Shown one piece after another: positions 1 to 64,000 of a DNA stretch of 64,000 nt. Source of the DNA: Treponema sp. (GTDB lineage Bacteria; Spirochaetota; Spirochaetia; Treponematales; Treponemataceae). How positions within the stretch are numbered: the stretch's first letter is position 1; each line of letters begins with the position of its first letter. Under the pieces are notes generated by a model that saw only the letters and a program-made list of their open reading frames with translations, had not been told where the DNA came from and searched no databases. Location of the stretch: positions 1-64,000 of the forward strand of contig JAILEY010000056.1 in NCBI GenBank assembly GCA_024687165.1, in the 5' to 3' direction. Made by a program: the position numbers and the translations under genes.

Positions 1-1
1 A

Positions 2-445
2 ATGAGTACAATCGAAAGCTACTACCTCAAGCTTGCAGAAGACCTTAAGGCAGAAGCAGCAGTTTCAAACTTCGACAAGGCATGCAAAAAATTCGGTGCA
101 TCAAAAGTTGAAGTTCCGGCATTCTGTGTAAACTACGGAAATGTTGCATTGCTTAATTCATCTGTAACAACAACAGAAATTGCATCTCTTCCATATAACG
201 AAGATGCATACACAAAAATTGCTGCACTTAAAATGAACGAAACAAGCACTCCTATAGTTCTTGGTGCAAACATTGTAGTTTTCAAGTGTGAAGGTATTCA
301 GAACGACGATGTAGCTCAGCCTGAAAACTTCGATAAAAAGATTGCAGATATTGACAGAGAAAGCGTTTCAACTTCATTCTTCAAGAATCCAAAAGTAAAA
401 CAGAATATTTCTGCTGCATATAAGCAACTTAAGAAAGGAAACTAA
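2..445 (+). CDS. C-terminal part of a SurA/PpiD-like periplasmic folding factor (partial)
   Basis: The frame is already open at the window edge, so the ATG at base 2 is probably an internal Met and the gene starts upstream. The visible 147 residues are soluble and rich in Lys, Ala and Asn. The stretch ending in VLGANIVVFKCEGI and the C-terminal helix with FFKNPKVKQNISAAYK resemble the tail of SurA-N/PpiD-type peptidyl-prolyl isomerases annotated in treponemes, which fold exported proteins. No catalytic parvulin motif is visible in this fragment. The stop codon abuts the TTG start of the next gene, so the two are translationally coupled. The family call is from general resemblance only; an uncharacterised exported protein is the alternative. 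Confidence 0.45.
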   Translation: MSTIESYYLKLAEDLKAEAAVSNFDKACKKFGASKVEVPAFCVNYGNVALLNSSVTTTEIASLPYNEDAYTKIAALKMNETSTPIVLGANIVVFKCEGIQNDDVAQPENFDKKIADIDRESVSTSFFKNPKVKQNISAAYKQLKKGN

Positions 446-2065
446 TTGGCAGATTTATGCAATAAAGAGAAGCCCCGTCTGGTTGTTTCCGGGCAGGGCT
501 TTTCTGTTTTAAACACAGTAGAATACAAGGGCAGATTTTTATACTCAAAATATAACCCGTCAAGAGCAATTGAATCGATTATTGAAAAGACTGTTATCCT
601 TGAAGGCTCTTTGATTGTCATTTCATCCCCTGCTCTTTGGTACGGTTTTGACTCCCTTCAAAAAAAATTAAAAGAAAACTGCACAATTATCGCTATAGAA
701 TTTGACGAGGAACTTTACGCTCTTGCAGAAGAAAATATGCCTGAAAATTTTCCAAAAGGAAATTTATTCTCTTTAAAAAATCTTCTGGAAATTGATCAGT
801 TTGTAAGAAATCTCTGTTCGTCTGGAAAAACAAAACGCGTAATAAATATAGATTTTAGTGCAGGCGTAAATTTTGATAAAAAGAATTATGATTTTGTACT
901 CAACGGAATCCAGGACATAATCGGAAGCTTCTGGAAAAACAGAATTACTCTTGTAAAATTCGGAAAACTTTTCTCTAAAAATTTTCTCTCAAACATAAAA
1001 AAAACTGACGGAAACCTTCTGCTTGAAGAAATTGTATCAAGCATCTCAAGGCCGATTGTTGTGTGTGGAGCCGGAGAAAGCCTCGATTCATTTGATTTTT
1101 CACAAGCAGAAAAGAACGGAGCATACATTCTCTGCGTTGATGCAGCATTAACTTCACTTCTTGAACGCGGAATAAAAGTTGATGCTGTTGTTGCAATGGA
1201 AAGTCAGTTTGCAATATGTAAAGCATATATCGGAAGCAAAAAAAAGAATATGACTCTCTTTGCAGATTTATGCTCACGGCCAGATATAATAGATTCCTTC
1301 AATGGTAAGAAAATATTTTTTGCTTCAAGATATGCAGAAGGTTCATTTTTTGAAAATCTTGAAAAAGAAAAAATAATTTCTTCCTTTATGGAACCAATGG
1401 GATCTGTAGGTCTTGCTGCAGTAGAAATTGCACTTAAAATCAGAAAAGACAGCAGCGTACCTGTATATATAACAGGACTGGACTTCAGTTATTCAGTCGG
1501 AAAAACACACGCAAAAACTACGATGGCACACAAGAGCCGTTTGATAAACTTAAATCGAACAGTAACCGCGGACAATATAGACGCAGCTTATTCTCAGTCA
1601 ACTCTTTTTGCAGAAGGAATCAACGGCGAAAAAATATGCACAAGCCGCATAATGATGATTTATGCAAATCAGTTTGTACAAATGTTCTCACGCGAAAAAA
1701 ACTTATTTGATTCAAGAAACTTTGGACTTCCGCTTAATCTTGAAAGAAAAAATCCTTCAGCGCAAGATTCAAAATTCTATTCAAACGATGAATCATTTCC
1801 AGAATCAAAAGAAATACGTAAAGCTTTGTCATTCATCCAGAACGAAAAGAACAGTCTTTTAACAGCAAAAGACCTTCTTGTAAACGGAGAAAAATCAGAA
1901 TTCAGAGATAAAAATATTTCACTTCATGAACAGATAAAAAACATTCTGGAACACAGAGAATATTTATTCCTCCATTTTCCAGACGGTTTTTATCTTAGAA
2001 TGGATGATGACTTTCTCAAAAGAGTTCGTGCAGAAATTGATGTCTTTCTCAAATGCATGTCTTAA
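446..2065 (+). CDS. Motility-associated factor (Maf) glycosyltransferase, DUF115/MptE-like
   Basis: A 539-residue protein with the DUF115 core: VVCGAGESLDSFD at about 205-218, then CVDAALTSLLERGIKVDAVVAM, and PVYITGLDFSYS with a following His at about 345-360. Family members transfer nonulosonic-acid-type sugars to flagellin or sit close to flagellar gene sets; the substrate here cannot be read from sequence. It starts with TTG directly after the preceding stop, with AAGGAA about 6 bases upstream inside the end of that gene, so it is probably in the same transcript. The first 200 residues are the less conserved N-terminal domain of the family. It converges with lepA downstream. Confidence 0.8.
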   Translation: MADLCNKEKPRLVVSGQGFSVLNTVEYKGRFLYSKYNPSRAIESIIEKTVILEGSLIVISSPALWYGFDSLQKKLKENCTIIAIEFDEELYALAEENMPENFPKGNLFSLKNLLEIDQFVRNLCSSGKTKRVINIDFSAGVNFDKKNYDFVLNGIQDIIGSFWKNRITLVKFGKLFSKNFLSNIKKTDGNLLLEEIVSSISRPIVVCGAGESLDSFDFSQAEKNGAYILCVDAALTSLLERGIKVDAVVAMESQFAICKAYIGSKKKNMTLFADLCSRPDIIDSFNGKKIFFASRYAEGSFFENLEKEKIISSFMEPMGSVGLAAVEIALKIRKDSSVPVYITGLDFSYSVGKTHAKTTMAHKSRLINLNRTVTADNIDAAYSQSTLFAEGINGEKICTSRIMMIYANQFVQMFSREKNLFDSRNFGLPLNLERKNPSAQDSKFYSNDESFPESKEIRKALSFIQNEKNSLLTAKDLLVNGEKSEFRDKNISLHEQIKNILEHREYLFLHFPDGFYLRMDDDFLKRVRAEIDVFLKCMS

Positions 2066-2080
2066 ATCGGTTTTGGACTG

Positions 2081-2105
2081 CTCAACTCGACTGGAAGCCA
2101 ATTTT
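2081..2105 (-). repeat. 25-bp dispersed repeat, copy 1
   Basis: On the minus strand this reads AAAATTGGCTTCCAGTCG then AGTTGAG. The copy at 47181-47205 on the plus strand matches 23 of 25 bases, and weaker similarity continues into a CCAAA-containing stretch. It lies in the convergent gap between the Maf gene and lepA. Nothing identifies it as an insertion-sequence end. Confidence 0.5.
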
Positions 2106-2134
2106 ATTATTTTTATAATAATTCAAATTTAATT

Positions 2135-3940
2135 CTAATTATCTTCTTTTTCCTTTAAGACTGCAAGGAAGGCACTCTGCGGAAGTTCAACATTTCCTGC
2201 CATAAGCATTCTCTTCTTTCCTGCCTTCTGCTTTTCAAGAAGCTTTCTCTTTCGTGTAACATCACCGCCGTAACATTTTGCAAGAACATCCTTTCTTACA
2301 GGATTAACAGTCTCTCTCGCAATAACCTGAGCACCGATGGCACCCTGAATTGCAATCTTAAACTGCTGACGTGCAATTTCGCCTTTAAGCCGTTCACAAA
2401 CCTGCTTAGCACGCTCAACGGCATTCTGACGGAAACACAACTGTGCAAGAGCATCGACAGGCTTCTGATTAATCAGAATATCAATTTTTATAAGGTCAGT
2501 CGGACGATAATCAACAACCTCATAATCAAAAGAAGCATAACCTCTTGAATAAGATTTAAGCTTGTCATAAAAATCAAAAAGGACTTCTGCAAGCGGCATC
2601 TCATAAGTAAGCTCAACACGCTTTTCATCAAGATACTGCATGTTCTTTTGAGTTCCGCGCTTCATACGGCACAATTCCATAATCTGACCAAGATACTCAG
2701 ATGGAGTAATAATTGAAGCATTGATATAAGGTTCTTCAGAGCGTTCAATTTTTCCATCAGGGAAATCAGCAGGATTATCAACAAAAAATTCATCACGACC
2801 CTGAGGCTTAACTTTATATCTGACACTCGGTGCAGTAAAAATTACAACCTGATCAAAATCTCTTTCAAGCCTTTCCTGAATAATTTCAAGATGAAGAAGC
2901 CCAAGGAATCCGCAGCGGAAACCATTTCCCAAAGCAAGTGAATTATCTTTTTCATAAACAAGAGATGCATCATTAAGCTGCAGCTTTTCCATGCTCTCTT
3001 TAAGTTCTTCATAATCATTTGAATCGATTGGATAAATTGAAGAGAAAACAACAGGCTTAACATCTTTAAAACCATCAAGAGGCTGAGCAGCAGGATTTGA
3101 CGAAAGAGTTACAGTATCACCGACTCTTACATCACGAACTGTCTTAATTCCCGCAATAAGATATCCAACATCACCTGCTTCAAGTACGCCGGTTTCCTCA
3201 TAATTAATTTTAAAGATTCCGCACTTTTCAACTTTGTATTCAGTATTTGTGCTCATCAAACGAATGACATCACCGGTTCTTACAGTTCCTTCCATAACAC
3301 GAATATGAACAACAACACCACGATATTCATCATAGTGACAGTCAAAAATAAGAGCCTGAAGAGGAGCATTTACATCGCCCTGTGGAGGAGGAAGCATTGT
3401 AACAATAGCTTCAAGAAGATCATCAATTCCCTGCCCCGTCTTAGCACTTACAAGCTGAGCATCTTCCGGATTAAGACCAAGGTCTCTGTCGATCTGTTTT
3501 TTTACACCTTCAACATCTGCACTTGCAAGATCTATTTTATTTACAACAGGAACAATAGTAAGATTCTGTTCCATCGCAAGATACATGTTACTCACTGTCT
3601 GGCTTTCAACACCCTGAGTTGCATCAATAAGAAGAAGAGCTCCTTCACATGAAGCAATTGCACGGCTGACTTCATAACTGAAATCTACATGTCCCGGTGT
3701 ATCAACAAAATTCAGTTCATAATCATTTCCATCTTTTGCGTGATACGGAATTGTTACTGCCTGACTTTTGATTGTAATTCCGCGTTCTCGTTCAATGTCC
3801 ATGTTATCAAGAATCTGATTCATCATCTGGCGGTCTTCAATAATTTTTGCGTGCTGAATCAGTCTGTCTGACAAAGTAGATTTTCCATGATCAATATGAG
3901 CTGTAATACAAAAATTGCGTTTAAATTTTAAATCTTTCAT
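2135..3940 (-). CDS. lepA: Elongation factor 4 (back-translocating GTPase LepA)
   Basis: At 601 residues this is the normal LepA length. The GTPase domain has AHIDHGKST at 14-22, the switch region with RGITIKSQ at 53-60, DTPGHVDF at 80-87 and NKID at 134-137. The EF-G-like domains follow, and the LepA-specific C-terminal domain ends with YGGDVTRKRKLLEKQKAGKKRM. LepA acts on ribosomes during initiation and stalled elongation. It is the last gene of a leftward run (tilS, TPR protein, HtrA, lepA), with 18 bases between the HtrA stop and its ATG and AGGAA as the ribosome binding site. Confidence 0.97.
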   Translation of the reverse strand: MKDLKFKRNFCITAHIDHGKSTLSDRLIQHAKIIEDRQMMNQILDNMDIERERGITIKSQAVTIPYHAKDGNDYELNFVDTPGHVDFSYEVSRAIASCEGALLLIDATQGVESQTVSNMYLAMEQNLTIVPVVNKIDLASADVEGVKKQIDRDLGLNPEDAQLVSAKTGQGIDDLLEAIVTMLPPPQGDVNAPLQALIFDCHYDEYRGVVVHIRVMEGTVRTGDVIRLMSTNTEYKVEKCGIFKINYEETGVLEAGDVGYLIAGIKTVRDVRVGDTVTLSSNPAAQPLDGFKDVKPVVFSSIYPIDSNDYEELKESMEKLQLNDASLVYEKDNSLALGNGFRCGFLGLLHLEIIQERLERDFDQVVIFTAPSVRYKVKPQGRDEFFVDNPADFPDGKIERSEEPYINASIITPSEYLGQIMELCRMKRGTQKNMQYLDEKRVELTYEMPLAEVLFDFYDKLKSYSRGYASFDYEVVDYRPTDLIKIDILINQKPVDALAQLCFRQNAVERAKQVCERLKGEIARQQFKIAIQGAIGAQVIARETVNPVRKDVLAKCYGGDVTRKRKLLEKQKAGKKRMLMAGNVELPQSAFLAVLKEKEDN

Positions 3941-3958
3941 TTTTTTTCCTGTAATTTT

Positions 3959-5620
3959 TTAGAAATAATATGGACTGTCCAAAGGTGCTGAAAGTCCTAA
4001 ATTTATATCCATAAATCCTTTTTTTCTTTTCTTTGCATATACCTGAATTATGATTACAGATCGATCTGCATTGAATTCAATTTTCTTTATTTCAACCGGA
4101 TCATTTTCACTGAAACCGGTTTCATCTGCACCTGATGCCTTTAAAACCTTTTCAATTATAAACTGATTCTTATGAACTGAAGAAGCCGTAACAAGTTTCA
4201 TTCCAAGAATCGGGTAAAGAGCATTTTCTATACTGTCCCTTCTGTAAACTTCATAGCCGGGATTTTCACCTCTTTTAGAAAGATAAACTTTAACAGTCTT
4301 TTCCTGGCCTGATGATTTTTTTACGGTTACAGAAATAATTGTCCTGCACCTGTATTTCATCAGTTCCTTGTGGAGGGCTGTAAGTGTATTTACATGAACT
4401 CCTTCAACACAAATGATTGTATCGTTTTCTTCGATTCCTGACAAATATGCATTTCCACCTGGAATTACATAATTTACAATTACGCCTTCTGCTTTTGTTC
4501 CAGACCCAGGATTCTTTTTTGTTCTTCCAAAAGCTTCAATCCACGGATGCTCTCTTTCTCCGCCTTCAAAAAGATGAGGAAGTTCATTCTTAAGATATTC
4601 AACTGGAATTGCAAAATTAAGTCCCTGATAATTCGGAACACCTGCAAAAACAACAGCCTGAACTCTACCGTCACTGTCAACAAGAGGACCACCGCTGTTA
4701 CCGCTGTTTACCGCCGCATCAATCTGAAATACAGTACCTGCAGAAAAAAGCTGTCTGTCCGTTGAAGAAATAATTCCGCTTGTGATTGTATTTTCAAGTC
4801 CCAAAGGAGAACCCATTGCAAAAACCTTATCACCGACGCTCAGATCACTTGAAGAACCTAAAGCAAAAACATAAGGCGCATCAACTTCAGTTTTTAAAAG
4901 CGCAAGATCTATTGTTGAATCATACCCTATAACTTTTGCAGGAATGCGTGTTTCAGGATCTTCAGCAAGCTTTATATAAAGGCGGGAATATCCTTCATAA
5001 CGCTTGTTTACCATATCTTCTATTACATGATGATTTGTAATGATGTAGCCGTTTTTTGAAATGAAAAATCCGCTGCCAAGAACTGCATCAGCATATCCCA
5101 TTCCATGCTGAACTTTAATTCCCTTGTCAACAAAAACTGTAACTGTTCCCTTTATCATTTCTTTCATTGAGGCATTTTTCACTGAAGCCTCTGAAGAACC
5201 AGGCAAGGATGCAAAGCAGAGTTTTTTTAATTCAGACTCAGAAAGCGAAAGTTTTTTTTCAGCAGGATATCCGGTTGCTGAAAGATTTTTAAATGTATAA
5301 AGGCAGTCAAAATATTTTTTTTCAATTTTTGATTCATTAAAATACTGCACACAGTTTTCACAAAGTTCATCGTAAAGAGATTTAGCCTTTTCATTTTCCG
5401 GCAATTTTTCCTTCAACAGAAAAGAAAGCCACAAGCCCTTGTAAAGATCTGTATTTGAGATTGTTCTTATTTTATTAATTTCATATGAAACTGCAGTTTC
5501 TTCAGAATAATCAACGGGAATGTAAACTTCTTTCTGATCAGCACTTGAACATGAAACAAAAATAATTGAAAGCAGACAAAAAGCCTTCAACAAAAAACGG
5601 ATTATATTCTTATTTTTCAT
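3959..5620 (-). CDS. HtrA/Deg-type trypsin-like serine protease, predicted lipoprotein, with PDZ domain
   Basis: The N-terminus is a signal peptide ending in a lipobox (IIFVSC, Cys24), so the protein is predicted to be membrane-anchored and to face the periplasm. A non-conserved helical segment of about 130 residues precedes the S1C protease domain, which carries the complete triad: His198 (TNHHV), Asp238 (STIDLAL) and Ser309 (GNSGGP). One PDZ-like domain follows at about 370-455, with a further C-terminal extension to 553. Family members degrade or chaperone misfolded envelope proteins. The N-terminal insert and lipid anchor separate it from standard HtrA. Its start overlaps the end of the TPR gene by 11 bases, indicating one operon. 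Confidence 0.88.
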   Translation of the reverse strand: MKNKNIIRFLLKAFCLLSIIFVSCSSADQKEVYIPVDYSEETAVSYEINKIRTISNTDLYKGLWLSFLLKEKLPENEKAKSLYDELCENCVQYFNESKIEKKYFDCLYTFKNLSATGYPAEKKLSLSESELKKLCFASLPGSSEASVKNASMKEMIKGTVTVFVDKGIKVQHGMGYADAVLGSGFFISKNGYIITNHHVIEDMVNKRYEGYSRLYIKLAEDPETRIPAKVIGYDSTIDLALLKTEVDAPYVFALGSSSDLSVGDKVFAMGSPLGLENTITSGIISSTDRQLFSAGTVFQIDAAVNSGNSGGPLVDSDGRVQAVVFAGVPNYQGLNFAIPVEYLKNELPHLFEGGEREHPWIEAFGRTKKNPGSGTKAEGVIVNYVIPGGNAYLSGIEENDTIICVEGVHVNTLTALHKELMKYRCRTIISVTVKKSSGQEKTVKVYLSKRGENPGYEVYRRDSIENALYPILGMKLVTASSVHKNQFIIEKVLKASGADETGFSENDPVEIKKIEFNADRSVIIIQVYAKKRKKGFMDINLGLSAPLDSPYYF

Positions 5621-7712
5621 TAATTTTTCCAGTTACCATTGCAAAATCAAAATTTCCGGTTCTTATGCACAAAACATTGATATCATCAAATTCGATTACT
5701 GTAGAAGTTGCCTGAGCATTAAGGCTGTTCAAAACATTTTCAACTTTTTGCGAAATAGTAGTGAAACGAGCTTCTCCAAAATCAATTTCTGCGTTCCCGA
5801 TAAAATAAAGCTTTGACGAAGAAGATGAATGTTCAACCTTCAAAACTTCATTACCATTTGTAACAGAAACAGGGAACCCGTTTTCCAGAGTAACCGTTAC
5901 AAGTACATTTCCCGGATTTGTGTAGAACATCGATTCTTCTTTTATCTGACCGCCGAAAACAACATGACGTACATTCCACTTCCCGTCACCATCAGTATCC
6001 CAAGAAGAAATCTTTCCGCCGTTTTCAACATACTCTTCAGTAAAATCAGGAACAGTATCATTGTCAGTATCAACCTGAACCATGCGCAGATAGAATTCAG
6101 CATTTTCTGATGGGAGCCCGTAAAGGTTCTTCATGACAGAACGCTCATCCTCAAGACTGTGCACATTCATCTTCCCAAGCAGATCAATATCATAAAATTC
6201 AGTTGTTTCAAAAACTCCGTCTTCATCGCAGTCTACAACACGAAGTACCGGAATGTTGTGTTCAAACTGAGCCTGAGCATATAAACGACCTTTTGCGTTG
6301 TAATAATAAGACATCTTAACGTTGCCATCTACAAGGACAAAATGAATTCTTTCACCATTAAGAATCGTAGAATTGATTTCAAAATCTGATGCAGAATCAA
6401 GAAGTTCTGAATTAGTAATAAGAGAAACTTTTGTATTTAATACAGGAATAAAAAAATCTTTTCCTGTCTTTTGAGAAAGCAGTTCATCTTTCTGAATAAA
6501 AACCGGAGTCCACAAAAGGCTTTCTTCCACAAGGCGGAAATACTGACCAGTTGTCTTATCAGTCTTTTTAAAATTTACTTCTGAAAGATAAGGGAAAGAT
6601 CCCCACACAAAATCCATATTTTTAACTTCAAGATGACCAGAAACAGGAACTCCAAAATCACAGTTTACATTCCAGTCAATTACGCCATCCTGATTAAAAT
6701 CGTAAACAAGTTCCTGAGGACGACCGCGCACATAACTTACTGCAAGATTTGAATTGCCGTCATTGTCAGTATCAAAATAAATTTTTCCGTTAAACGATTC
6801 AAAATATTCAGATGCATTTTTAAGAACTTCTTCTTCTGTAACAAGCTTCATAAAATCACTGAGGATTTTATATTCAATTGATTCATCCGCAAATGTAGTC
6901 ATGTAATCAAAGGCCTGCTGCTGATTGATAAGACCGGCTTCAAGTGCATTTTTTGCATAAAGGGCATGACGCAAACCACGTGCACTAAAAGACTGAAGTA
7001 TATGCTTCTGATCTTCACCTGCTGCGAAACTGCTTGCGTAAATTTCAAGTTCAGCATCTTTATCCGGAGCAGCTTCTGCATACTGACTTATCTGGGAGAG
7101 AAAATATGAAGCAATTCTTTTTACCGATGCATTCTGTGAAAGAGGATCTTCATTCTTAAAAAACACAAGTGGAAATCTTGTATCAGTTGAATAGATTCTT
7201 CTCGCACCGTCGATTTTATTTCTTGCCTTTTCAATTGAATCAGCATCACCAAGACGATAATAGGCCTTTACACGGATATATTCAGAATCAGCAGAATAAA
7301 GGGCCGGCTTTGAATCAAGAATTTTTAATGCCTTCTTCGACATTCCTGTTTCTGTAAGAATTTCTGCATAAAGAAGACGTGCATTATCCCTGTTGTAATT
7401 AACCCAGTCATCATAATAAAAAGCTTTTTCAAGTGAAGGCAGAATCTGTGCACGTGTTGAACCAAGAGATGCACTGCAGGTTGCCATCATATACCACAAA
7501 TCAGAAATCGTATCATCATAGGCAAGCCCTAAAGAAACCTGAGAAAGAGCTGAGTGAAAATTATTTTCATTTGCATAATTTACAGAAGATTCAAGACACC
7601 TTAAGGCCGTTCTTCTGTTTGCACTGGATGCACTGCCGGCTGTAACAGCAGCTGCCAAAAAACAGGAGAGGCTCAAAATCAAAAAAATCTTTTTTCTAAA
7701 CTCAACTTTCAT
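5610..7712 (-). CDS. Exported TPR-like protein with five EF-hand-like acidic loops, function unknown
   Basis: This 700-residue protein has an N-terminal signal peptide (hydrophobic run, then AAAVTAGSAS). Residues of about 35-180 look like tetratricopeptide-type helices. The rest is beta-rich and contains five separate DxDxDG-type loops: DTDNDGNSN, DFNQDGVID, DCDEDGVFE, DTDNDTVPD and DTDGDGKWN. Such loops in exported proteins usually bind calcium. It has no recognisable enzyme motif. The ATG lies 2 bases after the tilS stop with AGGAAG upstream, and its end overlaps the HtrA start, so it is made together with an envelope protease. A structural or chaperone role in the periplasm is inference. 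Confidence 0.75.
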   Translation of the reverse strand: MKVEFRKKIFLILSLSCFLAAAVTAGSASSANRRTALRCLESSVNYANENNFHSALSQVSLGLAYDDTISDLWYMMATCSASLGSTRAQILPSLEKAFYYDDWVNYNRDNARLLYAEILTETGMSKKALKILDSKPALYSADSEYIRVKAYYRLGDADSIEKARNKIDGARRIYSTDTRFPLVFFKNEDPLSQNASVKRIASYFLSQISQYAEAAPDKDAELEIYASSFAAGEDQKHILQSFSARGLRHALYAKNALEAGLINQQQAFDYMTTFADESIEYKILSDFMKLVTEEEVLKNASEYFESFNGKIYFDTDNDGNSNLAVSYVRGRPQELVYDFNQDGVIDWNVNCDFGVPVSGHLEVKNMDFVWGSFPYLSEVNFKKTDKTTGQYFRLVEESLLWTPVFIQKDELLSQKTGKDFFIPVLNTKVSLITNSELLDSASDFEINSTILNGERIHFVLVDGNVKMSYYYNAKGRLYAQAQFEHNIPVLRVVDCDEDGVFETTEFYDIDLLGKMNVHSLEDERSVMKNLYGLPSENAEFYLRMVQVDTDNDTVPDFTEEYVENGGKISSWDTDGDGKWNVRHVVFGGQIKEESMFYTNPGNVLVTVTLENGFPVSVTNGNEVLKVEHSSSSSKLYFIGNAEIDFGEARFTTISQKVENVLNSLNAQATSTVIEFDDINVLCIRTGNFDFAMVTGKINEK

Positions 7713-7714
7713 AT

Positions 7715-9058
7715 TTACTTCCTGACAATCCAGTTTTTAAATCCATATGGTTCGCCCCAGATGCAGCAGATAGACTTTTCAAAATCAATATTTCCAAGCT
7801 TCTGCACAAGCGGGATTTTATCCTTAAACATTCCGCACTTAAAAGAATCAAGTACATCCTGCACATTCTTAAGATTTCCTTCAGCAGAAAGAATTTTATC
7901 CCCACTCTGCCGGCTTCTGAAAACAAAAGGAAATTCAAGATTTTCTAAAACAATTGTGGAATTTTCGCACGACAAAACAACCGCACCATGTCCGGTCTTA
8001 ACACAAAATTCAAGTCCCAAACATGTATAAACTCCATCTTCTTCTATTATAGCAAAGAAACCTTCTTCTGTCGCTATCTTTTTACTTTTTTGAATAACTA
8101 CTGCTTTTTCATTAATTATAAAATCAATTCCGCAGCTTGAGTTACAGAAAGAACTAACTTTTTTTAAACAGAAATTTTCAACAAACTGATATGAAATTCT
8201 TCCTGAAGCTTTTATACGTTCAATGAATTTATAAATTATCCTGGTTCGTACTGCCATCGGTAAAGAAAAAAATTCTTCTGCAGCAAAGGATGCCGAATCA
8301 TTTTTTAAATTACAAATTTCAGAATTTATTTTTTCTTCAACAACAGATGAAATAAAATCCTCATCGTATTTTGATTTTTTTGAAAGCGTAAGAATAGATT
8401 TTTGAAATCCAGGTAATTGATTTTCCAGATAAGGAATAATTTTGTTTCTGAAAGAATTTCTTAAATATTTTGTGTCTGCATTTGTACTGTCTGTTCTGTA
8501 GCTGATTTTTTTTTCTGAAAGATATGCTTCAATTTCTTTTCTGGAAACATTCAGCAATGGACGCAGTATTTTTTCACGCTGAAAATTAATTCCATACAAT
8601 GAAGTGCTTCCCTGGAAAAAACGCATAAGCACAGTTTCACACTGGTCGTTTAAGTTATGTGCAAGACATAGATAATCAAGATTTTCTTTTTCAATAAATT
8701 GATTAAAACATTCGTAGCGCACGGTTCTTGCAGCATCTTCTGTTCCGCACTTTTTTGTAAGGGAAAGTTGATTAATCTTTCCTCGTTCAATTTCAAATCT
8801 TGTACATGGAACTGAAATAGAGCGGCAGTATTCTTCAACAAAATCAGCATCAAAAGCAGTTTCTTCTTCCGCTCTAAGATTGTGATTCACAGTAACCGCT
8901 TTCAGATCAATATTCGCAGGCAGAATATTTTTTAACACAGTCAAAAGACAAACTGAATCCGCCCCGCCGCTGACTGCAACTCCAACTGCTTTTACACCGG
9001 GTAAAATTTCCCAAAGAGAATCTGAAACTTTTTTTTCAAGAGAGTTTTCAATCACCAT
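7715..9058 (-). CDS. tilS: tRNA(Ile)-lysidine synthase TilS
   Basis: TilS uses ATP and lysine to convert C34 of tRNA-Ile(CAU) to lysidine so that AUA is read as Ile. The PP-loop SGGADS is at about residues 30-35, followed by TVNHNLR, CLAHNLNDQCETVLMR and RPLLNVSRKEIEAYL, all TilS hallmarks. The C-terminal domain ends near WGEPYGFKNWIVRK. The ORF track starts at TTG 9064; ATG 9058, two codons later, is preferred, although neither has a Shine-Dalgarno sequence because an intrinsic terminator lies directly upstream. The gene abuts the TPR gene downstream. Confidence 0.93.
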   Translation of the reverse strand: MVIENSLEKKVSDSLWEILPGVKAVGVAVSGGADSVCLLTVLKNILPANIDLKAVTVNHNLRAEEETAFDADFVEEYCRSISVPCTRFEIERGKINQLSLTKKCGTEDAARTVRYECFNQFIEKENLDYLCLAHNLNDQCETVLMRFFQGSTSLYGINFQREKILRPLLNVSRKEIEAYLSEKKISYRTDSTNADTKYLRNSFRNKIIPYLENQLPGFQKSILTLSKKSKYDEDFISSVVEEKINSEICNLKNDSASFAAEEFFSLPMAVRTRIIYKFIERIKASGRISYQFVENFCLKKVSSFCNSSCGIDFIINEKAVVIQKSKKIATEEGFFAIIEEDGVYTCLGLEFCVKTGHGAVVLSCENSTIVLENLEFPFVFRSRQSGDKILSAEGNLKNVQDVLDSFKCGMFKDKIPLVQKLGNIDFEKSICCIWGEPYGFKNWIVRK

Positions 9059-9062
9059 AGAC

Positions 9063-9097
9063 AAAAAAAGGCACCCTCGTTCTGGAAGATGCCTTTT
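9063..9097 (-). terminator. Intrinsic terminator after rplY, touching the tilS start
   Basis: On the minus strand the stem AAAAGGCA/TGCCTTTT is followed by seven T. The T-run ends only 4 bases before the ATG of tilS, so tilS either depends on readthrough or starts without a leader. Confidence 0.75.
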
Positions 9098-9115
9098 GAT
9101 TATCTTATTTCAAAA

Positions 9116-9670
9116 TCACTTTTTTGGTGGTGCAATTGAAACAACAAGTGCAGTTGGCTTTGAAAGGATTGTAACCTTATCACCGAGGTTAAGATCAGCA
9201 ATTGTGAACTTTCCACCGATTTCAAGCTTAGAAACATCTGCATTTACGTATTCTGGAAGATCCTGTGGGAGAGCCTTGATTTTTACATCTGGAACATGCT
9301 TAACCATGAATCCACCCTTAAGAACACCAGCTGATGTTCCAACGTAATGAATCTTCATAACTCTTGTTACAGGCTTTGTTCCGCTTACGAGATGGAAATC
9401 TGCGTGAAGGTTTTTGTCAGTCTTGATGTCATATTCTGTATCTTTGATGAAAGCCTGATTGTCTTTTCCATCAATCTTGAGGTTTACAAGAGTTGTCTTT
9501 GTGATTGATCTCCAAGCCTTTGAGAATTCCTGAGCATTAACTTCAAGCATGATTGATTCGCCTTTTTCGTTGTATGCTACTGCAGGGATCTTTCCTGCTT
9601 CACGAATTTTTGCGGCTGCTTTCTTGCCACTCTCTTTACGAGTTGTTGCTGTGATTACAAACTGTTCCAT
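9116..9670 (-). CDS. rplY: 50S ribosomal protein L25 (CTC/TL5 form)
   Basis: The protein begins MEQFVITATTRKESGKKAAAK and has the N-terminal L25 5S-rRNA-binding domain (about 1-92) followed by the extra C-terminal TL5 domain, giving 184 residues, typical of the CTC form. The ORF track extends 34 codons further upstream, but that extension reads through tRNA-Gln; the ATG at 9670 has TAGGAGT 7 bases upstream and is the real start. It binds 5S rRNA in the large subunit. It is followed by a strong terminator. Confidence 0.95.
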   Translation of the reverse strand: MEQFVITATTRKESGKKAAAKIREAGKIPAVAYNEKGESIMLEVNAQEFSKAWRSITKTTLVNLKIDGKDNQAFIKDTEYDIKTDKNLHADFHLVSGTKPVTRVMKIHYVGTSAGVLKGGFMVKHVPDVKIKALPQDLPEYVNADVSKLEIGGKFTIADLNLGDKVTILSKPTALVVSIAPPKK

Positions 9671-9700
9671 ATTAGAACTCCTATTAATATTTTTTGAAAA

Positions 9701-9773
9701 CTGTGACGGCTGGATTCGAACCAGCGAAATGACGGCACCAAAAGCCGTTGACTTACCACTTGTCGACGTCACA
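9701..9773 (-). tRNA. tRNA-Gln (anticodon TTG)
   Basis: A 73-base cloverleaf: acceptor TGTGACG/CGTCACA, D stem GAC/GTC with loop AAGTGGTAA, anticodon stem ACGGC/GCCGT with loop TTTTGGT (anticodon TTG, codon CAA), T stem GCTGG/CCAGC with TTCGAAT, discriminator G. CCA is not encoded. It lies 11 bases after spoVG and 30 bases before rplY, so it is probably cut out of a shared transcript. Confidence 0.95.
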
Positions 9774-9784
9774 AAATATTTTTT

Positions 9785-10063
9785 TTAATCTTCTGCAGAA
9801 CCTGTTTCTACATGTCCTGCGTTGTATTCGTCAATAATCTTTGACTGAATAGCATTTCTAAAATCCGGGCTAATCGGATGAGCAACATCCTTATATTCAC
9901 CGTTTGCTGTTTTACGACTTGGCATAGCGATAAATAATCCGGAAGTACCTTCAATAATCTTTACATTGTGAACAACAAAGCATTCATCAAATGTAACTGT
10001 TACATAAGCCTTAAGCTTACCCTCACCTTCCACTTTGCGAATTCTAACATCTGTTATCTGCAT
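9785..10063 (-). CDS. spoVG: SpoVG family RNA/DNA-binding regulator
   Basis: A 92-residue protein with the SpoVG signature: [10 protein letters not shown] at the start, [21 protein letters not shown] at about 31-51 and [15 protein letters not shown] at about 58-73. SpoVG proteins are small site-specific nucleic-acid-binding proteins, studied in Borrelia and Staphylococcus as regulators. The ribosome binding site AAGGAA is about 8 bases before the ATG. It is followed by tRNA-Gln and rplY. Its upstream gap to ispE contains a potential hairpin (TCTGTCTC/GAGGCAGA), possibly part of its leader. Confidence 0.95.
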
Positions 10064-10139
10064 AAGCGCATTCCTTTGGTTTTAAGCGACTCTGCCTCAA
10101 AACGTTACTTAGAGACAGACCTTTTATCCTGAAATCATG

Positions 10140-11030
10140 CTATGAAATTACAGACTGAAATTTTACATTCAGTTTTTTCTGTGCTTCAAGAGCATCATTT
10201 CGATTTTTAAATACCCCAAATACAGTGGAACCTGAGCCTGACATATCCGCAAAAGCAGCACCAGCATTGTTTAGAAAAGCAAGAGCTTCAGCGACTGAAG
10301 AATATTCACTGCAAACAGGCGAAGTAAAATCATTGACAAAAGTCCAGTCCTTTACATCTTTCCTGTATATTTTTTCCAGTTCGAAAGCCTCACAACTTTC
10401 GCAATGGATTTTATTTTTAATATACCACTGATCCACCAGAGAGTAAGCATCCTTTGTTGAAACACCAACACCCGGAAAAACCAGAAGCACACAAAAATCA
10501 TTTCTGGCATCTATCTGTTTTACGATTTCCCCTCTGCCTTCTACAACAGCAGCATACGGCTCGTAAACAGAAAACCTTTTTTTACCGTCTGCAGCAAGAG
10601 CATGAGTAAAAAAGAACACATCACTGCCAACTTTACCGGCAAGAAATGCAAGGTCATCGTCGCTTAAATGAGTACCAAAAAGACAGTCCAGGGATTGAAT
10701 AAAAGAAGAAGCATCACTTGAGCCGCCCCCCAATCCACCGCCAGCAGGTATCCGCTTTTGAACCTCTACACGAACACCCTTTTGAATGCCAGTCAGCACG
10801 CAGAAAGCTTTGTATGAAGCAGTAAAAGTATTTTCTTCAGGAAGCTTCATCTGAGGGCAAATTACTTCGCACTTCAATTTTTCTTCCGTCACAGAAACAG
10901 TGAGAGTATCAAAAAGATTCACTGTTGTGAAAACACTTTGTATATCATGGTAACCGTCAGCTCTTCGCGGAAAAACCTTTAAACCAAGATTAATTTTCGC
11001 AGGAGCAAGTACAGTGATACTGCCTAACAT
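10140..11030 (-). CDS. ispE: 4-diphosphocytidyl-2-C-methyl-D-erythritol kinase
   Basis: A GHMP kinase of 296 residues, the usual IspE length. It starts MLGSITVLAPAKINLGLKV, with the IspE motif PAGGGLGGGSSDAS at about 94-107 (ATP loop) and the C-terminal glycine-rich MSGSGSTVFGVF at about 263-274. It phosphorylates CDP-methylerythritol in the non-mevalonate isoprenoid pathway, so the organism probably uses the MEP route for undecaprenyl and other isoprenoids. No clear Shine-Dalgarno sequence precedes the ATG. The spoVG gene follows after 76 bases, an arrangement also seen in Firmicutes. Confidence 0.95.
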   Translation of the reverse strand: MLGSITVLAPAKINLGLKVFPRRADGYHDIQSVFTTVNLFDTLTVSVTEEKLKCEVICPQMKLPEENTFTASYKAFCVLTGIQKGVRVEVQKRIPAGGGLGGGSSDASSFIQSLDCLFGTHLSDDDLAFLAGKVGSDVFFFTHALAADGKKRFSVYEPYAAVVEGRGEIVKQIDARNDFCVLLVFPGVGVSTKDAYSLVDQWYIKNKIHCESCEAFELEKIYRKDVKDWTFVNDFTSPVCSEYSSVAEALAFLNNAGAAFADMSGSGSTVFGVFKNRNDALEAQKKLNVKFQSVIS

Positions 11031-11099
11031 ACGCTAATTAATATATAAAAAAAATAAATTATAGTCAATGGAATAACACCGCGTTGTAAAGCACTCTGA

Positions 11100-12305
11100 C
11101 TAACAGAACAAATCAGAAACCGGGAATCCGTTGATTTTATCCTGTCCGGCATATGCTTTAAGAAGATTTTCACGACCTCTTTTAAGCTGCATGCTTGTTA
11201 TTCCATACTGAATTGAAAGGTCTGCCTCAAGATAAGCTGAATAGTGATCGGCAACACGAACAAGGCGTCCGTCTGCAGGATTAAACTTATCCTCATTAAA
11301 CTTTTCATTCAATTCTTCAAAAGAAACAGGAATCATACAGCCGTCAAAAACTGCACGATTCTTAAACTCGTCGCTTGTAAAATAAAGAATTTCATCTTTG
11401 TAAAAATCTTCCATGAGAGGAACAAGCTCTTTCGCAACAATCTTATCTTCAATATCCTTGATTATTTCAGGAAGACCATCAGTTGCCTGCTTAACCGGAG
11501 AAATAATATCACGAGTTACACTTTCTGGAAGATCATGGAAAAGACCGGAGAAAAAATTATTGTAGATTCTTTTGCTGCACATCTTTACGCCGGATTCTCT
11601 GCTGAACAAAAGCGAAAGAACAGCAACAAAAAAACAATGTCCTAAAACAGAAGTTTTTGGTACGCGAGGAGTCTGATTCCATCTTGTCTGAAACCTCAGC
11701 TGTTCAATGCGCAAAAGAAATTCAAAAGGCTTCTGTTTTGTAATCAAAAGCTGCAGACCGCGAAGATCAAGATATTTCTGAAGGTCAGCATTAAGTTCGC
11801 GACTGATGCTGTAAAGACGTTCAGCCTCATTTACAACGCTTACCATTTCAAGCTCGCGCAGAGTTGAATATTTATGAGCTGCACGAAAAATTTTAATTGT
11901 ATGAAGACGCACTTCATCAGTTTCTTTATGAGATGAAAGGCTTCTCATGTATGCTGAAAAGCGCTCAAACAAATCTTCGTCATCAATCAGCTTTCTGTAT
12001 TTTTCAAGAATCCATTCGTTAAGCTTTGCATATTCTGCAGGATATTCATTTTTTATAAGAGTCTGAACAGGGCTTTTTATATCACAAATCTGAATCTTGC
12101 GCAGAAGATCAAAAAGAGATGCATAAATCATCCATTCCCAGTCAATCTTTTTTCCGGAATTTTCTTCGTACTTTGCAATGATATATGCAACTACAAGTTT
12201 TTCCGCATGCTTGTCCATTTCAATAAGTTCAAAGGGGCGTACAAGATCATTCCAGCGCTCAATTGAAAACGCTTCAAATATTTTAAGGATAAATTCTTTC
12301 TTCAT
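11100..12305 (-). CDS. HD-domain metal-dependent phosphohydrolase family protein
   Basis: A 401-residue soluble protein. The HD signature is in the second half: GHCFFVAVLSLLFSRE, then FFSGLFHDLPESVTRDI around 250-265 (the HD pair), then a distal VRVADHYSAYLEADL region around 360 supplying a further Asp/His. This layout resembles YfbR-like/HD 5'-nucleotidase folds; the N-terminal 180 residues are helical and not recognised. Substrate unknown. It starts 18 bases after the stop of the coiled-coil gene and is probably in the recN operon. Confidence 0.72.
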   Translation of the reverse strand: MKKEFILKIFEAFSIERWNDLVRPFELIEMDKHAEKLVVAYIIAKYEENSGKKIDWEWMIYASLFDLLRKIQICDIKSPVQTLIKNEYPAEYAKLNEWILEKYRKLIDDEDLFERFSAYMRSLSSHKETDEVRLHTIKIFRAAHKYSTLRELEMVSVVNEAERLYSISRELNADLQKYLDLRGLQLLITKQKPFEFLLRIEQLRFQTRWNQTPRVPKTSVLGHCFFVAVLSLLFSRESGVKMCSKRIYNNFFSGLFHDLPESVTRDIISPVKQATDGLPEIIKDIEDKIVAKELVPLMEDFYKDEILYFTSDEFKNRAVFDGCMIPVSFEELNEKFNEDKFNPADGRLVRVADHYSAYLEADLSIQYGITSMQLKRGRENLLKAYAGQDKINGFPVSDLFC

Positions 12306-12323
12306 TTTCTTGCTGTGAATTTT

Positions 12324-13124
12324 TTATTTTGCTGATCCGCTCTTAGAGTCAGCTTCCATCTTATTTTTCCAAACCAGAGCCTTTTTTCTGATAGCTTCAG
12401 ATTCTTCATTATCACCAAGAACCATAGCAACACGCCTCAATGCTATCAAAAGATTTATCCCCATGCGTATATCATCAATTCGACGGCTGGCAAGCTCATA
12501 ACGATCACGATACTCTCCAGCACTCTTTTCAAGGAGACTGCGGATAAGGCGGACATAAGTTACGGTAACTTCATAAACCTTTGACTCATGATCAAAATAA
12601 TCCTTGGAAGCCTGTTTCATATTAATGAAGTTTTTTGCAACAACTGCATGACGGCCTCTCATTTCAACAAACGATTCCTTCCATTTAGAATTATCACCGA
12701 ATGCATCAACAAGAAGTTCAATTGCAAGACCAAGCTTTCTGATTACATGAAGTCTTTTATCTACAGGAATATTTCCAAGACGCTCCTGATATTTTTCAAG
12801 TTCAGAATAAGAGCAGTCAACCGTATTTGATACAATTTCCTCAAGATTGATTATAGCCTTGTAAAGTGTTTTTCGAGCATCGTTGAGAGAATCATTATTT
12901 TTTGTATCAAGCATTTCTACAGAAGTACTGTTGATTCCAATCTGAAGTGTAGCAATATAAATGTTCAGTTCACAAAGCTCGATTACTTTTGCTTCAAATC
13001 CATCAGAGCCTTTTTTCAATTTAAATGCAGTATCTTTTTCTTTTTTCTGGAGTTCTGTAATCTGGTCTTTTAAGGGACGTACCTTTGCAATAAATTCCTT
13101 TCGAGCTTCGTCTGAAATAGCCAT
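12324..13124 (-). CDS. Hypothetical helical protein conserved next to recN
   Basis: About 266 residues, almost entirely predicted alpha-helix, charged, with no signal peptide or membrane segment. The N-terminal 30 residues (AKVRPLKDQITELQKKEKD) look like coiled coil. No enzymatic motif was recognised. The ORF starts with two consecutive ATGs (13127 and 13124); the second has GGAGG at a 6-base spacing against 3 for the first, so 13124 is preferred. The start region overlaps the recN stop, so translation is coupled to RecN. A structural or DNA-maintenance role is only guilt by association. Confidence 0.7.
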   Translation of the reverse strand: MAISDEARKEFIAKVRPLKDQITELQKKEKDTAFKLKKGSDGFEAKVIELCELNIYIATLQIGINSTSVEMLDTKNNDSLNDARKTLYKAIINLEEIVSNTVDCSYSELEKYQERLGNIPVDKRLHVIRKLGLAIELLVDAFGDNSKWKESFVEMRGRHAVVAKNFINMKQASKDYFDHESKVYEVTVTYVRLIRSLLEKSAGEYRDRYELASRRIDDIRMGINLLIALRRVAMVLGDNEESEAIRKKALVWKNKMEADSKSGSAK

Positions 13125-14827
13125 CATGCACCTCCGAATTTTTCAAGCATAGACTGAGCATGTTCAAGGGATGCAGCACTCTCACTGTCTCCAGAGAGCA
13201 TTCTTGCAATTTCCTTAACTCGCTCTGCACCTGTAATTTCAAAAACATTTGTAGAAGTAATGTGATCTTCAACACCTTTTTGTATCTTAATTTGATTATC
13301 GGCAAAAACTGCGATACTTGCAAGATGTGTAATACAAAGTATCTGCTTTTGTGATGCAAGATTTTTCATATGCTTTCCAAGGCTGACGGCAACTTCACCG
13401 CCGATACCTGTATCAATTTCATCAAATACAAGTGTACCGGCCATATCAGCCTTTGAAAGAATTGTTTTTAAAGCAAGCATCACGCGGCTCAATTCACCAC
13501 CGGAAGCAATTTTTGAAAGAGGCAGCAGCGGAGATCCAGGATTTGCACTGATAAGGAATTCAATATTGTCCATGCCGTAAGGTCCGCATTTCTGCTCAAG
13601 ATGATTTCCTTCTTTTTCAGTAAGACTGACGCTAAACTTTGTATCTTTCATTCCAAGCTCATGAAGAATTTCTTCTACCGCACGAGACATTTTATCAGAA
13701 GCTTCTTTTCTTTCTCCGCTGATTTTTTTTGCAGCAAGATAAACCTGTTTTTCAAGAACTGAAATCTTTTCTTCAAGCGCTGATTTATCCGCACCTGCAC
13801 CGGTAAGTTCCTCAAGTTCCTTTGAAGCATTTTCCGCATAACGAAGAATATCTTCAACCGTACTGCCGGCTTTTGGAGCATATTTTTTCTTGAGTCTGCT
13901 GATAAGCTCAAGACGGTCCTGTACCTGTTCAAGACGATCAGGATCATACACAAGCGATGATGCATAGCGTCTGTATTCCTGAGCAATATCTTCAATTTCA
14001 TAAAAAGCTGACTGAAGTCTTTCTTCAAGCGGAGACAAACTTTTATCAATTTCACAGGCTTTTGATGAAGATGATGAAACATGCTTTAACAGCTGAATGA
14101 TTCCGCCTGTCTCCCCCGATCCTTCAAACGCACCGTTGATTTCTTCAAGACCGGCATAAAGCTTTTCAAAAGAACTCAATCGTGCTTCTTCTGCTTCAAG
14201 TTCATTTTCTTCCGTAACAGAAAGTTTTGCCTCTGCAATTTCAGAGACTGCAAAAGAAAGCATGTCGATTTTTGTTGCTCTTTCCGCTTCATTCGTATTA
14301 AGGTTTTCAAGAAGACGTCTGAGTTCAACGAGCGTATTATATAAAACTGTAAATGCTTCAACTTCATCGACAATATCCGCGTAAATATCCAGATAACGGC
14401 GGTGATCTGCAACACGCATAAGAGACTGCTGTTCATGCTGACCGTGAATATCCACAAGAAAAGCCGAAAACTCAAGGAGATCTGCCTTTGTAACAGGAGT
14501 TCCACCAATCCATGCAGAAGATTTTCCTGTATCACGAACAATTCTTCTTAAAAGCACGCGGTTTTCTTCAGCTTCAATGCCGCGTTCCTCAAGCCATTCA
14601 AAAGCACTTTTATCTTCAAGCAAAAAAGTTCCGCAAACCTGAGCTTCATGACAGCCGCTTCTGATCTGCTCAATAGCTGCTTTTCCACCAAGAAGGAATG
14701 CGAGACTTCCAATAAGAATTGATTTTCCGGCTCCAGTTTCACCGCTCAAAACGGTAAAGCCTTTTCCAAATTCAACGTGAGAAGAATCAATCAAAGCGAA
14801 ATTTTTTATATCAAGTTCTTCAAGCAC
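13124..14827 (-). CDS. recN: DNA repair protein RecN (SMC-like ATPase)
   Basis: A 567-residue SMC-family protein with Walker A SGETGAGKS at 28-36, two long coiled-coil segments at about 150-370, the ABC signature SKIASGGELSRVMLALK and Walker B LVFDEIDTGIGG near 470, and the distal CITHL. RecN holds DNA ends together during recombinational double-strand-break repair. The start is GTG at 14827 with AGGAGG 5 bases upstream. It overlaps nadK by 8 bases, a common RecN-NadK pairing. Confidence 0.96.
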   Translation of the reverse strand: MLEELDIKNFALIDSSHVEFGKGFTVLSGETGAGKSILIGSLAFLLGGKAAIEQIRSGCHEAQVCGTFLLEDKSAFEWLEERGIEAEENRVLLRRIVRDTGKSSAWIGGTPVTKADLLEFSAFLVDIHGQHEQQSLMRVADHRRYLDIYADIVDEVEAFTVLYNTLVELRRLLENLNTNEAERATKIDMLSFAVSEIAEAKLSVTEENELEAEEARLSSFEKLYAGLEEINGAFEGSGETGGIIQLLKHVSSSSSKACEIDKSLSPLEERLQSAFYEIEDIAQEYRRYASSLVYDPDRLEQVQDRLELISRLKKKYAPKAGSTVEDILRYAENASKELEELTGAGADKSALEEKISVLEKQVYLAAKKISGERKEASDKMSRAVEEILHELGMKDTKFSVSLTEKEGNHLEQKCGPYGMDNIEFLISANPGSPLLPLSKIASGGELSRVMLALKTILSKADMAGTLVFDEIDTGIGGEVAVSLGKHMKNLASQKQILCITHLASIAVFADNQIKIQKGVEDHITSTNVFEITGAERVKEIARMLSGDSESAASLEHAQSMLEKFGGA

Positions 14828-15674
14828 GCGGACCTCCTGCCCAGTTCAATTTGCTCTGTAATGCGGAATAAAATTTCTCCTGAGTGGAGCTTATAAGTTT
14901 TGCGTTGAATTCAGGAATTCCCAGAATAACAACGTCATCTTCTTCAAGTTCAAAATCAATCTGTCCGTCGCATGTAAGATTTGTACTGCATCTGCTTGGA
15001 AGGACAGTAATTGTAATTTCACCGGCTGGTCCAAAAACAAGCGGACGTGCAGAAAGGCTGAATGAACTGATCGGTGTCAGAACAAGCGCCGGCAATGAAG
15101 GATCCACAATAGGACCTCCCGCTGCTGCGGAATATGCGGTTGAACCTGTAGGCGTAGAAACAATTATTCCGTTTGCCTTAAAAGGACCCAGAAGCGCATG
15201 ATTATATGCAACATTAAAATTCGCAAGTCTGCTGGATGCTGAACTGGAAATTACACAGTCATTCATACTGCAGCATTCAAAAACAGTCTTACCGCTTCTT
15301 ACAACCTCACAGCTTACACAGGAACGTTCACTGATAAAACTCTTCCCTTCAAGGAAAGTCTGAAGATCTTTTTCCCATGAAGTCTTTGAAACTGCCGCAA
15401 GAAAACCGAATTCTCCAAGATTAACCGGAAAAACAGGAATTCCAAGAGGAGCACATCCCCTGCATACAAAAAGCACAGTTCCGTCACCACCGAGCGTTAC
15501 AACAAAATCGAAGCCTGAAAAATCAGTCAAAAGATCATTCCCGGAATCTTCACGCCCGTTATAAGTATAAAGTCTGCTTGAGACCTCACGTTTTTTGAGG
15601 AATTCTTCTATTTTATCTGCAAGAACAATAGCTTCTTTTTTAAAAGAATTTGCTACAATCAGGCATTTCTTCAT
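14820..15674 (-). CDS. nadK: NAD kinase
   Basis: 284 residues with the NAD-kinase GGDG motif at 62-65 (LGGDGTVLFV), FPVNLGEFGFL shortly after, SMNDCVIS around 137 and the glycine-rich TPTGSTAYSAAAGGPIV around 175-191. It phosphorylates NAD to NADP. Complete and of normal length. It overlaps recN downstream by 8 bases and follows the DegT-like gene after 12 bases, so these genes are probably one operon. Confidence 0.96.
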   Translation of the reverse strand: MKKCLIVANSFKKEAIVLADKIEEFLKKREVSSRLYTYNGREDSGNDLLTDFSGFDFVVTLGGDGTVLFVCRGCAPLGIPVFPVNLGEFGFLAAVSKTSWEKDLQTFLEGKSFISERSCVSCEVVRSGKTVFECCSMNDCVISSSASSRLANFNVAYNHALLGPFKANGIIVSTPTGSTAYSAAAGGPIVDPSLPALVLTPISSFSLSARPLVFGPAGEITITVLPSRCSTNLTCDGQIDFELEEDDVVILGIPEFNAKLISSTQEKFYSALQSKLNWAGGPRA

Positions 15675-15686
15675 ATCTTATACCGA

Positions 15687-16790
15687 TTATGGCAATGACG
15701 ACAAAACTTTTACGATAAGAGCCGCATCTTTCTGTCCAAGTCTCGGATAAAGAGGAAATGCTGCACACCGGAGCAAAAGAGAATTTGCACATACACAGGA
15801 AGCTGAAAGTTCCTCCTGCCTCAATGCGATTATAGAATCTTCGTATGCCTGTCTGATTTCAATATTTTTCTTCTGGGCATATGATTTTGCATCTTTAAAT
15901 CCGCTGAAAAGCACCAGAGGGAATGAATAAACCGTAGACTGATTATCATTTCCGCGTGTATAAGTTTTATGACGGCCTGACATAACGGCACGTGAGAACA
16001 AAGTAAACAACTCTTTACGGATCTTTTCGTTCTTTGCAAATTCCTTAAAACCAACGTATGCAAGAGCTGCATTCATATCCGGCAAAATGTCCGTAGAAGG
16101 TGCAGAATCAGCTAAAGATTTAAGAGGAATCCATTCACGGCGCTTTGGTGCAATCAAAAGTGCTCCTCCACCGGAAGTAATGATATCTTTATCTTCCATT
16201 CCCATGATTGTATAAATTCCGTACATGCCGGCTTTTCTGCCTTCTGCTTCTTCCGGAGTTTCCCCAGGCTGAGGATTTTCAGTCTTTTTCTTTTTTATGT
16301 CTTCATCTGCAGGATCAAAAGGATAACAGGCAAATGCTGACTGAGATATATCTTCAATAATCGGAATATTGAGCTCAAGAAACTGCTTCATATCCGGGAG
16401 AATTCCCATTGATTGTGCAAAAATAATTATCGATCCGCCCTGCTTTACGCATTTTTCAACGGATTCAAAAGTCATAAGACCCGTTTCTTCGCATACATCA
16501 GCAACAATAGCCTTGTACCCGAATTTTTCTACAGTAAGAATCTGATACGAAGGAGCAAGTGCACTCAAAATCACTCCGCTTCCTTTTGGAAGATCAAGAA
16601 CCTTAAATGCATATTCAAGAGCGATTGCAGGACTTCTGAAGGCAACAGCACCATCAAAGCCCATCATTTCTTTTGCAGTCTGAATCATTCTGGCATTCAT
16701 CTCGCCAGGACCGATTTTTTCATCCACTAAGCATGTCAAAACAGCTTCCATTTCTTTTCTGCGGATTGTCGGACTGTATGTATGAATCAT
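15687..16790 (-). CDS. DegT/DnrJ/EryC1-like PLP-dependent aminotransferase family protein
   Basis: A 367-residue fold-type I PLP enzyme. Residues corresponding to DegT motifs are IIEDISQSAF around 143 (the PLP-ring Asp) and TIMGMEDKDIITSGGGALL around 200-218, where the Lys aligns with the Schiff-base lysine of the usual SFhxxKxxxxGEGG motif. Members transaminate nucleotide-linked keto-sugars; the substrate here is unknown. The motif around the Lys is atypical (GMEDKD instead of SF..TK), so activity is uncertain. It lies between cheW and nadK, with a terminator after cheW. Confidence 0.7.
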   Translation of the reverse strand: MIHTYSPTIRRKEMEAVLTCLVDEKIGPGEMNARMIQTAKEMMGFDGAVAFRSPAIALEYAFKVLDLPKGSGVILSALAPSYQILTVEKFGYKAIVADVCEETGLMTFESVEKCVKQGGSIIIFAQSMGILPDMKQFLELNIPIIEDISQSAFACYPFDPADEDIKKKKTENPQPGETPEEAEGRKAGMYGIYTIMGMEDKDIITSGGGALLIAPKRREWIPLKSLADSAPSTDILPDMNAALAYVGFKEFAKNEKIRKELFTLFSRAVMSGRHKTYTRGNDNQSTVYSFPLVLFSGFKDAKSYAQKKNIEIRQAYEDSIIALRQEELSASCVCANSLLLRCAAFPLYPRLGQKDAALIVKVLSSLP

Positions 16791-16828
16791 TTTTTAACTT
16801 TTCCTTTTTTATTTTTAATTGATAGAAT

Positions 16829-16860
16829 TTCAAAAATGCCCCGGATTATTATCTGGGGCA
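16829..16860 (-). terminator. Intrinsic terminator after cheW
   Basis: Minus strand: TGCCCCAGA, a short AT loop, then TCCGGGGCA followed by TTTTTG. It lies 28 bases past the cheW stop and separates cheW from the DegT-nadK-recN run. Confidence 0.8.
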
Positions 16861-16887
16861 CCACTGTGACAAATTTTAATTCTTCCG

Positions 16888-17370
16888 TTACTCGTCAGAA
16901 TCAAGAATCTTCTGAAGTTCCTTAGAGCTGAAGAGCTTACGTGTGTGAAGAATGATAAGGTAAGAATTATCCTGACGCACAACGCCCTGAATATATTCAG
17001 TACCAATACCTGTTACCATCTGTGGAGGCGGCTTAATCTCGTCCGTATCGACTGGAATTACACGTGCAATACGGTCAATAATAATTCCGATTTTATTTCC
17101 TTCTATATCAAGGATAATAAATCCTCCGTCATCTTCAATATCTGAATCTGAAACAGCCATTTTCTTAATATAAAAACGCTTGTGAAGGTTGATAATAGGT
17201 ACAACTTCTCCACGAAGATTAATGATTCCTTCAACATAGAATGGAGCATTTGGAATTGGTCGCACAACCTGAGTCTTAACAATTTCTTTAACATCCATGA
17301 TGTCTACGCCGTACAATTCATCACCAAGCTGAAATGTAACAAGCTGCAAAGATGTGTTTTCGTCTGCCAT
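16888..17370 (-). CDS. cheW: Chemotaxis coupling protein CheW
   Basis: 160 residues forming a single CheW domain: LVTFQLGDELYGVDIMDVKEIV at about 9-30, PNAPFYVEGIINLRGEVVPIINL at about 40-62 and FIILDIEGNKIGIIIDRI at about 84-101. CheW couples methyl-accepting receptors to the CheA kinase at polar arrays. It appears monocistronic: no chemotaxis gene is adjacent and a terminator follows. The start has GAGAAT at suitable distance. Confidence 0.95.
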   Translation of the reverse strand: MADENTSLQLVTFQLGDELYGVDIMDVKEIVKTQVVRPIPNAPFYVEGIINLRGEVVPIINLHKRFYIKKMAVSDSDIEDDGGFIILDIEGNKIGIIIDRIARVIPVDTDEIKPPPQMVTGIGTEYIQGVVRQDNSYLIILHTRKLFSSKELQKILDSDE

Positions 17371-17412
17371 TGCATTCTCCTACAATCTTATATTTTAAAC
17401 CATAAAGTCGTT

Positions 17413-18186
17413 CTAGTCTACTATAAAGAGAGTTAAAATATTTATTTTTGAAATTCCACACTCTTTCAAAAGAAACGCACAGCTTTCTACAGTCGCACCT
17501 GTAGTCATCACATCATCCACAAGAATAACTGAAGACGGCAGCTGATTAACACTGACCATTTTTTTGCACAGTTCCGACAGAACATATACACTTCCCATGG
17601 AAGAAAGTCTGCCTTCCCTGTTAAGTTTTTTTTGCTGAGTACGGGAAATTCTCTCAAGCAGTTTGAACACTCTGTATCTATATTTATAACGCATAAAAGT
17701 ACAGATTTCATCTATCTGATCCCATCCGTTCTTTTTTATTTTACCCGGCCGTGGAGGAACAGGAACAATAACAGAATCCTTCATACCCTCCTGATTTTGA
17801 ATTGCAATATGCAGTGTTCTGGCAAAAACAGGCGAAAGTTCCCTGTGGCCCCCCAGTTTCCATGCAGTCAAAAGATTTTTTGCCCAAAGTCTGTAAGGAA
17901 GAATCGGAAAAACAAAATCCGCAGATTTAACTACGGGAGATTCCCTGCAGGTCATACAATGATTCTCTTCACTCAAAAGTATTTTTCCACAGACAGAACA
18001 TCTTGGTACAGCAGAAAAATCCGCAGCCGCAACATACAGCAGTTTTTCTGCACAACTTTTGCAAATTCCACCGCCATAAGATTTTTTTGAACAGCAGATG
18101 CATTCAGATTCACCAAAGAGAACATTTAAAATAAAGCGCAAAAAGGACCTTAAAAAATCAGCGGCCACAAAAAGTATTCGTTTCAT
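17413..18186 (-). CDS. comF: ComF family phosphoribosyltransferase-like protein
   Basis: 257 residues with an N-terminal zinc-binding region of Cys pairs (CICC, CKSC, CSVC, CMTC between about 34 and 80) and a C-terminal PRTase fold with SVILVDDVMTTGATVESC at about 215-233, the PRPP-binding loop. ComF proteins act in DNA uptake for natural transformation, probably as a helicase partner. DprA is encoded in this window as well, so parts of a transformation apparatus are present, though no uptake pilus genes are seen here. Confidence 0.88.
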   Translation of the reverse strand: MKRILFVAADFLRSFLRFILNVLFGESECICCSKKSYGGGICKSCAEKLLYVAAADFSAVPRCSVCGKILLSEENHCMTCRESPVVKSADFVFPILPYRLWAKNLLTAWKLGGHRELSPVFARTLHIAIQNQEGMKDSVIVPVPPRPGKIKKNGWDQIDEICTFMRYKYRYRVFKLLERISRTQQKKLNREGRLSSMGSVYVLSELCKKMVSVNQLPSSVILVDDVMTTGATVESCAFLLKECGISKINILTLFIVD

Positions 18187-18362
18187 TTATAAATATATAT
18201 TGCCGAAAAAAATCAAAAACATGACACTTCAGATAAAAAAAATATAAAAAAAATCAATTTTCAGCAGAAATCAGATAAAAAAACTTCCTCAAAATGTCAG
18301 AAGATTCCTTAAAACAGGATTAAAAGTTGTTTATTTCCATAATTGGTTGTATATTGATTGTA

Positions 18363-19364
18363 ATGAAGTTTTACAGAAAAAGTTTTCTGAAATTCAAAAT
18401 TCTCGCACTATCACTGCTTGTTCTTTCGGTAACACAGGAACTTTATGCAGAATCCTTCAGAGTCCGGAAAACACATGTCATTCAGCTGGAATCTCCGCGT
18501 GATAAACAGACTTCTGTAATGGGCATAAATGATGCGATGATTATCAGGCTACCAAAAGACGATGCTTTCATTCAGGGTGTAGAACTTTCAATAAAGGTTC
18601 CAAAAGTTGTTGCTGACTGGACTGACAGCGTTGCATGGTCACTCTACACAGGAATCAGCGAATCAGCAAATGAAAAAACAGTAAATTATTCAGCAAAAAG
18701 AATAAAAGTCGGTACATTCGCATCCGGCTTAAGTTTAAATCTTAAAATCCCCGTAAAAGACAATCATTCAATAAAACAGGACGCATATTCTCAGCTTGTA
18801 AACGAAAATACATTAAATCAGGGAAACTTCATTTTTTTCAGACTGCAGCTTGCAATGAAAGGAACTGATGATGAAATATACAATTCTCAGTTTACAGTAA
18901 GCGTAAAGCCTATACTTGAAGACAAGGGCATTCTCAGAATAGAAACAAAAGATCCGTTCGGCACACAGATTAAGCCGTATACAGTATTCATTGACGGCAA
19001 GCAGACTGAAATACAAAACAATGAAATAGTGCTGCATACAGGAACATACAACATAAGCTTCATAAGCGATTATTACCGCAATGAGTTAAGGGAAGTTACT
19101 ATTGAACAAGCAAAGACTTCTGTTGTATCCGTTGACTTCCGTGACATAAGACCTCTCGTTCAGGTGATAATGCCTTCAAATGCAAAAGTTTTCTTTGATG
19201 ACGCTGAAATTAAAGACGCAAAAAAATCCTTCTATACAGTACAGGGGAAACATACAATTAAGTTCGTTCTTGGTGACTATGAGCTTATAAAGACACTGAC
19301 AGTCGCCAACGGAAAGAATTACACTATTTCACTTGAGATGGACGCTTCGGTTCAGGAAGAATAA
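18363..19364 (+). CDS. Hypothetical exported protein, conserved treponemal type
   Basis: From the ATG at 18363 the protein has 333 residues and a typical signal peptide (KFKILALSLLVLSV, cleavage after ELYA). The ORF track start at 18327 adds 12 hydrophobic residues and is less likely. The mature part is predicted beta-rich. Its last 130 residues (LRIETKDPFGTQIKPYTVFIDGK, then a second VIMPSNAKVFFDDAE block) look like two PEGA-like beta domains, found in surface proteins. No catalytic motif. It is divergent from comF and followed by a candidate small RNA. Confidence 0.7.
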   Translation: MKFYRKSFLKFKILALSLLVLSVTQELYAESFRVRKTHVIQLESPRDKQTSVMGINDAMIIRLPKDDAFIQGVELSIKVPKVVADWTDSVAWSLYTGISESANEKTVNYSAKRIKVGTFASGLSLNLKIPVKDNHSIKQDAYSQLVNENTLNQGNFIFFRLQLAMKGTDDEIYNSQFTVSVKPILEDKGILRIETKDPFGTQIKPYTVFIDGKQTEIQNNEIVLHTGTYNISFISDYYRNELREVTIEQAKTSVVSVDFRDIRPLVQVIMPSNAKVFFDDAEIKDAKKSFYTVQGKHTIKFVLGDYELIKTLTVANGKNYTISLEMDASVQEE

Positions 19365-19425
19365 TTTTTTCTTTTTTCCCAAAAAACATTCAAGATTTTT
19401 AAACCCTGGGTCGATATATATATTA

Positions 19426-19510
19426 CCAGGCGTTCAATTTTATCCCCTCCCACCCATTGGCGCCTGGCAGCCAAAAGGCGTGACCGGTGTAACAACCGGT
19501 CTTTTTTTTT
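19426..19510 (+). ncRNA. Candidate small RNA with C-rich loop and intrinsic terminator
   Basis: Between two genes lies a TATATA box (19415-19420), then stem CCAGGCG (19426-19432)/CGCCTGG (19461-19467) enclosing a 28-base loop with CCCCTCCCACCC, a small GCC-AAAA-GGC hairpin (19470-19479), and a terminator GACCGGT/ACCGGTC (19482-19501) followed by nine T. This is the architecture of a stand-alone small RNA, and C-rich loops of this type in other bacteria pair with Shine-Dalgarno sequences. The length would be about 85 nt. The alternative is the 3' UTR of the upstream gene. No Rfam family was recognised. Confidence 0.5.
19482..19510 (+). terminator. Intrinsic terminator upstream of the PBP1A gene
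   Basis: A perfect 7-bp stem GACCGGT/ACCGGTC with a 6-base loop, followed by TTTTTTTTT. Confidence 0.9.
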
Positions 19511-19564
19511 GCATTTTTTCTACTTAATTGAACAATTTTCTATATTTCATTAAAATGTTGTAAT

Positions 19565-22186
19565 ATGACTAAAAGCAAAAGGTGGCCCGGTGTTCTTGTA
19601 GGGCTTTTAATATTTTCAGCAGTAATTTTCGGCTTTCTTCTTGGTGAAGGACTTGCCCTTACAGTTAATACAATAAATACAGAAAATTTCGAAGACTTTA
19701 ATACAGCTCTTCCAACAAAGATTATAGATGTAAACGGTGAACTTATTACGGAATTTGCAAATGATGAAAAAAGAGAAATCATTTCAATCCACGATTTACC
19801 GCAGCATATGCTTGATGCACTTCTTACGCGTGAAGACAGAATTTTCTATTCTCACCAGGGATTCAGTGCAAAGGCTCTTTCACGTGCTGTAGTCGGAGTT
19901 CTTACAAAAAGCTCACTCGGTGGAGGTTCAACCCTTACTCAGCAGATTGCCGGAACTCTTTACTGCGACCGAAAGGAAATGTCAGTAACAAGAAAGCTCA
20001 AGGAACTGTGGTGGGCCATTCAGATGGAACGCCATTATTCAAAAGACGAAATTCTTGAGTTATACCTCAATAAGATTTATTTCGGCGGCGGTACTTACGG
20101 TGTAAATGCAGCAAGTAAATATTACTTTGGACACAGTGCAAAAGAAATAACTCCTGCAGAAGCTGCAATCCTTGTAATCCAGCTTTCAAATCCATCTTAC
20201 TACAATCCTTTTGACTACCCTAACCGCGCTATGGAACGCCAGAGAGACGTACTTAAATCCATGGTAAGGGCTAGACACATTACAAAAGAAGAAGCTAGTG
20301 AATCTTTTGACAACTACTGGTCTTCATTTGATTTTACAAGAACAAGCGCCTCAGCTTACTCAATGAGAAATGACGAAGCACCATGGTTCAGCGAATATGT
20401 GAGACGCCAGCTTGGTGAAATGCTTTACGGAACAGAAGACATTTACACAGGCGGATTTACAGTAAACACAACACTCAATCTTTCACATCAGAAAGTTGCA
20501 GACAAAGTAATGACTGATTACATAAAAGCCGCAAACAATATCTACCAGCGTACTATGAACAGCCACGAACGTTCTGCATTCGGAAGATACGTTCCTTTCT
20601 CTGAACTTTTGTGCCTTGTGTTTGATATTTCATCTTTGAGACTTAATCAGCAGCGTGCAAAACAAACCACAATGAACAATTACCGCGACACAATAAATCC
20701 TGTGATTGACATTATGGCCGTAATGAACAACATGGACAAACTGAAAACTGAAATCGTTACAAAGGGAAACATGCTGATAAAACAGAATGCTGAGCGAACA
20801 ACGATTGAAGGAACAATGATTGCCCTTGAAAATTCCACAGGCTACATCGATGCACTTGTCGGTGGTTCAAAGTACGATCATGACAATCAGTACATCCGCG
20901 CAATTCAGGCAAAACTTCAGCCGGGATCTACCTTCAAGCCGCTCTATTATTCAGAAGCAATTGAAAGTCATCCTATTGTTGACGGAAAATCACCTGCTTC
21001 AATGACGGCAATTATCAGTGATACACCGGTTGTTTTCCATAAAGAAGACGGATCTCCATATATTCCAAACGACTACAAAGGAAAATGGGAAGGCGATGTA
21101 GAAATCTGGTATGCACTTGCACACTCAATGAACATTCCATCAATTAAAGTCCTTGATGCAATCGGATTTGATGCAGCAATCAAAAGAACTTCATCTCTTC
21201 TTGGAATTCCAAAAGAAGAACTTGACGACCGCGGCTTCGTTCCTGTATACCCTCTTGGACTTGGTGTCTGCGCAGTTCGTCCTATAGAAGTAGCAAGAGC
21301 ATTTTCAACAATAGAAAATAACGGAAAAGCTGTAACTCCAGTTTCAATCATAAGCGTTCTTGATAAAAAAGGAAACGTGATTGCAGAACCGGCTCAGGAA
21401 ATGAGGGAAAAAGCAAAAAATAAACCTCAGCAGCTCATGAAACCAGAAACTGCATTTATCATGCAGGAAATATTGAAGAATACAGTTAATTCGGGAACTT
21501 TAAGATACGGCTCTGACTGGGATTCTACATTATACACACTCGGCGAAAAACGAGGAAAGGGCTCAAAATTCCGCTACACAAATTTGAACGGAGACAGCTT
21601 TATCATGCCTGCAGCAGGAAAAACAGGTACGACACAGAACTGGGCTGATGCATGGACAGTCGGTTTCACACCATATTACACGGCCGTTTTCTGGTTCGGA
21701 TTTGACCGCCGCGGACAGTCTCTTGGTACACGCATTACAGGTTCAACTATTGCCGGTGTTGCATGGGGAGACTTCATGCACGAAATCAACAAAGGCAAAC
21801 CTTACAAAACATTTACAAACAAAGTGCCGGAAGGACTTATTGAACTTGATGTATGTACTTTAAGCGGAGGTCTGCTTACTCCAGAATGTAAGGATCACAA
21901 AATCCATGCATATTTCTATCCTGGAACAGAACCTACTGAACCTTGTAAAAAACATTCGGATAAAACAGCCTCTACAATCGGTGTAAAAAGAATCGAAGAA
22001 GCCAGATGGAAGAGCGGATTCGACTTTGATATGGATGACGAACTTGACAAAGATCTTACCGTAAACTTAGACTTCTTAAAGAGCGACAAGCTTTCGTCAG
22101 AACTTAAAAATGATTCTTACTTTGATGATGATTTTGATCACGAAGAAGAAAATCAGGATGTATTTGACAACTGGCTTTTTGACTAA
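19565..22186 (+). CDS. Penicillin-binding protein 1A, bifunctional peptidoglycan synthase
   Basis: 873 residues with an N-terminal membrane anchor (about 8-30). The GT51 transglycosylase domain has the catalytic Glu in REDRIFYSHQGF (Glu90), GGSTLTQQIAGTLY and the KLKELWWAIQMER motif. The transpeptidase domain has SxxK at S455-K458 (PGSTFKP), SxN at S521-N523 (HSMN) and KTGT at 686-689. It polymerises and crosslinks peptidoglycan in the periplasm. The last 60 residues form an acidic tail (MDDELDKDL, DDDFDHEEE) not usual for the family. No strong Shine-Dalgarno is visible. The ParB-like gene follows 12 bases later. Confidence 0.95.
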   Translation: MTKSKRWPGVLVGLLIFSAVIFGFLLGEGLALTVNTINTENFEDFNTALPTKIIDVNGELITEFANDEKREIISIHDLPQHMLDALLTREDRIFYSHQGFSAKALSRAVVGVLTKSSLGGGSTLTQQIAGTLYCDRKEMSVTRKLKELWWAIQMERHYSKDEILELYLNKIYFGGGTYGVNAASKYYFGHSAKEITPAEAAILVIQLSNPSYYNPFDYPNRAMERQRDVLKSMVRARHITKEEASESFDNYWSSFDFTRTSASAYSMRNDEAPWFSEYVRRQLGEMLYGTEDIYTGGFTVNTTLNLSHQKVADKVMTDYIKAANNIYQRTMNSHERSAFGRYVPFSELLCLVFDISSLRLNQQRAKQTTMNNYRDTINPVIDIMAVMNNMDKLKTEIVTKGNMLIKQNAERTTIEGTMIALENSTGYIDALVGGSKYDHDNQYIRAIQAKLQPGSTFKPLYYSEAIESHPIVDGKSPASMTAIISDTPVVFHKEDGSPYIPNDYKGKWEGDVEIWYALAHSMNIPSIKVLDAIGFDAAIKRTSSLLGIPKEELDDRGFVPVYPLGLGVCAVRPIEVARAFSTIENNGKAVTPVSIISVLDKKGNVIAEPAQEMREKAKNKPQQLMKPETAFIMQEILKNTVNSGTLRYGSDWDSTLYTLGEKRGKGSKFRYTNLNGDSFIMPAAGKTGTTQNWADAWTVGFTPYYTAVFWFGFDRRGQSLGTRITGSTIAGVAWGDFMHEINKGKPYKTFTNKVPEGLIELDVCTLSGGLLTPECKDHKIHAYFYPGTEPTEPCKKHSDKTASTIGVKRIEEARWKSGFDFDMDDELDKDLTVNLDFLKSDKLSSELKNDSYFDDDFDHEEENQDVFDNWLFD

Positions 22187-22198
22187 AAGAGGAACAAG

Positions 22199-22621
22199 AT
22201 GATTGTTAAAATTGATGAGATTAAAATTAAAAACAGAGTCAGAAAAGACCTCGGTGACCTGCAGCCTCTTAAAGAAAGCATTAGACTTTACGGACTTCTA
22301 AACCCGATTACACTTAACTCAAAATATGAACTTGTTGCAGGTGAAAGAAGACTTCAGGCCGCAAAACAGCTTGGATGGGAAAGAATAAACGCAAACATTC
22401 TTGACGCAAGCACAGATAAAATCAAGCAGCTTGAAATTGAACTTGAAGAAAATAACCAGCGCAAGGAATTCACAGACGATGAACTTTTAAACGGATACAA
22501 GCGCCTTGAAAAACTGAGAAATCCTCCACTTCTTATGCGTATTCTTTCTGCATTTGCTTCATGGATTTCAAAATTCATTAAATTTATCAAAAAGCTCTTC
22601 AAGAAAAACGTTGAAGAGTAG
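22199..22621 (+). CDS. Small ParB N-terminal-domain protein with basic amphipathic tail
   Basis: 140 residues. Residues 1-80 match the ParB/Srx N-terminal fold: RVRKDLGDLQPLKESIRLYGLLNPITL and the nucleotide-pocket motif LVAGERRLQAAKQLGW. The HTH DNA-binding and C-terminal dimerisation domains of true ParB are missing. Instead the tail LLMRILSAFASWISKFIKFI followed by KKLFKK is a basic amphipathic helix that could bind the membrane. The ribosome binding site AGAGGA precedes the ATG, 12 bases after the PBP1A stop, so the two are co-transcribed. It is not the chromosome-partition ParB. Function unknown. Confidence 0.75.
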   Translation: MIVKIDEIKIKNRVRKDLGDLQPLKESIRLYGLLNPITLNSKYELVAGERRLQAAKQLGWERINANILDASTDKIKQLEIELEENNQRKEFTDDELLNGYKRLEKLRNPPLLMRILSAFASWISKFIKFIKKLFKKNVEE

Positions 22622-22655
22622 AAATCAAAACAAAGATCTGTACTAAAAAAACGTA

Positions 22656-22753
22656 CGGAGAATTCTCTAAAAACACGCCGAGTTTTTAAAAATTCTCGCC
22701 GAGTTTTTAAAAATTCTCGGCGTATTTTTACCAAATTCTCGGCGAGAATTTTC
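22656..22753 (+). repeat. Tandem array of about 21-22-bp palindromic units
   Basis: Two identical 21-bp units (GCCGAGTTTTTAAAAATTCT plus C) at 22677-22697 and 22698-22718 are followed by a diverged 22-bp unit and a half unit, with a partial unit at 22656-22667. Units meet at GAGAATTCTC or CTCGGCGAG type palindromes. The array lies between the convergent ParB-like gene and vapC. There are no unique spacers, so it is not a CRISPR array. Confidence 0.8.
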
Positions 22754-22781
22754 AAAATAAACCGACTGATTACTCGGTGAC

Positions 22782-23210
22782 CTATACAGAAAACCAGTCT
22801 TCAAGACGCAGAAAAGTTTTTTCCTTAAACTGTTCAAAGTCAGAAGTATTGTGAGTTACAAGTACCATTCCATTAGAAACTGCTGTTGCGGCAATCTGGG
22901 AATCATAGTAAGGAACTGTTTTTCCCTCTTTTTCAGAAACTGATTGAATTTCACCACAGATTTGGGCAGAGAACTTGTCGAAGGAGATTACTTCCATATT
23001 CAAATCCAATTCAGCCATAAAACTCATAAGTGTATTTTTTCTTTTACCTTCTGGCATTCGAGATACACCACGTGTTAATTCCTGCCAGGTAACAGAAGAA
23101 ATCGCACATAAATCTTTTCTTGCCCTGTAAAATTCAAGAACCTGCTTATTTGGTTTTTCTTTTGAAAATTCTGAAACAATATTTGTATCCAATAAATAAG
23201 TCTTTTTCAT
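22782..23210 (-). CDS. vapC: PIN-domain ribonuclease toxin, VapC type
   Basis: 142 residues with the PIN fold and its acidic metal site: Asp8 (LLDTNIVSE), Glu44 (TWQELTRG), Asp103 (YYDSQIAATA) and Asp124 (NTSDF). VapC toxins cleave tRNA or rRNA when freed from their antitoxin; the target cannot be deduced. All four acidic residues are present, so it is probably active. It lies 18 bases after the antitoxin gene, the normal order for a toxin-antitoxin operon. Confidence 0.9.
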   Translation of the reverse strand: MKKTYLLDTNIVSEFSKEKPNKQVLEFYRARKDLCAISSVTWQELTRGVSRMPEGKRKNTLMSFMAELDLNMEVISFDKFSAQICGEIQSVSEKEGKTVPYYDSQIAATAVSNGMVLVTHNTSDFEQFKEKTFLRLEDWFSV

Positions 23211-23228
23211 TTTAAATTCTCCAATAAA

Positions 23229-23495
23229 TTAAGCCCATGGATCTTTAGAATAATCCGGACACTCTCTTGATGGTGTAAAATCAAAACCTAAATCATCAAG
23301 TTCCCCTTCATGCTCTTTTCGCCACTTTGAAAGCCAATCAACTTTATTAGCTTTTCTGTCTTCATACTCCCCATAACTGATAATCACAGCAACAGGCTTA
23401 TCATAGCGGGTAAGCTCAACAACCTCGCCTTCTTCCGCACATTTTACCAGCGCCGAAAAATTATTACGCGCCTCATAAATAGAAGTTCTGCACAT
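23229..23495 (-). CDS. Phd/YefM-family antitoxin paired with VapC
   Basis: 88 residues. The N-terminal 60 residues (YEARNNFSALVKCAEEGEVVELTRYDKPVAVIIS) are the Phd/YefM DNA-binding fold; the acidic and aromatic C-terminus (DWLSKWRKEHEGELDDLG) would wrap the toxin. It neutralises the neighbouring PIN toxin and probably represses their shared promoter, which has a direct repeat overlapping the -35 box. A GGAGG ribosome binding site precedes the ATG. Confidence 0.9.
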   Translation of the reverse strand: MCRTSIYEARNNFSALVKCAEEGEVVELTRYDKPVAVIISYGEYEDRKANKVDWLSKWRKEHEGELDDLGFDFTPSRECPDYSKDPWA

Positions 23496-23525
23496 AGCGG
23501 CCTCCTTGTGTAATTTTCATATTGA

Positions 23526-23578
23526 GTATAACATGAGAAAAAATATCTAGTCAACTTAATTATTGTTAGCCAACTTAA
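23526..23578 (-). promoter_or_regulatory. Promoter and probable operator of the Phd-VapC operon
   Basis: Minus strand -35 TTGACT (23549-23554), 17-bp spacer, -10 TTATAC (23526-23531). A direct repeat TTAAGTTGRCTA occurs at 23548-23559 and 23567-23578 (period 19), one copy covering the -35 box, as expected of an antitoxin operator. Confidence 0.7.
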
Positions 23579-23712
23579 AAAAAATTATCAGGTATCAATC
23601 CAGCACCAAAAAACTTATATCTGCTACGATTTAACTTTTTATTTACAGAGAAGTGAATAGAGTAAAATCAGAATAAATCCCCTTCCCCAATACCTTTAAA
23701 ATCTCTAAAAAG

Positions 23713-23741
23713 TTGTTTTTTTTTAATAATGGCATTAAAAT
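23713..23741 (+). promoter_or_regulatory. Predicted promoter of the response-regulator gene
   Basis: TTGTTT (23713-23718), 17-bp spacer, TAAAAT (23736-23741), about 39 bases before the ATG. Confidence 0.5.
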
Positions 23742-23779
23742 ATAGTCAGATAAATTTTAAAACATTTTAAGGGGAAAAA

Positions 23780-24820
23780 ATGACAACTTTACTTATTGTA
23801 GATGATTCTGAAATCGACAGAATGGTCTTAAAGAACATACTTGCTAGTCATTATAATGTTATGGAAGCCGTAAACGGTTATTCCGCTCTTGAAATTTTAA
23901 ATAATCCAAGTCTTCATATAGACGGTCTTCTTCTTGATATTTCGATGCCGGGTCTGGACGGATTTTCTGTTCTTAATCTTCTTGATAAATCACGACACGC
24001 TGGAATGCAGGTTGTATTTATTTCTGCAGAAGTTCAGAAAGGCAACATCATTAAAGCAGCAAACTACGGTGCCGCAGGATTTTTCAAAAAGCCATACGAT
24101 GCCGATCAGATTCTTACAAAGCTCAAGTCACTTTTCAGCAACAGAAACACAGCAGCGCCTGTAAAAAGCAGCATGAACGGAAATATCTCTGACAATGAGC
24201 TTAGAGCAACAGCAATTTATGCGGAGAGACTAAGGCGTGTATATCTTACATACCTCAAAAACGAAAAAAAGAACGACGACCTTTACATTCACGTAAGCGA
24301 AGTTGTTCATATACTTTTGCAGAATTATTTTGCACTCAAGGCACCGCGCGACCTTACACCGGAAGGAATTGAAATCATAAGTCAGGCTGCATATTTTTAC
24401 GACATAGGAATGTGCGTTGTAAGAAACGAAAAGTTCAAAGTTGTTCCTCAGTCTGATATAGACAATATTCCTGAAACTCATACCATTGCAGGTTCAGATC
24501 TAATTGCCGTAAACAGCTCTCCAAACGTTGCATATTTTGTAAAGATTGCCTCTGACATCTGTATGCACCACCACGAACGCTATGACGGACGCGGAATGCC
24601 TCACGGATTAAAAAATACAATCAACAATATCTATACACAGATGGTTTCAATTGCAATTGATTTCTGTAAAGTTTTTTTTGAAAAGGATGGACCGTATTCA
24701 ACTGTAACATTTGGAACAGCCCTTACTGCAATCATGAATGACAGGGAAGCTTACAGACCGGATGTTATAGAACTTCTGCAGAACTGTCAGGATGATATTG
24801 TAAGTCATTACGGAAAATAA
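23780..24820 (+). CDS. Response regulator with degenerate HD-GYP-like output domain
   Basis: 346 residues. The N-terminal receiver domain (1-120) has the acidic pair DD at 8-9, phospho-acceptor Asp53 (LLLDISMPG) and Lys in FFKKPYDAD. The C-terminal domain aligns with HD-GYP c-di-GMP phosphodiesterases, but the HD pair is Tyr207-Asp208 (FYDIGM instead of LHDIGK) and the GYP motif is GMP (HHHERYDGRGMP, 263-274). Loss of the first metal-ligand His suggests weak or no phosphodiesterase activity. No histidine kinase is adjacent. The ribosome binding site AAGGGGA precedes the ATG. Confidence 0.82.
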   Translation: MTTLLIVDDSEIDRMVLKNILASHYNVMEAVNGYSALEILNNPSLHIDGLLLDISMPGLDGFSVLNLLDKSRHAGMQVVFISAEVQKGNIIKAANYGAAGFFKKPYDADQILTKLKSLFSNRNTAAPVKSSMNGNISDNELRATAIYAERLRRVYLTYLKNEKKNDDLYIHVSEVVHILLQNYFALKAPRDLTPEGIEIISQAAYFYDIGMCVVRNEKFKVVPQSDIDNIPETHTIAGSDLIAVNSSPNVAYFVKIASDICMHHHERYDGRGMPHGLKNTINNIYTQMVSIAIDFCKVFFEKDGPYSTVTFGTALTAIMNDREAYRPDVIELLQNCQDDIVSHYGK

Positions 24821-24832
24821 TAGAATGGCTGT

Positions 24833-25681
24833 ATGTTAAGCTATCAGCACGAATTTCACGCAGGCAATCACGCCGATCTTTTAAAACATACAGCACTTGT
24901 TTTTATTCTTGAATCCCTCTGCAAAAAAGAAAAACCTTTTACAATCATTGATACTCACGCGGGAGCAGGTATTTTTTCACTCAGCGATGAACGCATTTTA
25001 AAAACAGGTGAAGCAAAAGCGGGCATAGAAAAACTTAGAAATTTTACAGCAAAAACAAGCGCACCCGTTCCGGAAATTATAAAAACTTATCTTGAAAAAG
25101 AAGAACCTTATTTACAAAAAGGACTTTATGCGGGCTCTGCAGAACTTGAAGCAGTCTACGCAAGAAAACAGGATATAATTCATTTTTCAGAACTTCACAA
25201 GGAAGCAGCAGAAAAGCTTCAGGAAAACATGAAGAAAAGAAATGCAAAAACAATTATTCATGTTCAGGACAGCTACAAGACTCTTTCTTCCCTACTTCCT
25301 CCACTTGTAAAACGCGGACTGATTTTATGCGATCCAAGTTACGAAGACAAAAGCGATTATTCTCAGGCTGCGGAAGCTTTATCCAGCGCACATAAAAAAT
25401 GGAACACAGCCATAATTGCCTTGTGGTATCCTCTTTTAAGCAGAAAGAAAAATGAAACCACACAGATGATTTCCGCACTTGAGTCAGCATGTAAAATCGG
25501 CGTTAATCCTTGTGAATATCTTAACGTTCAGCTTATTGTAAAAGACGAAGCTGAGATGCAGAAGGAAGACGGTGCACATCTTTACGGAAGCGGAATGTTC
25601 ATAATGAATCCACCGTATCTTTTAAAAGAAAATCTGGAAGAAGCCGCAAAGTTTTATACAAAGCTCCTTGTTGAATCTTAA
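24833..25681 (+). CDS. rlmJ: 23S rRNA (adenine-N6)-methyltransferase RlmJ
   Basis: 282 residues matching RlmJ from the start: LSYQHEFHAGNHADLLKHTAL, then the SAM-binding IIDTHAGAGIFSL at about 37-50, and the catalytic LILCDPSYEDKSDY, a DPPFE-type motif. In E. coli this enzyme methylates A2030 of 23S rRNA. Length is normal. It starts 12 bases after the response-regulator stop without a clear Shine-Dalgarno and converges with the radical SAM gene. Confidence 0.93.
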   Translation: MLSYQHEFHAGNHADLLKHTALVFILESLCKKEKPFTIIDTHAGAGIFSLSDERILKTGEAKAGIEKLRNFTAKTSAPVPEIIKTYLEKEEPYLQKGLYAGSAELEAVYARKQDIIHFSELHKEAAEKLQENMKKRNAKTIIHVQDSYKTLSSLLPPLVKRGLILCDPSYEDKSDYSQAAEALSSAHKKWNTAIIALWYPLLSRKKNETTQMISALESACKIGVNPCEYLNVQLIVKDEAEMQKEDGAHLYGSGMFIMNPPYLLKENLEEAAKFYTKLLVES

Positions 25682-25690
25682 AATCAGATT

Positions 25691-27259
25691 TTATTTTTTT
25701 AAGACCTTCCAGTCATTATTTGCAACTTTTGTTTTATTTTTATATCGTCCGCAGTTTGCAGCAAAGAATTTTATATCCTGAGCGTATTCACTCATTAAAT
25801 CATCAGGGTGAAATGAAAGTTCAACAACAGATTCTCTGCCACTTGCAGTACATTCACTCAACGCATTGTTCAGAACAATAAGGTCATGAGCAACATCTGC
25901 TTCATTTTTTAAATTCTTTTTTAGATACTGAGTTTTCACAAAATCAAGCTGAGCCTTTTGTATAGAAAGAAAATTGCAGCAGTCAAAACTATTTGATTTC
26001 ATGTAATCAGCAAAACGTTCAAAAAAATCTGTTGCCTTCATTTTTAGCGGATAAAGCACAGCATTAAACCACGTAACAGCCCTTCCCTCCGTGTAAAAAA
26101 TATTTACAGCATTTGCAATTTTTTTTGCTTTAGCCATGTCGCTTTCAGAAAAAGTTGGAGAGCGCAAAAGATTGTAGGGAGGCTCCTTCATATATTCAAG
26201 ACCAAATTTTGGAGCATCATCAAAAAGTGCAGTTCCAGGCAAAACACTCAGGCAAAAAAGTTCAAGATTATTCGGATAAAGGCTCAATGCAAAATCAATG
26301 CTTTCCTTAAAGCCTTTGTAGTTATCCCCGGGAAGTCCCCAGATTAAATCAAAGCCAAAAATTGCACCGGTTTCATTAAGCAGCGAAACATTTTTTACGA
26401 ACTGTTTTTTGTTAAAAGTTCTGTTTACATTTTTTAAAATATTTTCGTTTGAAGACTGAAGGCCGAACTGAAGGCTGCAGGGAATTTCAGCAAACGCTTT
26501 TGCAAGATCACGGTCAATAAATTCTGCACGAGCTTCAAAATAATAAAAAGTATCCGGAGTTTTTTCTTTAATCGTCTTAAGCATTTTAAGTGCACGCTGT
26601 CTGTTTGCGTTATAAGTTGGATCAAGAACAAAAACCTGAGGCACTTTTTTTGCAGAAAAAAAATCAAGTTCCTTTAAGAGCCGATCTTCACTAAAATACC
26701 TGATTTTCTTTTCACCCTTACTTTCATAACAGTAGGAACATTTAAACGGACAGCCTCTTGCAAGTTCCCAGAGTGCGCCGCCAAAATCAGAAGGATCTAA
26801 AGTTCCGTCAAGGTACGGTGAAGTAAGCTCAAAAGCCGGAGCATTAAAATCATTTTTACCGGATAAAAAACAAGGAACATCAGTTTCACCTGCACCGGAA
26901 GTAACATGATCAAAAGAGGAAGCAAAAACTTCAGGATGAGCCGTAACCTCAGGGCCTCCCGCAAAAGTTACAAGATCTGTTTTTTTTGATTTTAAAATTT
27001 TGCAGAGATTTTCAAGAATCTTTCTGTTCCACACATAAATGCTGAATCCTACTGAATAAGGATTTTTGGAAAGAATTTTTTCAGCAGTTTTTTCTAAATC
27101 TATTTCTTTATCTTCAAGTGAAAAATAAAAAAGTTCCGCATCAAACTCATCGCGTGTTAAAGGATGAGATTTAATTGCGGAAACTATACAGGCAGCTCCA
27201 AGAGGAAGTGCCTGCGGAGAAGTTTCAACTAATGCCGTAACACAAATTACTTTTTTCAA
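25691..27259 (-). CDS. B12-binding-domain radical SAM protein
   Basis: 522 residues. The N-terminal 1-130 look like a cobalamin-binding-type Rossmann domain (GGPEVTAHPEVF, HVTSGAGE). The radical SAM core has CxxxCxxC at Cys170, Cys174 and Cys177 (ARGCPFKCSYCY), followed by a TIM-barrel region (YFEARAEFIDRDL, FGFDLIWGLPGD). The C-terminal 150 residues resemble the DUF4080 extension. The reaction is not known for this family. The start is TTG at 27259, just after the EF-G stop, so the two are co-transcribed. Confidence 0.82.
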   Translation of the reverse strand: MKKVICVTALVETSPQALPLGAACIVSAIKSHPLTRDEFDAELFYFSLEDKEIDLEKTAEKILSKNPYSVGFSIYVWNRKILENLCKILKSKKTDLVTFAGGPEVTAHPEVFASSFDHVTSGAGETDVPCFLSGKNDFNAPAFELTSPYLDGTLDPSDFGGALWELARGCPFKCSYCYESKGEKKIRYFSEDRLLKELDFFSAKKVPQVFVLDPTYNANRQRALKMLKTIKEKTPDTFYYFEARAEFIDRDLAKAFAEIPCSLQFGLQSSNENILKNVNRTFNKKQFVKNVSLLNETGAIFGFDLIWGLPGDNYKGFKESIDFALSLYPNNLELFCLSVLPGTALFDDAPKFGLEYMKEPPYNLLRSPTFSESDMAKAKKIANAVNIFYTEGRAVTWFNAVLYPLKMKATDFFERFADYMKSNSFDCCNFLSIQKAQLDFVKTQYLKKNLKNEADVAHDLIVLNNALSECTASGRESVVELSFHPDDLMSEYAQDIKFFAANCGRYKNKTKVANNDWKVLKK

Positions 27260-27262
27260 AGT

Positions 27263-29299
27263 TTAGTTCTTAACCTGGAAGTGACTGAACGTCATGCCGA
27301 AGCTTGCTCTTCCCTGTGTAACAGATCTGAGTGATGTAGAAAAGCCGAACATTTTTTCCATCGGAGCCTGAGCATGAACAACGCTTCCACCACTTTTATC
27401 TTCCATACTCTGAATGATTCCGCCACGCTGAGTAATCTGGCTCATTGCATCCCCGACAAATTCAGACGGACTTTCAATATCAACATTCATGACAGGTTCA
27501 AGCATCTGAGGAGAAGCTGCACAACAAACCTTATCAAAGGCTTCTGCAGCAGCGGCAGTAAATGCAAACGGTGTTGAAGTAAGTTCATCGTAAACAATAT
27601 CAGTCATTGTAATTGCAACATCAGCACACGGATATCCCATACGGATTCCACCTGCAAAACAGTTTTCAATAGAATTCTTAACTGCGTCAAGAATTTCTTC
27701 AGGAATATTTGCAGTCTTTGCAGTATAAGAATAGAAGTTTCCAGTTCCTGTTTCTCTTGGTTCTGCATGAAGTGTAAGACATGCAACATTTTCTTTTCCG
27801 CCAAGAACACGGCTGTATTCTTCTCTATAATCAGCAGAAGAAGTAACAGATTCACGGTATGTAACCTGAGGTGCACCAACACGGCACTGAACTTTAAAAT
27901 CTTCACGAATGCGTGTAACAAGAACATCAAGATGAAGCTCACCCATTCCGCTGATTACAAGCTGGCCTGTTTCTTCATCATTTCTGTGTGTAAATGTAGG
28001 ATCTTCACGGCTGAGGATTTCAAGAGTTTCATTGAGCTTGTCGCTGTCACTCATAGTCTCAGGTTCAATAGCAATTGAAATAACAGGCTCTGGGAATTTA
28101 ACGCTTTCAAGAAGAACAGGGAATCCTTCACTGCCGACTGTATCTCCAGTCTGTGCAAGCTTAAGGCCGACAAAAACTGCAATATCACCAGCACTAACGC
28201 TGTCCATCTGTTCCATTCGGTTTGCATTAACGCGAAGAATTCTGTTTACACGCTCACGCTTCTTTTTTGCAACATTGTAAATCTGAGTACCGGCAGAAAT
28301 CTTTCCTGAATACATTCTGACAAAAGCAAGAATACCAGCTTCACGGTCGTACTGAATTTTAAACACAAGACCAACCGGCATTTTTGCATCAGGATCACAA
28401 GGCACTTCCATTTTAATTTCTTCATTCTTTTTAATCTGAACGCCTTCTGCAGCAGGAATATCAGTTGGACATGGAAGATAAGAAATAATTGCATCCATCA
28501 AAGGCTGTACACCCTGATTATGACGGCTTGAACCACAGAAGAAAGGAAGAAGTGTTCTGTTGATTGTAGCTTTTCTTAAGGCTGCAACAAGATCTTCCTT
28601 TGTAATTTCTCCGCCTTCAAGATAAATTTCTGCAAGAGCATCATCAGAAGAAGCAACTGCATCAACAAGCTTTTCGCGGTATTCTTCTGCAAGTGCTTTG
28701 TATGTATCGCTGATGTCACTTTCAATAATTTTTTCACCGTCACTTTCAGGATCGAATCTGAGCTCCTTCATTTCAAGAAGATCAATCACTCCTTCAAAAT
28801 CCTGCCCTGCTCCCATAGGCACCTGAAGCGCAACACATTCACATCCGAATTTTTCGTGAACATCCTTCATTGCCTCAAAAAAATCAGCACCGACACGATC
28901 CATTTTATTTACAAAACAAATGCGTGGAACATTGAATCTGTCTGCCTGTCTCCAAACTGTTTCTGTCTGCGGCTGAACATGACCGACTGCACAAATTACG
29001 GCAACAGCTCCATCAAGAACTCTAAGGGATCGTTCAACTTCTGCAGTAAAGTCCACATGGCCCGGTGTATCAATAATATTAATCTTGTAGCCTTTCCATT
29101 CAGTAGTGATTGCAGCACTGGCAATTGTGATTCCGCGGTCCTGCTCCTGCTTCATGAAGTCCATTGTTGCAGCACCGTCGTCTATTTCTCCGATTTTATG
29201 AATCTTTCCGCTGTAAAAAAGAATGCGTTCAGTAGTAGTAGTTTTTCCCGCATCAATATGAGCCATGATGCCGATATTTCTCATTTTTTCCAAAGACAT
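27263..29299 (-). CDS. fusA: Elongation factor G
   Basis: 678 residues with GTPase motifs AHIDAGKTTTTER at 14-26, RGITIASAA, DTPGHVDF and NKMDR, then the EF-G domains II-V including the GELHLDVLVTRIREDF region and the C-terminal MFGFSTSLRSVTQGRASFGM motif. It drives ribosomal translocation or recycling. Spirochaetes usually carry two EF-G paralogues with divided roles, and which one this is cannot be settled here. It is not in a str operon (no rpsL, rpsG or tuf nearby) and is followed directly by a radical SAM gene. Confidence 0.9.
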   Translation of the reverse strand: MSLEKMRNIGIMAHIDAGKTTTTERILFYSGKIHKIGEIDDGAATMDFMKQEQDRGITIASAAITTEWKGYKINIIDTPGHVDFTAEVERSLRVLDGAVAVICAVGHVQPQTETVWRQADRFNVPRICFVNKMDRVGADFFEAMKDVHEKFGCECVALQVPMGAGQDFEGVIDLLEMKELRFDPESDGEKIIESDISDTYKALAEEYREKLVDAVASSDDALAEIYLEGGEITKEDLVAALRKATINRTLLPFFCGSSRHNQGVQPLMDAIISYLPCPTDIPAAEGVQIKKNEEIKMEVPCDPDAKMPVGLVFKIQYDREAGILAFVRMYSGKISAGTQIYNVAKKKRERVNRILRVNANRMEQMDSVSAGDIAVFVGLKLAQTGDTVGSEGFPVLLESVKFPEPVISIAIEPETMSDSDKLNETLEILSREDPTFTHRNDEETGQLVISGMGELHLDVLVTRIREDFKVQCRVGAPQVTYRESVTSSADYREEYSRVLGGKENVACLTLHAEPRETGTGNFYSYTAKTANIPEEILDAVKNSIENCFAGGIRMGYPCADVAITMTDIVYDELTSTPFAFTAAAAEAFDKVCCAASPQMLEPVMNVDIESPSEFVGDAMSQITQRGGIIQSMEDKSGGSVVHAQAPMEKMFGFSTSLRSVTQGRASFGMTFSHFQVKN

Positions 29300-29445
29300 A
29301 AAGTTCTCTCAATAAAATAAAGTTGAAAAAAACATATCATAAATATTGAGAATTTTCAATTATAAAAGAGAGAACAGATTGAATAAGCTAGCTAATTACA
29401 ATTTAGTCATCTTCATTTTCCTCATTCTTTACTTCACGTTCACTC

Positions 29446-30543
29446 TCAAAAATAATACTTTCTAAAATCAAATATTTTGCCGTCTTTTCGGATGTAACCG
29501 TCAGCTCCATTGTGACCATATTTAAAGGCCGCCATTCCATTATGAAAATCACCGATATCCCAGAAAGACGGTTCTATTATTATCTTTCCTTCATGAGTAA
29601 TTACGCCAATCTTGTCTTCATCATTTTTATAACAGACGCGATACATCCCTTCTCCCATGTAACTTTTTGAAATTACGTCGCAGGATAGTTTCATGTCATC
29701 TGGAATCAGACTTAAATCCAATGGAATTACTGGATCTGTATTTTCAAAAATAAATTCATCAACTCTTTTTGATTCATAGTTTTTATCACCATCAACAATT
29801 TGATTTCTTCTATTTATAAAAAAGTAACCAAATCCCCTGGAAACTTTACAGATTCCATTTTGAAAATCTTCAACAGAAGAATATTCTGGAGAAATTTTTA
29901 TTTCACCATAATAATTGATAAAGCCCCATTTTCCATTGATTTTGATTCGATACAAAGGCTGAGAATCTTCTATTTTTGCATATCCTTCTCCAAACAGTTT
30001 AAGCAGCGGTTCATAATCTTTATCATCACAATGAATATAAGCTGCATAATGATATGTTTTGTCACCGATTTTTTTTATTACATATTTTGATGTACCATCT
30101 ACAACCGGCATATTAGCATTTTCAATCAGCATTGACTTCTTCGGTTTACTTTTTAATATTTTTAATGCATCTGGATTTTGAATTGTTGTATGATTTTTTA
30201 TATCTTTATAGCAATCCCAAAATATAAAATGTATTTCATTTTTCAGATTATATAATGCCGATACATCTAATATTCCATTGTCAATATTTACACTAATCGT
30301 TACAGAGCAGTAATCTGAATCTTTAATTAATTCATTCAGTTCCTGTTCAACTTTATCAAAAAATTTTTTATTAAAATAAAACGAATCAAAACCAAATGCA
30401 TTTGTCCTTTTTATTTCTTCTACAAATAGATTCTGACTTTCCTCAAAAGAAAATATCATTTCAGTTTTTTCTTTTTTACAGCCCGAAAATACTGCTAGAC
30501 TCATAAAAGTTAAAACAAAAATTATTTTTATTTTTTTTATCAT
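29446..30543 (-). CDS. WG-repeat lipoprotein, function unknown
   Basis: Starting at the ATG at 30543, which has TTTGGAGA 7 bases upstream, the protein has 365 residues with a lipoprotein signal (IIFVLTFMSLAVFSGC). The C-terminal half has WG-type repeats (KINGKWGFINYYGEIKISPEY, KIGVITHEGKIIIEP, GYIRKDGKIF). Such proteins are surface or periplasmic and of unknown function. The ORF track joins it in frame to an upstream HTH segment with no intervening stop, so a fused membrane regulator cannot be excluded. Past the stop, frame +1 stays open for a further 14 codons to 29403. Confidence 0.65.
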   Translation of the reverse strand: MIKKIKIIFVLTFMSLAVFSGCKKEKTEMIFSFEESQNLFVEEIKRTNAFGFDSFYFNKKFFDKVEQELNELIKDSDYCSVTISVNIDNGILDVSALYNLKNEIHFIFWDCYKDIKNHTTIQNPDALKILKSKPKKSMLIENANMPVVDGTSKYVIKKIGDKTYHYAAYIHCDDKDYEPLLKLFGEGYAKIEDSQPLYRIKINGKWGFINYYGEIKISPEYSSVEDFQNGICKVSRGFGYFFINRRNQIVDGDKNYESKRVDEFIFENTDPVIPLDLSLIPDDMKLSCDVISKSYMGEGMYRVCYKNDEDKIGVITHEGKIIIEPSFWDIGDFHNGMAAFKYGHNGADGYIRKDGKIFDFRKYYF

Positions 30544-30795
30544 GACTTTTCTCCAAATACAAAAATTATCCCAATTTTCTCCCAACATAGCAATAGATTT
30601 TTTAATGCTGATGATTATAATATCATTCACATTCAGAGTTTTAGCAATCCTAATTGCATCAACAGCAAAAGGTTGAGAATTACGTTCTATTGCGCGGTTA
30701 ATTCGAGCAACAGGTACATCAATCTTATACGCAAGTTCTTTCCTCGAAAGCCCCTGATAATCTAATTCATAACAAACTTTTTCCCAAAAAGACAT
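30544..30795 (-). pseudogene. XRE-type HTH segment reading into the WG lipoprotein
   Basis: Eighty-four residues beginning SFWEKVCYELDYQGLSRKEL are a Cro/C1-type HTH (helices up to AIRIAKTLNV), as in treponemal XRE regulators. After NVNDII the sequence no longer looks like a regulator tail and runs in frame, without a stop, into the lipoprotein signal peptide. Either the regulator lost its 3' end or it forms the cytoplasmic part of an HTH-TM-WG fusion. It is divergent from the methyltransferase gene, so it could have been its regulator. Confidence 0.45.
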
Positions 30796-30950
30796 GATTT
30801 ATAATATGAACTTCTGTCGCATACTTTCTTTAAAATATAACTTATGTTACTATTATTTACAAAACGACTATAGTTACCGCTACAAAATATATTTAACTTT
30901 TGTCGTTCTTTTAGACCTCTGTACGTCAATTTCTAAAAGGAATATCAAAA

Positions 30951-33371
30951 ATGTCTTTATACGAAGAATTACAAAATGCAACCTCAGAAGAAGATGTAAA
31001 AGATTTATACATTAAAGCCTTAAAATTAAAGGGCTATCAGAAAAATCTGATTGACATACAGACAAAAGAAGTTTGGTTTGAAGCAAAAGTTGGTGCGAAA
31101 AATACAACTTATGCAATGTTTACACAGCTTTTATTTTATGTGAACCGCGCATTAAAAGATGGTGAATATATACCTCCTTTTTTATGTGTTATTGACAGTG
31201 TAAAAGCTGCATTAATGAAAACGGAAGTTGCACTGCCTCTGTTAAATGACAAATCAATAAAAATAAAATGGGGAAAATCTGCAAGCGATGTAACGCAAGA
31301 CGCTCTTGATAAAGTCAGTCAATTTATAGGAACGCATTTTGTTTCGTACAATATTCAAAACAATGAAAATGAATTTATTGAAGCCGTTCATAATGCCATT
31401 GAACACGGAGAAATTCTAAGAACCCAAATTACACCGGACAATTTAAAGCAGGTATTTGATAAATGGGTCGATATGATAGGTAAAGAAATAAAAGGTGTTG
31501 CACCAGAAGATTTTGCTCTTTTATTCTATGCCGACACGATGAACGATGGAACGGTCAGCACGCACGAAAATCTTCCAGCGGAACTTCTGCATAAAGGTAC
31601 GAAACCTGTATTTTCATTAAATGGCAAACTATATGAACTTGGCAGTGTTGAAGGTTATAGAAAGTTTTGGGCAATTTTCGACCGTCCGCCGAAAGAAGAA
31701 TATAGAAACTATTTGCTTGAAAGACGGGATACTCTCATTCCGTATGACGAACGAAGTTTCAAAGGTGCATATTACACTCCTCTTAAAGTTGTTGATAAGG
31801 CTTATGAACTTTTAAATAAAACTTTAGGCGACGGCTGGCAAAAAGAATATATTGTCTGGGATATGTGCTGTGGAGTTGGAAACCTTGAAACAAAACATTC
31901 AAATGCACGTAACATTTATATGAGTACGCTTGATCAGGCTGATGTAGATGTTATGAAAGCTGCAAAAACTTGTGTTGCTGCGCAAAGATTCCAATATGAT
32001 TATTTAAATGATGACATTACAGATGACGGAAAAATTGATTATTCTCTTACAAATAAAATTCCTCAGAGTTTGCAAAAGATTATTACTGATTCAAAAATCG
32101 GAAAAAAGAAAGTTTTGGTATTGATTAATCCGCCTTATGCCGAAGCAGCTACCGCTGACAATACTGCAAAAGGAGCTGATTCAGAAGTAAGTAAAAAAGG
32201 AGTATCATCAGAAAACAAAATTACAAAACTAATGGATAGCGGTTTTGCTAAAAGAGAATTATTTATTCAATTTGTTGCAAGAATTTCAAGGGAAATTCCA
32301 AATGCTGTCTTGGCAATGTTTTCAAAATTAAAATATATAAATGCTCCAAATTTTGAAGATTTTAGGAATACTTGGAATGCAGAATATTTAGATGGTTTTG
32401 TCGTTCATTCTAAATCTTTTGAAGGATTAGCAGGAGACTTTCCAATAGGCTTTCTTATTTGGAAAACTGGTAAAAATGTGAAACAAAAACAGATTAATGA
32501 AGTATCATGTGAAGTCTTAGATAAAAATGCTATACCTATAGGTAATAAAAGCTTCTTTAATATTTCTTCTGATAATTTATTGAATAATTGGATAGAAAGA
32601 TCAAAGCCTAATAAGGAACTTATTATTCCATTAAAAAATGCTATTACTCCTGCAACAAATACAAAAGATGTTCGTGGTTCAAAAGGTGTAGATGATTGGA
32701 TTGCATGCATGATGTGTAAAGGAAATGATCTTCAAAATGCAGGTCAATCAACAGCCCTTTTTTCTTCTGGGTATGGAAGTGCAGGAGCATTTTTCGTGAC
32801 AAAGAAATTACTTTGGAAAGCTGCTATTATTTTTACTGTACGAAAAATAATTTCACATACATGGTTAAATGATAGAGATCAATTTTTACAACCAAATAAA
32901 GAGCTATCTGAAGAATTTAAAAATGATTGTTTAATATGGATGCTCTTTAATGGTTCTAATCTGACAGCCAGTGCAAATGATTTGGAATGGGACGGTAAAA
33001 AATGGAGTATCGTAAATCATTTCATCCCATTCACGGAAACAGAAGTAAATGCAAACGATCGTTTTGAAAGTGACTTTATGGTTCAATACATGCAGAATAA
33101 GACTTTTTCTGCAGAGGCTCTAAATGTGCTAGAGGAAGGCAAAAAAATATGGCGAAAATATTTTGAGCTTGATCTAAATCATGCAATCAGGGATGAATTA
33201 AAATTGAACCGTGCTGATGTTGGCTGGTATCAGATTCGACAAGCTATAAAAAGATACAATGAAAATGGAGAAAATGTTCCCGTAAAATTTGATGACTTTG
33301 AAAAGGCTTATGATGAATTGTCAGAAAAGTTGCATCCGCAAGTATATGAATATGGATTCTTAAAAGCATAA
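30951..33371 (+). CDS. Adenine-specific DNA methyltransferase, possible single-chain (type IIG-like) restriction-modification enzyme
   Basis: 806 residues. The SAM-binding motif I is DMCCGVGN at 304-311 and the catalytic motif IV is NPPY at 393-396, marking a gamma-class N6-adenine methyltransferase; the C-terminal 350 residues would hold the target-recognition part. The N-terminus has D35 and VWFEAKVG (E44, K46), which fits a PD-(D/E)xK nuclease site and would make it a fused restriction enzyme; this is inference. No separate restriction or specificity subunit is adjacent. Base composition is AT-rich and the flanks are accessory (HTH fragment, palindromic array), suggesting acquisition. Confidence 0.75.
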   Translation: MSLYEELQNATSEEDVKDLYIKALKLKGYQKNLIDIQTKEVWFEAKVGAKNTTYAMFTQLLFYVNRALKDGEYIPPFLCVIDSVKAALMKTEVALPLLNDKSIKIKWGKSASDVTQDALDKVSQFIGTHFVSYNIQNNENEFIEAVHNAIEHGEILRTQITPDNLKQVFDKWVDMIGKEIKGVAPEDFALLFYADTMNDGTVSTHENLPAELLHKGTKPVFSLNGKLYELGSVEGYRKFWAIFDRPPKEEYRNYLLERRDTLIPYDERSFKGAYYTPLKVVDKAYELLNKTLGDGWQKEYIVWDMCCGVGNLETKHSNARNIYMSTLDQADVDVMKAAKTCVAAQRFQYDYLNDDITDDGKIDYSLTNKIPQSLQKIITDSKIGKKKVLVLINPPYAEAATADNTAKGADSEVSKKGVSSENKITKLMDSGFAKRELFIQFVARISREIPNAVLAMFSKLKYINAPNFEDFRNTWNAEYLDGFVVHSKSFEGLAGDFPIGFLIWKTGKNVKQKQINEVSCEVLDKNAIPIGNKSFFNISSDNLLNNWIERSKPNKELIIPLKNAITPATNTKDVRGSKGVDDWIACMMCKGNDLQNAGQSTALFSSGYGSAGAFFVTKKLLWKAAIIFTVRKIISHTWLNDRDQFLQPNKELSEEFKNDCLIWMLFNGSNLTASANDLEWDGKKWSIVNHFIPFTETEVNANDRFESDFMVQYMQNKTFSAEALNVLEEGKKIWRKYFELDLNHAIRDELKLNRADVGWYQIRQAIKRYNENGENVPVKFDDFEKAYDELSEKLHPQVYEYGFLKA

Positions 33372-33407
33372 AAAATCAGCATTTTGTATGCATATCAGTT
33401 TCTCGGC

Positions 33408-33550
33408 GTGAAACAAAGTGTTTCTCCGTATGAAACAGAGTGTTTCTCCATATGAAACAAAGTGTTTCATCCGTATGAAACAGAGTGTTTCTCCATATGA
33501 AACAAAGTGTTTCATACGTATGAAACAGAGTGTTCCATACGTATGAAACT
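33408..33550 (+). repeat. Tandem array of six 22-23-bp palindromic units (GAAACA-AAG-TGTTTC)
   Basis: Six units of the form RTATGAAACARAGTGTTTC plus TCC, ATCC or ATAC follow one another at a period of 22-23 bp, plus a partial seventh. Each unit holds the inverted repeat GAAACA/TGTTTC, and unit junctions create a second palindrome, including a perfect 20-bp one (33508-33527, TGTTTCATACGTATGAAACA). It lies between the convergent methyltransferase and DUF6078-like genes. No spacers, so not CRISPR. Confidence 0.9.
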
Positions 33551-33561
33551 GATTTTTCAAA

Positions 33562-33993
33562 TTAATGCCAGAACAATTCCTGCGTGAATCTTGAATAGAC
33601 AGGCTCGGTTTCTATGCCGTTTTTCATGAATATTACCCTGATTTTCTGCCGGGATTCAGGGGTAACCGGGAGTTCTTCCCTGAAAAAACGGTAATATTTT
33701 GTGCGGCCGAATTCACTTAAAATCTGAGACTTTATCTTTTTTGCCGCATCGAATGGAATGTCGGAGAAGAGATTTTTTATGCCCCATGCCAGGGTTACGG
33801 CTTCACAAGAATTAAACATCCTGCACCCGTCCGTATCCTTTTCATATTTCTTAGGATTTACAACACGGATTGAAAGCTCATCACTTTTTTCATCAAGTTC
33901 CTTGTAGCATAAATAACGCAGACATTTTTCCGCCTTTTTGCATGAATCATTCTGGCAGTAACAATAGTCAAGAGGTTTAGTATCTGAAAACAT
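33562..33993 (-). CDS. Small cysteine-rich hypothetical protein, DUF6078-like
   Basis: 143 residues. The N-terminus has a Cys cluster (YCYCQNDSCKKAEKCLRYLCY) that could bind a metal. The body contains VNPKKYEKDTDGCRMFNSCEAV and a basic stretch FGRTKYYRFFREELPVTPESR. This pattern resembles DUF6078 proteins of gut Bacteroidetes and treponemes, which have no known function; the family name is from memory. No signal peptide or membrane segment. It is isolated on the minus strand beside the palindromic array. Confidence 0.6.
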   Translation of the reverse strand: MFSDTKPLDYCYCQNDSCKKAEKCLRYLCYKELDEKSDELSIRVVNPKKYEKDTDGCRMFNSCEAVTLAWGIKNLFSDIPFDAAKKIKSQILSEFGRTKYYRFFREELPVTPESRQKIRVIFMKNGIETEPVYSRFTQELFWH

Positions 33994-34048
33994 GATTCAT
34001 TATATCACAGAAGGAAGATGTTGAAAAATGAGGCATCCTTTAATCATT

Positions 34049-34171
34049 TTATTTTTCCAGATCAAGCTCCATAACGTCATAAAAGCTGCACTTGAGGACT
34101 TTTGCAAGGGACTCACCACCTCGTGACAATATTTTACTTAGAGAATATAATCTTTCCGTAACTGCAGAAAA
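34049..34171 (-). pseudogene. Remnant of an XRE-family HTH regulator (C-terminal 40 residues)
   Basis: The minus strand encodes LSKILSRGGESLAKVLKCSF and then YDVMELDLEK followed by a stop. This is the last helix and tail typical of small XRE repressors (ALAKVLxCSFYDLMEL). The frame is closed upstream by TGA at 34172-34174 and no recognition helix is visible, so only the 3' end of the gene remains. Confidence 0.4.
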
Positions 34172-34203
34172 TCAGCAGTAAAAAAAGGAGACGGAGTATC
34201 AAA

Positions 34204-34917
34204 ATGAAAAAAATTATTTTATCAGCAATTACAGCTTTATGTATTACTTTAAGCGTTTCTCCAGAAAATACTCATGCACTTTTTAATAAAAATGATGTTA
34301 ATGCTTTTGACCGCCAGTTCATTACCAGCTACAACAAAAAGCTCGATGATGTTTCAACTGTATTGTCTATTGCCCAGCTGATGTCACCCTCTCTTCTTGT
34401 TATTGTTCCGACTTTTACAGGGGAATACAAATGGGATAAAGACGGCTGGATTAATGCAGGAAAACTCGGCGTTATGTACACTGAATCTTTTGTAACTGGT
34501 CTTGCCCTTAAGGAGCTTGCAAAATATCTTATAGAAAGAAAGCGTCCTTATATGTACAAAGACGGCTGGCCTTTAGATGAATACAAAAAAGACGGTGAAT
34601 GGAACGAATCATTTTTTTCAGGGCACACAACTTACGCATTTACGGCTGCATCTTTTACAAGCTATGCCTTCTGCAAAATGTATCCTGAATCAGACTTTAA
34701 AATTCCAGTCATTGCTTCTTCTTTTGCACTGGCAACAACTGTAGGAATCATGAGGGTTTCAAGCGGCTGTCATTTTGTTACTGATGTTTTAGTCGGTGCT
34801 GCAGTCGGAACTATTTCAGGCTTTCTTGTTCCATTTCTTCAGTATGATTGTCTGATTGGGGATAATGCTTCACTTCATGCAAGTCCAACAAATCTTTCTT
34901 TCAGCTTTAAATTTTAA
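34204..34917 (+). CDS. PAP2-family phosphatase, exported or membrane-associated
   Basis: 237 residues with an N-terminal signal segment (IILSAITALCITLSVSPE). All three PAP2 motifs are present: KYLIERKRP (KX6RP) around 116, SGHTTYAF around 146, and RVSSGCHFVTD (R-X5-H-X3-D) around 188. Such enzymes dephosphorylate lipid phosphates such as undecaprenyl pyrophosphate or phosphatidic acid on the periplasmic side. The AAAGGAG ribosome binding site is about 9 bases before the ATG. It appears monocistronic. Confidence 0.88.
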   Translation: MKKIILSAITALCITLSVSPENTHALFNKNDVNAFDRQFITSYNKKLDDVSTVLSIAQLMSPSLLVIVPTFTGEYKWDKDGWINAGKLGVMYTESFVTGLALKELAKYLIERKRPYMYKDGWPLDEYKKDGEWNESFFSGHTTYAFTAASFTSYAFCKMYPESDFKIPVIASSFALATTVGIMRVSSGCHFVTDVLVGAAVGTISGFLVPFLQYDCLIGDNASLHASPTNLSFSFKF

Positions 34918-34929
34918 TATTTTAATTTT

Positions 34930-34958
34930 TTGATTTACTACAAAATATGCTTTATAAT
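34930..34958 (+). promoter_or_regulatory. Sigma-70-type promoter of the uridine-kinase-like gene
   Basis: TTGATT (34930-34935), 17-bp spacer, perfect TATAAT (34953-34958), 68 bases before the ATG. Confidence 0.75.
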
Positions 34959-35026
34959 TATAAGTACAAAACAGATTTTAAAAACTGATTTAATAACAGA
35001 CTTTTAAAATATCGGAGGAACATATT

Positions 35027-36679
35027 ATGAAGCATATTACAATTAAATTTGCAGACGGCTCTAAAATGGAGCTTGAAAACGAAATCCGTCCGCTGATGTT
35101 CAAGGAAAAACTTCAGACTGAAGAGAAAAAACTTCTTGCAGTAAAAGTAAATAATGAAATTGCATCTCTTGATTCATTCATAAACATTAACGCTACAGTT
35201 GAACCGATTTATGCTGATTCAAAGGAAGGTGCTTCTATTTACAGAAGATCACTCTGCTTTCTTTTGGGATGTGCTGCAAATAAACTTTTCCCAGGCGTAA
35301 GGCTTCTTGTAGGTCACAGTCTCGGCTACGGCTATTACTACACCCTTGAAACGGGAAGTCCTCTTACAAAAGAGCAGATTAATTCTCTTAAAGAAGAAAT
35401 GACTCGTCTTGTAAAGGAAGACAAAATAATCAACACAGATTACATTTCTTATGAAGAAGCCTGTACACTCTTTGAAAAACTCGGACTTGCAGAAACACGT
35501 AAGCAGTTAAACTACAGATGTCCTGCAAAAATCCAGATCAACAGTCTTGAGGATTTCTCTGACCTGTATTTTGCACCTCTTGTTGGAACTACAGGACTTC
35601 TTGATGTATTCGACCTCATGCAGTATCAGGACGGCTTCCTCTTAAGATTCCCAACACATACTGACAGCACAAAGCTCCCTGAATTTGAAGATCAGCCTAA
35701 GCTCTTTAACATCTACAAGAAATACAAGGAATGGGGAAAAAGGCTGAATGTAACTTCTGCAGCAAGCTTGAATCAGCTTATTCATGACAGAAAAGTTAAC
35801 GGTTTTATCAATGTTGCAGAAACTTTGCAGACAAAAGCTATTTCTGAAATTGCAGATCAGATTGCCGCAAAGAAAACAGCAAAGGTTGTTTTGATTGCAG
35901 GACCTTCTTCTTCAGGTAAAACAACTACAAGTAAAAAGCTTTCACTTCAGCTTGAAGCTCTCGGTTACAATCCGAAAGTAATCAGTCTGGACAATTACTA
36001 TGTAAACAGAGACAGAACTCCCCGTGATGAAAACGGCGAATATGATTACGAATGTCTTGAATCTCTTGATGTTGAGCTTTTGAACCAGAACCTTGTAGAT
36101 CTTTTTGCTGATAAAGAAATCAAGCTTCCATCATATGACTTTAAGGCCGGTCAGTGTTACTACAAGGGTGACACAATGCGTCTTGAAGAAAACGATATTC
36201 TTGTCATGGAAGGAATTCACGGGCTTAATGATAAGCTTACTCCTCTTGTACCAAATGAAAAGAAATTCAAGATTTACCTGAGTGCATTAACACAGCTTAA
36301 TCTTGATGACCACAACAGAATTTCTACAAGTGACAACCGCCTTATCCGAAGAATTGTACGTGACAGCCAGTTCCGCGGAAAGAGTGCCGCAGATACAATT
36401 GCAATGTGGGACAGTGTTCAGCGTGGTGAAAGACTTCACATCTTCCCGTTCCAGAACAATGCAGACGCAATGCTCAATACAGCACTTGATTATGAGCTTG
36501 CAGTTCTTAAAGTTTATGCTGATCCACTTTTAAGGTGCGTAACACCAATGCAGAAAGAATACGGAGAAGCAAGCAGACTTTTGCAGTTCTTAAGCGGTAT
36601 TTCAACAATTCCTGCAGCGGCTGTTCCAAATCAGTCTATCATCCGCGAATTTATTGGAGGAAGTGCATTTAAGTATTAA
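35027..36679 (+). CDS. TGS-domain nucleoside (uridine) kinase-like protein
   Basis: 550 residues. The N-terminal 1-65 (ITIKFADGSKMELE) is a TGS domain, followed by a threonyl-tRNA-synthetase-like editing-domain fold to about 210 (LLVGHSLGYGYYYTLE). The C-terminal uridine-kinase domain has Walker A GPSSSGKTT at 292-300, VISLDNYYVNRD and VMEGIHGLND. Proteins of this architecture are annotated as nucleoside or uridine kinases; the physiological substrate is not firmly known. A GGAGG ribosome binding site and a strong promoter precede it; a terminator follows. Confidence 0.85.
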   Translation: MKHITIKFADGSKMELENEIRPLMFKEKLQTEEKKLLAVKVNNEIASLDSFININATVEPIYADSKEGASIYRRSLCFLLGCAANKLFPGVRLLVGHSLGYGYYYTLETGSPLTKEQINSLKEEMTRLVKEDKIINTDYISYEEACTLFEKLGLAETRKQLNYRCPAKIQINSLEDFSDLYFAPLVGTTGLLDVFDLMQYQDGFLLRFPTHTDSTKLPEFEDQPKLFNIYKKYKEWGKRLNVTSAASLNQLIHDRKVNGFINVAETLQTKAISEIADQIAAKKTAKVVLIAGPSSSGKTTTSKKLSLQLEALGYNPKVISLDNYYVNRDRTPRDENGEYDYECLESLDVELLNQNLVDLFADKEIKLPSYDFKAGQCYYKGDTMRLEENDILVMEGIHGLNDKLTPLVPNEKKFKIYLSALTQLNLDDHNRISTSDNRLIRRIVRDSQFRGKSAADTIAMWDSVQRGERLHIFPFQNNADAMLNTALDYELAVLKVYADPLLRCVTPMQKEYGEASRLLQFLSGISTIPAAAVPNQSIIREFIGGSAFKY

Positions 36680-36719
36680 TCAAAAAATATTTGAATTACA
36701 CTTTTAAAAGATTAATCAG

Positions 36720-36756
36720 TCCGGGTTTCTGTAAATCAGTAATCCGGATTTTTTTT
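36720..36756 (+). terminator. Intrinsic terminator of the uridine-kinase-like gene
   Basis: Stem TCCGGGTTTCTG/CAGTAATCCGGA (one mismatch, one wobble), loop TAAAT, then a T-rich tract; it lies between the convergent kinase and fliJ genes. Confidence 0.8.
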
Positions 36757-37183
36757 ATTCTCTGTAGCTTTGTGCAGTTACTACGTCATCCATGACATTT
36801 TCTTCCTGCTTCTGGAATTCCTTGTGCCATTCTTTTAGTTTATTTTCTTTTAATTTTTCAAGGACTTTTACATTCTGCATGCACTTTCTTACAACTTCAC
36901 GTTTTTCTTCTGCAACAAGTTCAAGCTTTGCCATTTCTTCAAGGCACTCTTCTTTTTTCTGATCAAGCATGTAAAAATAATTCTGCAGCTGATTCATTAC
37001 CATTATGTTTGAATCAGTATTAAACTCTTTTGTTGATGAGATTTTTTTTACGGCAATAGCTTCAAGTTTCTGCTGAATCTGAGCAATCTGAGCGTTAACC
37101 TTTCCAAGTTCAGCTTCCGCCTGACTCTGCTCAAAGCGCCGCAATTCGAGAATTTTTTCCATTGAAAACTTGAACTTTTTCAT
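36755..37183 (-). CDS. fliJ: Flagellar export chaperone FliJ
   Basis: 142 residues, nearly all charged coiled-coil, beginning MKKFKFSMEKILELRRFEQSQAEAELG, the FliJ pattern. FliJ links the FliI ATPase ring to the FlhA export gate at the flagellar base. Identification rests on the coiled-coil pattern plus position directly after fliI (4 bases). It is the last gene of the operon in this window and converges with the kinase gene. Confidence 0.88.
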   Translation of the reverse strand: MKKFKFSMEKILELRRFEQSQAEAELGKVNAQIAQIQQKLEAIAVKKISSTKEFNTDSNIMVMNQLQNYFYMLDQKKEECLEEMAKLELVAEEKREVVRKCMQNVKVLEKLKENKLKEWHKEFQKQEENVMDDVVTAQSYRE

Positions 37184-37187
37184 TTAA

Positions 37188-38540
37188 TTACAACGCAGGC
37201 TGTTCTACAAATTCTTCCTGAGGAATTTCAATTCCGCTTAATTCAGAAAGCTTTGTGAGAGTATCTTCAATAGATAAATGATCACTTTCTTCCTGACAAA
37301 GGAATTCTTCAACAGGAGCGTGATGGTCAATCGCTTCGTCAACCTCAAGAGAATTTCCCTTTTGATAAACGCCGGCAACAATCATTTCTTCCTGTTCTTT
37401 ATAAGTTGCAATCCATTTTTTTACGCGGGTTGCAGCTTTAAGTGTATTCTTTCCAGAAACTCTTTTTGAAAGACGACTTATGCTTTTTAAAACATCAATT
37501 GCAGGATAATGCTGTTTAGATGCAAGGTCACGGCTTAATACAATATGTCCGTCCAGAGTACCGCGAACTTTATCCGTAATAGGTTCATCCATGTCGTCGC
37601 CGTCAACAAGAACTGTATAAAAAGCTGTAATGGAACCTTTGTCATTTGTACCAGTGCGCTCAAGAAGCTTTGGCAGCATATCAAAAACACTTGGAGGATA
37701 TCCGCGCTGAGCCGGAGGTTCACCTGTAGCAAGTCCGATTTCACGCTGAGCATGAGCAAATCGTGTAACACTATCGAACATCAGCATTACGTCTTTTCCC
37801 TGATCACGGAAATATTCTGCAATTGCTGTAGTTACATATGCCGCACGCAGACGGGCAATTGAAGGCTGATCTGAAGTTGCAACAACTAAAACAGAGCGCT
37901 TAAGTCCTTCTTCTCCAAGGTCGCGGTTTATAAAGTCCAGAACTTCACGTCCACGTTCACCGATAAGTCCAATTACGTTTACATCAGCATCTGTATTTCT
38001 TGCAATCATTGAAAGAAGAGTTGATTTTCCTACACCAGAGCCTGCAAAAATTCCAAGACGCTGCCCCTTTCCTACTGTAAGAAGAGAATCAATTGCACGC
38101 ACACCGGTTTTAATTCTTCTGTTTACCGGAGCTCTTTCCATTGGATTTGGAGGAGATGCAAGAGCCGGATAATAAGTTTCAGGAAGAATGTCTCCCCTGC
38201 CGTCATAAGGATGTCCTGTTGCATCAATTACGCGTCCAAGGAGCTGAGGTCCAACAGGTACTTCAAGTACGTGTCCCGAAGCAATTACGCGTGAGCCTAC
38301 TTCAATTCCTTTTGTTTCACCGTAAGCCATCATGCGGACAACTTTATCCTCAAGGCCTACAACTTCTGCCATGACTGTTGTTTTAAGACTAGGTATTTCT
38401 ATTGTACAGATTTCACCGATTACAGAACGAGGTCCCGTTGATTCAATCATGAGACCTTTTACGGCAACTACAGAGCCTGTGTATTTAATCGGTTCAACAC
38501 GTTCTACGTTTGTAATGTATTTATCAAAAAAAGATTCCAT
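37188..38540 (-). CDS. fliI: Flagellum-specific ATPase FliI
   Basis: 450 residues, F1-beta-like. Walker A is AGSGVGKST (166-174), Walker B is VMLMFDSVTRFAHAQREIGLATGEPP, and the N-terminal GPQLLGRVIDATGHPYDG is typical of FliI/SctN. It powers type III export of flagellar subunits. The C-terminus has an extension past the usual end (EEFLCQEESDHLSIEDTLTKL). A G-rich ribosome binding site (GGGTGGGGG) precedes the ATG. Confidence 0.97.
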   Translation of the reverse strand: MESFFDKYITNVERVEPIKYTGSVVAVKGLMIESTGPRSVIGEICTIEIPSLKTTVMAEVVGLEDKVVRMMAYGETKGIEVGSRVIASGHVLEVPVGPQLLGRVIDATGHPYDGRGDILPETYYPALASPPNPMERAPVNRRIKTGVRAIDSLLTVGKGQRLGIFAGSGVGKSTLLSMIARNTDADVNVIGLIGERGREVLDFINRDLGEEGLKRSVLVVATSDQPSIARLRAAYVTTAIAEYFRDQGKDVMLMFDSVTRFAHAQREIGLATGEPPAQRGYPPSVFDMLPKLLERTGTNDKGSITAFYTVLVDGDDMDEPITDKVRGTLDGHIVLSRDLASKQHYPAIDVLKSISRLSKRVSGKNTLKAATRVKKWIATYKEQEEMIVAGVYQKGNSLEVDEAIDHHAPVEEFLCQEESDHLSIEDTLTKLSELSGIEIPQEEFVEQPAL

Positions 38541-38629
38541 TTTCCCCCACCCTGAAAATGAAAATATAAATTTAAAAACGCTGACTCAAAAAAGATTTTT
38601 AAATCAGCATTCAAATTGATTTTAAATTA

Positions 38630-39562
38630 TTAAATATCCGGATTTATTACTTCAGCTTTACCGACAGTCTTAATTGGAGAAACACTGAGAACTTGAGTTT
38701 CAAGTTCTGTAAGCTGACTTGAAATACGTGCATCAATAGCACCAAAGTCTGTTTCAACAATACAGCCGCCCTTTTCAACAGAACTGTCTTCAATAACAGA
38801 AATGTTCTTTATGTTTTCAACCTGACGAATAAAATCATCAATGTGTTCAGTTGTAAGTTTTACATCAGAAAGATTTACACGCAATGTAACATCACCAGAG
38901 CCCTTAACTTTTTTAAGAGCCTGTACAACGTTCGACATAATAACACTCTTCTGATTGTCACTCATGATCTTAACAACTTTTCTTGCAATAAGGATTACAA
39001 GATTTACAATCTGCTGTTCAGTGCCGTCAAGAATCTCCTGTCTTTTTGCCTGGATTCCGTCTATCATTTTGTGAATGCGTTCAACAAGTCTGTTTGCCTC
39101 TGCATTTCCTTCCTGATATCCTTCTTCATGACCTGCATTGTATCCGTCATCATGAGCCTTGTTATAAATTTCCTGCTCTTCTACTTTTGCTTTTTCAATT
39201 ATTTCCTGAGCTTCTGCCCTTGCTTTTTCAATAATCTTTGAAGCTTCTTCCTGAGCTTGAGTTTTAATTACCTGAGACTGATCTGTCTGATGCTTAACCT
39301 GAGCAAATGCAGCTTCTTCAGCATTCTTTACAATCTGATCTGCATCAGCTTGAGCCTTTGCAAGCATCTGAGCTTTTTCTTCTTCCCACTGCTGTTTAAA
39401 AGCTTCAGCCTCACGCCTAAGGTCATCTGCAGTAGGCCCTGTGTATTCAGGAGTTTCCTCAACAACTTCCTCAACAACTGGAGTAAAGTCTTTTGTAAAC
39501 TGAAGAACTACTTTATCGCTCTTTGTGCTGATTTCATTTGGTCTAAATACACTCTGTGCCAT
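38630..39562 (-). CDS. fliH: Flagellar assembly protein FliH
   Basis: 310 residues. A long Ala/Glu/Lys/Gln-rich coiled coil spans about 45-145 (EEASKIIEKARAEAQEIIEK), followed by the FliH/V-ATPase-E-like domain with GxxxG-like YNAGHEEGYQEG around 140-155. It regulates and localises FliI. Position between fliG and fliI is canonical. The coiled coil is longer than in enterobacterial FliH, as is common in spirochaetes. Confidence 0.92.
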   Translation of the reverse strand: MAQSVFRPNEISTKSDKVVLQFTKDFTPVVEEVVEETPEYTGPTADDLRREAEAFKQQWEEEKAQMLAKAQADADQIVKNAEEAAFAQVKHQTDQSQVIKTQAQEEASKIIEKARAEAQEIIEKAKVEEQEIYNKAHDDGYNAGHEEGYQEGNAEANRLVERIHKMIDGIQAKRQEILDGTEQQIVNLVILIARKVVKIMSDNQKSVIMSNVVQALKKVKGSGDVTLRVNLSDVKLTTEHIDDFIRQVENIKNISVIEDSSVEKGGCIVETDFGAIDARISSQLTELETQVLSVSPIKTVGKAEVINPDI

Positions 39563-39614
39563 ATGCTCCTACCTGAAATATTAATTCTGAAAAAATGATT
39601 TTCAGAAGCTGATT

Positions 39615-40670
39615 TTATACAACCATCTCGTCGTCAGAAGAACGTGCAATAACAATTTCACCACTGTCTTCAAGACGTCTGATTACGCTAACAATCTTCT
39701 GCTGACTTTCTTCAACATCCTTCAAACGTACAGGTCCCATGTATTCCATATCCTCCTTAAGCATTGAAGCTGCACGCTTTGACATGTTGCGGAAAATCTT
39801 ATCCTGAACTTCCGTATCAACTGACTTAAGAGCCTTTGCAAGTTCCTGAGTATCAACTTCACGGAGAACCTTCTGAATTGCACGGTCATCAAGCATAACA
39901 ATATCTTCGAAAACGAACATGCGCTTCTTGATTTCTTCTGCAAGTTCCGGATCGTCTTCTTCCAATGTTTCGATAATTGCTTTTTCAGAAGAACGGTCAA
40001 CAAGGTTAAGGATTTCAACGATACTGTCAACACCACCGGCTGCAGTATAGTCTTCACTAGACAATGTAGAAAGTTTCTTTTCAAGAACGCGTTCAACTTC
40101 ACGAAGAACTTCCGGAGATGTACGGTCCATTGTTGCAAGACGCTTTGAAACTTCCGGCTGAATTTCTGCAGGAAGGTTCTGCAAAATTGTAGCAGCCTTT
40201 GCAGGTTCAAGATAAGCAAGAATCAAAGAAATTGTCTGAGGATATTCCTGCTGTACGAAGTTCAAAAGATGTGCAGGGTCTGTACGGCGGATAAAGTCAA
40301 ACGGACGAACCTGAAGGCTCGAAGTAAGACGGTTGATGATATCAATTGCTTTCTGAGAACCCAAAGATTTTTCAAGGAGTTCACGGGCAAAGTCAATACC
40401 ACCAGTAGTGATGAAGTTCTGAGCCTGCATCAACTCCTGGAATTCTTCAAGAACCTGATCCTTAAAATCTGCATCAATTGTATCAAGACGCGCAATTTCA
40501 AAAGTAAGAGTTTCTACTTCATCTTCGCGCAAATGTTTCATGACGTCTGAAGCTACATCGCTTCCAACTGCAACGAGAAAAATAGCGGCTTTCTGGCGAC
40601 CTGTAAGATTCTTATAGTCTTTGGCGCCACCTTTCTTCTTCTTTTTGCCATCTGCCAAATCTTCTGCCAT
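39615..40670 (-). CDS. fliG: Flagellar motor switch protein FliG
   Basis: 351 residues. The N-terminal domain is GRQKAAIFLVAVGSDVASDVMKHL; the middle domain has the EHPQ-like EYPQTISLILAYLEPAKAATIL; the C-terminal torque domain holds the charged residues KKRMFVFEDIVMLDDRAIQKVLREVD. It forms the cytoplasmic rotor ring and interacts with stator MotA. Treponemes often have two FliG genes; the operonic one after fliF is this one. It starts 3 bases after the fliF stop. Confidence 0.97.
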   Translation of the reverse strand: MAEDLADGKKKKKGGAKDYKNLTGRQKAAIFLVAVGSDVASDVMKHLREDEVETLTFEIARLDTIDADFKDQVLEEFQELMQAQNFITTGGIDFARELLEKSLGSQKAIDIINRLTSSLQVRPFDFIRRTDPAHLLNFVQQEYPQTISLILAYLEPAKAATILQNLPAEIQPEVSKRLATMDRTSPEVLREVERVLEKKLSTLSSEDYTAAGGVDSIVEILNLVDRSSEKAIIETLEEDDPELAEEIKKRMFVFEDIVMLDDRAIQKVLREVDTQELAKALKSVDTEVQDKIFRNMSKRAASMLKEDMEYMGPVRLKDVEESQQKIVSVIRRLEDSGEIVIARSSDDEMVV

Positions 40671-40673
40671 AAA

Positions 40674-42431
40674 CTATTCCTCCATAAGCCAAGTGCGGAT
40701 GAGCATTGCAACATCTTCCGGATGCTCTTTTGCCATAGCAATTGCGCTTTCCTGAAGCTCTGCACGCTTTCTCTCTTCAACAGACATTGTAACTTCCATT
40801 CCCTGCTGCTGTGCATCAAGGAGAGCCTGCTGACGTTCTGCTTCCTGCTGACGAATTCTTTCTTCTTCTGCAAGACGACGACGGCGTTCAATTTCACGGC
40901 TGATAACTCTGAAGAGAATAAATGCAACAAGAACGATTGCTATACCGATGAGGATGTACATTATCATCTGCTTCTTTTCACGTTCAGCCTTGTACTGTTT
41001 ATCTTCCGCTTTAAATTCTTTTGAATGATCTGTTGCGATATTTGTAACTGTTACGCTGTCTCCACGCTGCTTGCTGAAGCCAACCGCATCCTGAACAACT
41101 TTTTTAACTTCATTCATTTCTTTTTCAGAAATAGGAGTATATACACGGATGATTCCGCCTGCATCTGCTACAGTACGAACTCCAGTCTGCTCATCCATTT
41201 TGTTGATAAATTCTTTGGAAATTTTAGGATCACCGTTTACATCATTTTCAGTACGCCAGCTTCCGTCGATATTTACAGAAATTGTAAGACGGTCAATCTT
41301 TGGCTTTGTTTCTTCAAAAATATGATCTTCATTAAGTCCGTAATTTACTTTTTCTCCGATTTCCGTAGATTCACCTATTAAATTTGAATTATCAGAATAA
41401 ACTGCCGGATTCTGTCCTTCAACACCACCCGGTCCCTCAGGATTAAAACCTGTTCCAGTAAATGTTTTCTTTACAGTTTCTTTTGAAATCTCAAGCTTTT
41501 CTACAGTAACAGAGTCATCGTAAGGTGTATTCGGGTTATCATCAACAATTTTAATTCCACTATATTTTTTTGATTCAGTCTTTTTTGGAGACATGTCCAT
41601 TTCAATTTTCATAACGGAAAAGTTTACTCTGTCACGTCCGTAAGTTCCCTGAAGTGCATCAAGAACTCTCTTGCTGTAATCTGCTTCAAGCTTCATTATC
41701 TGGCGGTTGCGTTTTTCCTGATTTGCAATTTCGTCGCTATCTGCCATTCCTTCAAAATCAGTAAGTTCCTTTCCTTCGTTATCAAGAATGATTACATCTT
41801 TTGGCTGAAGGTTCTGCACTGATTTTGCAATAAGATTCTGAATACCTTTTATTTTCTTTTTGTTTGTAAGTACATCGGAAGTTCCGTCAGAATAAAGAGT
41901 AACACTTGCTGTTGGAGTAGCCTGATTCAAAAGTGTATCTTCAGGCAATGTAAGAAGAACATCGGCACTCTGGATTCCGTCAATTGTTTCAAGGTGATTT
42001 TTTACGAGGGATTCCATAGCCTGCTTGTAAACTGCAGCATCATCAAAGTCGTTGCGGTTCCAGCTTTTTCTATTTAAATTGAAAAGATCATAGGCATTGG
42101 CATTTGCAGGAGCATATCCTTCTGCAACAAGCTGACTTCTGTAATGCTTTGCAAGCTCTTCATTATCAACAGAAACGTAATTATCAGAAGAGAAATAGAC
42201 TTTAACATTATCTTTTGCAAGACGCTGTTCAATCCTGAATCTTTCAGAAGCATTTGAAATCGGTGTGTTAAAAAGACGTACGGTTGCATCTCTTGAAGAC
42301 AAAGATGCCATGAGAAATATAGCAGCAACTACTACAACAACGATTCCGACAACAATCCCCTTCTGCAAGGGAGTCCAAGAAGTCCACTTTTGTTTTACGG
42401 TTTCAGTTTTTTTCTTAAACCATTCGTTCAT
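40674..42431 (-). CDS. fliF: Flagellar MS-ring protein FliF
   Basis: 585 residues with two membrane segments, at about 26-46 (GIVVGIVVVVVAAIFLM) and 477-497 (MIMYILIGIAIVLVAFILF), enclosing the periplasmic ring-building motifs (FNRKSWNRNDFDDAAVYKQAME, LPEDTLLNQATPTASVTL). The C-terminal cytoplasmic tail, which binds FliG, is Glu/Gln/Arg-rich. It forms the MS ring of the basal body. A strong GGGAGGGGA ribosome binding site precedes the ATG. Confidence 0.97.
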   Translation of the reverse strand: MNEWFKKKTETVKQKWTSWTPLQKGIVVGIVVVVVAAIFLMASLSSRDATVRLFNTPISNASERFRIEQRLAKDNVKVYFSSDNYVSVDNEELAKHYRSQLVAEGYAPANANAYDLFNLNRKSWNRNDFDDAAVYKQAMESLVKNHLETIDGIQSADVLLTLPEDTLLNQATPTASVTLYSDGTSDVLTNKKKIKGIQNLIAKSVQNLQPKDVIILDNEGKELTDFEGMADSDEIANQEKRNRQIMKLEADYSKRVLDALQGTYGRDRVNFSVMKIEMDMSPKKTESKKYSGIKIVDDNPNTPYDDSVTVEKLEISKETVKKTFTGTGFNPEGPGGVEGQNPAVYSDNSNLIGESTEIGEKVNYGLNEDHIFEETKPKIDRLTISVNIDGSWRTENDVNGDPKISKEFINKMDEQTGVRTVADAGGIIRVYTPISEKEMNEVKKVVQDAVGFSKQRGDSVTVTNIATDHSKEFKAEDKQYKAEREKKQMIMYILIGIAIVLVAFILFRVISREIERRRRLAEEERIRQQEAERQQALLDAQQQGMEVTMSVEERKRAELQESAIAMAKEHPEDVAMLIRTWLMEE

Positions 42432-42516
42432 ATTCCCCTCCCATGAACGAAAAATACATTTATCATTATAAAATATAGAATGATGAAAAACAAAAGCTAT
42501 TCATCATTCAGCTGAA

Positions 42517-42849
42517 TTATCTGTTCTGTGAAAGTTCCTGCCATCCGTTTACAAGACGGTCAATTACAGTCTGTGCAAGATTCATAGACATTTTAGCCTT
42601 TGCCATTGCAACAGTTACATCATGGATATCAACACTGTCTGGATCGGTGATAATCTGTTCCTGGATTTTTGAAACATTCATCTGCTGACTGTTCATCTCA
42701 TTTACTGCATCAAGAAGAAATGATTCAAACTGTCCTTTTACAGGAGTTTCTTCATTTTTCCCAATTGTATTAGTTACATTGATTGGAGAAGTTCCCAGAT
42801 GAGCCGGATTACTTCTGTTAAGCTGGAGTGTTCCAAAAGAAAGTTCCAT
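42517..42849 (-). CDS. fliE: Flagellar hook-basal body protein FliE
   Basis: 110 residues ending with the FliE signature: VKGQFESFLLDAVNEMNSQQ, DPDSVDIHDVTVAMAKAKMSMNLAQTVIDRLVNGWQEL. FliE joins the MS ring to the rod. The N-terminal 30 residues are poorly conserved. Position between flgC and fliF is canonical. Confidence 0.94.
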   Translation of the reverse strand: MELSFGTLQLNRSNPAHLGTSPINVTNTIGKNEETPVKGQFESFLLDAVNEMNSQQMNVSKIQEQIITDPDSVDIHDVTVAMAKAKMSMNLAQTVIDRLVNGWQELSQNR

Positions 42850-42921
42850 AAATTTTATCCCCTAAATTCCACTATAAAATTTTATACTAAAAATAAATTC
42901 TGTGCAAGAGAATTATTTCAA

Positions 42922-43380
42922 TTAGCGACCGATTTCAAGCGCTGCAGCAAACATTTCTTTACCACCCTGGATAACACTTGAGTTTGCTTCGTATGCGCGG
43001 TTTGCTCCAATCAGATTAACCATTTCATCTACGATGTTTACGTTCGGGTATTCAACATATCCTTTATAAGGTCCTGATTTTGCTGCATCTGGATGTCCCG
43101 GGTCATAAACCATGCGTCCCTGTTCTGTATCCTTTACGATTTCGCGAACACGAACTCCCTGCCCCGGACCATTATCCATTGAAGAATCAACAAATGGTGA
43201 ACGCCATACAGGATTTTTTGAAGCAATAGGCTCAATAATTACAGTCTGCTTTTTGTAACAGCCGCCTTCCTGTGTACGTGTAGAAGTTGCATTTGCGATG
43301 TTATTTGAAATTACGTCTGTTCTAAGACGTTCTACGCTCATTCCTGTTGCTGCTACGTTAATACTTGTAAACATTCCCAT
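42922..43380 (-). CDS. flgC: Flagellar proximal rod protein FlgC
   Basis: 152 residues. The N-terminal rod motif INVAATGMSVERLRTDVISNNIANA and the C-terminal NVNIVDEMVNLIGANRAYEANSSV are characteristic of FlgC. It is exported without a cleaved signal and builds the periplasmic rod. GGAGG lies upstream of the start, and 44 bases separate it from flgB. Confidence 0.97.
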   Translation of the reverse strand: MGMFTSINVAATGMSVERLRTDVISNNIANATSTRTQEGGCYKKQTVIIEPIASKNPVWRSPFVDSSMDNGPGQGVRVREIVKDTEQGRMVYDPGHPDAAKSGPYKGYVEYPNVNIVDEMVNLIGANRAYEANSSVIQGGKEMFAAALEIGR

Positions 43381-43424
43381 ATCAAAACCTCCGGATTATT
43401 TTTTCTTTAAGCACTCAAATTGAA

Positions 43425-43850
43425 TTAAATCTTCTTCATTGCTGTTTCAACCTGATTAAATTCAAAGCTTGTAAGCTGTGTAAGCAGGTTGTACTGCATC
43501 TGAATCTGAACAACGTTCATTGCTTCCTGTTCTGCGTCAACGTTGTTTCCATTTGGTTTAGCTGTAGAAACGAAATCTGTAACACGGCGAGGTCCTACAT
43601 CACGCCAGTCACGAGGCATTTCGCTGTGAATATGACGTTCATCAGAAACCTGCATCTTAAATCCTTCGTGAGCTGTATCACGAGAGATAAAAGCACGCTT
43701 GAGTTCGCTTTCAAAATTTACCGACTGTCTCTTGTAGTTAGGCACTTCGCTGTTTGCAATATTGTTTGCAGTTACCTGGAAACGGAGCTGCTGAACGTCC
43801 ATTGCGCGGTGCAATAAATCTACGGAATTGTTAAAACTATTCATACCCAT
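43425..43850 (-). CDS. flgB: Flagellar proximal rod protein FlgB, first gene of the operon
   Basis: 141 residues with LLHRAMDVQQLRFQVTANNIANSEVPNYKRQSV at about 13-45 and the C-terminal VDAEQEAMNVVQIQMQYNLL, matching FlgB. No Shine-Dalgarno sequence precedes ATG 43850 or the alternative ATG 43844. A sigma-28-like promoter ends 7 bases upstream, so the message probably begins at or very near the start codon. It is the promoter-proximal gene of flgB-flgC-fliE-fliF-fliG-fliH-fliI-fliJ. Confidence 0.95.
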   Translation of the reverse strand: MGMNSFNNSVDLLHRAMDVQQLRFQVTANNIANSEVPNYKRQSVNFESELKRAFISRDTAHEGFKMQVSDERHIHSEMPRDWRDVGPRRVTDFVSTAKPNGNNVDAEQEAMNVVQIQMQYNLLTQLTSFEFNQVETAMKKI

Positions 43851-43857
43851 ACAGTAA

Positions 43858-43884
43858 TTTTCGGCATTTAAAAAATTAAGTTTA
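43858..43884 (-). promoter_or_regulatory. Sigma-28 (FliA/WhiG)-like promoter of the flagellar operon
   Basis: Minus strand TAAA (43881-43884), exactly 15 bases, then GCCGAAAA (43858-43865), one mismatch from the flagellar consensus TAAA-N15-GCCGATAA. The predicted start site is at about 43850-43852, at the flgB ATG. Confidence 0.65.
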
Positions 43885-43887
43885 GTT

Positions 43888-43923
43888 TAAAAAGAAAAAA
43901 GTCCCTGATTTCTCAAGGACTTT
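43888..43923 (-). terminator. Strong intrinsic terminator between the RNA element and flgB
   Basis: Minus strand AAAGTCCTTGA, GAAA tetraloop, TCAGGGACTTT, then TTTCTTTT. The 11-bp stem has one wobble pair. It ends transcription coming from hslU or from the RNA element. Confidence 0.9.
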
Positions 43924-43945
43924 AATATAAATACAGCTTTAATAA

Positions 43946-44071
43946 AGAACTCCCGGTCGAATCCGTGACTGTCGAAAACGCGATTATCATCGCTTGATGC
44001 GTTTCATTGCAAGGGAACTATCGGTCAATGAAACGAATCATTTCGCAGCCACGGCTTCTCCCTCGCGTTCT
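43946..44071 (-). ncRNA. Candidate structured RNA, three-way junction with possible pseudoknot
   Basis: Paired segments by eye (plus coordinates): AGAAC 43946-43950 with GTTCT 44067-44071; CCGTGACTG 43963-43971 with CAGCCACGG 44046-44054; CGAAA 43973-43977 with TTTCG 44041-44045; hairpin GCGAT/ATCGC 43980-43993; and a 15-bp hairpin 43995-44009/44026-44040 with one mismatch. The large hairpin loop contains TCCCT (minus strand), which could pair with AGGGA near the 5' end. The terminator on the minus strand sets the orientation. No known RNA family was recognised. Confidence 0.55.
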
Positions 44072-44135
44072 TATTACAAATAATCTAAAAAAAAAACGAA
44101 TCAATGTCTGCTGTATATGAAATTATTATTTCGTA

Positions 44136-45689
44136 CTACAGGATGTAACGCTCAAGGTTCTGATCCTGTACTACTCCATCAAGGCGCTTGCTTACGAAAT
44201 CTGCATCGATTGTAATGGATTCGCCCTTATGTAGGTCTGCATCAAAGCTGAGTTCTTCAAGTACGGTTTCCATAATTGTATGCAATCGGCGTGCACCTAT
44301 ATTTTCTGCACGGGAATTTACTTCTTCTGCAATTGAAGACATTCTATCTATTGCTTCATCTGCAAACTGAAGATCCACACCTTCAGTTCCAAGCAATGCC
44401 CTGTACTGCTTAATAAGTGCATTTTTTGGTTCTGTAAGAATGCGCTTAAAATCTTCTTTTTTGAGGGCTTCAAGTTCTACGCGGAGAGGGAATCGTCCCT
44501 GAAGTTCAGGAATCAAATCGCTTGGAGCTGATACACTAAATGCTCCTGCACCAATGAAAAGAATATGTGTTGTATTGATTACGCCCCATTTTGTGTTTAC
44601 ATCGCAGCCTTCAACAATCGGAAGAATATCGCGCTGAACACCTTCGCGGCTTACAGACTGTCTGTCCCCTTCACCGCCATGAGTTGCAATCTTATCTATT
44701 TCATCGATAAAAATAATTCCGCTCTGTTCAACAAGTTTTTTTGCTTCGTCCCCAACCTTATCCATATCAGTCTGTTTTTCAAGAATCTGTGCAGTAAGAA
44801 TCTGGCGGGCTTCACGAACAGTTACAGTCTTTTTCTTTGACTTATTCGCTCCGTTAAGCATGTTCTGCAGATTGCTGAGACTTTCTTCAAGTTCTTCCGG
44901 GCTGGACATTCCCATCATGCTGAAGCCGGCATTCTGAGGACGAGTAACAGTAACCTCAACAGTTCTGTCTTCAAACTTACCTTCTCTAAGCCACTGACGG
45001 AACTTTTCGCGAGTATCTGCCATATCCTTCTTTTCATCTTCTGAAACTGTCTCTTCATCATCTTCAACAATCTCATCCTGCTGTGAATTATCAGGAAGAG
45101 AGAATGTCCCGTCAGGATTCTTTTTTACAGGCATATCGATTTGAATGACACTTCCCTGAACTGGAGATCCCTGACCGAATATATTTCCAAGCACGTTAAA
45201 TCCAGGGCCTTTTTTAGTCTCTTTCTTTTTCTTTTCGCCGCTTCCAGGTAAAAGCAGATCAAGGAGCTCTTCTTCTACAAGAGGTACAACCTTTCCTTTA
45301 AGTTCTTCCTGCTGTTTTGCCTTTACAAGATTTACAGCGACAGCCATAAGATCACGAACCATGCTTTCTACGTCACGTCCAACATATCCAACTTCAGTAT
45401 ACTTTGTAGCCTCAACCTTTAAGAATGGTGCACCGCAGAGTTTAGCAAGACGACGTGCTATTTCAGTTTTTCCGCATCCAGTCGGTCCGATCATCAGAAT
45501 ATTTTTTGGTGCAACTTCATCACGGATTTCATCAGGAAGCTTAATTCTTCTCTGACGATTTCTGAGTGCTACAGCAACAAAACGCTTTGCTTTGTTCTGC
45601 CCGATTATGTAATTATCAAGTTTTTCTACGATTTCACGTGGTGTCATGCCATCCGAAAGGCCTTCTTTGTTAATTTCGATTTTTTCCAT
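44136..45689 (-). CDS. hslU: HslU ATPase subunit of the HslVU protease
   Basis: 517 residues with Walker A GPTGCGKTE (68-76), the GYVGRDVESMVRDL pore region, Walker B IIFIDEIDKIA and sensor RFPLRVEL. HslU unfolds substrates for HslV. It is longer than the usual 440-470 because the intermediate domain contains an acidic insert (QDEIVEDDEETVSEDEKKD). It starts 13 bases after the hslV stop. Confidence 0.97.
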   Translation of the reverse strand: MEKIEINKEGLSDGMTPREIVEKLDNYIIGQNKAKRFVAVALRNRQRRIKLPDEIRDEVAPKNILMIGPTGCGKTEIARRLAKLCGAPFLKVEATKYTEVGYVGRDVESMVRDLMAVAVNLVKAKQQEELKGKVVPLVEEELLDLLLPGSGEKKKKETKKGPGFNVLGNIFGQGSPVQGSVIQIDMPVKKNPDGTFSLPDNSQQDEIVEDDEETVSEDEKKDMADTREKFRQWLREGKFEDRTVEVTVTRPQNAGFSMMGMSSPEELEESLSNLQNMLNGANKSKKKTVTVREARQILTAQILEKQTDMDKVGDEAKKLVEQSGIIFIDEIDKIATHGGEGDRQSVSREGVQRDILPIVEGCDVNTKWGVINTTHILFIGAGAFSVSAPSDLIPELQGRFPLRVELEALKKEDFKRILTEPKNALIKQYRALLGTEGVDLQFADEAIDRMSSIAEEVNSRAENIGARRLHTIMETVLEELSFDADLHKGESITIDADFVSKRLDGVVQDQNLERYIL

Positions 45690-45702
45690 CGGTCATTTTT
45701 CC

Positions 45703-46251
45703 TTAAAGTTCTTCAACAACAACATTATTGTTTGTATAAATACAAATCTGTCCTGCAATCTTGAGTGATTTTTCAGCAATTTCTTTTGCACTGTAATCGC
45801 TTGATTCCATATAAGCCATTGCAGCTGAATATGCGTAATTTCCTCCAGAACCGATTGCAAGAATATCATTTTCAGGTTCAATTACATCGCCGCTTCCAGA
45901 AATAAGAAGTATTTTTTCTGAGTTAGCAACAAGAAGCAGGGCCTCAAGTTTACTCATGCTGCGTTCAGTACGCCACATTTTTGCAAGTTCAACGGCAGCG
46001 CGTGTAAGGTCTCCGTTGAATGTCTTGAGTTTTTCTTCAAACTTATCAAAAAGAGTAAAAGCGTCTGCTGTAGCACCTGCAAATCCAGTTAAAACCTTTC
46101 CGTCAAAAATTCTGCGGACTTTGCGGGCGTTTCCTTTCATCACAGTGTTGCCCATTGTAACCTGACCATCACCGGCCATTGCAACTTTTCCATTTCTTTT
46201 TACGGCAATAACGGTTGTACTGCGTATTTTATTTTCATCATTTCCCATCAT
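45703..46251 (-). CDS. hslV: HslV peptidase subunit of the HslVU protease
   Basis: 182 residues. The N-terminal-nucleophile motif [23 protein letters not shown] is preceded by 11 residues ([11 protein letters not shown]), so the catalytic Thr would be residue 12 and exposed only after removal of this leader; most HslV proteins need only Met removal. The rest ([31 protein letters not shown]) is standard. It forms the protease core with HslU. AAAGGA lies upstream of the ATG pair. Confidence 0.95.
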
Positions 46252-46316
46252 TCTAAAATCCTTTATATAAATACATTAATTTAAATATTAATAAAATATA
46301 AAAAAATCAATTCACA

Positions 46317-46387
46317 GTGGGAACCCAGCTTGAAAAAAGGCTTCCGCGCTCCGCTTGTGCAGATTTTTTTTCGATCTGGAACCCCAC
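46317..46387. repeat. Imperfect inverted repeat of unknown role upstream of hslV
   Basis: GTGGGAACCCAG (46317-46328) can pair with CTGGAACCCCAC (46376-46387) through a symmetrical internal loop, enclosing a GC-rich core (GGCTTCCGCGCTCCGC) that is unusual in this AT-rich gap. No T-run follows on either strand, so it is not a simple terminator. Confidence 0.4.
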
Positions 46388-46476
46388 TTACATTGATTTT
46401 TAGAATTCTTCTCAAAATTCGATTTTTTGCTCATTAATAAAAAACAAAATAGCAAATTTTACATAAATTAATAAAT

Positions 46477-47115
46477 CTAAAATCCGAAATCTTCTCCTAC
46501 GAGGATAACTTTAATTCTTTCTGCGGGGCGGCAGAGTCTTGTTATTACAAAATTTGCACAGATTGAGTCAACGCATTTGCAGTTTGCACACTCGCCTGTT
46601 GTTTTGCACGGGGTCTTTATGTCAAATCTCTGTGCATTCATTGGAGCTGCACAATTTCTTGTTCTAAGCAATGCATCTTCCTGTGATGCAGCAATTTTAT
46701 TCAGTCCGGCAACAACTATTACGTTTTCAGGCCCATACACCATTGCGGCTGCTCTGTTTCCGTTTCCGTCAAGGTTATAAATTACGCCGTCTTTAGAAAT
46801 TGCATTTGCACTCATCAGAAAATAATCTGCAGTAAGCGCTTTAAGCATAAGTTCTTTTCTTTCCTGAGGAGTTTTTGCATTGTCACGGTCTATTTTTTCA
46901 TAATTGCCGCTTTTGATTGCAGGAAGAATTCCAGTCTCATCCAGAGTCATTGATCCGCCCCAGCCTACTGATTTTCCTTCAGGAATCAGGGAAAGTACCT
47001 TTTCTTTAGCAGCTTCTGCAGTCGGGCAATAATATGATTCAAAATGTCTTGATTCAAGAGCCTTTACAACTGATGAGCCAAGCTTGTCATAAAAATCTTT
47101 CTTTGCTTTATTCAT
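46477..47115 (-). CDS. LUD-domain protein (lactate-utilisation/LutC-like)
   Basis: 212 residues from ATG 47115 (MNKAKKDFYDKLG); the upstream ORF extension to 47172 is rejected as an unlikely hydrophobic leader. The LUD fold shows in VGWGGSMTLDETGIL, ADYFLMSANAISKDG and VIVVAGLNKIA. A C-terminal Cys cluster (CKTTGECANCKCVDSICANF) may bind a metal centre. Such proteins are annotated as lactate-utilisation subunits, but no lutA or lutB is nearby, so the role is open. It is inserted in the xerC-hslV pair. Confidence 0.8.
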   Translation of the reverse strand: MNKAKKDFYDKLGSSVVKALESRHFESYYCPTAEAAKEKVLSLIPEGKSVGWGGSMTLDETGILPAIKSGNYEKIDRDNAKTPQERKELMLKALTADYFLMSANAISKDGVIYNLDGNGNRAAAMVYGPENVIVVAGLNKIAASQEDALLRTRNCAAPMNAQRFDIKTPCKTTGECANCKCVDSICANFVITRLCRPAERIKVILVGEDFGF

Positions 47116-47180
47116 AATGATTAAAGATACTCTAATTTTGACAAAAAAACAAATGAATAAAACAAATTTCAAATTCCATT

Positions 47181-47205
47181 AAAATTGGCTTCCAGTCGCA
47201 TTGAG
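47181..47205 (+). repeat. 25-bp dispersed repeat, copy 2
   Basis: AAAATTGGCTTCCAGTCG then CATTGAG; 23 of 25 bases match the copy at 2081-2105 (opposite strand). It is followed by a perfect 14-bp palindrome GTGCTATATAGCAC at 47218-47231. Confidence 0.5.
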
Positions 47206-47271
47206 AGCCCCAAAGCTGTGCTATATAGCACTTGCATAGTAACTTCTACATTCTTTTCTAGTGCAAGTATT

Positions 47272-48189
47272 TTAATCCTTCTTTTCGGCGTGGGGAAATG
47301 CCTGATTGTAAACTTTTTTCAGATGCTCTGTTGTGACGTGAGTATAACGCTGAGTTGTGCTGATTGATGAGTGTCCAAGCATTTCCTGTACAACACGAAT
47401 ATCAGCTCCATTATTAAGCATTGAGGTTGCAAAAGTATGACGGAATGCATGAGGCGTAATGTGATGATTTGTTCCTTCGATTCCGCTGTATTTTGTTACG
47501 ATAAATCTTATTCCTTCCGTTGAAAGCACACCGCCCTTCTGATTTATAAAAATATTCGGGACATAAGCAGAACCGTTTTTTTCAGACTGAGGAAATCTTG
47601 TCTTTCTGTCCAAAAGATATTCTTTTAGAGCAATACGTGCATCCTTTGAAAAATAAACTCTTCTGTCTTTACGGCCTTTTCCTGTTACAACAGCACTTTC
47701 AAAATCAGAAACAAAATCTGAAAATTTTAATGAAGCTAATTCACTTACACGGCAACCGCTTGAATAAAACATTTCAAAAATTGCACGGTCGCGTTTTTCC
47801 CACAGAAGCTCTTTTTTTACAGGAGCCAGACACATCTCATCAACTTCAGCCTGAGTCATAAATTTTGGAAGATGCTTTGAAGCTTTAAGAGTTTTTAATT
47901 CCAGAGAAATATTTGATGATGTATAACCGAATCTTTTACAATACGCAAAAAGTCCTCGCACTGCAGCTATGAATCGATTTATAGAAGTAACCTTGTGATG
48001 ACTTTTGCTTAAAGACGCAATACAAGTTCTAAGGTCTTCAAGGGAAATTTTTTCAATCTCAGTATCCGCTCCCACAGTCTGCAGAAGATGAATAAAATCT
48101 TCTTTGTATGCAGTAACTGTGTTTTCAGAGAGCGTTCTCACATTCTGAATATATGTAAGGAATTCCTCACACGTTTTCTTTAGAGTCAT
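47272..48189 (-). CDS. xerC: Tyrosine recombinase XerC (CodV-like)
   Basis: 305 residues. The N-terminal SAM-like core-binding domain is followed by the catalytic domain with SGCRVSEL (first Arg), HAFRHTFA (His and Arg), LGHSSI (His) and the nucleophile Tyr in TTQRYTHV. It resolves chromosome dimers with its partner XerD. The partner-type gene is at 57638. Located between topA and hslV, it matches Bacillus codV in position. It overlaps the topA 3' end by 23 bases. Confidence 0.9.
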   Translation of the reverse strand: MTLKKTCEEFLTYIQNVRTLSENTVTAYKEDFIHLLQTVGADTEIEKISLEDLRTCIASLSKSHHKVTSINRFIAAVRGLFAYCKRFGYTSSNISLELKTLKASKHLPKFMTQAEVDEMCLAPVKKELLWEKRDRAIFEMFYSSGCRVSELASLKFSDFVSDFESAVVTGKGRKDRRVYFSKDARIALKEYLLDRKTRFPQSEKNGSAYVPNIFINQKGGVLSTEGIRFIVTKYSGIEGTNHHITPHAFRHTFATSMLNNGADIRVVQEMLGHSSISTTQRYTHVTTEHLKKVYNQAFPHAEKKD

Positions 48190-50353
48190 CTGCTATTGCC
48201 TGATCCTGAGCTTCAAGAGCAAGAGCTTCATCTGCCGAATGCAAATAATCACAATCAGGATTGATACAGTTCTTGTAAGAGCCGTTCTTTTTATCGTACT
48301 TTTCTACAAGGAACCATCCGCATTTTGGACAGTAAACATCAATCGGCTTAAAGTGCGAGATAAAATTACATTTAGGATAATTTGTACAGCCGAAGAATGA
48401 TTTTCCACGACCTTTTGTCTTGCGTTCAACGATATGACCGTCGCAGCCTTCACGAGGACATTTTGCAAGCGGAACAGATTTTGTATTATGACATTCAGGG
48501 AATCCGGAGCATGCAAGGAAGTAACCGAAACGCCCGAGTTTTTTAACCATAGGCTTTCCACACTTTTCACAAACCTCATCAGTAGGCTCATCAAGTGTAC
48601 CTTTAAGGCTTTCCTGCTTTTCCATTACGCTGTCAACTTTCTTTTTGAACGGTCCGAAGAAATCCCCGATAAGATTATTCCAGACAAGTTTATTCTGTTC
48701 AACGCGGTCAAGATCATTTTCAAAGTCTGAAGTGAACTGCTCATTGATTACCTCCGGGAAAGATTCAACAAGAATTTTGCAGATGATTTTTCCAAGGACT
48801 GTAGGAACAAGCTGCTTGTTGTTTCGTGTAACATAATATCTGTCCAGAAGAACGGAAATGATTGTTGCATATGTTGAAGGACGACCGATTCCTTTTTCTT
48901 CAAGAGTACGAACCATAGATGCATCAGTGTATCGTGCAGGACCTGATGTAAAGTGCTGTTCAGGATAGAAGGTTCCGCTTTGAAGAACTTCATCAACCTT
49001 AAGGGCTGGAAGGGAACATGTAACTTCTTCTTTTGATGAAAGAGTCTTTATTACGTTATAAAATCCTTTTTCAGAAAGCTTTGAAGAACTAACACGGAAC
49101 AAAGCATCCCCAGCCTGAATATCAACGCTTGTAGTTTTTGATTTTGCGTTGTTCATCTGACTTGAAACAAAACGTTCCCAGATGATTGAATAAAGGCGGA
49201 ACTGATCTCGTGTAAGATATTCCTTGATGCTGTCCGGAGTATATTTTGTGTATGTCGGACGAATTGCTTCATGAGCATCCTGTGCACTTTTTCCAACGGC
49301 ATATTCTATTTTTTCAGCAGGAAGATCTGCAGGATAATTTGCTTGAATCCAGTCACGAACATCAGCGATTGCAGTATCAGAAATACGAACTGAGTCTGTA
49401 CGCATATAAGTGATAAGACCGACTCGTGTTGAGCCGATTTGAATACCTTCATAAAGCTGCTGTGCAATCTGCATAGTCTTTCTTGTTGTGTAACCGAGTC
49501 TGTTTGCACTTGCCTGCTGAAGCTTTGAAGTTGTAAAAGGAGCTTTTGGGCGAACTGTTTTTTCAGTTTCCTTTACATCAAGAACCTTACATTCTGAAGA
49601 CTGAATTTCATTTATAATTGCGTTTACAGAATCTTCATTTTTAAGCTCAGGTTTTGTGCCTTTATACTGAACAAGCTGAGCTGTAAATTTTGACTTACCC
49701 TTCTGGAAATCAGCATCGAGGCTCCAGTATTCTTCCGGGATAAAATCTTCAACTTCCTTTTCACGCTCACAAATCAATTTTAAAGCAACAGACTGAACAC
49801 GACCCGCACTAAGACCATTCTTAACTTTTTTCCATAGAAGCGGACTTAAATTATAACCTACAAGACGGTCCATTACGCGGCGTGCTTTCTGCGCATTAAC
49901 TTTTGCTTCATCAATTTCACGAGGATTTTTAACAGCTTCCTTGATTACTGCCGGTGTAATTTCATTAAATACAATACGCTGAATTTTTGCATCTGTTTTA
50001 TCTTTGAGTGCATTATTCAGATGCCATGCAATTGCTTCTCCTTCACGGTCATTATCCGATGCAAGAAGGACAGCCTTTGAGTTTTTTGCATCCTTCTGAA
50101 GTTCTTTTAAAAGCTTGGCTTTTCCGCGTACAGTAATGTATTCAGGCTGAAAATTATTTTCAACATCGATTGCAAGACGGCTTTTCGGCAGATCGATTAC
50201 ATGACCGACAGAAGCCTTTACCGTATATCCTGCTCCAAGATAATGCTCAATACTCTTAGCCTTTGTAGGAGACTCAACGATTACAAGAGTACCCTTTTCT
50301 TTCTTTGTTGATTTCTTTGAGGTCTTTTTAGCTTTTTTTTCTTTCTCAGCCAT
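48167..50353 (-). CDS. topA: DNA topoisomerase I
   Basis: 728 residues. TOPRIM motifs are IVESPTKAKSIEHYLG at about 24-39 and the acidic SDNDREGEAIAWHL around 100; the active-site Tyr is in GLITYMRTDSVRIS. Three C-terminal zinc-finger modules (CEKCGKPM, CPREGCDGH, CPKCGWFL) follow the core. It relaxes negative supercoils. The N-terminus has a Lys-rich tail (EKEKKAKKTSKKSTKKEKG). It overlaps dprA by 8 bases and xerC by 23. Confidence 0.97.
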   Translation of the reverse strand: MAEKEKKAKKTSKKSTKKEKGTLVIVESPTKAKSIEHYLGAGYTVKASVGHVIDLPKSRLAIDVENNFQPEYITVRGKAKLLKELQKDAKNSKAVLLASDNDREGEAIAWHLNNALKDKTDAKIQRIVFNEITPAVIKEAVKNPREIDEAKVNAQKARRVMDRLVGYNLSPLLWKKVKNGLSAGRVQSVALKLICEREKEVEDFIPEEYWSLDADFQKGKSKFTAQLVQYKGTKPELKNEDSVNAIINEIQSSECKVLDVKETEKTVRPKAPFTTSKLQQASANRLGYTTRKTMQIAQQLYEGIQIGSTRVGLITYMRTDSVRISDTAIADVRDWIQANYPADLPAEKIEYAVGKSAQDAHEAIRPTYTKYTPDSIKEYLTRDQFRLYSIIWERFVSSQMNNAKSKTTSVDIQAGDALFRVSSSKLSEKGFYNVIKTLSSKEEVTCSLPALKVDEVLQSGTFYPEQHFTSGPARYTDASMVRTLEEKGIGRPSTYATIISVLLDRYYVTRNNKQLVPTVLGKIICKILVESFPEVINEQFTSDFENDLDRVEQNKLVWNNLIGDFFGPFKKKVDSVMEKQESLKGTLDEPTDEVCEKCGKPMVKKLGRFGYFLACSGFPECHNTKSVPLAKCPREGCDGHIVERKTKGRGKSFFGCTNYPKCNFISHFKPIDVYCPKCGWFLVEKYDKKNGSYKNCINPDCDYLHSADEALALEAQDQAIADDSKENV

Positions 50354-51317
50354 ATTCTAATCCTAATTCAAGTTGTACCGTTTTTTTACAGACATGAGTT
50401 CCAGGAGCATCTCGTCTTGCTGAAACATAGTCTGCATAATTATTTATCAAAGGGGCGCCTTCTTCCAGGAAACGCTCCAGAGTATTTTCATTTTTTCCTG
50501 CAAAAAAAGCAGCTTTTGCAGATTCTCTTTTTGCCTGTTCACAGAACGCCGCAGAATGAACCATGACATCCCTGTTATATCCGAGAGCAAAATCCGCAGT
50601 AATCAACGCTCCGCTTGCTGGAGGCGCCTGAATGACAACTGTTGCACTGGACAATGCAGCAACAAGACGGTTTCTCTGTACAAAGCGATAAACTTCAGCC
50701 GGCGTACCGGGAATATATTCGCTTAAAACCGCCCCACCATCACTGATTATTTTTGCAGCAAGCTGTCTGTTTCCATATGGAACAACAGTTTCTATTCCAC
50801 ATGGCAGAACCGCCGCAGTACAGCACCCAACCTCACTTGAAAGGGCACCTTTATGAGCAAAAGAATCAATCCCGTTTGCAAGCCCCGAAACTACAGTCTG
50901 ACCGCACAAACAGGCATTGCGTGAAAAATCAAGAGTTGCCTGAGCAGTATCCGTACAGACTCTTCTTGTGCCTACAACTGAAACACACGGCTTTGAAAGG
51001 CATTCAAGACTTCCCCTGAAAAAAATTGCATATGGTGCATCATTTATCAGAGAAAGCAAAACAGGATATCCTGCTTCACCAAAACAGACTCCTTTGATTT
51101 CTTTTGCCAGCATGATATCAAAACTTTTTTCCGCAGTTGCAGCAATTACCTCAGGATTCCATACGGCTCTGGGGTGTTTTGTTTGTACAATAGAAGAAAG
51201 TTTCTCTTTAGACAATATAACAAGTTCACTTAAACTGTCAATATTTTTCTTTAAAAGGATTTTTTCCCGCAGACTCAAAAACTGAATGGAATTTATGGCA
51301 ATATCTAAAACTCTCAT
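50346..51317 (-). CDS. dprA: DNA-processing protein DprA (Smf)
   Basis: 323 residues from ATG 51317 (MRVLDIAINSIQFLSLREKI); the ORF track start at 51380 adds an unlikely hydrophobic aromatic stretch. The Rossmann-like core has VSVVGTRRVCTDTAQ and VSGLANGIDSFAHKGAL, then GGAVLSEYIPGTP, typical of DprA. It loads RecA on incoming single-stranded DNA. The family's C-terminal winged-helix is only partly recognisable. It heads the dprA-topA-xerC run and diverges from the acidic-protein gene. Confidence 0.92.
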   Translation of the reverse strand: MRVLDIAINSIQFLSLREKILLKKNIDSLSELVILSKEKLSSIVQTKHPRAVWNPEVIAATAEKSFDIMLAKEIKGVCFGEAGYPVLLSLINDAPYAIFFRGSLECLSKPCVSVVGTRRVCTDTAQATLDFSRNACLCGQTVVSGLANGIDSFAHKGALSSEVGCCTAAVLPCGIETVVPYGNRQLAAKIISDGGAVLSEYIPGTPAEVYRFVQRNRLVAALSSATVVIQAPPASGALITADFALGYNRDVMVHSAAFCEQAKRESAKAAFFAGKNENTLERFLEEGAPLINNYADYVSARRDAPGTHVCKKTVQLELGLEYG

Positions 51318-51373
51318 GTGATAAAAGTAATAATAAGTGCAAAAAAATGCAAAAATTTTATTTTGAATTTCAA

Positions 51374-51402
51374 TTGACAATTTTTTGATGCTATTTTAAT
51401 CT
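51374..51402 (+). promoter_or_regulatory. Strong sigma-70-type promoter of the acidic-protein gene
   Basis: Perfect TTGACA (51374-51379), 17-bp spacer, TAATCT (51397-51402), 33 bases before the ATG at 51436. Confidence 0.75.
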
Positions 51403-51435
51403 AAGGCTATCAAATTCAACAATAAAGGATGCTGT

Positions 51436-51720
51436 ATGTTCGAAGAAGACGATGTAGAATTTTCAATGATGGGTGATTATTCCTTTGGTGACGAATACCA
51501 GGATGATGACGAAGATTTCGAAGATGATTTTGAAGATGAAGAATCTGATGATTATGATGACGAAAATTTTGATGATGATTTCTTCAACGAACCGATAGAT
51601 GATTATGATGAACCTTATGATGATCAGGAACCGGATGATGGATACGACAACCGCATAAGGGATGGATTCGATGACGGATTCTACTCTGATGAGGATCCTG
51701 AAGAAGAAGACGAAGAGTAA
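51436..51720 (+). CDS. Hyperacidic 94-residue protein, function unknown
   Basis: 51 of the 94 residues are Asp or Glu, with no Lys and only two Arg, giving a net charge near -49. It is probably disordered; no known domain, signal peptide or membrane segment is visible. The gene is real rather than a compositional artefact: it has a near-perfect promoter, AAAGGA 6 bases before the ATG, and its own intrinsic terminator. Possible roles are as a nucleic-acid mimic, a chaperone for basic proteins or a cation-binding protein, all inference. Confidence 0.75.
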   Translation: MFEEDDVEFSMMGDYSFGDEYQDDDEDFEDDFEDEESDDYDDENFDDDFFNEPIDDYDEPYDDQEPDDGYDNRIRDGFDDGFYSDEDPEEEDEE

Positions 51721-51729
51721 AATGATAAA

Positions 51730-51758
51730 GCCCGTGTTTTTTTCACGGGCTCTTTTTT
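51730..51758 (+). terminator. Intrinsic terminator of the acidic-protein gene
   Basis: Stem GCCCGTG/CACGGGC (51730-51750), T-rich loop, followed by TCTTTTTTT; it sits between this gene and the convergent rsfS. Confidence 0.9.
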
Positions 51759-52105
51759 TATTTTAGAATTGTGCCGTTGTGCCAGAGTTTTTCAAGTTCG
51801 TAAAAGTTACGGGCATCTTCACTCATAAGGTGAACGACAACACTTCCAAGATCCACAAGATTCCATTCATCTCCCTGAGAAGTCTTATTGTGAGTCTTGT
51901 GAATTTCCATATCGTTTTCTTTTGTATAATCTTTGATTGTCTTATACAAGCCCTGCCAGTGAGCACCACTTGTTACAGTTACAATAACAAAATAATCAGT
52001 CCAGCTGTTAAGCTGAGATACATCAATTACCGTAACATTCTGCCCTTTTCCATCTTCCATCAGCTGTGCAATTTCAAGAGCCTTCTCTTCTTCTGTCTTT
52101 GCCAT
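51758..52105 (-). CDS. rsfS: Ribosome silencing factor RsfS
   Basis: 115 residues, single Iojap domain: GQNVTVIDVSQLNSWTDYFVIVTVTSGAHWQGL and the C-terminal WNLVDLGSVVVHLMSEDARNFYELEKLW. It binds L14 and blocks subunit joining under nutrient limitation. It comes after the LCP-like gene, in the usual nadD-yqeK-(lcp)-rsfS order. Confidence 0.96.
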   Translation of the reverse strand: MAKTEEEKALEIAQLMEDGKGQNVTVIDVSQLNSWTDYFVIVTVTSGAHWQGLYKTIKDYTKENDMEIHKTHNKTSQGDEWNLVDLGSVVVHLMSEDARNFYELEKLWHNGTILK

Positions 52106-52128
52106 TTTATTCTCCTGTAAAACCTTTG

Positions 52129-53334
52129 CTATTTTTTAACGACTTTTCTTCCGTCAAAATCTTCCCCGAGGATCAATGTGATATCTTCATTTCCGCTTTC
52201 AAGTGCAATTTCCGAAAGATCACTTTCTTTTGTAATATTTTCGCATTTAATAAATTCTGCAAGCTTTCTGACTTTTTCTTCATTTCCGGAACGATCGATA
52301 ATAAGCGTATTCTTGTAATCAGTTGTTTCTGCATTACCGATATCGTATACATCATATCCGGCCTGACTGAGCATAATCTTTGCGTTTCTTGCAAAACCTC
52401 GTTTTTCTGTTCCGTTAAGAATTGTGATGACAATCTTAGACTGAAGGGAATCAGATCCGTTAGAAAGTGATTCAACTTCCTGAGCCATAACTTCCTTTAA
52501 AAACCTTCCGTCAAAGTCAGGGAACAAAAGCTCCTTATCATCAACCTTTCGTCTGTTACCGCCGACAGTGTTCTTTACGATATGCTCTGTATCAATTCTT
52601 ACAACCTGATCAAGCAGACGGTAAAAATCATCATCTTCTATATTTGTCTTAAAAAACTTTTTGCAATAATCAAAAGCCTTTTTATTAAGCACAAGCTTTT
52701 TGTTTTCTGTCAAAGCCGCAAGAAGAGCCATAAAGATTTCCTGACGTCTTCCTTCAATCTCTGAATTAGATTCAAAATCAGCCTTGTAATCGATGAATGT
52801 TCTCAGCTTGTCTCCGTCAAGATTTACGGCACCACTTGGAAGCAGATATCTTTCTCCGTTTTCAGAAACGCTGTCAATCGGATAAGGAACAAAAATATCA
52901 AGACCACCTAAAAAATCTGTAAGCGTTGAAAGATCCTTGAGCGAAATTTCAATCGTAAACGGAATTGTACCTTCTCTGGCTGTAAGACGCTCAATTTCTT
53001 TTTTATAAACTTCGATTCCACGCTCAAAATAAACGGCATCAATTCTATCAGTTCGCCCAAGACTTTCCTTGTAAATCGCACCTGTATTTCCAGGAATTTC
53101 AAAAACAACACCGCGACTGTTATGCTTCGGATTATACAAAAGAATGTCAGTAAAAAGAGCAGAACCATCATCATCCTTAAGCACCCATAGAATTTTTATA
53201 ACTGAATCACGCTTCATTATTTCTTCAATAGGATCCTTCTTTAATGAAAAGCCGATCATAACGCTTACGACAATTACAATCAGAAGAATTATGAGAAGAA
53301 AGACCGTACTTCGTTTATCTCTTGTACTTACCAT
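52129..53334 (-). CDS. Degenerate LytR-CpsA-Psr (LCP) family protein with LytR_C tail
   Basis: 401 residues with one N-terminal membrane segment (STVFLLIILLIVIVVSVMIGF). The LCP domain (about 45-250) is recognisable by FTDILLYNPKHNSRGVVFEIPGNT and FLGGLDIFV, but where active LCP phosphotransferases have RSDT and IPRDT the sequence has FTDI and IPGNT, and the distal RxR is replaced. The C-terminal domain (about 310-390, VITILNGTEKRGFARNAKIML) is LytR_C. It probably does not catalyse wall-polymer ligation. It overlaps yqeK at its start. Confidence 0.78.
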   Translation of the reverse strand: MVSTRDKRSTVFLLIILLIVIVVSVMIGFSLKKDPIEEIMKRDSVIKILWVLKDDDGSALFTDILLYNPKHNSRGVVFEIPGNTGAIYKESLGRTDRIDAVYFERGIEVYKKEIERLTAREGTIPFTIEISLKDLSTLTDFLGGLDIFVPYPIDSVSENGERYLLPSGAVNLDGDKLRTFIDYKADFESNSEIEGRRQEIFMALLAALTENKKLVLNKKAFDYCKKFFKTNIEDDDFYRLLDQVVRIDTEHIVKNTVGGNRRKVDDKELLFPDFDGRFLKEVMAQEVESLSNGSDSLQSKIVITILNGTEKRGFARNAKIMLSQAGYDVYDIGNAETTDYKNTLIIDRSGNEEKVRKLAEFIKCENITKESDLSEIALESGNEDITLILGEDFDGRKVVKK

Positions 53335-53927
53335 TATTTTCCCCCACCCGTTTTATTTTTTAAGGACGCAAGAAAATCCAGACTTTCCCGTGCCATTTCT
53401 TTTCCGTTTTTTTCAAGATAAGCCTTATTTTCTTCAAGCACCTGAAGGACAAGACTGTCTAGATCTTTTGAAAAAAGATTCTTCCTGTATTCTTCCGTTG
53501 ACTGCGGACGTCCAGGTTCAATCTTATCTGCAGCAAAAATAATCTTACCAAGCTTTCCCAGAGAAACACTGCCAAAAGTGTGACAGGAAACTGCTTCAAG
53601 AATTTCTTTATCATCAATTCCGTAAACTTCAGAAAGCCTTACCGCTGCAGCCCTTCCGTGAAGAAGTTCACTTTTTCTTTTTTCAAGCTCTGTAATTTCC
53701 CTGCCGTCTTTTGATGCAAGCTCGTAAAGTTCTTCTAACGGATAATCCTTGCAGATATCATGAGCAATTCCAGCAAGATATCCTTTTTTACAGTCAGCAC
53801 CATAGAGAGCGCACATTTTTTCTGCTGTTTCTGCAACACGCACTGAATGTTCATAACGGCTTTTTTTTACGTGGGATTCAGCATCCTGTCTTATCTGTTC
53901 AAGAAGCTTTTCATAATCATTTTGCAT
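53334..53927 (-). CDS. yqeK: YqeK-type HD-domain hydrolase (Ap4A hydrolase family)
   Basis: 197 residues from ATG 53927 (MQNDYEKLLEQI), which overlaps the nadD stop by 11 bases; the longer ORF to 53972 lies within nadD. The HD motif is AGIAHDICKDYP around 60; other metal-site residues are in RYEHSVRVAE and LLHGRAAAV. Homologues cleave Ap4A symmetrically to ADP. Position directly after nadD is the rule in many bacteria. Confidence 0.9.
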   Translation of the reverse strand: MQNDYEKLLEQIRQDAESHVKKSRYEHSVRVAETAEKMCALYGADCKKGYLAGIAHDICKDYPLEELYELASKDGREITELEKRKSELLHGRAAAVRLSEVYGIDDKEILEAVSCHTFGSVSLGKLGKIIFAADKIEPGRPQSTEEYRKNLFSKDLDSLVLQVLEENKAYLEKNGKEMARESLDFLASLKNKTGGGK

Positions 53928-54570
53928 AAAGACCATTCTCAAAAATATACTCAAAAACTCCGTCTGGAACAAGATACTTTATTCCGCTGCCGTCAGCTGC
54001 CCTTTTTCTTATGCTTGAAGAACTGATTGATACGGCTTCATTTTTTAAAATTACGGCATTTGCAAAAAGAGGCTCGCTATTGATATCAAAAAATTCTGAG
54101 CTGTTGAGCTTTGCGTATTCACCTTTTGCCGATGGGGAAAATTTTTCATCTTCCTTTTGATACGGACGCTCTGCCAGAATTAAAGTGCATTTTTCTGCAA
54201 GAAGCTGGGCATTGTGCCACAAATGAAAACCACTGAAAAGATCACGGCCCATAATCAAACCGATTTTTCCTTCCAGAACAGACTGATATTTTTTTTCAAG
54301 GGAACAGATTGTATCAAAAGTATACGACACACCGCCACGATCTATTTCACAAGTTTCAAGTTCAAAGCGGCTGTCTTTACTACATGCAATTTCAACCATT
54401 TTTGCACGATGTTCTGCACTTACAGAATCCTTCGGCTGCTTATGAGGAGGAATAAATGCAGGAACAAAAAGCACCTTATCATACCCAAGAGACGTACAGA
54501 CATCATCTGCAAGCATCATGTGTCCCGCATGGATTGGATTAAAACTTCCGCCAAGAACTGCAATTTTCAC
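53917..54570 (-). CDS. nadD: Nicotinate-nucleotide adenylyltransferase
   Basis: 217 residues beginning MKIAVLGGSFNPIHAGHMML, with the nucleotidyltransferase HxGH-type motif HAGH at 15-18, PAFIPPHKQ at about 37-45 and the C-terminal SISSSSIRKR. It makes deamido-NAD in NAD synthesis, the pathway nadK completes. The start codon is directly adjacent to the obg stop. Confidence 0.94.
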   Translation of the reverse strand: MKIAVLGGSFNPIHAGHMMLADDVCTSLGYDKVLFVPAFIPPHKQPKDSVSAEHRAKMVEIACSKDSRFELETCEIDRGGVSYTFDTICSLEKKYQSVLEGKIGLIMGRDLFSGFHLWHNAQLLAEKCTLILAERPYQKEDEKFSPSAKGEYAKLNSSEFFDINSEPLFANAVILKNEAVSISSSSIRKRAADGSGIKYLVPDGVFEYIFENGLYAK

Positions 54571-55701
54571 TTACGATTCACTTCCCGGAAGCTGTTCTTC
54601 CATAGATGTATCTACGCTGCGTGATTTAAGGAATTCACTTTTTTCATTTGAAGATTTTTCAGCGCTGTGATTTTCACCTGGAGTACGCATTGCATCCATT
54701 TTTTCAACAAGATCGATTATTTCTTTTCTTGCAGCATCCATATTTTTTCTTGATGCAACGGAAACTTCAAGTACGATTGTCTCCGGCTCTTTTGAAAGAA
54801 TATCTGCCTTAACTTTTGCAGCATTTTCTTCTGCACCCTCAAGATCAATCTTATTGCACAAAACGATTCTCGGTTTTTTAAGAAGATCTTTACTGAATCC
54901 TTCAAGTTCTTTCAGCAGCGATTCATAAGCTGTAAAGCATTTTTCTTCACTGCAGTCAATCATAAAGAGAAGCCCTGCAGTTCTGCTGATGTGCTTTAAA
55001 AATCGAATTCCAAGACCTGCCCCTTCAGACGCACCTTCAATAATTCCGGGAATATCTGCAATAATAAAATCCTTTTCATCATCTACATGGAGAACACCAA
55101 GATTTGGAATTTTTGTTGTAAAAGGATAAGGAGCAATTTTTGGACGGGCATTTGTAAAAAGATCCAGAAGACTTGATTTACCAGCATTCGGGAAGCCGAC
55201 AAGACCGATATCTGCCATTACAGACAGCTCAATTCTAAGCTCTCGTTCCTGACCAGGCTGTCCTGGATTTGCATGACGCGGTGCCTGATTTGTACTTGAT
55301 TTAAAATGAACGTTTCCCCAGCCGCCGTTTCCGCCTTTAAGAAATACAAACTGCTCATTTTCAGCATCTGTCGGAAAATCTTTGATTAATTCACCAGTTT
55401 CTTTATCGCGGATTGAAGTTCCTGGAGGAAGAGGAATTATGATATCTTCTCCGTCTTTTCCATAGCGGTTCCAGCTTTGTCCGTCACCGCCGTTTCTTGC
55501 TTTTAAAATCGGATGGAAGCGCAGATGAGCAAGAGTTCTGAGATTTCGCTTTACGCAAAAAATAACGTCTCCTCCACGACCACCATCGCCGCCGTTTGGA
55601 CCGCCATTTGGAATATACTTTTCACGTCTGAAAGAAGCACAACCGTTTCCACCTTTTCCCGAAGAAACACGAATTGTTGCCTCATCTGCAAATTGAATCA
55701 T
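54571..55701 (-). CDS. obg: Obg/CgtA GTPase
   Basis: 376 residues. The N-terminal glycine-rich Obg fold (1-158: SGKGGNGCASFRREKYIPNGGPNGGDGGRGG) precedes a G domain with GFPNAGKSSLLD, DIPGIIEGASEGAGLG and NKID. It acts in 50S assembly and stress control. It lacks the OCT domain; the C-terminal tail of about 45 residues is charged and unconserved. Follows rpmA after a terminator. Confidence 0.97.
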   Translation of the reverse strand: MIQFADEATIRVSSGKGGNGCASFRREKYIPNGGPNGGDGGRGGDVIFCVKRNLRTLAHLRFHPILKARNGGDGQSWNRYGKDGEDIIIPLPPGTSIRDKETGELIKDFPTDAENEQFVFLKGGNGGWGNVHFKSSTNQAPRHANPGQPGQERELRIELSVMADIGLVGFPNAGKSSLLDLFTNARPKIAPYPFTTKIPNLGVLHVDDEKDFIIADIPGIIEGASEGAGLGIRFLKHISRTAGLLFMIDCSEEKCFTAYESLLKELEGFSKDLLKKPRIVLCNKIDLEGAEENAAKVKADILSKEPETIVLEVSVASRKNMDAARKEIIDLVEKMDAMRTPGENHSAEKSSNEKSEFLKSRSVDTSMEEQLPGSES

Positions 55702-55743
55702 CTTGTCACCTCAACTATTACTGCTTCTAAAAAAAACTTCTGT

Positions 55744-55792
55744 TAAAAAAAAGGCCCCGATATGGAATAGAAGCGTTCCGTATCAGGGCTTT
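55744..55792 (-). terminator. Intrinsic terminator between rpmA and obg
   Basis: A 14-bp near-perfect stem, GCCCTGATACGGAA/TTCCATATCGGGGC, followed on the minus strand by CTTTTTTTT. Partial readthrough would be needed if obg shares the rplU promoter. Confidence 0.9.
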
Positions 55793-55812
55793 AACATTAA
55801 AGTATGTAAAAC

Positions 55813-56067
55813 TTATTTAGCTTCTACAACAGAAACTACTTTGCGGTTCATGCGTTCACCGAACTTTACAACACCATCAGCTGTTGCGAAGAGAGTGTCG
55901 TCACCACCGCGTTTTACATTGTCACCCGGGTGAATCTTTGTTCCGCGCTGTCTAACGATAATAGAACCTGCAGTTACTGTTTCACCACTGTATGCCTTAA
56001 CGCCCAAATGTTTAGGGTTTGCATCGCGGCCGTTTTTAGCACCGCTACCACCTTTAGTACGTCCCAT
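55813..56067 (-). CDS. rpmA: 50S ribosomal protein L27
   Basis: 84 residues starting [31 protein letters not shown], with the L27 core [19 protein letters not shown]27 reaches the peptidyl-transferase centre with its N-terminus. There is no cleavable N-terminal extension of the FFAS-type seen in Firmicutes, although prp is encoded next door. A GGAGG ribosome binding site sits 6 bases before the ATG. Confidence 0.97.
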
Positions 56068-56097
56068 ATTAATCCTCCGCTGATTATAAAAATCAGT

Positions 56098-56439
56098 CTA
56101 GTTTTCTTTTTTTTCCCGCAGAAGCACATGCTCTGGATATTCTTCTGCAAGGCCTTTAATTCCTGCACGAATAAAATCCGCTGTACATTTAAGCCGTTCC
56201 TCAAGCAATTGCGAAGAACTTTTTACTTCCACACTGAATGCGAGAGTTCCGCGGGAAGCATCATTTTTGTTTAGTAAAATTCCTTCAGTCTGCTCAAGAA
56301 CCTGAAGTGCAGTACGCAGAATACAAGTTTCTGCAGCACACACAATATCATGTCCCCTGCCGGCAAAACCAGCATGACCGGAAGCTTCAAGACTTCTGAA
56401 AGATCCCCGGTCGTCACAAACCAAAAAAACTTCCGTCAA
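56098..56439 (-). CDS. prp: Ribosomal-processing cysteine protease Prp
   Basis: 113 residues with both catalytic residues in their motifs: His in SGHAGFAGRG and Cys in DIVCAAETCI. In Firmicutes Prp removes the N-terminal extension of L27. The gene lies between rplU and rpmA as usual, with one base after the rplU side, yet L27 here has no extension, so the substrate is unclear. Confidence 0.9.
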   Translation of the reverse strand: MTEVFLVCDDRGSFRSLEASGHAGFAGRGHDIVCAAETCILRTALQVLEQTEGILLNKNDASRGTLAFSVEVKSSSQLLEERLKCTADFIRAGIKGLAEEYPEHVLLREKKEN

Positions 56440-56440
56440 C

Positions 56441-56758
56441 TTATGCTAAAACAACATCCTGTACAGTAACTTCTGTATACTGTTCACGATGACCGATGAA
56501 ACGGTGATAGTCTTTCTTTGACTTATACTTGAAAACAAGAACCTTGTCATCTTTGAAAGTCTTTCCAACTTTTACAGTAACTTTAGCACCCTTAACATAA
56601 GGAGTTCCAACAGAAACTTTGTCACCATCGCTTGTCATAAGAACTGTGTCGATTGTAACTGTATCGCCTTCTTTAGCATCGTTAATCTTTGCTACCTGAA
56701 GAACTGCGTCCTTTTCTGCCTTGTACTGATTGCCTTTATACTCAACAATTGCGTACAT
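56441..56758 (-). CDS. rplU: 50S ribosomal protein L21
   Basis: 105 residues from ATG 56758 (MYAIVEYKGNQYKAEKDAVL). The ATG at 56764 is alternative, but GAGG stands 8 bases before 56758 and only 2 from the other. The longer ORF to 56839 runs into the promoter. Core: DTVTIDTVLM, KVTVKVGKTFKDDKVLVFKYKSKKDYHRFIGHREQYTEV. Heads the rplU-prp-rpmA operon. Confidence 0.96.
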   Translation of the reverse strand: MYAIVEYKGNQYKAEKDAVLQVAKINDAKEGDTVTIDTVLMTSDGDKVSVGTPYVKGAKVTVKVGKTFKDDKVLVFKYKSKKDYHRFIGHREQYTEVTVQDVVLA

Positions 56759-56829
56759 TTTCATAACCTCTAAAATAAATTTGACATAAGGAGTAACGGG
56801 TTCCTTACAGCCATTCCAATAAGTACGGT

Positions 56830-56859
56830 ATTTTATCAAATTTCAATAGTCAGCGTCAA
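56830..56859 (-). promoter_or_regulatory. Promoter of the rplU-prp-rpmA operon
   Basis: Minus strand TTGACG (56854-56859), 18-bp spacer, TAAAAT (56830-56835), about 72 bases before the rplU ATG. Confidence 0.7.
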
Positions 56860-56864
56860 GTTAA

Positions 56865-57617
56865 TTATCTGTTTTTGGTCATTGAATCAAGGATTTTCTT
56901 CTTGAAATCCTTTGCCGTTTTTACATTTTCATCATTCGATTTATATGAAATTATTTTATCGTAAAGTGCAATAGCCTTTTCATACTCACCTTCCATTGCG
57001 TAAGCACGGGCAAGGACAAACATTCCGTCAGTGTCTTTTTTCTGTGTTGAAAGGAATTTTTCAAGATGAGGTATTGCCTTTGCTCCGTCATTAAGCTGGA
57101 ATGCATAAAGGACTCCAAGCGTATACATTGCCTTATAATATTTTGGATTGATTGATACGGCCTGAATAAATGCATTTTCAGCAAGTTTGAGATAATTATT
57201 TTTCTTTATCATGTATTCAGAAGTCGCCCCTTGACCGTTAAAATCCAGCTGCGAATTTGCAAGATAAGTTGCACACAATCCAACGTAATAATAAAGATTT
57301 GCATTATCCGGGAAATACTCAAGGGATTTCTGAAAATATCCCATAGCCTTACCGTACATCTGAAGATCAAGATATCTTGTTGCAAGAATTTTATACCAGA
57401 TTCCAGTCTGTTCTTCTGAAAGAGTTAAATCCATAGCTCTTTTTTCATATTTTTTAATTGCCGCTTCTAATTCTTCTTTTGTTGTAGGATTACCAACACC
57501 TTCTTCCATTCTCTGCATACGTTTTACAGATTTGTATGTTGGAGAGCACGATGCAAAAGCAACAATACATGAGGCTGCCGCTACTGCTGCAAATAATCTG
57601 ATTCTGCATTTTTTCAT
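56865..57617 (-). CDS. TPR-containing lipoprotein, function unknown
   Basis: 250 residues from ATG 57617, with AGGAGG 10 bases upstream; TTG 57626 would sit only one base after it. Signal peptide with lipobox (IVAFASC), so anchored in a membrane facing the periplasm. At least four TPR-type helix pairs follow: AMGYFQKSLEYFPDNANLYY, AFIQAVSINPKYYKAMYTLG, ALYDKIISYKSN. Such proteins are scaffolds. It follows xerD after about 20 bases. Confidence 0.8.
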   Translation of the reverse strand: MKKCRIRLFAAVAAASCIVAFASCSPTYKSVKRMQRMEEGVGNPTTKEELEAAIKKYEKRAMDLTLSEEQTGIWYKILATRYLDLQMYGKAMGYFQKSLEYFPDNANLYYYVGLCATYLANSQLDFNGQGATSEYMIKKNNYLKLAENAFIQAVSINPKYYKAMYTLGVLYAFQLNDGAKAIPHLEKFLSTQKKDTDGMFVLARAYAMEGEYEKAIALYDKIISYKSNDENVKTAKDFKKKILDSMTKNR

Positions 57618-57637
57618 TTTAATCAATCCTCCTGTTT

Positions 57638-58546
57638 TTAATCTTTATAATCACCGGAATCAGAATGTCCGGGAAAATAATCCCTGTGCATATCACGCAA
57701 AAAACTGTCATCCACGTGTGTATAAATTTGCGTGGTAGAAAGATCTGCATGCCCTAAAAGTTCCTGCACTGTTCTTAAGTCTGCACCACCAGAAAGCAGA
57801 TGCGTCGCAAAAGAATGACGAAGCGTATGAACCTTTGCTTCAACCCCGCTCTTAACTCCAAGAGCCTTAAAGTTTTTCCAGATGCCTTTTCTTGAAAGCG
57901 GTGTGCCGTTTCTGTTTACAAAGACCTGATCTAAAATCCTGCTACCAAGAATCTTCGGTCGCTCTTCATAAATCCATTTTTTAAGCCACATTTCTGCAGC
58001 TTCTCCAAAAGGAACAATCCGCTCCTTATCTCCCTTTCCAAGTACAATTATGACTTTTTCATCAAAATGAATATTGGAAAGAATCAAAGCACTGGCCTCA
58101 GAAATTCGAAGTCCACAGCTGTAAATCAATTCATACAACGCCCGGTCCCTTACCCCAAGCGGAGTTGAAACATCAACCGCAGCAAGAATAGAATCAACCT
58201 GATCAACTTCAAGAACCTTTGGCAATGAACGCGAAACCTTAGGCTTATCAAGTTCCATTGCAAAATTTTCAGTCCAGATATTTTTTCTTACAAGAAAAGT
58301 TCCAAACAAACGAAGCGACGCCAGATCTTTTGCAACAGTCAAATCCCTGATATTTTTTGTACGACGCTGTGCAACGAAATAGAGAAGAGTCCTGACATCC
58401 ACAGATGAAAGCTCAATATTATTTTCTTCAAGATAAACAAGAAATTCTCTGACAGAATAAATATAAGTTTCAACTGTTTTTTCCGCATGATTTTCAACAA
58501 ACACAAGTTCATTATAAAAATCATGCAGATTTTTTTCTTCTTTCAA
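57638..58546 (-). CDS. xerD: Tyrosine recombinase XerD-like
   Basis: 302 residues with the full catalytic set: CGLRISEA (Arg), HTLRHSFA (His, Arg), LGHADL (His), and Tyr in TTQIYTHV. The C-terminus FLRDMHRDYFPGH resembles XerD, which works with XerC at dif sites to resolve chromosome dimers. Close to ftsZ (6 bases apart), so chromosome resolution and division genes are co-transcribed here. Confidence 0.88.
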   Translation of the reverse strand: MKEEKNLHDFYNELVFVENHAEKTVETYIYSVREFLVYLEENNIELSSVDVRTLLYFVAQRRTKNIRDLTVAKDLASLRLFGTFLVRKNIWTENFAMELDKPKVSRSLPKVLEVDQVDSILAAVDVSTPLGVRDRALYELIYSCGLRISEASALILSNIHFDEKVIIVLGKGDKERIVPFGEAAEMWLKKWIYEERPKILGSRILDQVFVNRNGTPLSRKGIWKNFKALGVKSGVEAKVHTLRHSFATHLLSGGADLRTVQELLGHADLSTTQIYTHVDDSFLRDMHRDYFPGHSDSGDYKD

Positions 58547-58552
58547 AATCCG

Positions 58553-59965
58553 TTAAAGCTGCTGTGTAAGGTCTATTGAACGAGACAAACCTTCTGCCTT
58601 TCTTCTGAAAATTGCAGGAGTATTGTCATCCTTAAGATCCATATTTGTTGTTGTAGAAAAAGTTCTTCCTGTGTAAAGACTTGATGCAGCCTTAACATCA
58701 TTTTCAGTCTCTTCTGATTTTTCTTCCGGCTCTGAAGATTTAATTGTTTCCAAAGAATCAAGGATTGAAGATTTTGTTGCACCAAATGAGCTGAATCTGC
58801 TTGAAGCTGAAACTGAAGATTCTTCACGAGTTTCAGAAACCTGAGCATGACCTGAACTCTGCATTACACGCTGGAAAGTTCCATCATCAAAAACATCATC
58901 TTCAATTTTTTCATCATGAACCGGAGATTCCATTCCGAATGAATCAGAATCATTGAAATCAGTTGCAATAACAGTAACTGCAAGATCATCGTCTTCCATT
59001 GAAGGATTTTCAGCAAGTCCCCAGATGACATTTGCATTTTTATCTGCTGAATGTTTGATTGAATTTGAAATTTCCTGTGCTTCTTCAAGAGAAAGATTTC
59101 CGTTTGTTGTGATGTTGATAAGAATCTTTCTTGCACCGTCAATCTGTCTGTTTTCAAGAAGAGGATTTGCAATTGCACCTTCAACGGCATCGTTAATTCT
59201 GTTTTCACCTTTACCGCGGCCAACACCAAGGATAGAATCTCCTGATCCCTTCATGATTGAGCTTACATCTGCAAAGTCAAGATTTACCGGACCCGGCTTT
59301 GTGATGAGTTCTGTAACGCCTTTAACGCCGGCACAAAGAATATTATCAGCAAGCTTAAACTGTTCCTTGAATGTTAAACGACCTTCTGATTTTACTGCTT
59401 TAAAAATCAAGTCATTTGGAAGAACAATAAGACTGTCAACGTTTTCACGAAGCTTTTCAAGTCCTTCAAGCGCATTATTCATACGGACAGTTCCTTCAAA
59501 ACTGAACGGAGTTGTTACAACTGCAATCGTAAGAATTCCTGCATCATGTGCAAGCTGAGCAACAACAGGTGCTGAACCAGTTCCAGTTCCTCCACCCATT
59601 CCTGCTGTAATTACAACCATATTTGCACCCTGAAGAATTTTCTGAATTCTCTCAGAATCTTCATTTGCAGCGTCTTCACCAACTTTTGGATTTCCACCCG
59701 CACCAAGTCCACCTGTAATTTTCTGTCCAATCGGAACTCTGATCTGTGCCGATGACTTATGAAGAGCCTGTTTATCAGTATTTAAAACAATAAACTGAAC
59801 ATCGCTTACACCGTCCTCAATCATGCGCTGAACTGCACTTGAACCACCGCCACCACATCCGATGATTTTAATAACAGTAGGATTGATATCCCCGAGCTCA
59901 TCGTCAAAATTCAAATCATCATTCTGCGACTGAGACTTTGTGTCCTGAATGTTTGTGAAATCCAT
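58553..59965 (-). CDS. ftsZ: Cell division protein FtsZ
   Basis: 470 residues. N-terminal GTP-binding motifs are IGCGGGGSSAVQRM and the tubulin signature GGGTGTGSAPV. The GTPase core ends near 340, followed by a variable Ser/Glu-rich linker and the C-terminal peptide NTPAIFRRKAEGL near the end; the final residues (SRSIDLTQQL) form an extra tail. It assembles the Z ring. Follows ftsA by 62 bases. Confidence 0.98.
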   Translation of the reverse strand: MDFTNIQDTKSQSQNDDLNFDDELGDINPTVIKIIGCGGGGSSAVQRMIEDGVSDVQFIVLNTDKQALHKSSAQIRVPIGQKITGGLGAGGNPKVGEDAANEDSERIQKILQGANMVVITAGMGGGTGTGSAPVVAQLAHDAGILTIAVVTTPFSFEGTVRMNNALEGLEKLRENVDSLIVLPNDLIFKAVKSEGRLTFKEQFKLADNILCAGVKGVTELITKPGPVNLDFADVSSIMKGSGDSILGVGRGKGENRINDAVEGAIANPLLENRQIDGARKILINITTNGNLSLEEAQEISNSIKHSADKNANVIWGLAENPSMEDDDLAVTVIATDFNDSDSFGMESPVHDEKIEDDVFDDGTFQRVMQSSGHAQVSETREESSVSASSRFSSFGATKSSILDSLETIKSSEPEEKSEETENDVKAASSLYTGRTFSTTTNMDLKDDNTPAIFRRKAEGLSRSIDLTQQL

Positions 59966-60027
59966 TTATTTCCTCCCGACCCAATTATGCTTTCCCCAAA
60001 GCATTTTTTTAGTTATATTCAGCAATA

Positions 60028-61281
60028 CTAAATAAATTTCTTTATAAAGTTTTTTAAGGCAGAAGGCTTTGCTTCCCCTTTATATTTTTTTGCCATTCTC
60101 TTTGTATTTGAATCCTGCAGATTATCATTTTTATTTGCAAGAACAAGTCCAACAGCAGTTGCATAATCCGCATTTCTGTACGAATCATCAACTCCACCAA
60201 AATTTGCACAGCATCCGATTCTGACAGAAGTTGTTTTCCAGACTTCCTGAGTCAAAACATCAACACCGCTCATAAGTGCGCCACCACCGGTAAGAACGAT
60301 TGTTCCGTCAAGACGCTCAAGACCTGAATGACGTGCAACTTCCCTTGCGCATGAAGTCATTATTTCTTCCATACGGGCATAAATTATTTCGCAAAGGAAT
60401 TTTCTTTCAATCTGTGCAGGAGGAAGTCCGCCTACACCAGGAACAATTACTTCCTCTTTTTCCTGATCTTCATCAAGCCAGCATGCACCCTGATCAATTT
60501 TTAATTTTTCAGCAGCAGCAAACGGGATTCCAAGAACAGTAGCAATATCATTTGTAATTCTGTTTCCGCCTGCAGGAATTGATGTTGTGTAAACAGGAGC
60601 ACCCTTATGAAACACAATTACATCAGTAGCACCACCACCAAGGTCGATTAAAACTGAACCAAGATCCATTTCGTCGCCGTGAATCGTAGAATAAGCTGCA
60701 GCAAGAGTTTTTAAAGTTACTGCACGATGAACGTATCCGGCACGCATGATACATTCCTTCAGGTTTCCGTATGCAGTTGAAGAAACTTTTACAAGCAATG
60801 CCTTTACTTCAAGACGAACACCGCCTGTTCCAATCAATTTTGTATGATCTGGAATTTCTATACCATCTACAATATATTCCTGAGGAACAATATGAATTAA
60901 TGTCTCACTGAATGGAATTGAAATTGACTGTGCAGATTCAAGGGCACGGCGTTTTGCATCAGCAGTAATTTCTACCCTTCTGCTTGTACCGCGTGGATCA
61001 CAGCAAACAAGCCCTCTGGAACTTAAACTGTCTACCTGAGGACCACCAATTGAAATGTAAACATCTTCTACGTCTATGCCGGCAGCCTGTTCTGCAGCCT
61101 CAATGGACTCTCTTACAGCAACAGCGGCAAGATCGATGTTTACGATTACACCGTTTCTTACCCCCTGCGATGGAACCTTTGAAAAACCGATTATTTCAAT
61201 GTTTTCATCTGAGTCAATTTCTGCTATGACAGTTCTGATAAAGCAGGCACCAATGTCCAGCCCGACAATTCTACGAATCAA
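60028..61281 (-). CDS. ftsA: Cell division protein FtsA
   Basis: 417 residues of actin fold: GLDIGACFIRTVIAEID at 8-24, the 1C-domain region following, and the phosphate/adenosine motifs SVLIDLGGGATDVIVF and TIVLTGGGALMSG. The C-terminal amphipathic helix (KPSALKNFIKKFI) anchors FtsZ to the membrane. It starts 17 bases after the ftsQ stop. Confidence 0.97.
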   Translation of the reverse strand: MIRRIVGLDIGACFIRTVIAEIDSDENIEIIGFSKVPSQGVRNGVIVNIDLAAVAVRESIEAAEQAAGIDVEDVYISIGGPQVDSLSSRGLVCCDPRGTSRRVEITADAKRRALESAQSISIPFSETLIHIVPQEYIVDGIEIPDHTKLIGTGGVRLEVKALLVKVSSTAYGNLKECIMRAGYVHRAVTLKTLAAAYSTIHGDEMDLGSVLIDLGGGATDVIVFHKGAPVYTTSIPAGGNRITNDIATVLGIPFAAAEKLKIDQGACWLDEDQEKEEVIVPGVGGLPPAQIERKFLCEIIYARMEEIMTSCAREVARHSGLERLDGTIVLTGGGALMSGVDVLTQEVWKTTSVRIGCCANFGGVDDSYRNADYATAVGLVLANKNDNLQDSNTKRMAKKYKGEAKPSALKNFIKKFI

Positions 61282-61298
61282 AATGTTCCCCTCAAACC

Positions 61299-62144
61299 CT
61301 ATCTGAATGAAACCACTCCATAGCGCAGATCAATTTCAGTTGCATTTCGGGCGATCGCATCAGCCACATCAAGAACAACTAGCATGTACTTGAGGGCTTC
61401 TTCATTCAAAACACGGTCTGTAAGAACCCTTACCCTTGATTTTACAGGATAAAGTGTAAGTTCATAGTTTCCGTATTCATTAGGAACAACCTGTATCTCT
61501 GAAATTGCTGCAAAATATTTTTGCGGTAAATCTTTGATAGTTGAAATCTGATCCATCAATGCACGATATTTCTGCGGCAACCTCATACCTTCCTTAAGAT
61601 TTTCAAGTGGAAGACCTGAAATTAACGGAACAGAAGAATCCTGTACATCAAAAGAAGTCGATTTTAGAGAAAATACTACACCATTTTTATCAATTTGAAC
61701 AGACTCCGAGACACCATTTGCAAGAACAATAGACTTGGCAACAGGAACTCGTTCAGTAAGTTCAATAAACACTTTATCCGGAAACTGCTTTCTGACAGAA
61801 ACATTTTCTACAGACGAAATCGAACTTAATGCAGAAGCAGCTTTATCAGCGTCAAAAGAAAACCATGATTTCATTTCAAGTTCATTGATTTTAGCTGCAA
61901 GAACATCATCACGCAAATATTTTGTACCTGAAAAATTTAAAACAGGCGCTGTCATTAAAGGATTGAGAACTTTATAAATTACAATTTCTGCAAGAACAAG
62001 AACTGCAAGAAGAATTGCGGCAATCTTTATGATTGTAAATTTTACATCATGAACTTCTTCCCGTTTCTCTTCAACAGCTTTTCTTACAGGTTTTTTTGCA
62101 TAAAAAAAGTCGTTTATATCAACCGTAATGTCATTCATATTCAA
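61299..62144 (-). CDS. ftsQ: Cell division protein FtsQ/DivIB-like
   Basis: 281 residues with a single membrane segment at about 36-58 (IIKIAAILLAVLVLAEIVIY), then a POTRA domain (VLNFSGTKYLRDDVLAAKINELE, SSVENVSVRKQFPDKVFIELTERVPVA) and a beta domain. It bridges the cytoplasmic and periplasmic divisome. The name rests on topology, POTRA motifs and position between ftsW and ftsA; it overlaps ftsW by 14 bases. Confidence 0.88.
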   Translation of the reverse strand: MNMNDITVDINDFFYAKKPVRKAVEEKREEVHDVKFTIIKIAAILLAVLVLAEIVIYKVLNPLMTAPVLNFSGTKYLRDDVLAAKINELEMKSWFSFDADKAASALSSISSVENVSVRKQFPDKVFIELTERVPVAKSIVLANGVSESVQIDKNGVVFSLKSTSFDVQDSSVPLISGLPLENLKEGMRLPQKYRALMDQISTIKDLPQKYFAAISEIQVVPNEYGNYELTLYPVKSRVRVLTDRVLNEEALKYMLVVLDVADAIARNATEIDLRYGVVSFR

Positions 62145-63333
62145 CTATAACTCCCTCAAAACTTTCTATATTTTCTTCTGATTTTTCAGAATATTTTGTT
62201 TCTTCCTCATTATCGGAAATGCAGTGCGATGCGTTAATTACAAAACCGCACATACACAGCGTAAAAATCAGCGACGAACCTCCGCTTGAAAAAAACGGAA
62301 GCGGAATTCCCGTTGAAGGTAAGACGCCGCAGACAACCGCAACATTGACCAGTGACTGAAAAAATATCGAAAATATACAGCCAAAGGATGCAAACGATGC
62401 AAATTTACAAGAGCAGTTAAAAGCTATTCTCACCCCTCTATATGCAAAAAACACAAGAAGAATAAAATACAGCGTCACGCCCAAAAGCCCCATCGAACAG
62501 GTCCAGCCGGAAAAAATATAATCCGTCTGAACTTCAGGAATTGATGCAACAGTTTCAAGCTTTGTACCTGAACCCAAACCCCAGATTCCCGCAGAATTAA
62601 TTATCCTCTCAGAGGCAGAATACTGAAATCCGAAAGTATGTCTGTATTCATCTGGATTTAAAAATGCAAGAACACGATTCAATCTGTATGGCTCAATCAA
62701 AACCATAAGCGCAAAAAGGAAAAACAGAAGCGGTGAAATATATATCAGCCATCTGAGTCTAACGCCGGAAATCAGGAACATCACAATTCCGGAAATAAAA
62801 ATAAATACTCCTGTTGAATAATCCTTCTGCGCAAAAATTACAAGAACGAACAGAGAAAGTGCAAGAATCGGGAAAAGAACTTCATTCTTATTTTCTTCAT
62901 ATTCCTCAGAATGACTTTCAAAAAGATGTGCAAGATAAAGCACGATTGCAAACTTTGCAAATTCCGAAGGCTGGAAACTTGAAATAAAAGGAATGCTCAC
63001 CCATCTTGAAGCACCATTTTTTTCATCACCAAAGATAGCAGCAATAGAAAGAAGAAGTGCAGCTGCTGTCATTGGAACAATAATTTTTCTGATAAGTTTC
63101 ATAGGACATACAGAAAAGAAAAGAAATCCCGATGCACCGATGATTGAATTTGTAAGATGCCTTACTACAAAATAACTTCTCTGATGAAAATATCTTTCAC
63201 CAATTATGGGAGTGCAGACAAAAAGTGTATAAACTCCAAGCCCCCATAAAAGAAGAACACTTACAAGATAAAATGAGTCGCTTTTTCTGTATGAACCGAC
63301 CTGATGTTCAGGTCTGAATACATAATTTCCCAT
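62131..63333 (-). CDS. ftsW: Cell division lipid-II polymerase FtsW (SEDS family)
   Basis: 400 residues with about ten membrane segments. SEDS motifs include SFQPSEFAKFAIVLYLAHLF around 117-136, AQKDYSTGVFIF and, near the end, PLPFFSSGGSSLIF. With its cognate PBP it polymerises septal peptidoglycan. Its start abuts the murF stop. Acidic C-terminal tail (DNEEETKYSEKSEEN). Confidence 0.93.
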   Translation of the reverse strand: MGNYVFRPEHQVGSYRKSDSFYLVSVLLLWGLGVYTLFVCTPIIGERYFHQRSYFVVRHLTNSIIGASGFLFFSVCPMKLIRKIIVPMTAAALLLSIAAIFGDEKNGASRWVSIPFISSFQPSEFAKFAIVLYLAHLFESHSEEYEENKNEVLFPILALSLFVLVIFAQKDYSTGVFIFISGIVMFLISGVRLRWLIYISPLLFFLFALMVLIEPYRLNRVLAFLNPDEYRHTFGFQYSASERIINSAGIWGLGSGTKLETVASIPEVQTDYIFSGWTCSMGLLGVTLYFILLVFFAYRGVRIAFNCSCKFASFASFGCIFSIFFQSLVNVAVVCGVLPSTGIPLPFFSSGGSSLIFTLCMCGFVINASHCISDNEEETKYSEKSEENIESFEGVIVEYE

Positions 63334-64000
63334 TTACTTATTACCGCCTGAAAGAAGCTCAGTTAAGCGCTCAAGGCCGATTCCCCTTGATCCTTTTATA
63401 AGGATTGTTGAACCTTCCGTTGCAAATGAATTAATCTCTGAGGCAACTTTTTTCATAGTCTCATCATCTTTTAATTCAAAAGAGATTACTTTTTTATCAG
63501 AAGATTTTTTGGCTTTATCAAAGGCATACTTCATTTCTGTTCCAATAAAAATAATTTCATCAGCATCAGAAGAAGCTGCCATCTCTCCAACTTTTTCATG
63601 CTCGTCTTTTGATTTTTCTCCAAGCTCAAGCATATCGCCAAGAACAAAAATTTTTTTCTTTCCGTCTTTAACAGCAACAGAAGAAACAAATTCCAGAGAT
63701 TTTTCCATTGAATCAGGGTTTGCATTGTAACAATCCTGAACAATTATAAATCTTCCTTTAAGAACCTGACTTCTGCCAAACATAGGCTTAAGTGAAGAGA
63801 TGCCGTCTGCAATCTGCTGAGCAGAAAGACCAAGTTCCTGAGCAAGAGCAACAGCACCTAAAGCATTTTTATAATTGTATCTTCCCGGCAAAGAAAGAAC
63901 AGTTTCAATTCCATCAATAGAAAATTTTATTCCTTCAAGGCCAAGGTCTTCAATAAACTTTACGGACTGAGTATCGTCTCCATAAAGCACAACTTTTCCT
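63334..64000 (-). CDS. murF: UDP-N-acetylmuramoyl-tripeptide--D-alanyl-D-alanine ligase MurF, C-terminal part
   Basis: The reading frame stays open to the window edge, so the N-terminal ATP-binding part is outside. The visible portion covers the end of the central domain (LPGRYNYKNALGAVALAQELGL) and the C-terminal domain (SRSQ-type GRSQVLKGRFIIVQDCYNANPDSMEKSL, VLGDMLELGEKS, KGSRGIGLERL), which matches MurF rather than MurC/D/E. It adds D-Ala-D-Ala to the muropeptide precursor in the cytoplasm. Directly followed by ftsW. Confidence 0.9.
   Translation of the reverse strand, partial: GKVVLYGDDTQSVKFIEDLGLEGIKFSIDGIETVLSLPGRYNYKNALGAVALAQELGLSAQQIADGISSLKPMFGRSQVLKGRFIIVQDCYNANPDSMEKSLEFVSSVAVKDGKKKIFVLGDMLELGEKSKDEHEKVGEMAASSDADEIIFIGTEMKYAFDKAKKSSDKKVISFELKDDETMKKVASEINSFATEGSTILIKGSRGIGLERLTELLSGGNK

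Follow-up and report, generated by a model that had tools for sequence, protein, structure and literature searches.

Does the C-rich stem-loop ahead of the PBP1A gene belong to a small RNA with a gene of its own and, if it does, which mRNA would its loop recognize? The locus lies in a 64,000-nt stretch of Treponema sp. DNA (the window), for which an initial annotation had listed, at 19415-19510, a TATATA box, a stem enclosing a C-rich loop, a small hairpin and a terminator, and had read them as an isolated trans-acting small RNA (sRNA) of about 85 nt whose loop pairs with GGAGG Shine-Dalgarno (SD) sequences. All of these elements are present there. Comparison with related genomes supports a trans-acting sRNA, with its transcription and repressive action inferred, and points to fliF as the likely target.

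A Structured RNA with a Nearly Invariant Loop

The RNA runs from 19424 to 19510 on the + strand (~85 nt) and is made up of the match to covariance model R1 (19424-19505; E = 1.3e-15 in this genome) and the remainder of the U-run. R1 is the model that was used for the genome searches. Hairpin 1 (19426-19467, +), with the stem CCAGGCG(UU)/(GG)CGCCUGG, whose CCAGGCG and CGCCUGG arms occupy 19426-19432 and 19461-19467, closes the C-rich loop. Within this loop lie CCCCUCCCACCC at 19444-19455 and, as defined by alignment columns, the invariant pairing core UCCCCUCCCACCC at 19443-19455 (+). Counted from the last stem pairs, the loop has a length of 24 nt, which drops to 17 nt if the invariant CAAU and AUUG pair; this corrects the 28 bases annotated initially, and UCCCCUCCCA in the loop has a predicted unpaired probability of at least 0.97. 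Hairpin 2, GCC AAAA GGC (GCCAAAAGGC; 19470-19479, +), was placed by the alignment, with 84.9% of cells paired, and reads UGCCUGAUGGGCA in most homologues. The intrinsic terminator, GACCGG..CCGGUC followed by U9 (19482-19510, +), consists of a stem at 19482-19501 and a U-run at 19502-19510 and is supported by the sequence and by the covariation of helix 3. The minimum free energy of the sRNA strand is -32.1 kcal/mol, against a mean of -20.2 for shuffled sequences (z = -3.9), and none of 200 shuffles was as stable.

It had been predicted in the initial annotation that the loop would be conserved in relatives and that the stems would covary, and both predictions were fulfilled. A BLASTN search across the genus (146 genomes) recovered the element from many species and from both contig strands, with E down to about 1e-30. 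Among 25 aligned genus members the loop columns, (A)AUUUUAUCCCCUCCCACCCAUU, are invariant or nearly so, while the enclosing stem varies between species yet still pairs, with two-sided changes in 9 of 10 pairs; none of 500 shuffles did as well. A wider alignment of 60 homologues, which was fitted to the model and is hence biased towards the model's pairs, contains 248 cells with two-sided changes as compared with 75 in shuffles (0/500). Compensatory changes affect 9 of the 10 pairs of hairpin 1, where 95.4% of cells are paired (59 distinct sequences), and all 8 pairs of terminator helix 3 show two-sided changes, with 96.4% paired. BLASTN, the covariance-model matches and the strong covariation together show an RNA gene far beyond chance.

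Of the 245 genomes in the family, 235 have an R1 match, nearly always a single one, and 18 of the 20 genera are represented; for good-quality genomes (completeness of 90% or more, contamination of 5% or less) the count is 126 of 128. An exact-loop scan of GTDB returned 116 stretches, including T. saccharophilum, T. ruminis, T. zioleckii, T. lecithinolyticum and many uncultured treponemes; at least five came from other phyla, apparently by chance. Weaker-scoring R1 matches occur in members of four other families (f2, f3, f7 and f8) that share the order or the class. We find these convincing because the promoter, the CCCCUCCCA core and the three-hairpin layout are kept, the core with few exceptions, and because PBP1A follows in most of them. 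Among the genomes with weaker matches in neighbouring families is G165, which we take to be T. pallidum, with the sRNA at C1:775185-775261 (-). No R1 match was found in the searched genomes of a control genus that we take to be Borrelia-like; Borrelia is described as lacking sigma-28 (PMC11607428).

Seven genomes (G131, G112, G196, G078, G005, G081 and G026) carry two model matches each, and in several of them BLAST also shows two copies of the loop, so that sRNA paralogues are possible. The weak matches L215 and L214 (G348 and G171) have no C-rich loop and were dismissed as chance; short repeats (AACCGGTTTAATCGATTAAAT) make up L214.

Promoter and Genomic Context

A sigma-28 (FliA)-type promoter is located at 19390-19416 (+), with a -35 element TCAAG (19390-19394), a 16-nt spacer and a -10 element TCGATA (19411-19416). 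The pattern T(A/T/C)AAG-N15/16-CCGATA is found in 56 of the 60 homologues, 6-8 nt ahead of the model start; this count allows up to one change in CCGATA and includes a few -35 elements with one further change and spacers of 14 (once) and 17 (once). The conserved -10 core is (C/T)CGATA. The TATATA at 19415, which had initially been taken for the promoter, overlaps this -10 element, and that part of the annotation failed. The motif resembles the flaB2 promoter of T. denticola, which was mapped by RACE and assigned to sigma-28 and has a -35 TTAA and a -10 CCGATAA (PMC9481697). A stricter pattern, TAAAG-N13-15-GCCGATA, precedes a flagellin gene in G145 and, in the genome from which the window derives, a FlgM gene, among other places; its reversed control was about as frequent in some genomes, so that the pattern serves to check the motif and falls short of genome-wide proof. 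While the conserved promoter motif is shown, its fulfilment of the FliA-type description, and with it the transcription of the sRNA and its dependence on sigma-28, is inferred from sequence alone; we consider such transcription likely. In G043 (L009) the sigma-28-like motif is shifted upstream by ~30 nt relative to the other homologues, and a 5' extension of the RNA is possible there.

The upstream neighbour encodes a 345-aa protein with a weak PEGA domain (Pfam PEGA 1e-5; 18327-19364, +) and is not part of the RNA. In 55 of 79 loci a PEGA-domain gene lies on the same strand within 400 nt of the RNA, 60-170 nt ahead of it, which could suggest that the element is only the 3' UTR or terminator of that gene, with no function of its own. 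The initial annotation would have been refuted had the region been seen only as such a 3' UTR. This was not borne out: a conserved sigma-28-type promoter separates the RNA from the upstream gene, and the invariant loop and the covariation span more than 20 genera. We regard the 3' UTR explanation as virtually ruled out.

The downstream neighbour is the PBP1A gene (19565-22186, +; Pfam Transgly and Transpeptidase), and the RNA might accordingly be a cis-acting leader or attenuator of PBP1A. In support of this, PBP1A lies within 700 nt downstream in 39 of the 74 loci with enough flank and follows most of the weak matches in the distant families (f3 G435, f2, f8, f7). However, 39 of 74 falls short of a position always directly upstream of PBP1A, and the RNA is kept in loci where PBP1A is not downstream and is therefore no PBP1A leader. 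(About five of the loci in these neighbour counts are chance matches outside spirochaetes.) Moreover, every homologue has a perfect terminator, the distance to PBP1A is variable, and the loop is complementary to fliF and to nothing in its own transcript. The leader explanation can be all but discarded; the initial placement upstream of PBP1A was correct, yet this proximity is no evidence of function.

As the neighbours are variable and the promoter is its own, the RNA is a gene in its own right, and the isolated unit of ~85 nt that had been proposed held. It has what is expected of a trans-acting sRNA that pairs with SD sequences, namely a free-standing gene with a conserved promoter, a terminator and an accessible, conserved seed.

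fliF as the Likely Target

The gene proposed to be the target, fliF (40674-42431, -; Pfam YscJ_FliF 1.9e-27 and YscJ_FliF_C 5.9e-21), encodes the MS-ring protein. Its translation-initiation region can form a hairpin (42423-42451, -), UUCGUUCAU [GGGAGGGGAAU] AUGAACGAA, whose loop holds the SD and whose 3' arm includes the start codon. The leader site is a 10-nt perfect complement of the sRNA loop. In the 2.38-Mb genome from which the window derives (G000), GGGAGGGG-N1-9-ATG occurs once, at 42429-42442 (-), ahead of fliF; GGGAGGGGN1-9ATG is the form of the pattern matched only at fliF there. In G043, G018 and G158, too, fliF is the only gene with the GGGAGGGG-ATG pattern. A strict TGGGAGGGG-ATG pattern missed some of the fliF leaders, as C replaces T in many of them.

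Most members of the family retain the arms of the fliF hairpin, even though the 5' arm lies outside the coding sequence, and where the arms depart they do so in pairs, as in G190 (CAUUCGC/GGCGAAUG) and G018 (UUCGGUCA/UGAUCGAA). In the loop, GGAGGGGA is predicted to be unpaired with a probability of at least 0.99, except for its first two bases (UG), which are paired. The hairpin loops are longer in genera g4, g9, g10, g12 and g14. A MAFFT alignment of the fliF hairpins was out of register and was left out of the pair counts. We also noticed that the fliF leader hairpins of these five genera (G149, G180, G189, G154, G155, G157 and G159) contain an inserted smaller hairpin and often two G-rich stretches. 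The Borrelia-like genus has a fliF with an ordinary SD, AAGGAGCU.

Across 18 genomes, the mean duplex energy with the sRNA loop is -20.9 kcal/mol for fliF and -9.9 kcal/mol for all 411 genes. Uninterrupted complementarity over 8 nt or more is present in 24 of 55 fliF leaders and 6 of 12 ftsZ leaders, as against 11 of 411 genes overall (ftsZ included). These energies are nearest-neighbour duplex estimates that ignore kissing-loop geometry. When sampled genes were ranked as targets, in a sample that took in roughly 0.8 Mb from G145, 0.4 Mb from G043 and the clusters around fliF, fliF came first of 322 in G043 and second of 744 in G145, where the gene ranked above it has a long poly-G tract. The idea that the loop pairs with SD sequences is thereby supported, but not for GGAGG genes in general as had been suggested: 71 other GGAGG leaders average -12.7 kcal/mol, and fliG, most leaders of which have GGAGG, -12.6, while fliF and probably ftsZ stand out instead with about -21 kcal/mol each.

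A referee may object that any strong G-rich SD would fit a CCUCC loop. This accounts for part of the complementarity; the reversed-loop control still gives -17.2 kcal/mol with fliF, and in g2, g15 and part of g20 only 6 contiguous pairs with fliF are found. The co-change of the two loops bears on the same point. They fit each other best inside a genus. When partners were exchanged at random among 20 genera, the predicted duplex lost strength, going from -21.16 to -20.07 kcal/mol (sd 0.36; p = 0.0015), in a permutation test that takes the genera as independent. In G386 the sRNA loop is altered to CUCCCAAAUCG and the fliF leader reads CGAUUUGGGAG, and in G378 and G413 CUCCCAG in the sRNA faces CUGGGAG in fliF. 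Genera with GUUCCCC mostly carry GGGGAAC or GGGGAGC in fliF. We give this last pattern less weight because the GUU/AAC co-change may be a single ancestral event and may partly serve the mRNA hairpin itself.

Several genomes of f4, f5 and f11, and G449, have GGGAGGGG-like fliF leaders yet no R1 match. Since these leaders resemble targets, R1 may be too narrow for these genomes, and homologues in f4, f5 and f11 may have been missed.

An alternative is that the fliF hairpin is a CsrA site, with GGA in its loop, and that the sRNA acts independently of it. T. denticola has CsrA, with sites reported near the flaB1 and flaB2 SDs (PMC9481697), and the fliF loop has GGGA and GGGGA. On the other hand, the sRNA is C-rich and its main loop lacks GGA, and the CsrA explanation leaves unexplained both the complementarity of the sRNA loop to the fliF loop and their co-change. 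We consider it very unlikely as an alternative, although CsrA and the sRNA could conceivably both act on this hairpin. With complementarity and co-change shown, fliF is the best candidate target, and pairing at its SD, inferred from sequence alone, is likely and well supported by comparison.

A Putative Late-to-Early Feedback

Sigma-28 becomes active once the hook-basal body is complete and FlgM has been exported, and FliF forms the MS ring, the first part to be assembled. Our preferred reading is that treponemes and related spirochaetes have an independently transcribed, trans-acting sRNA that is probably a late flagellar RNA repressing fliF; its expression, sigma-28 dependence, repressive action and role are inferred. 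Sigma-28 would turn on the sRNA when flagella are near completion. The open C-rich loop would then pair with the G-rich SD in the loop of the fliF start-site hairpin, in a kissing contact of about 8-11 bp, and keep ribosomes off fliF, and less of the MS-ring protein would be made. With the fliF SD hidden, the start of further flagella would be slowed, and late flagellar genes would thereby feed back on early ones. The direction of the effect, repression, is inferred because the pairing covers the SD. The sRNA would offer a concrete route by which late flagellar expression feeds back on initiation and hence on flagellar number, and the predicted pairing with fliF is exact to the base.

Relation to Known Small RNAs

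None of the 4227 Rfam families reaches its gathering threshold at the sRNA; the only hit in the window is a tRNA, and no family was found in 20 homologous or target loci. The best Rfam match, anti-hemB (RF02837), shares a terminator hairpin and a short UCCC, but the sRNA scores only 17.3 bits, below the gathering score of 49.5, and is not a member. Termite-flg (RF01729), a structured RNA of the termite hindgut named for flagella (PMC2864571), matches neither the sRNA nor the fliF leader, even when E values of up to 10 are admitted. These Rfam searches exclude Termite-flg, isrB and anti-hemB as the identity of the sRNA, which is likely to be previously undescribed.

The nearest functional parallels are found outside the spirochaetes. 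CjNC1 and CjNC4 of Campylobacter are likewise short RNAs that depend on sigma-28 and whose predicted pairing covers the ribosome site in flagellar mRNAs of another class, and they repress target reporters in E. coli (PMC4626219). However, they are 44-nt paralogues restricted to thermophilic Campylobacter, their targets are sigma-54 genes, they have no C-rich hairpin loop, and fliF is not mentioned in the text of that study (PMC4626219). The resemblance would be one of logic, by analogy and without homology. CJnc170 (FlmR) and CJnc230 (FlmE), also of Campylobacter, balance flagellar classes, and the FliA-dependent CJnc170 lowers flagella, but their targets are different (flgM and Cj1387c for CJnc230) and they have no known homology to the treponeme RNA (PMC11187230). 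In E. coli, UhpU, MotR, FliX and FlgO are sigma-28-controlled sRNAs that tune flagella; unlike the RNA described here they are UTR-derived, they were studied through Hfq, and their targets are lrhA, flagellin and the S10 operon (PMC10578931). No sequence common to these four and the treponeme sRNA was found.

Small RNAs have barely been described in treponemes. A 2022 review lists 6 annotated sRNAs in Spirochaetes, with T. pallidum among the exceptions in a survey of sRNA prevalence (PMC9029176). The present one is found in nearly every treponeme genome searched, and its carriers include oral species and apparently the syphilis agent.

ftsZ and Other Candidate Targets

A further alternative is that the sRNA does depend on sigma-28 but that its main conserved target is not fliF, with ftsZ as the strongest candidate; fliF would then match by virtue of its strong SD or be one of several targets. 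In the window, the ftsZ leader GGGUCGGGAGG (59972-59982, -) pairs with the sRNA loop at -23.8 kcal/mol, and ftsZ leaders of 12-14 genomes have mean energies of about -20.6 to -20.9 kcal/mol, against -9.9 for all genes, and are thus as complementary as those of fliF. The ACCC half of the loop, which is kept in the family, fits the GGGU(N)GGGAGG of ftsZ in several genomes; ftsZ leaders elsewhere read GGGUUGGGAGG (G149 and G119), GGGUGGGAGG (G150) and UGGGAGGGGA (G165). The target sampling, moreover, covers only part of two genomes, and in G145 the leader of a FliS-like (flagellin chaperone) gene, UGUGGGAGG, ranks ninth. Against this alternative, the contiguous GGGAGGGG match is found genome-wide only at fliF in the four genomes named above, and fliF has a dedicated hairpin and a co-change with the sRNA loop. 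An unsystematic look at ftsZ leaders did not find a hairpin of the fliF type. We therefore judge a main target other than fliF unlikely, while ftsZ remains a possible second target, inferred from complementarity.

A bolder reading combines the two genes: a single RNA made by sigma-28, ancient in Spirochaetia, would silence both fliF and ftsZ through the same loop, and Borrelia would have lost it along with sigma-28. We consider this reading less likely than not. If true, it would tie the completion of the periplasmic flagella to the cell-division cycle.

Other leaders did not hold up as conserved targets. Those of ftsZ, ftsA and fliI in the window roughly equal fliF in pairing strength once bulges are admitted. 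As conserved targets, fliI, fliG, hslU and ftsA were rejected, their leaders not being consistently complementary, and in the leader comparison none of ftsA, ftsQ, fliG, fliH, fliI, hslU and topA was outstanding. MraZ boxes (GTGGGAGAA repeats) gave falsely high target scores.

The ftsZ SD regions of most treponemes are unusually G-rich (GGGUNGGGAGG, UGGGAGG; leaders L423-L442) and complementary to the same sRNA loop. The FliS-like gene of G145 (L461:16957, +) is a possible flagellar target. The same genome has long poly-G runs just before start codons at L469:15365 (+) and L469:18643 (-), which might mean that surface or sensory genes, or a transposase, are expressed in a phase-variable manner.
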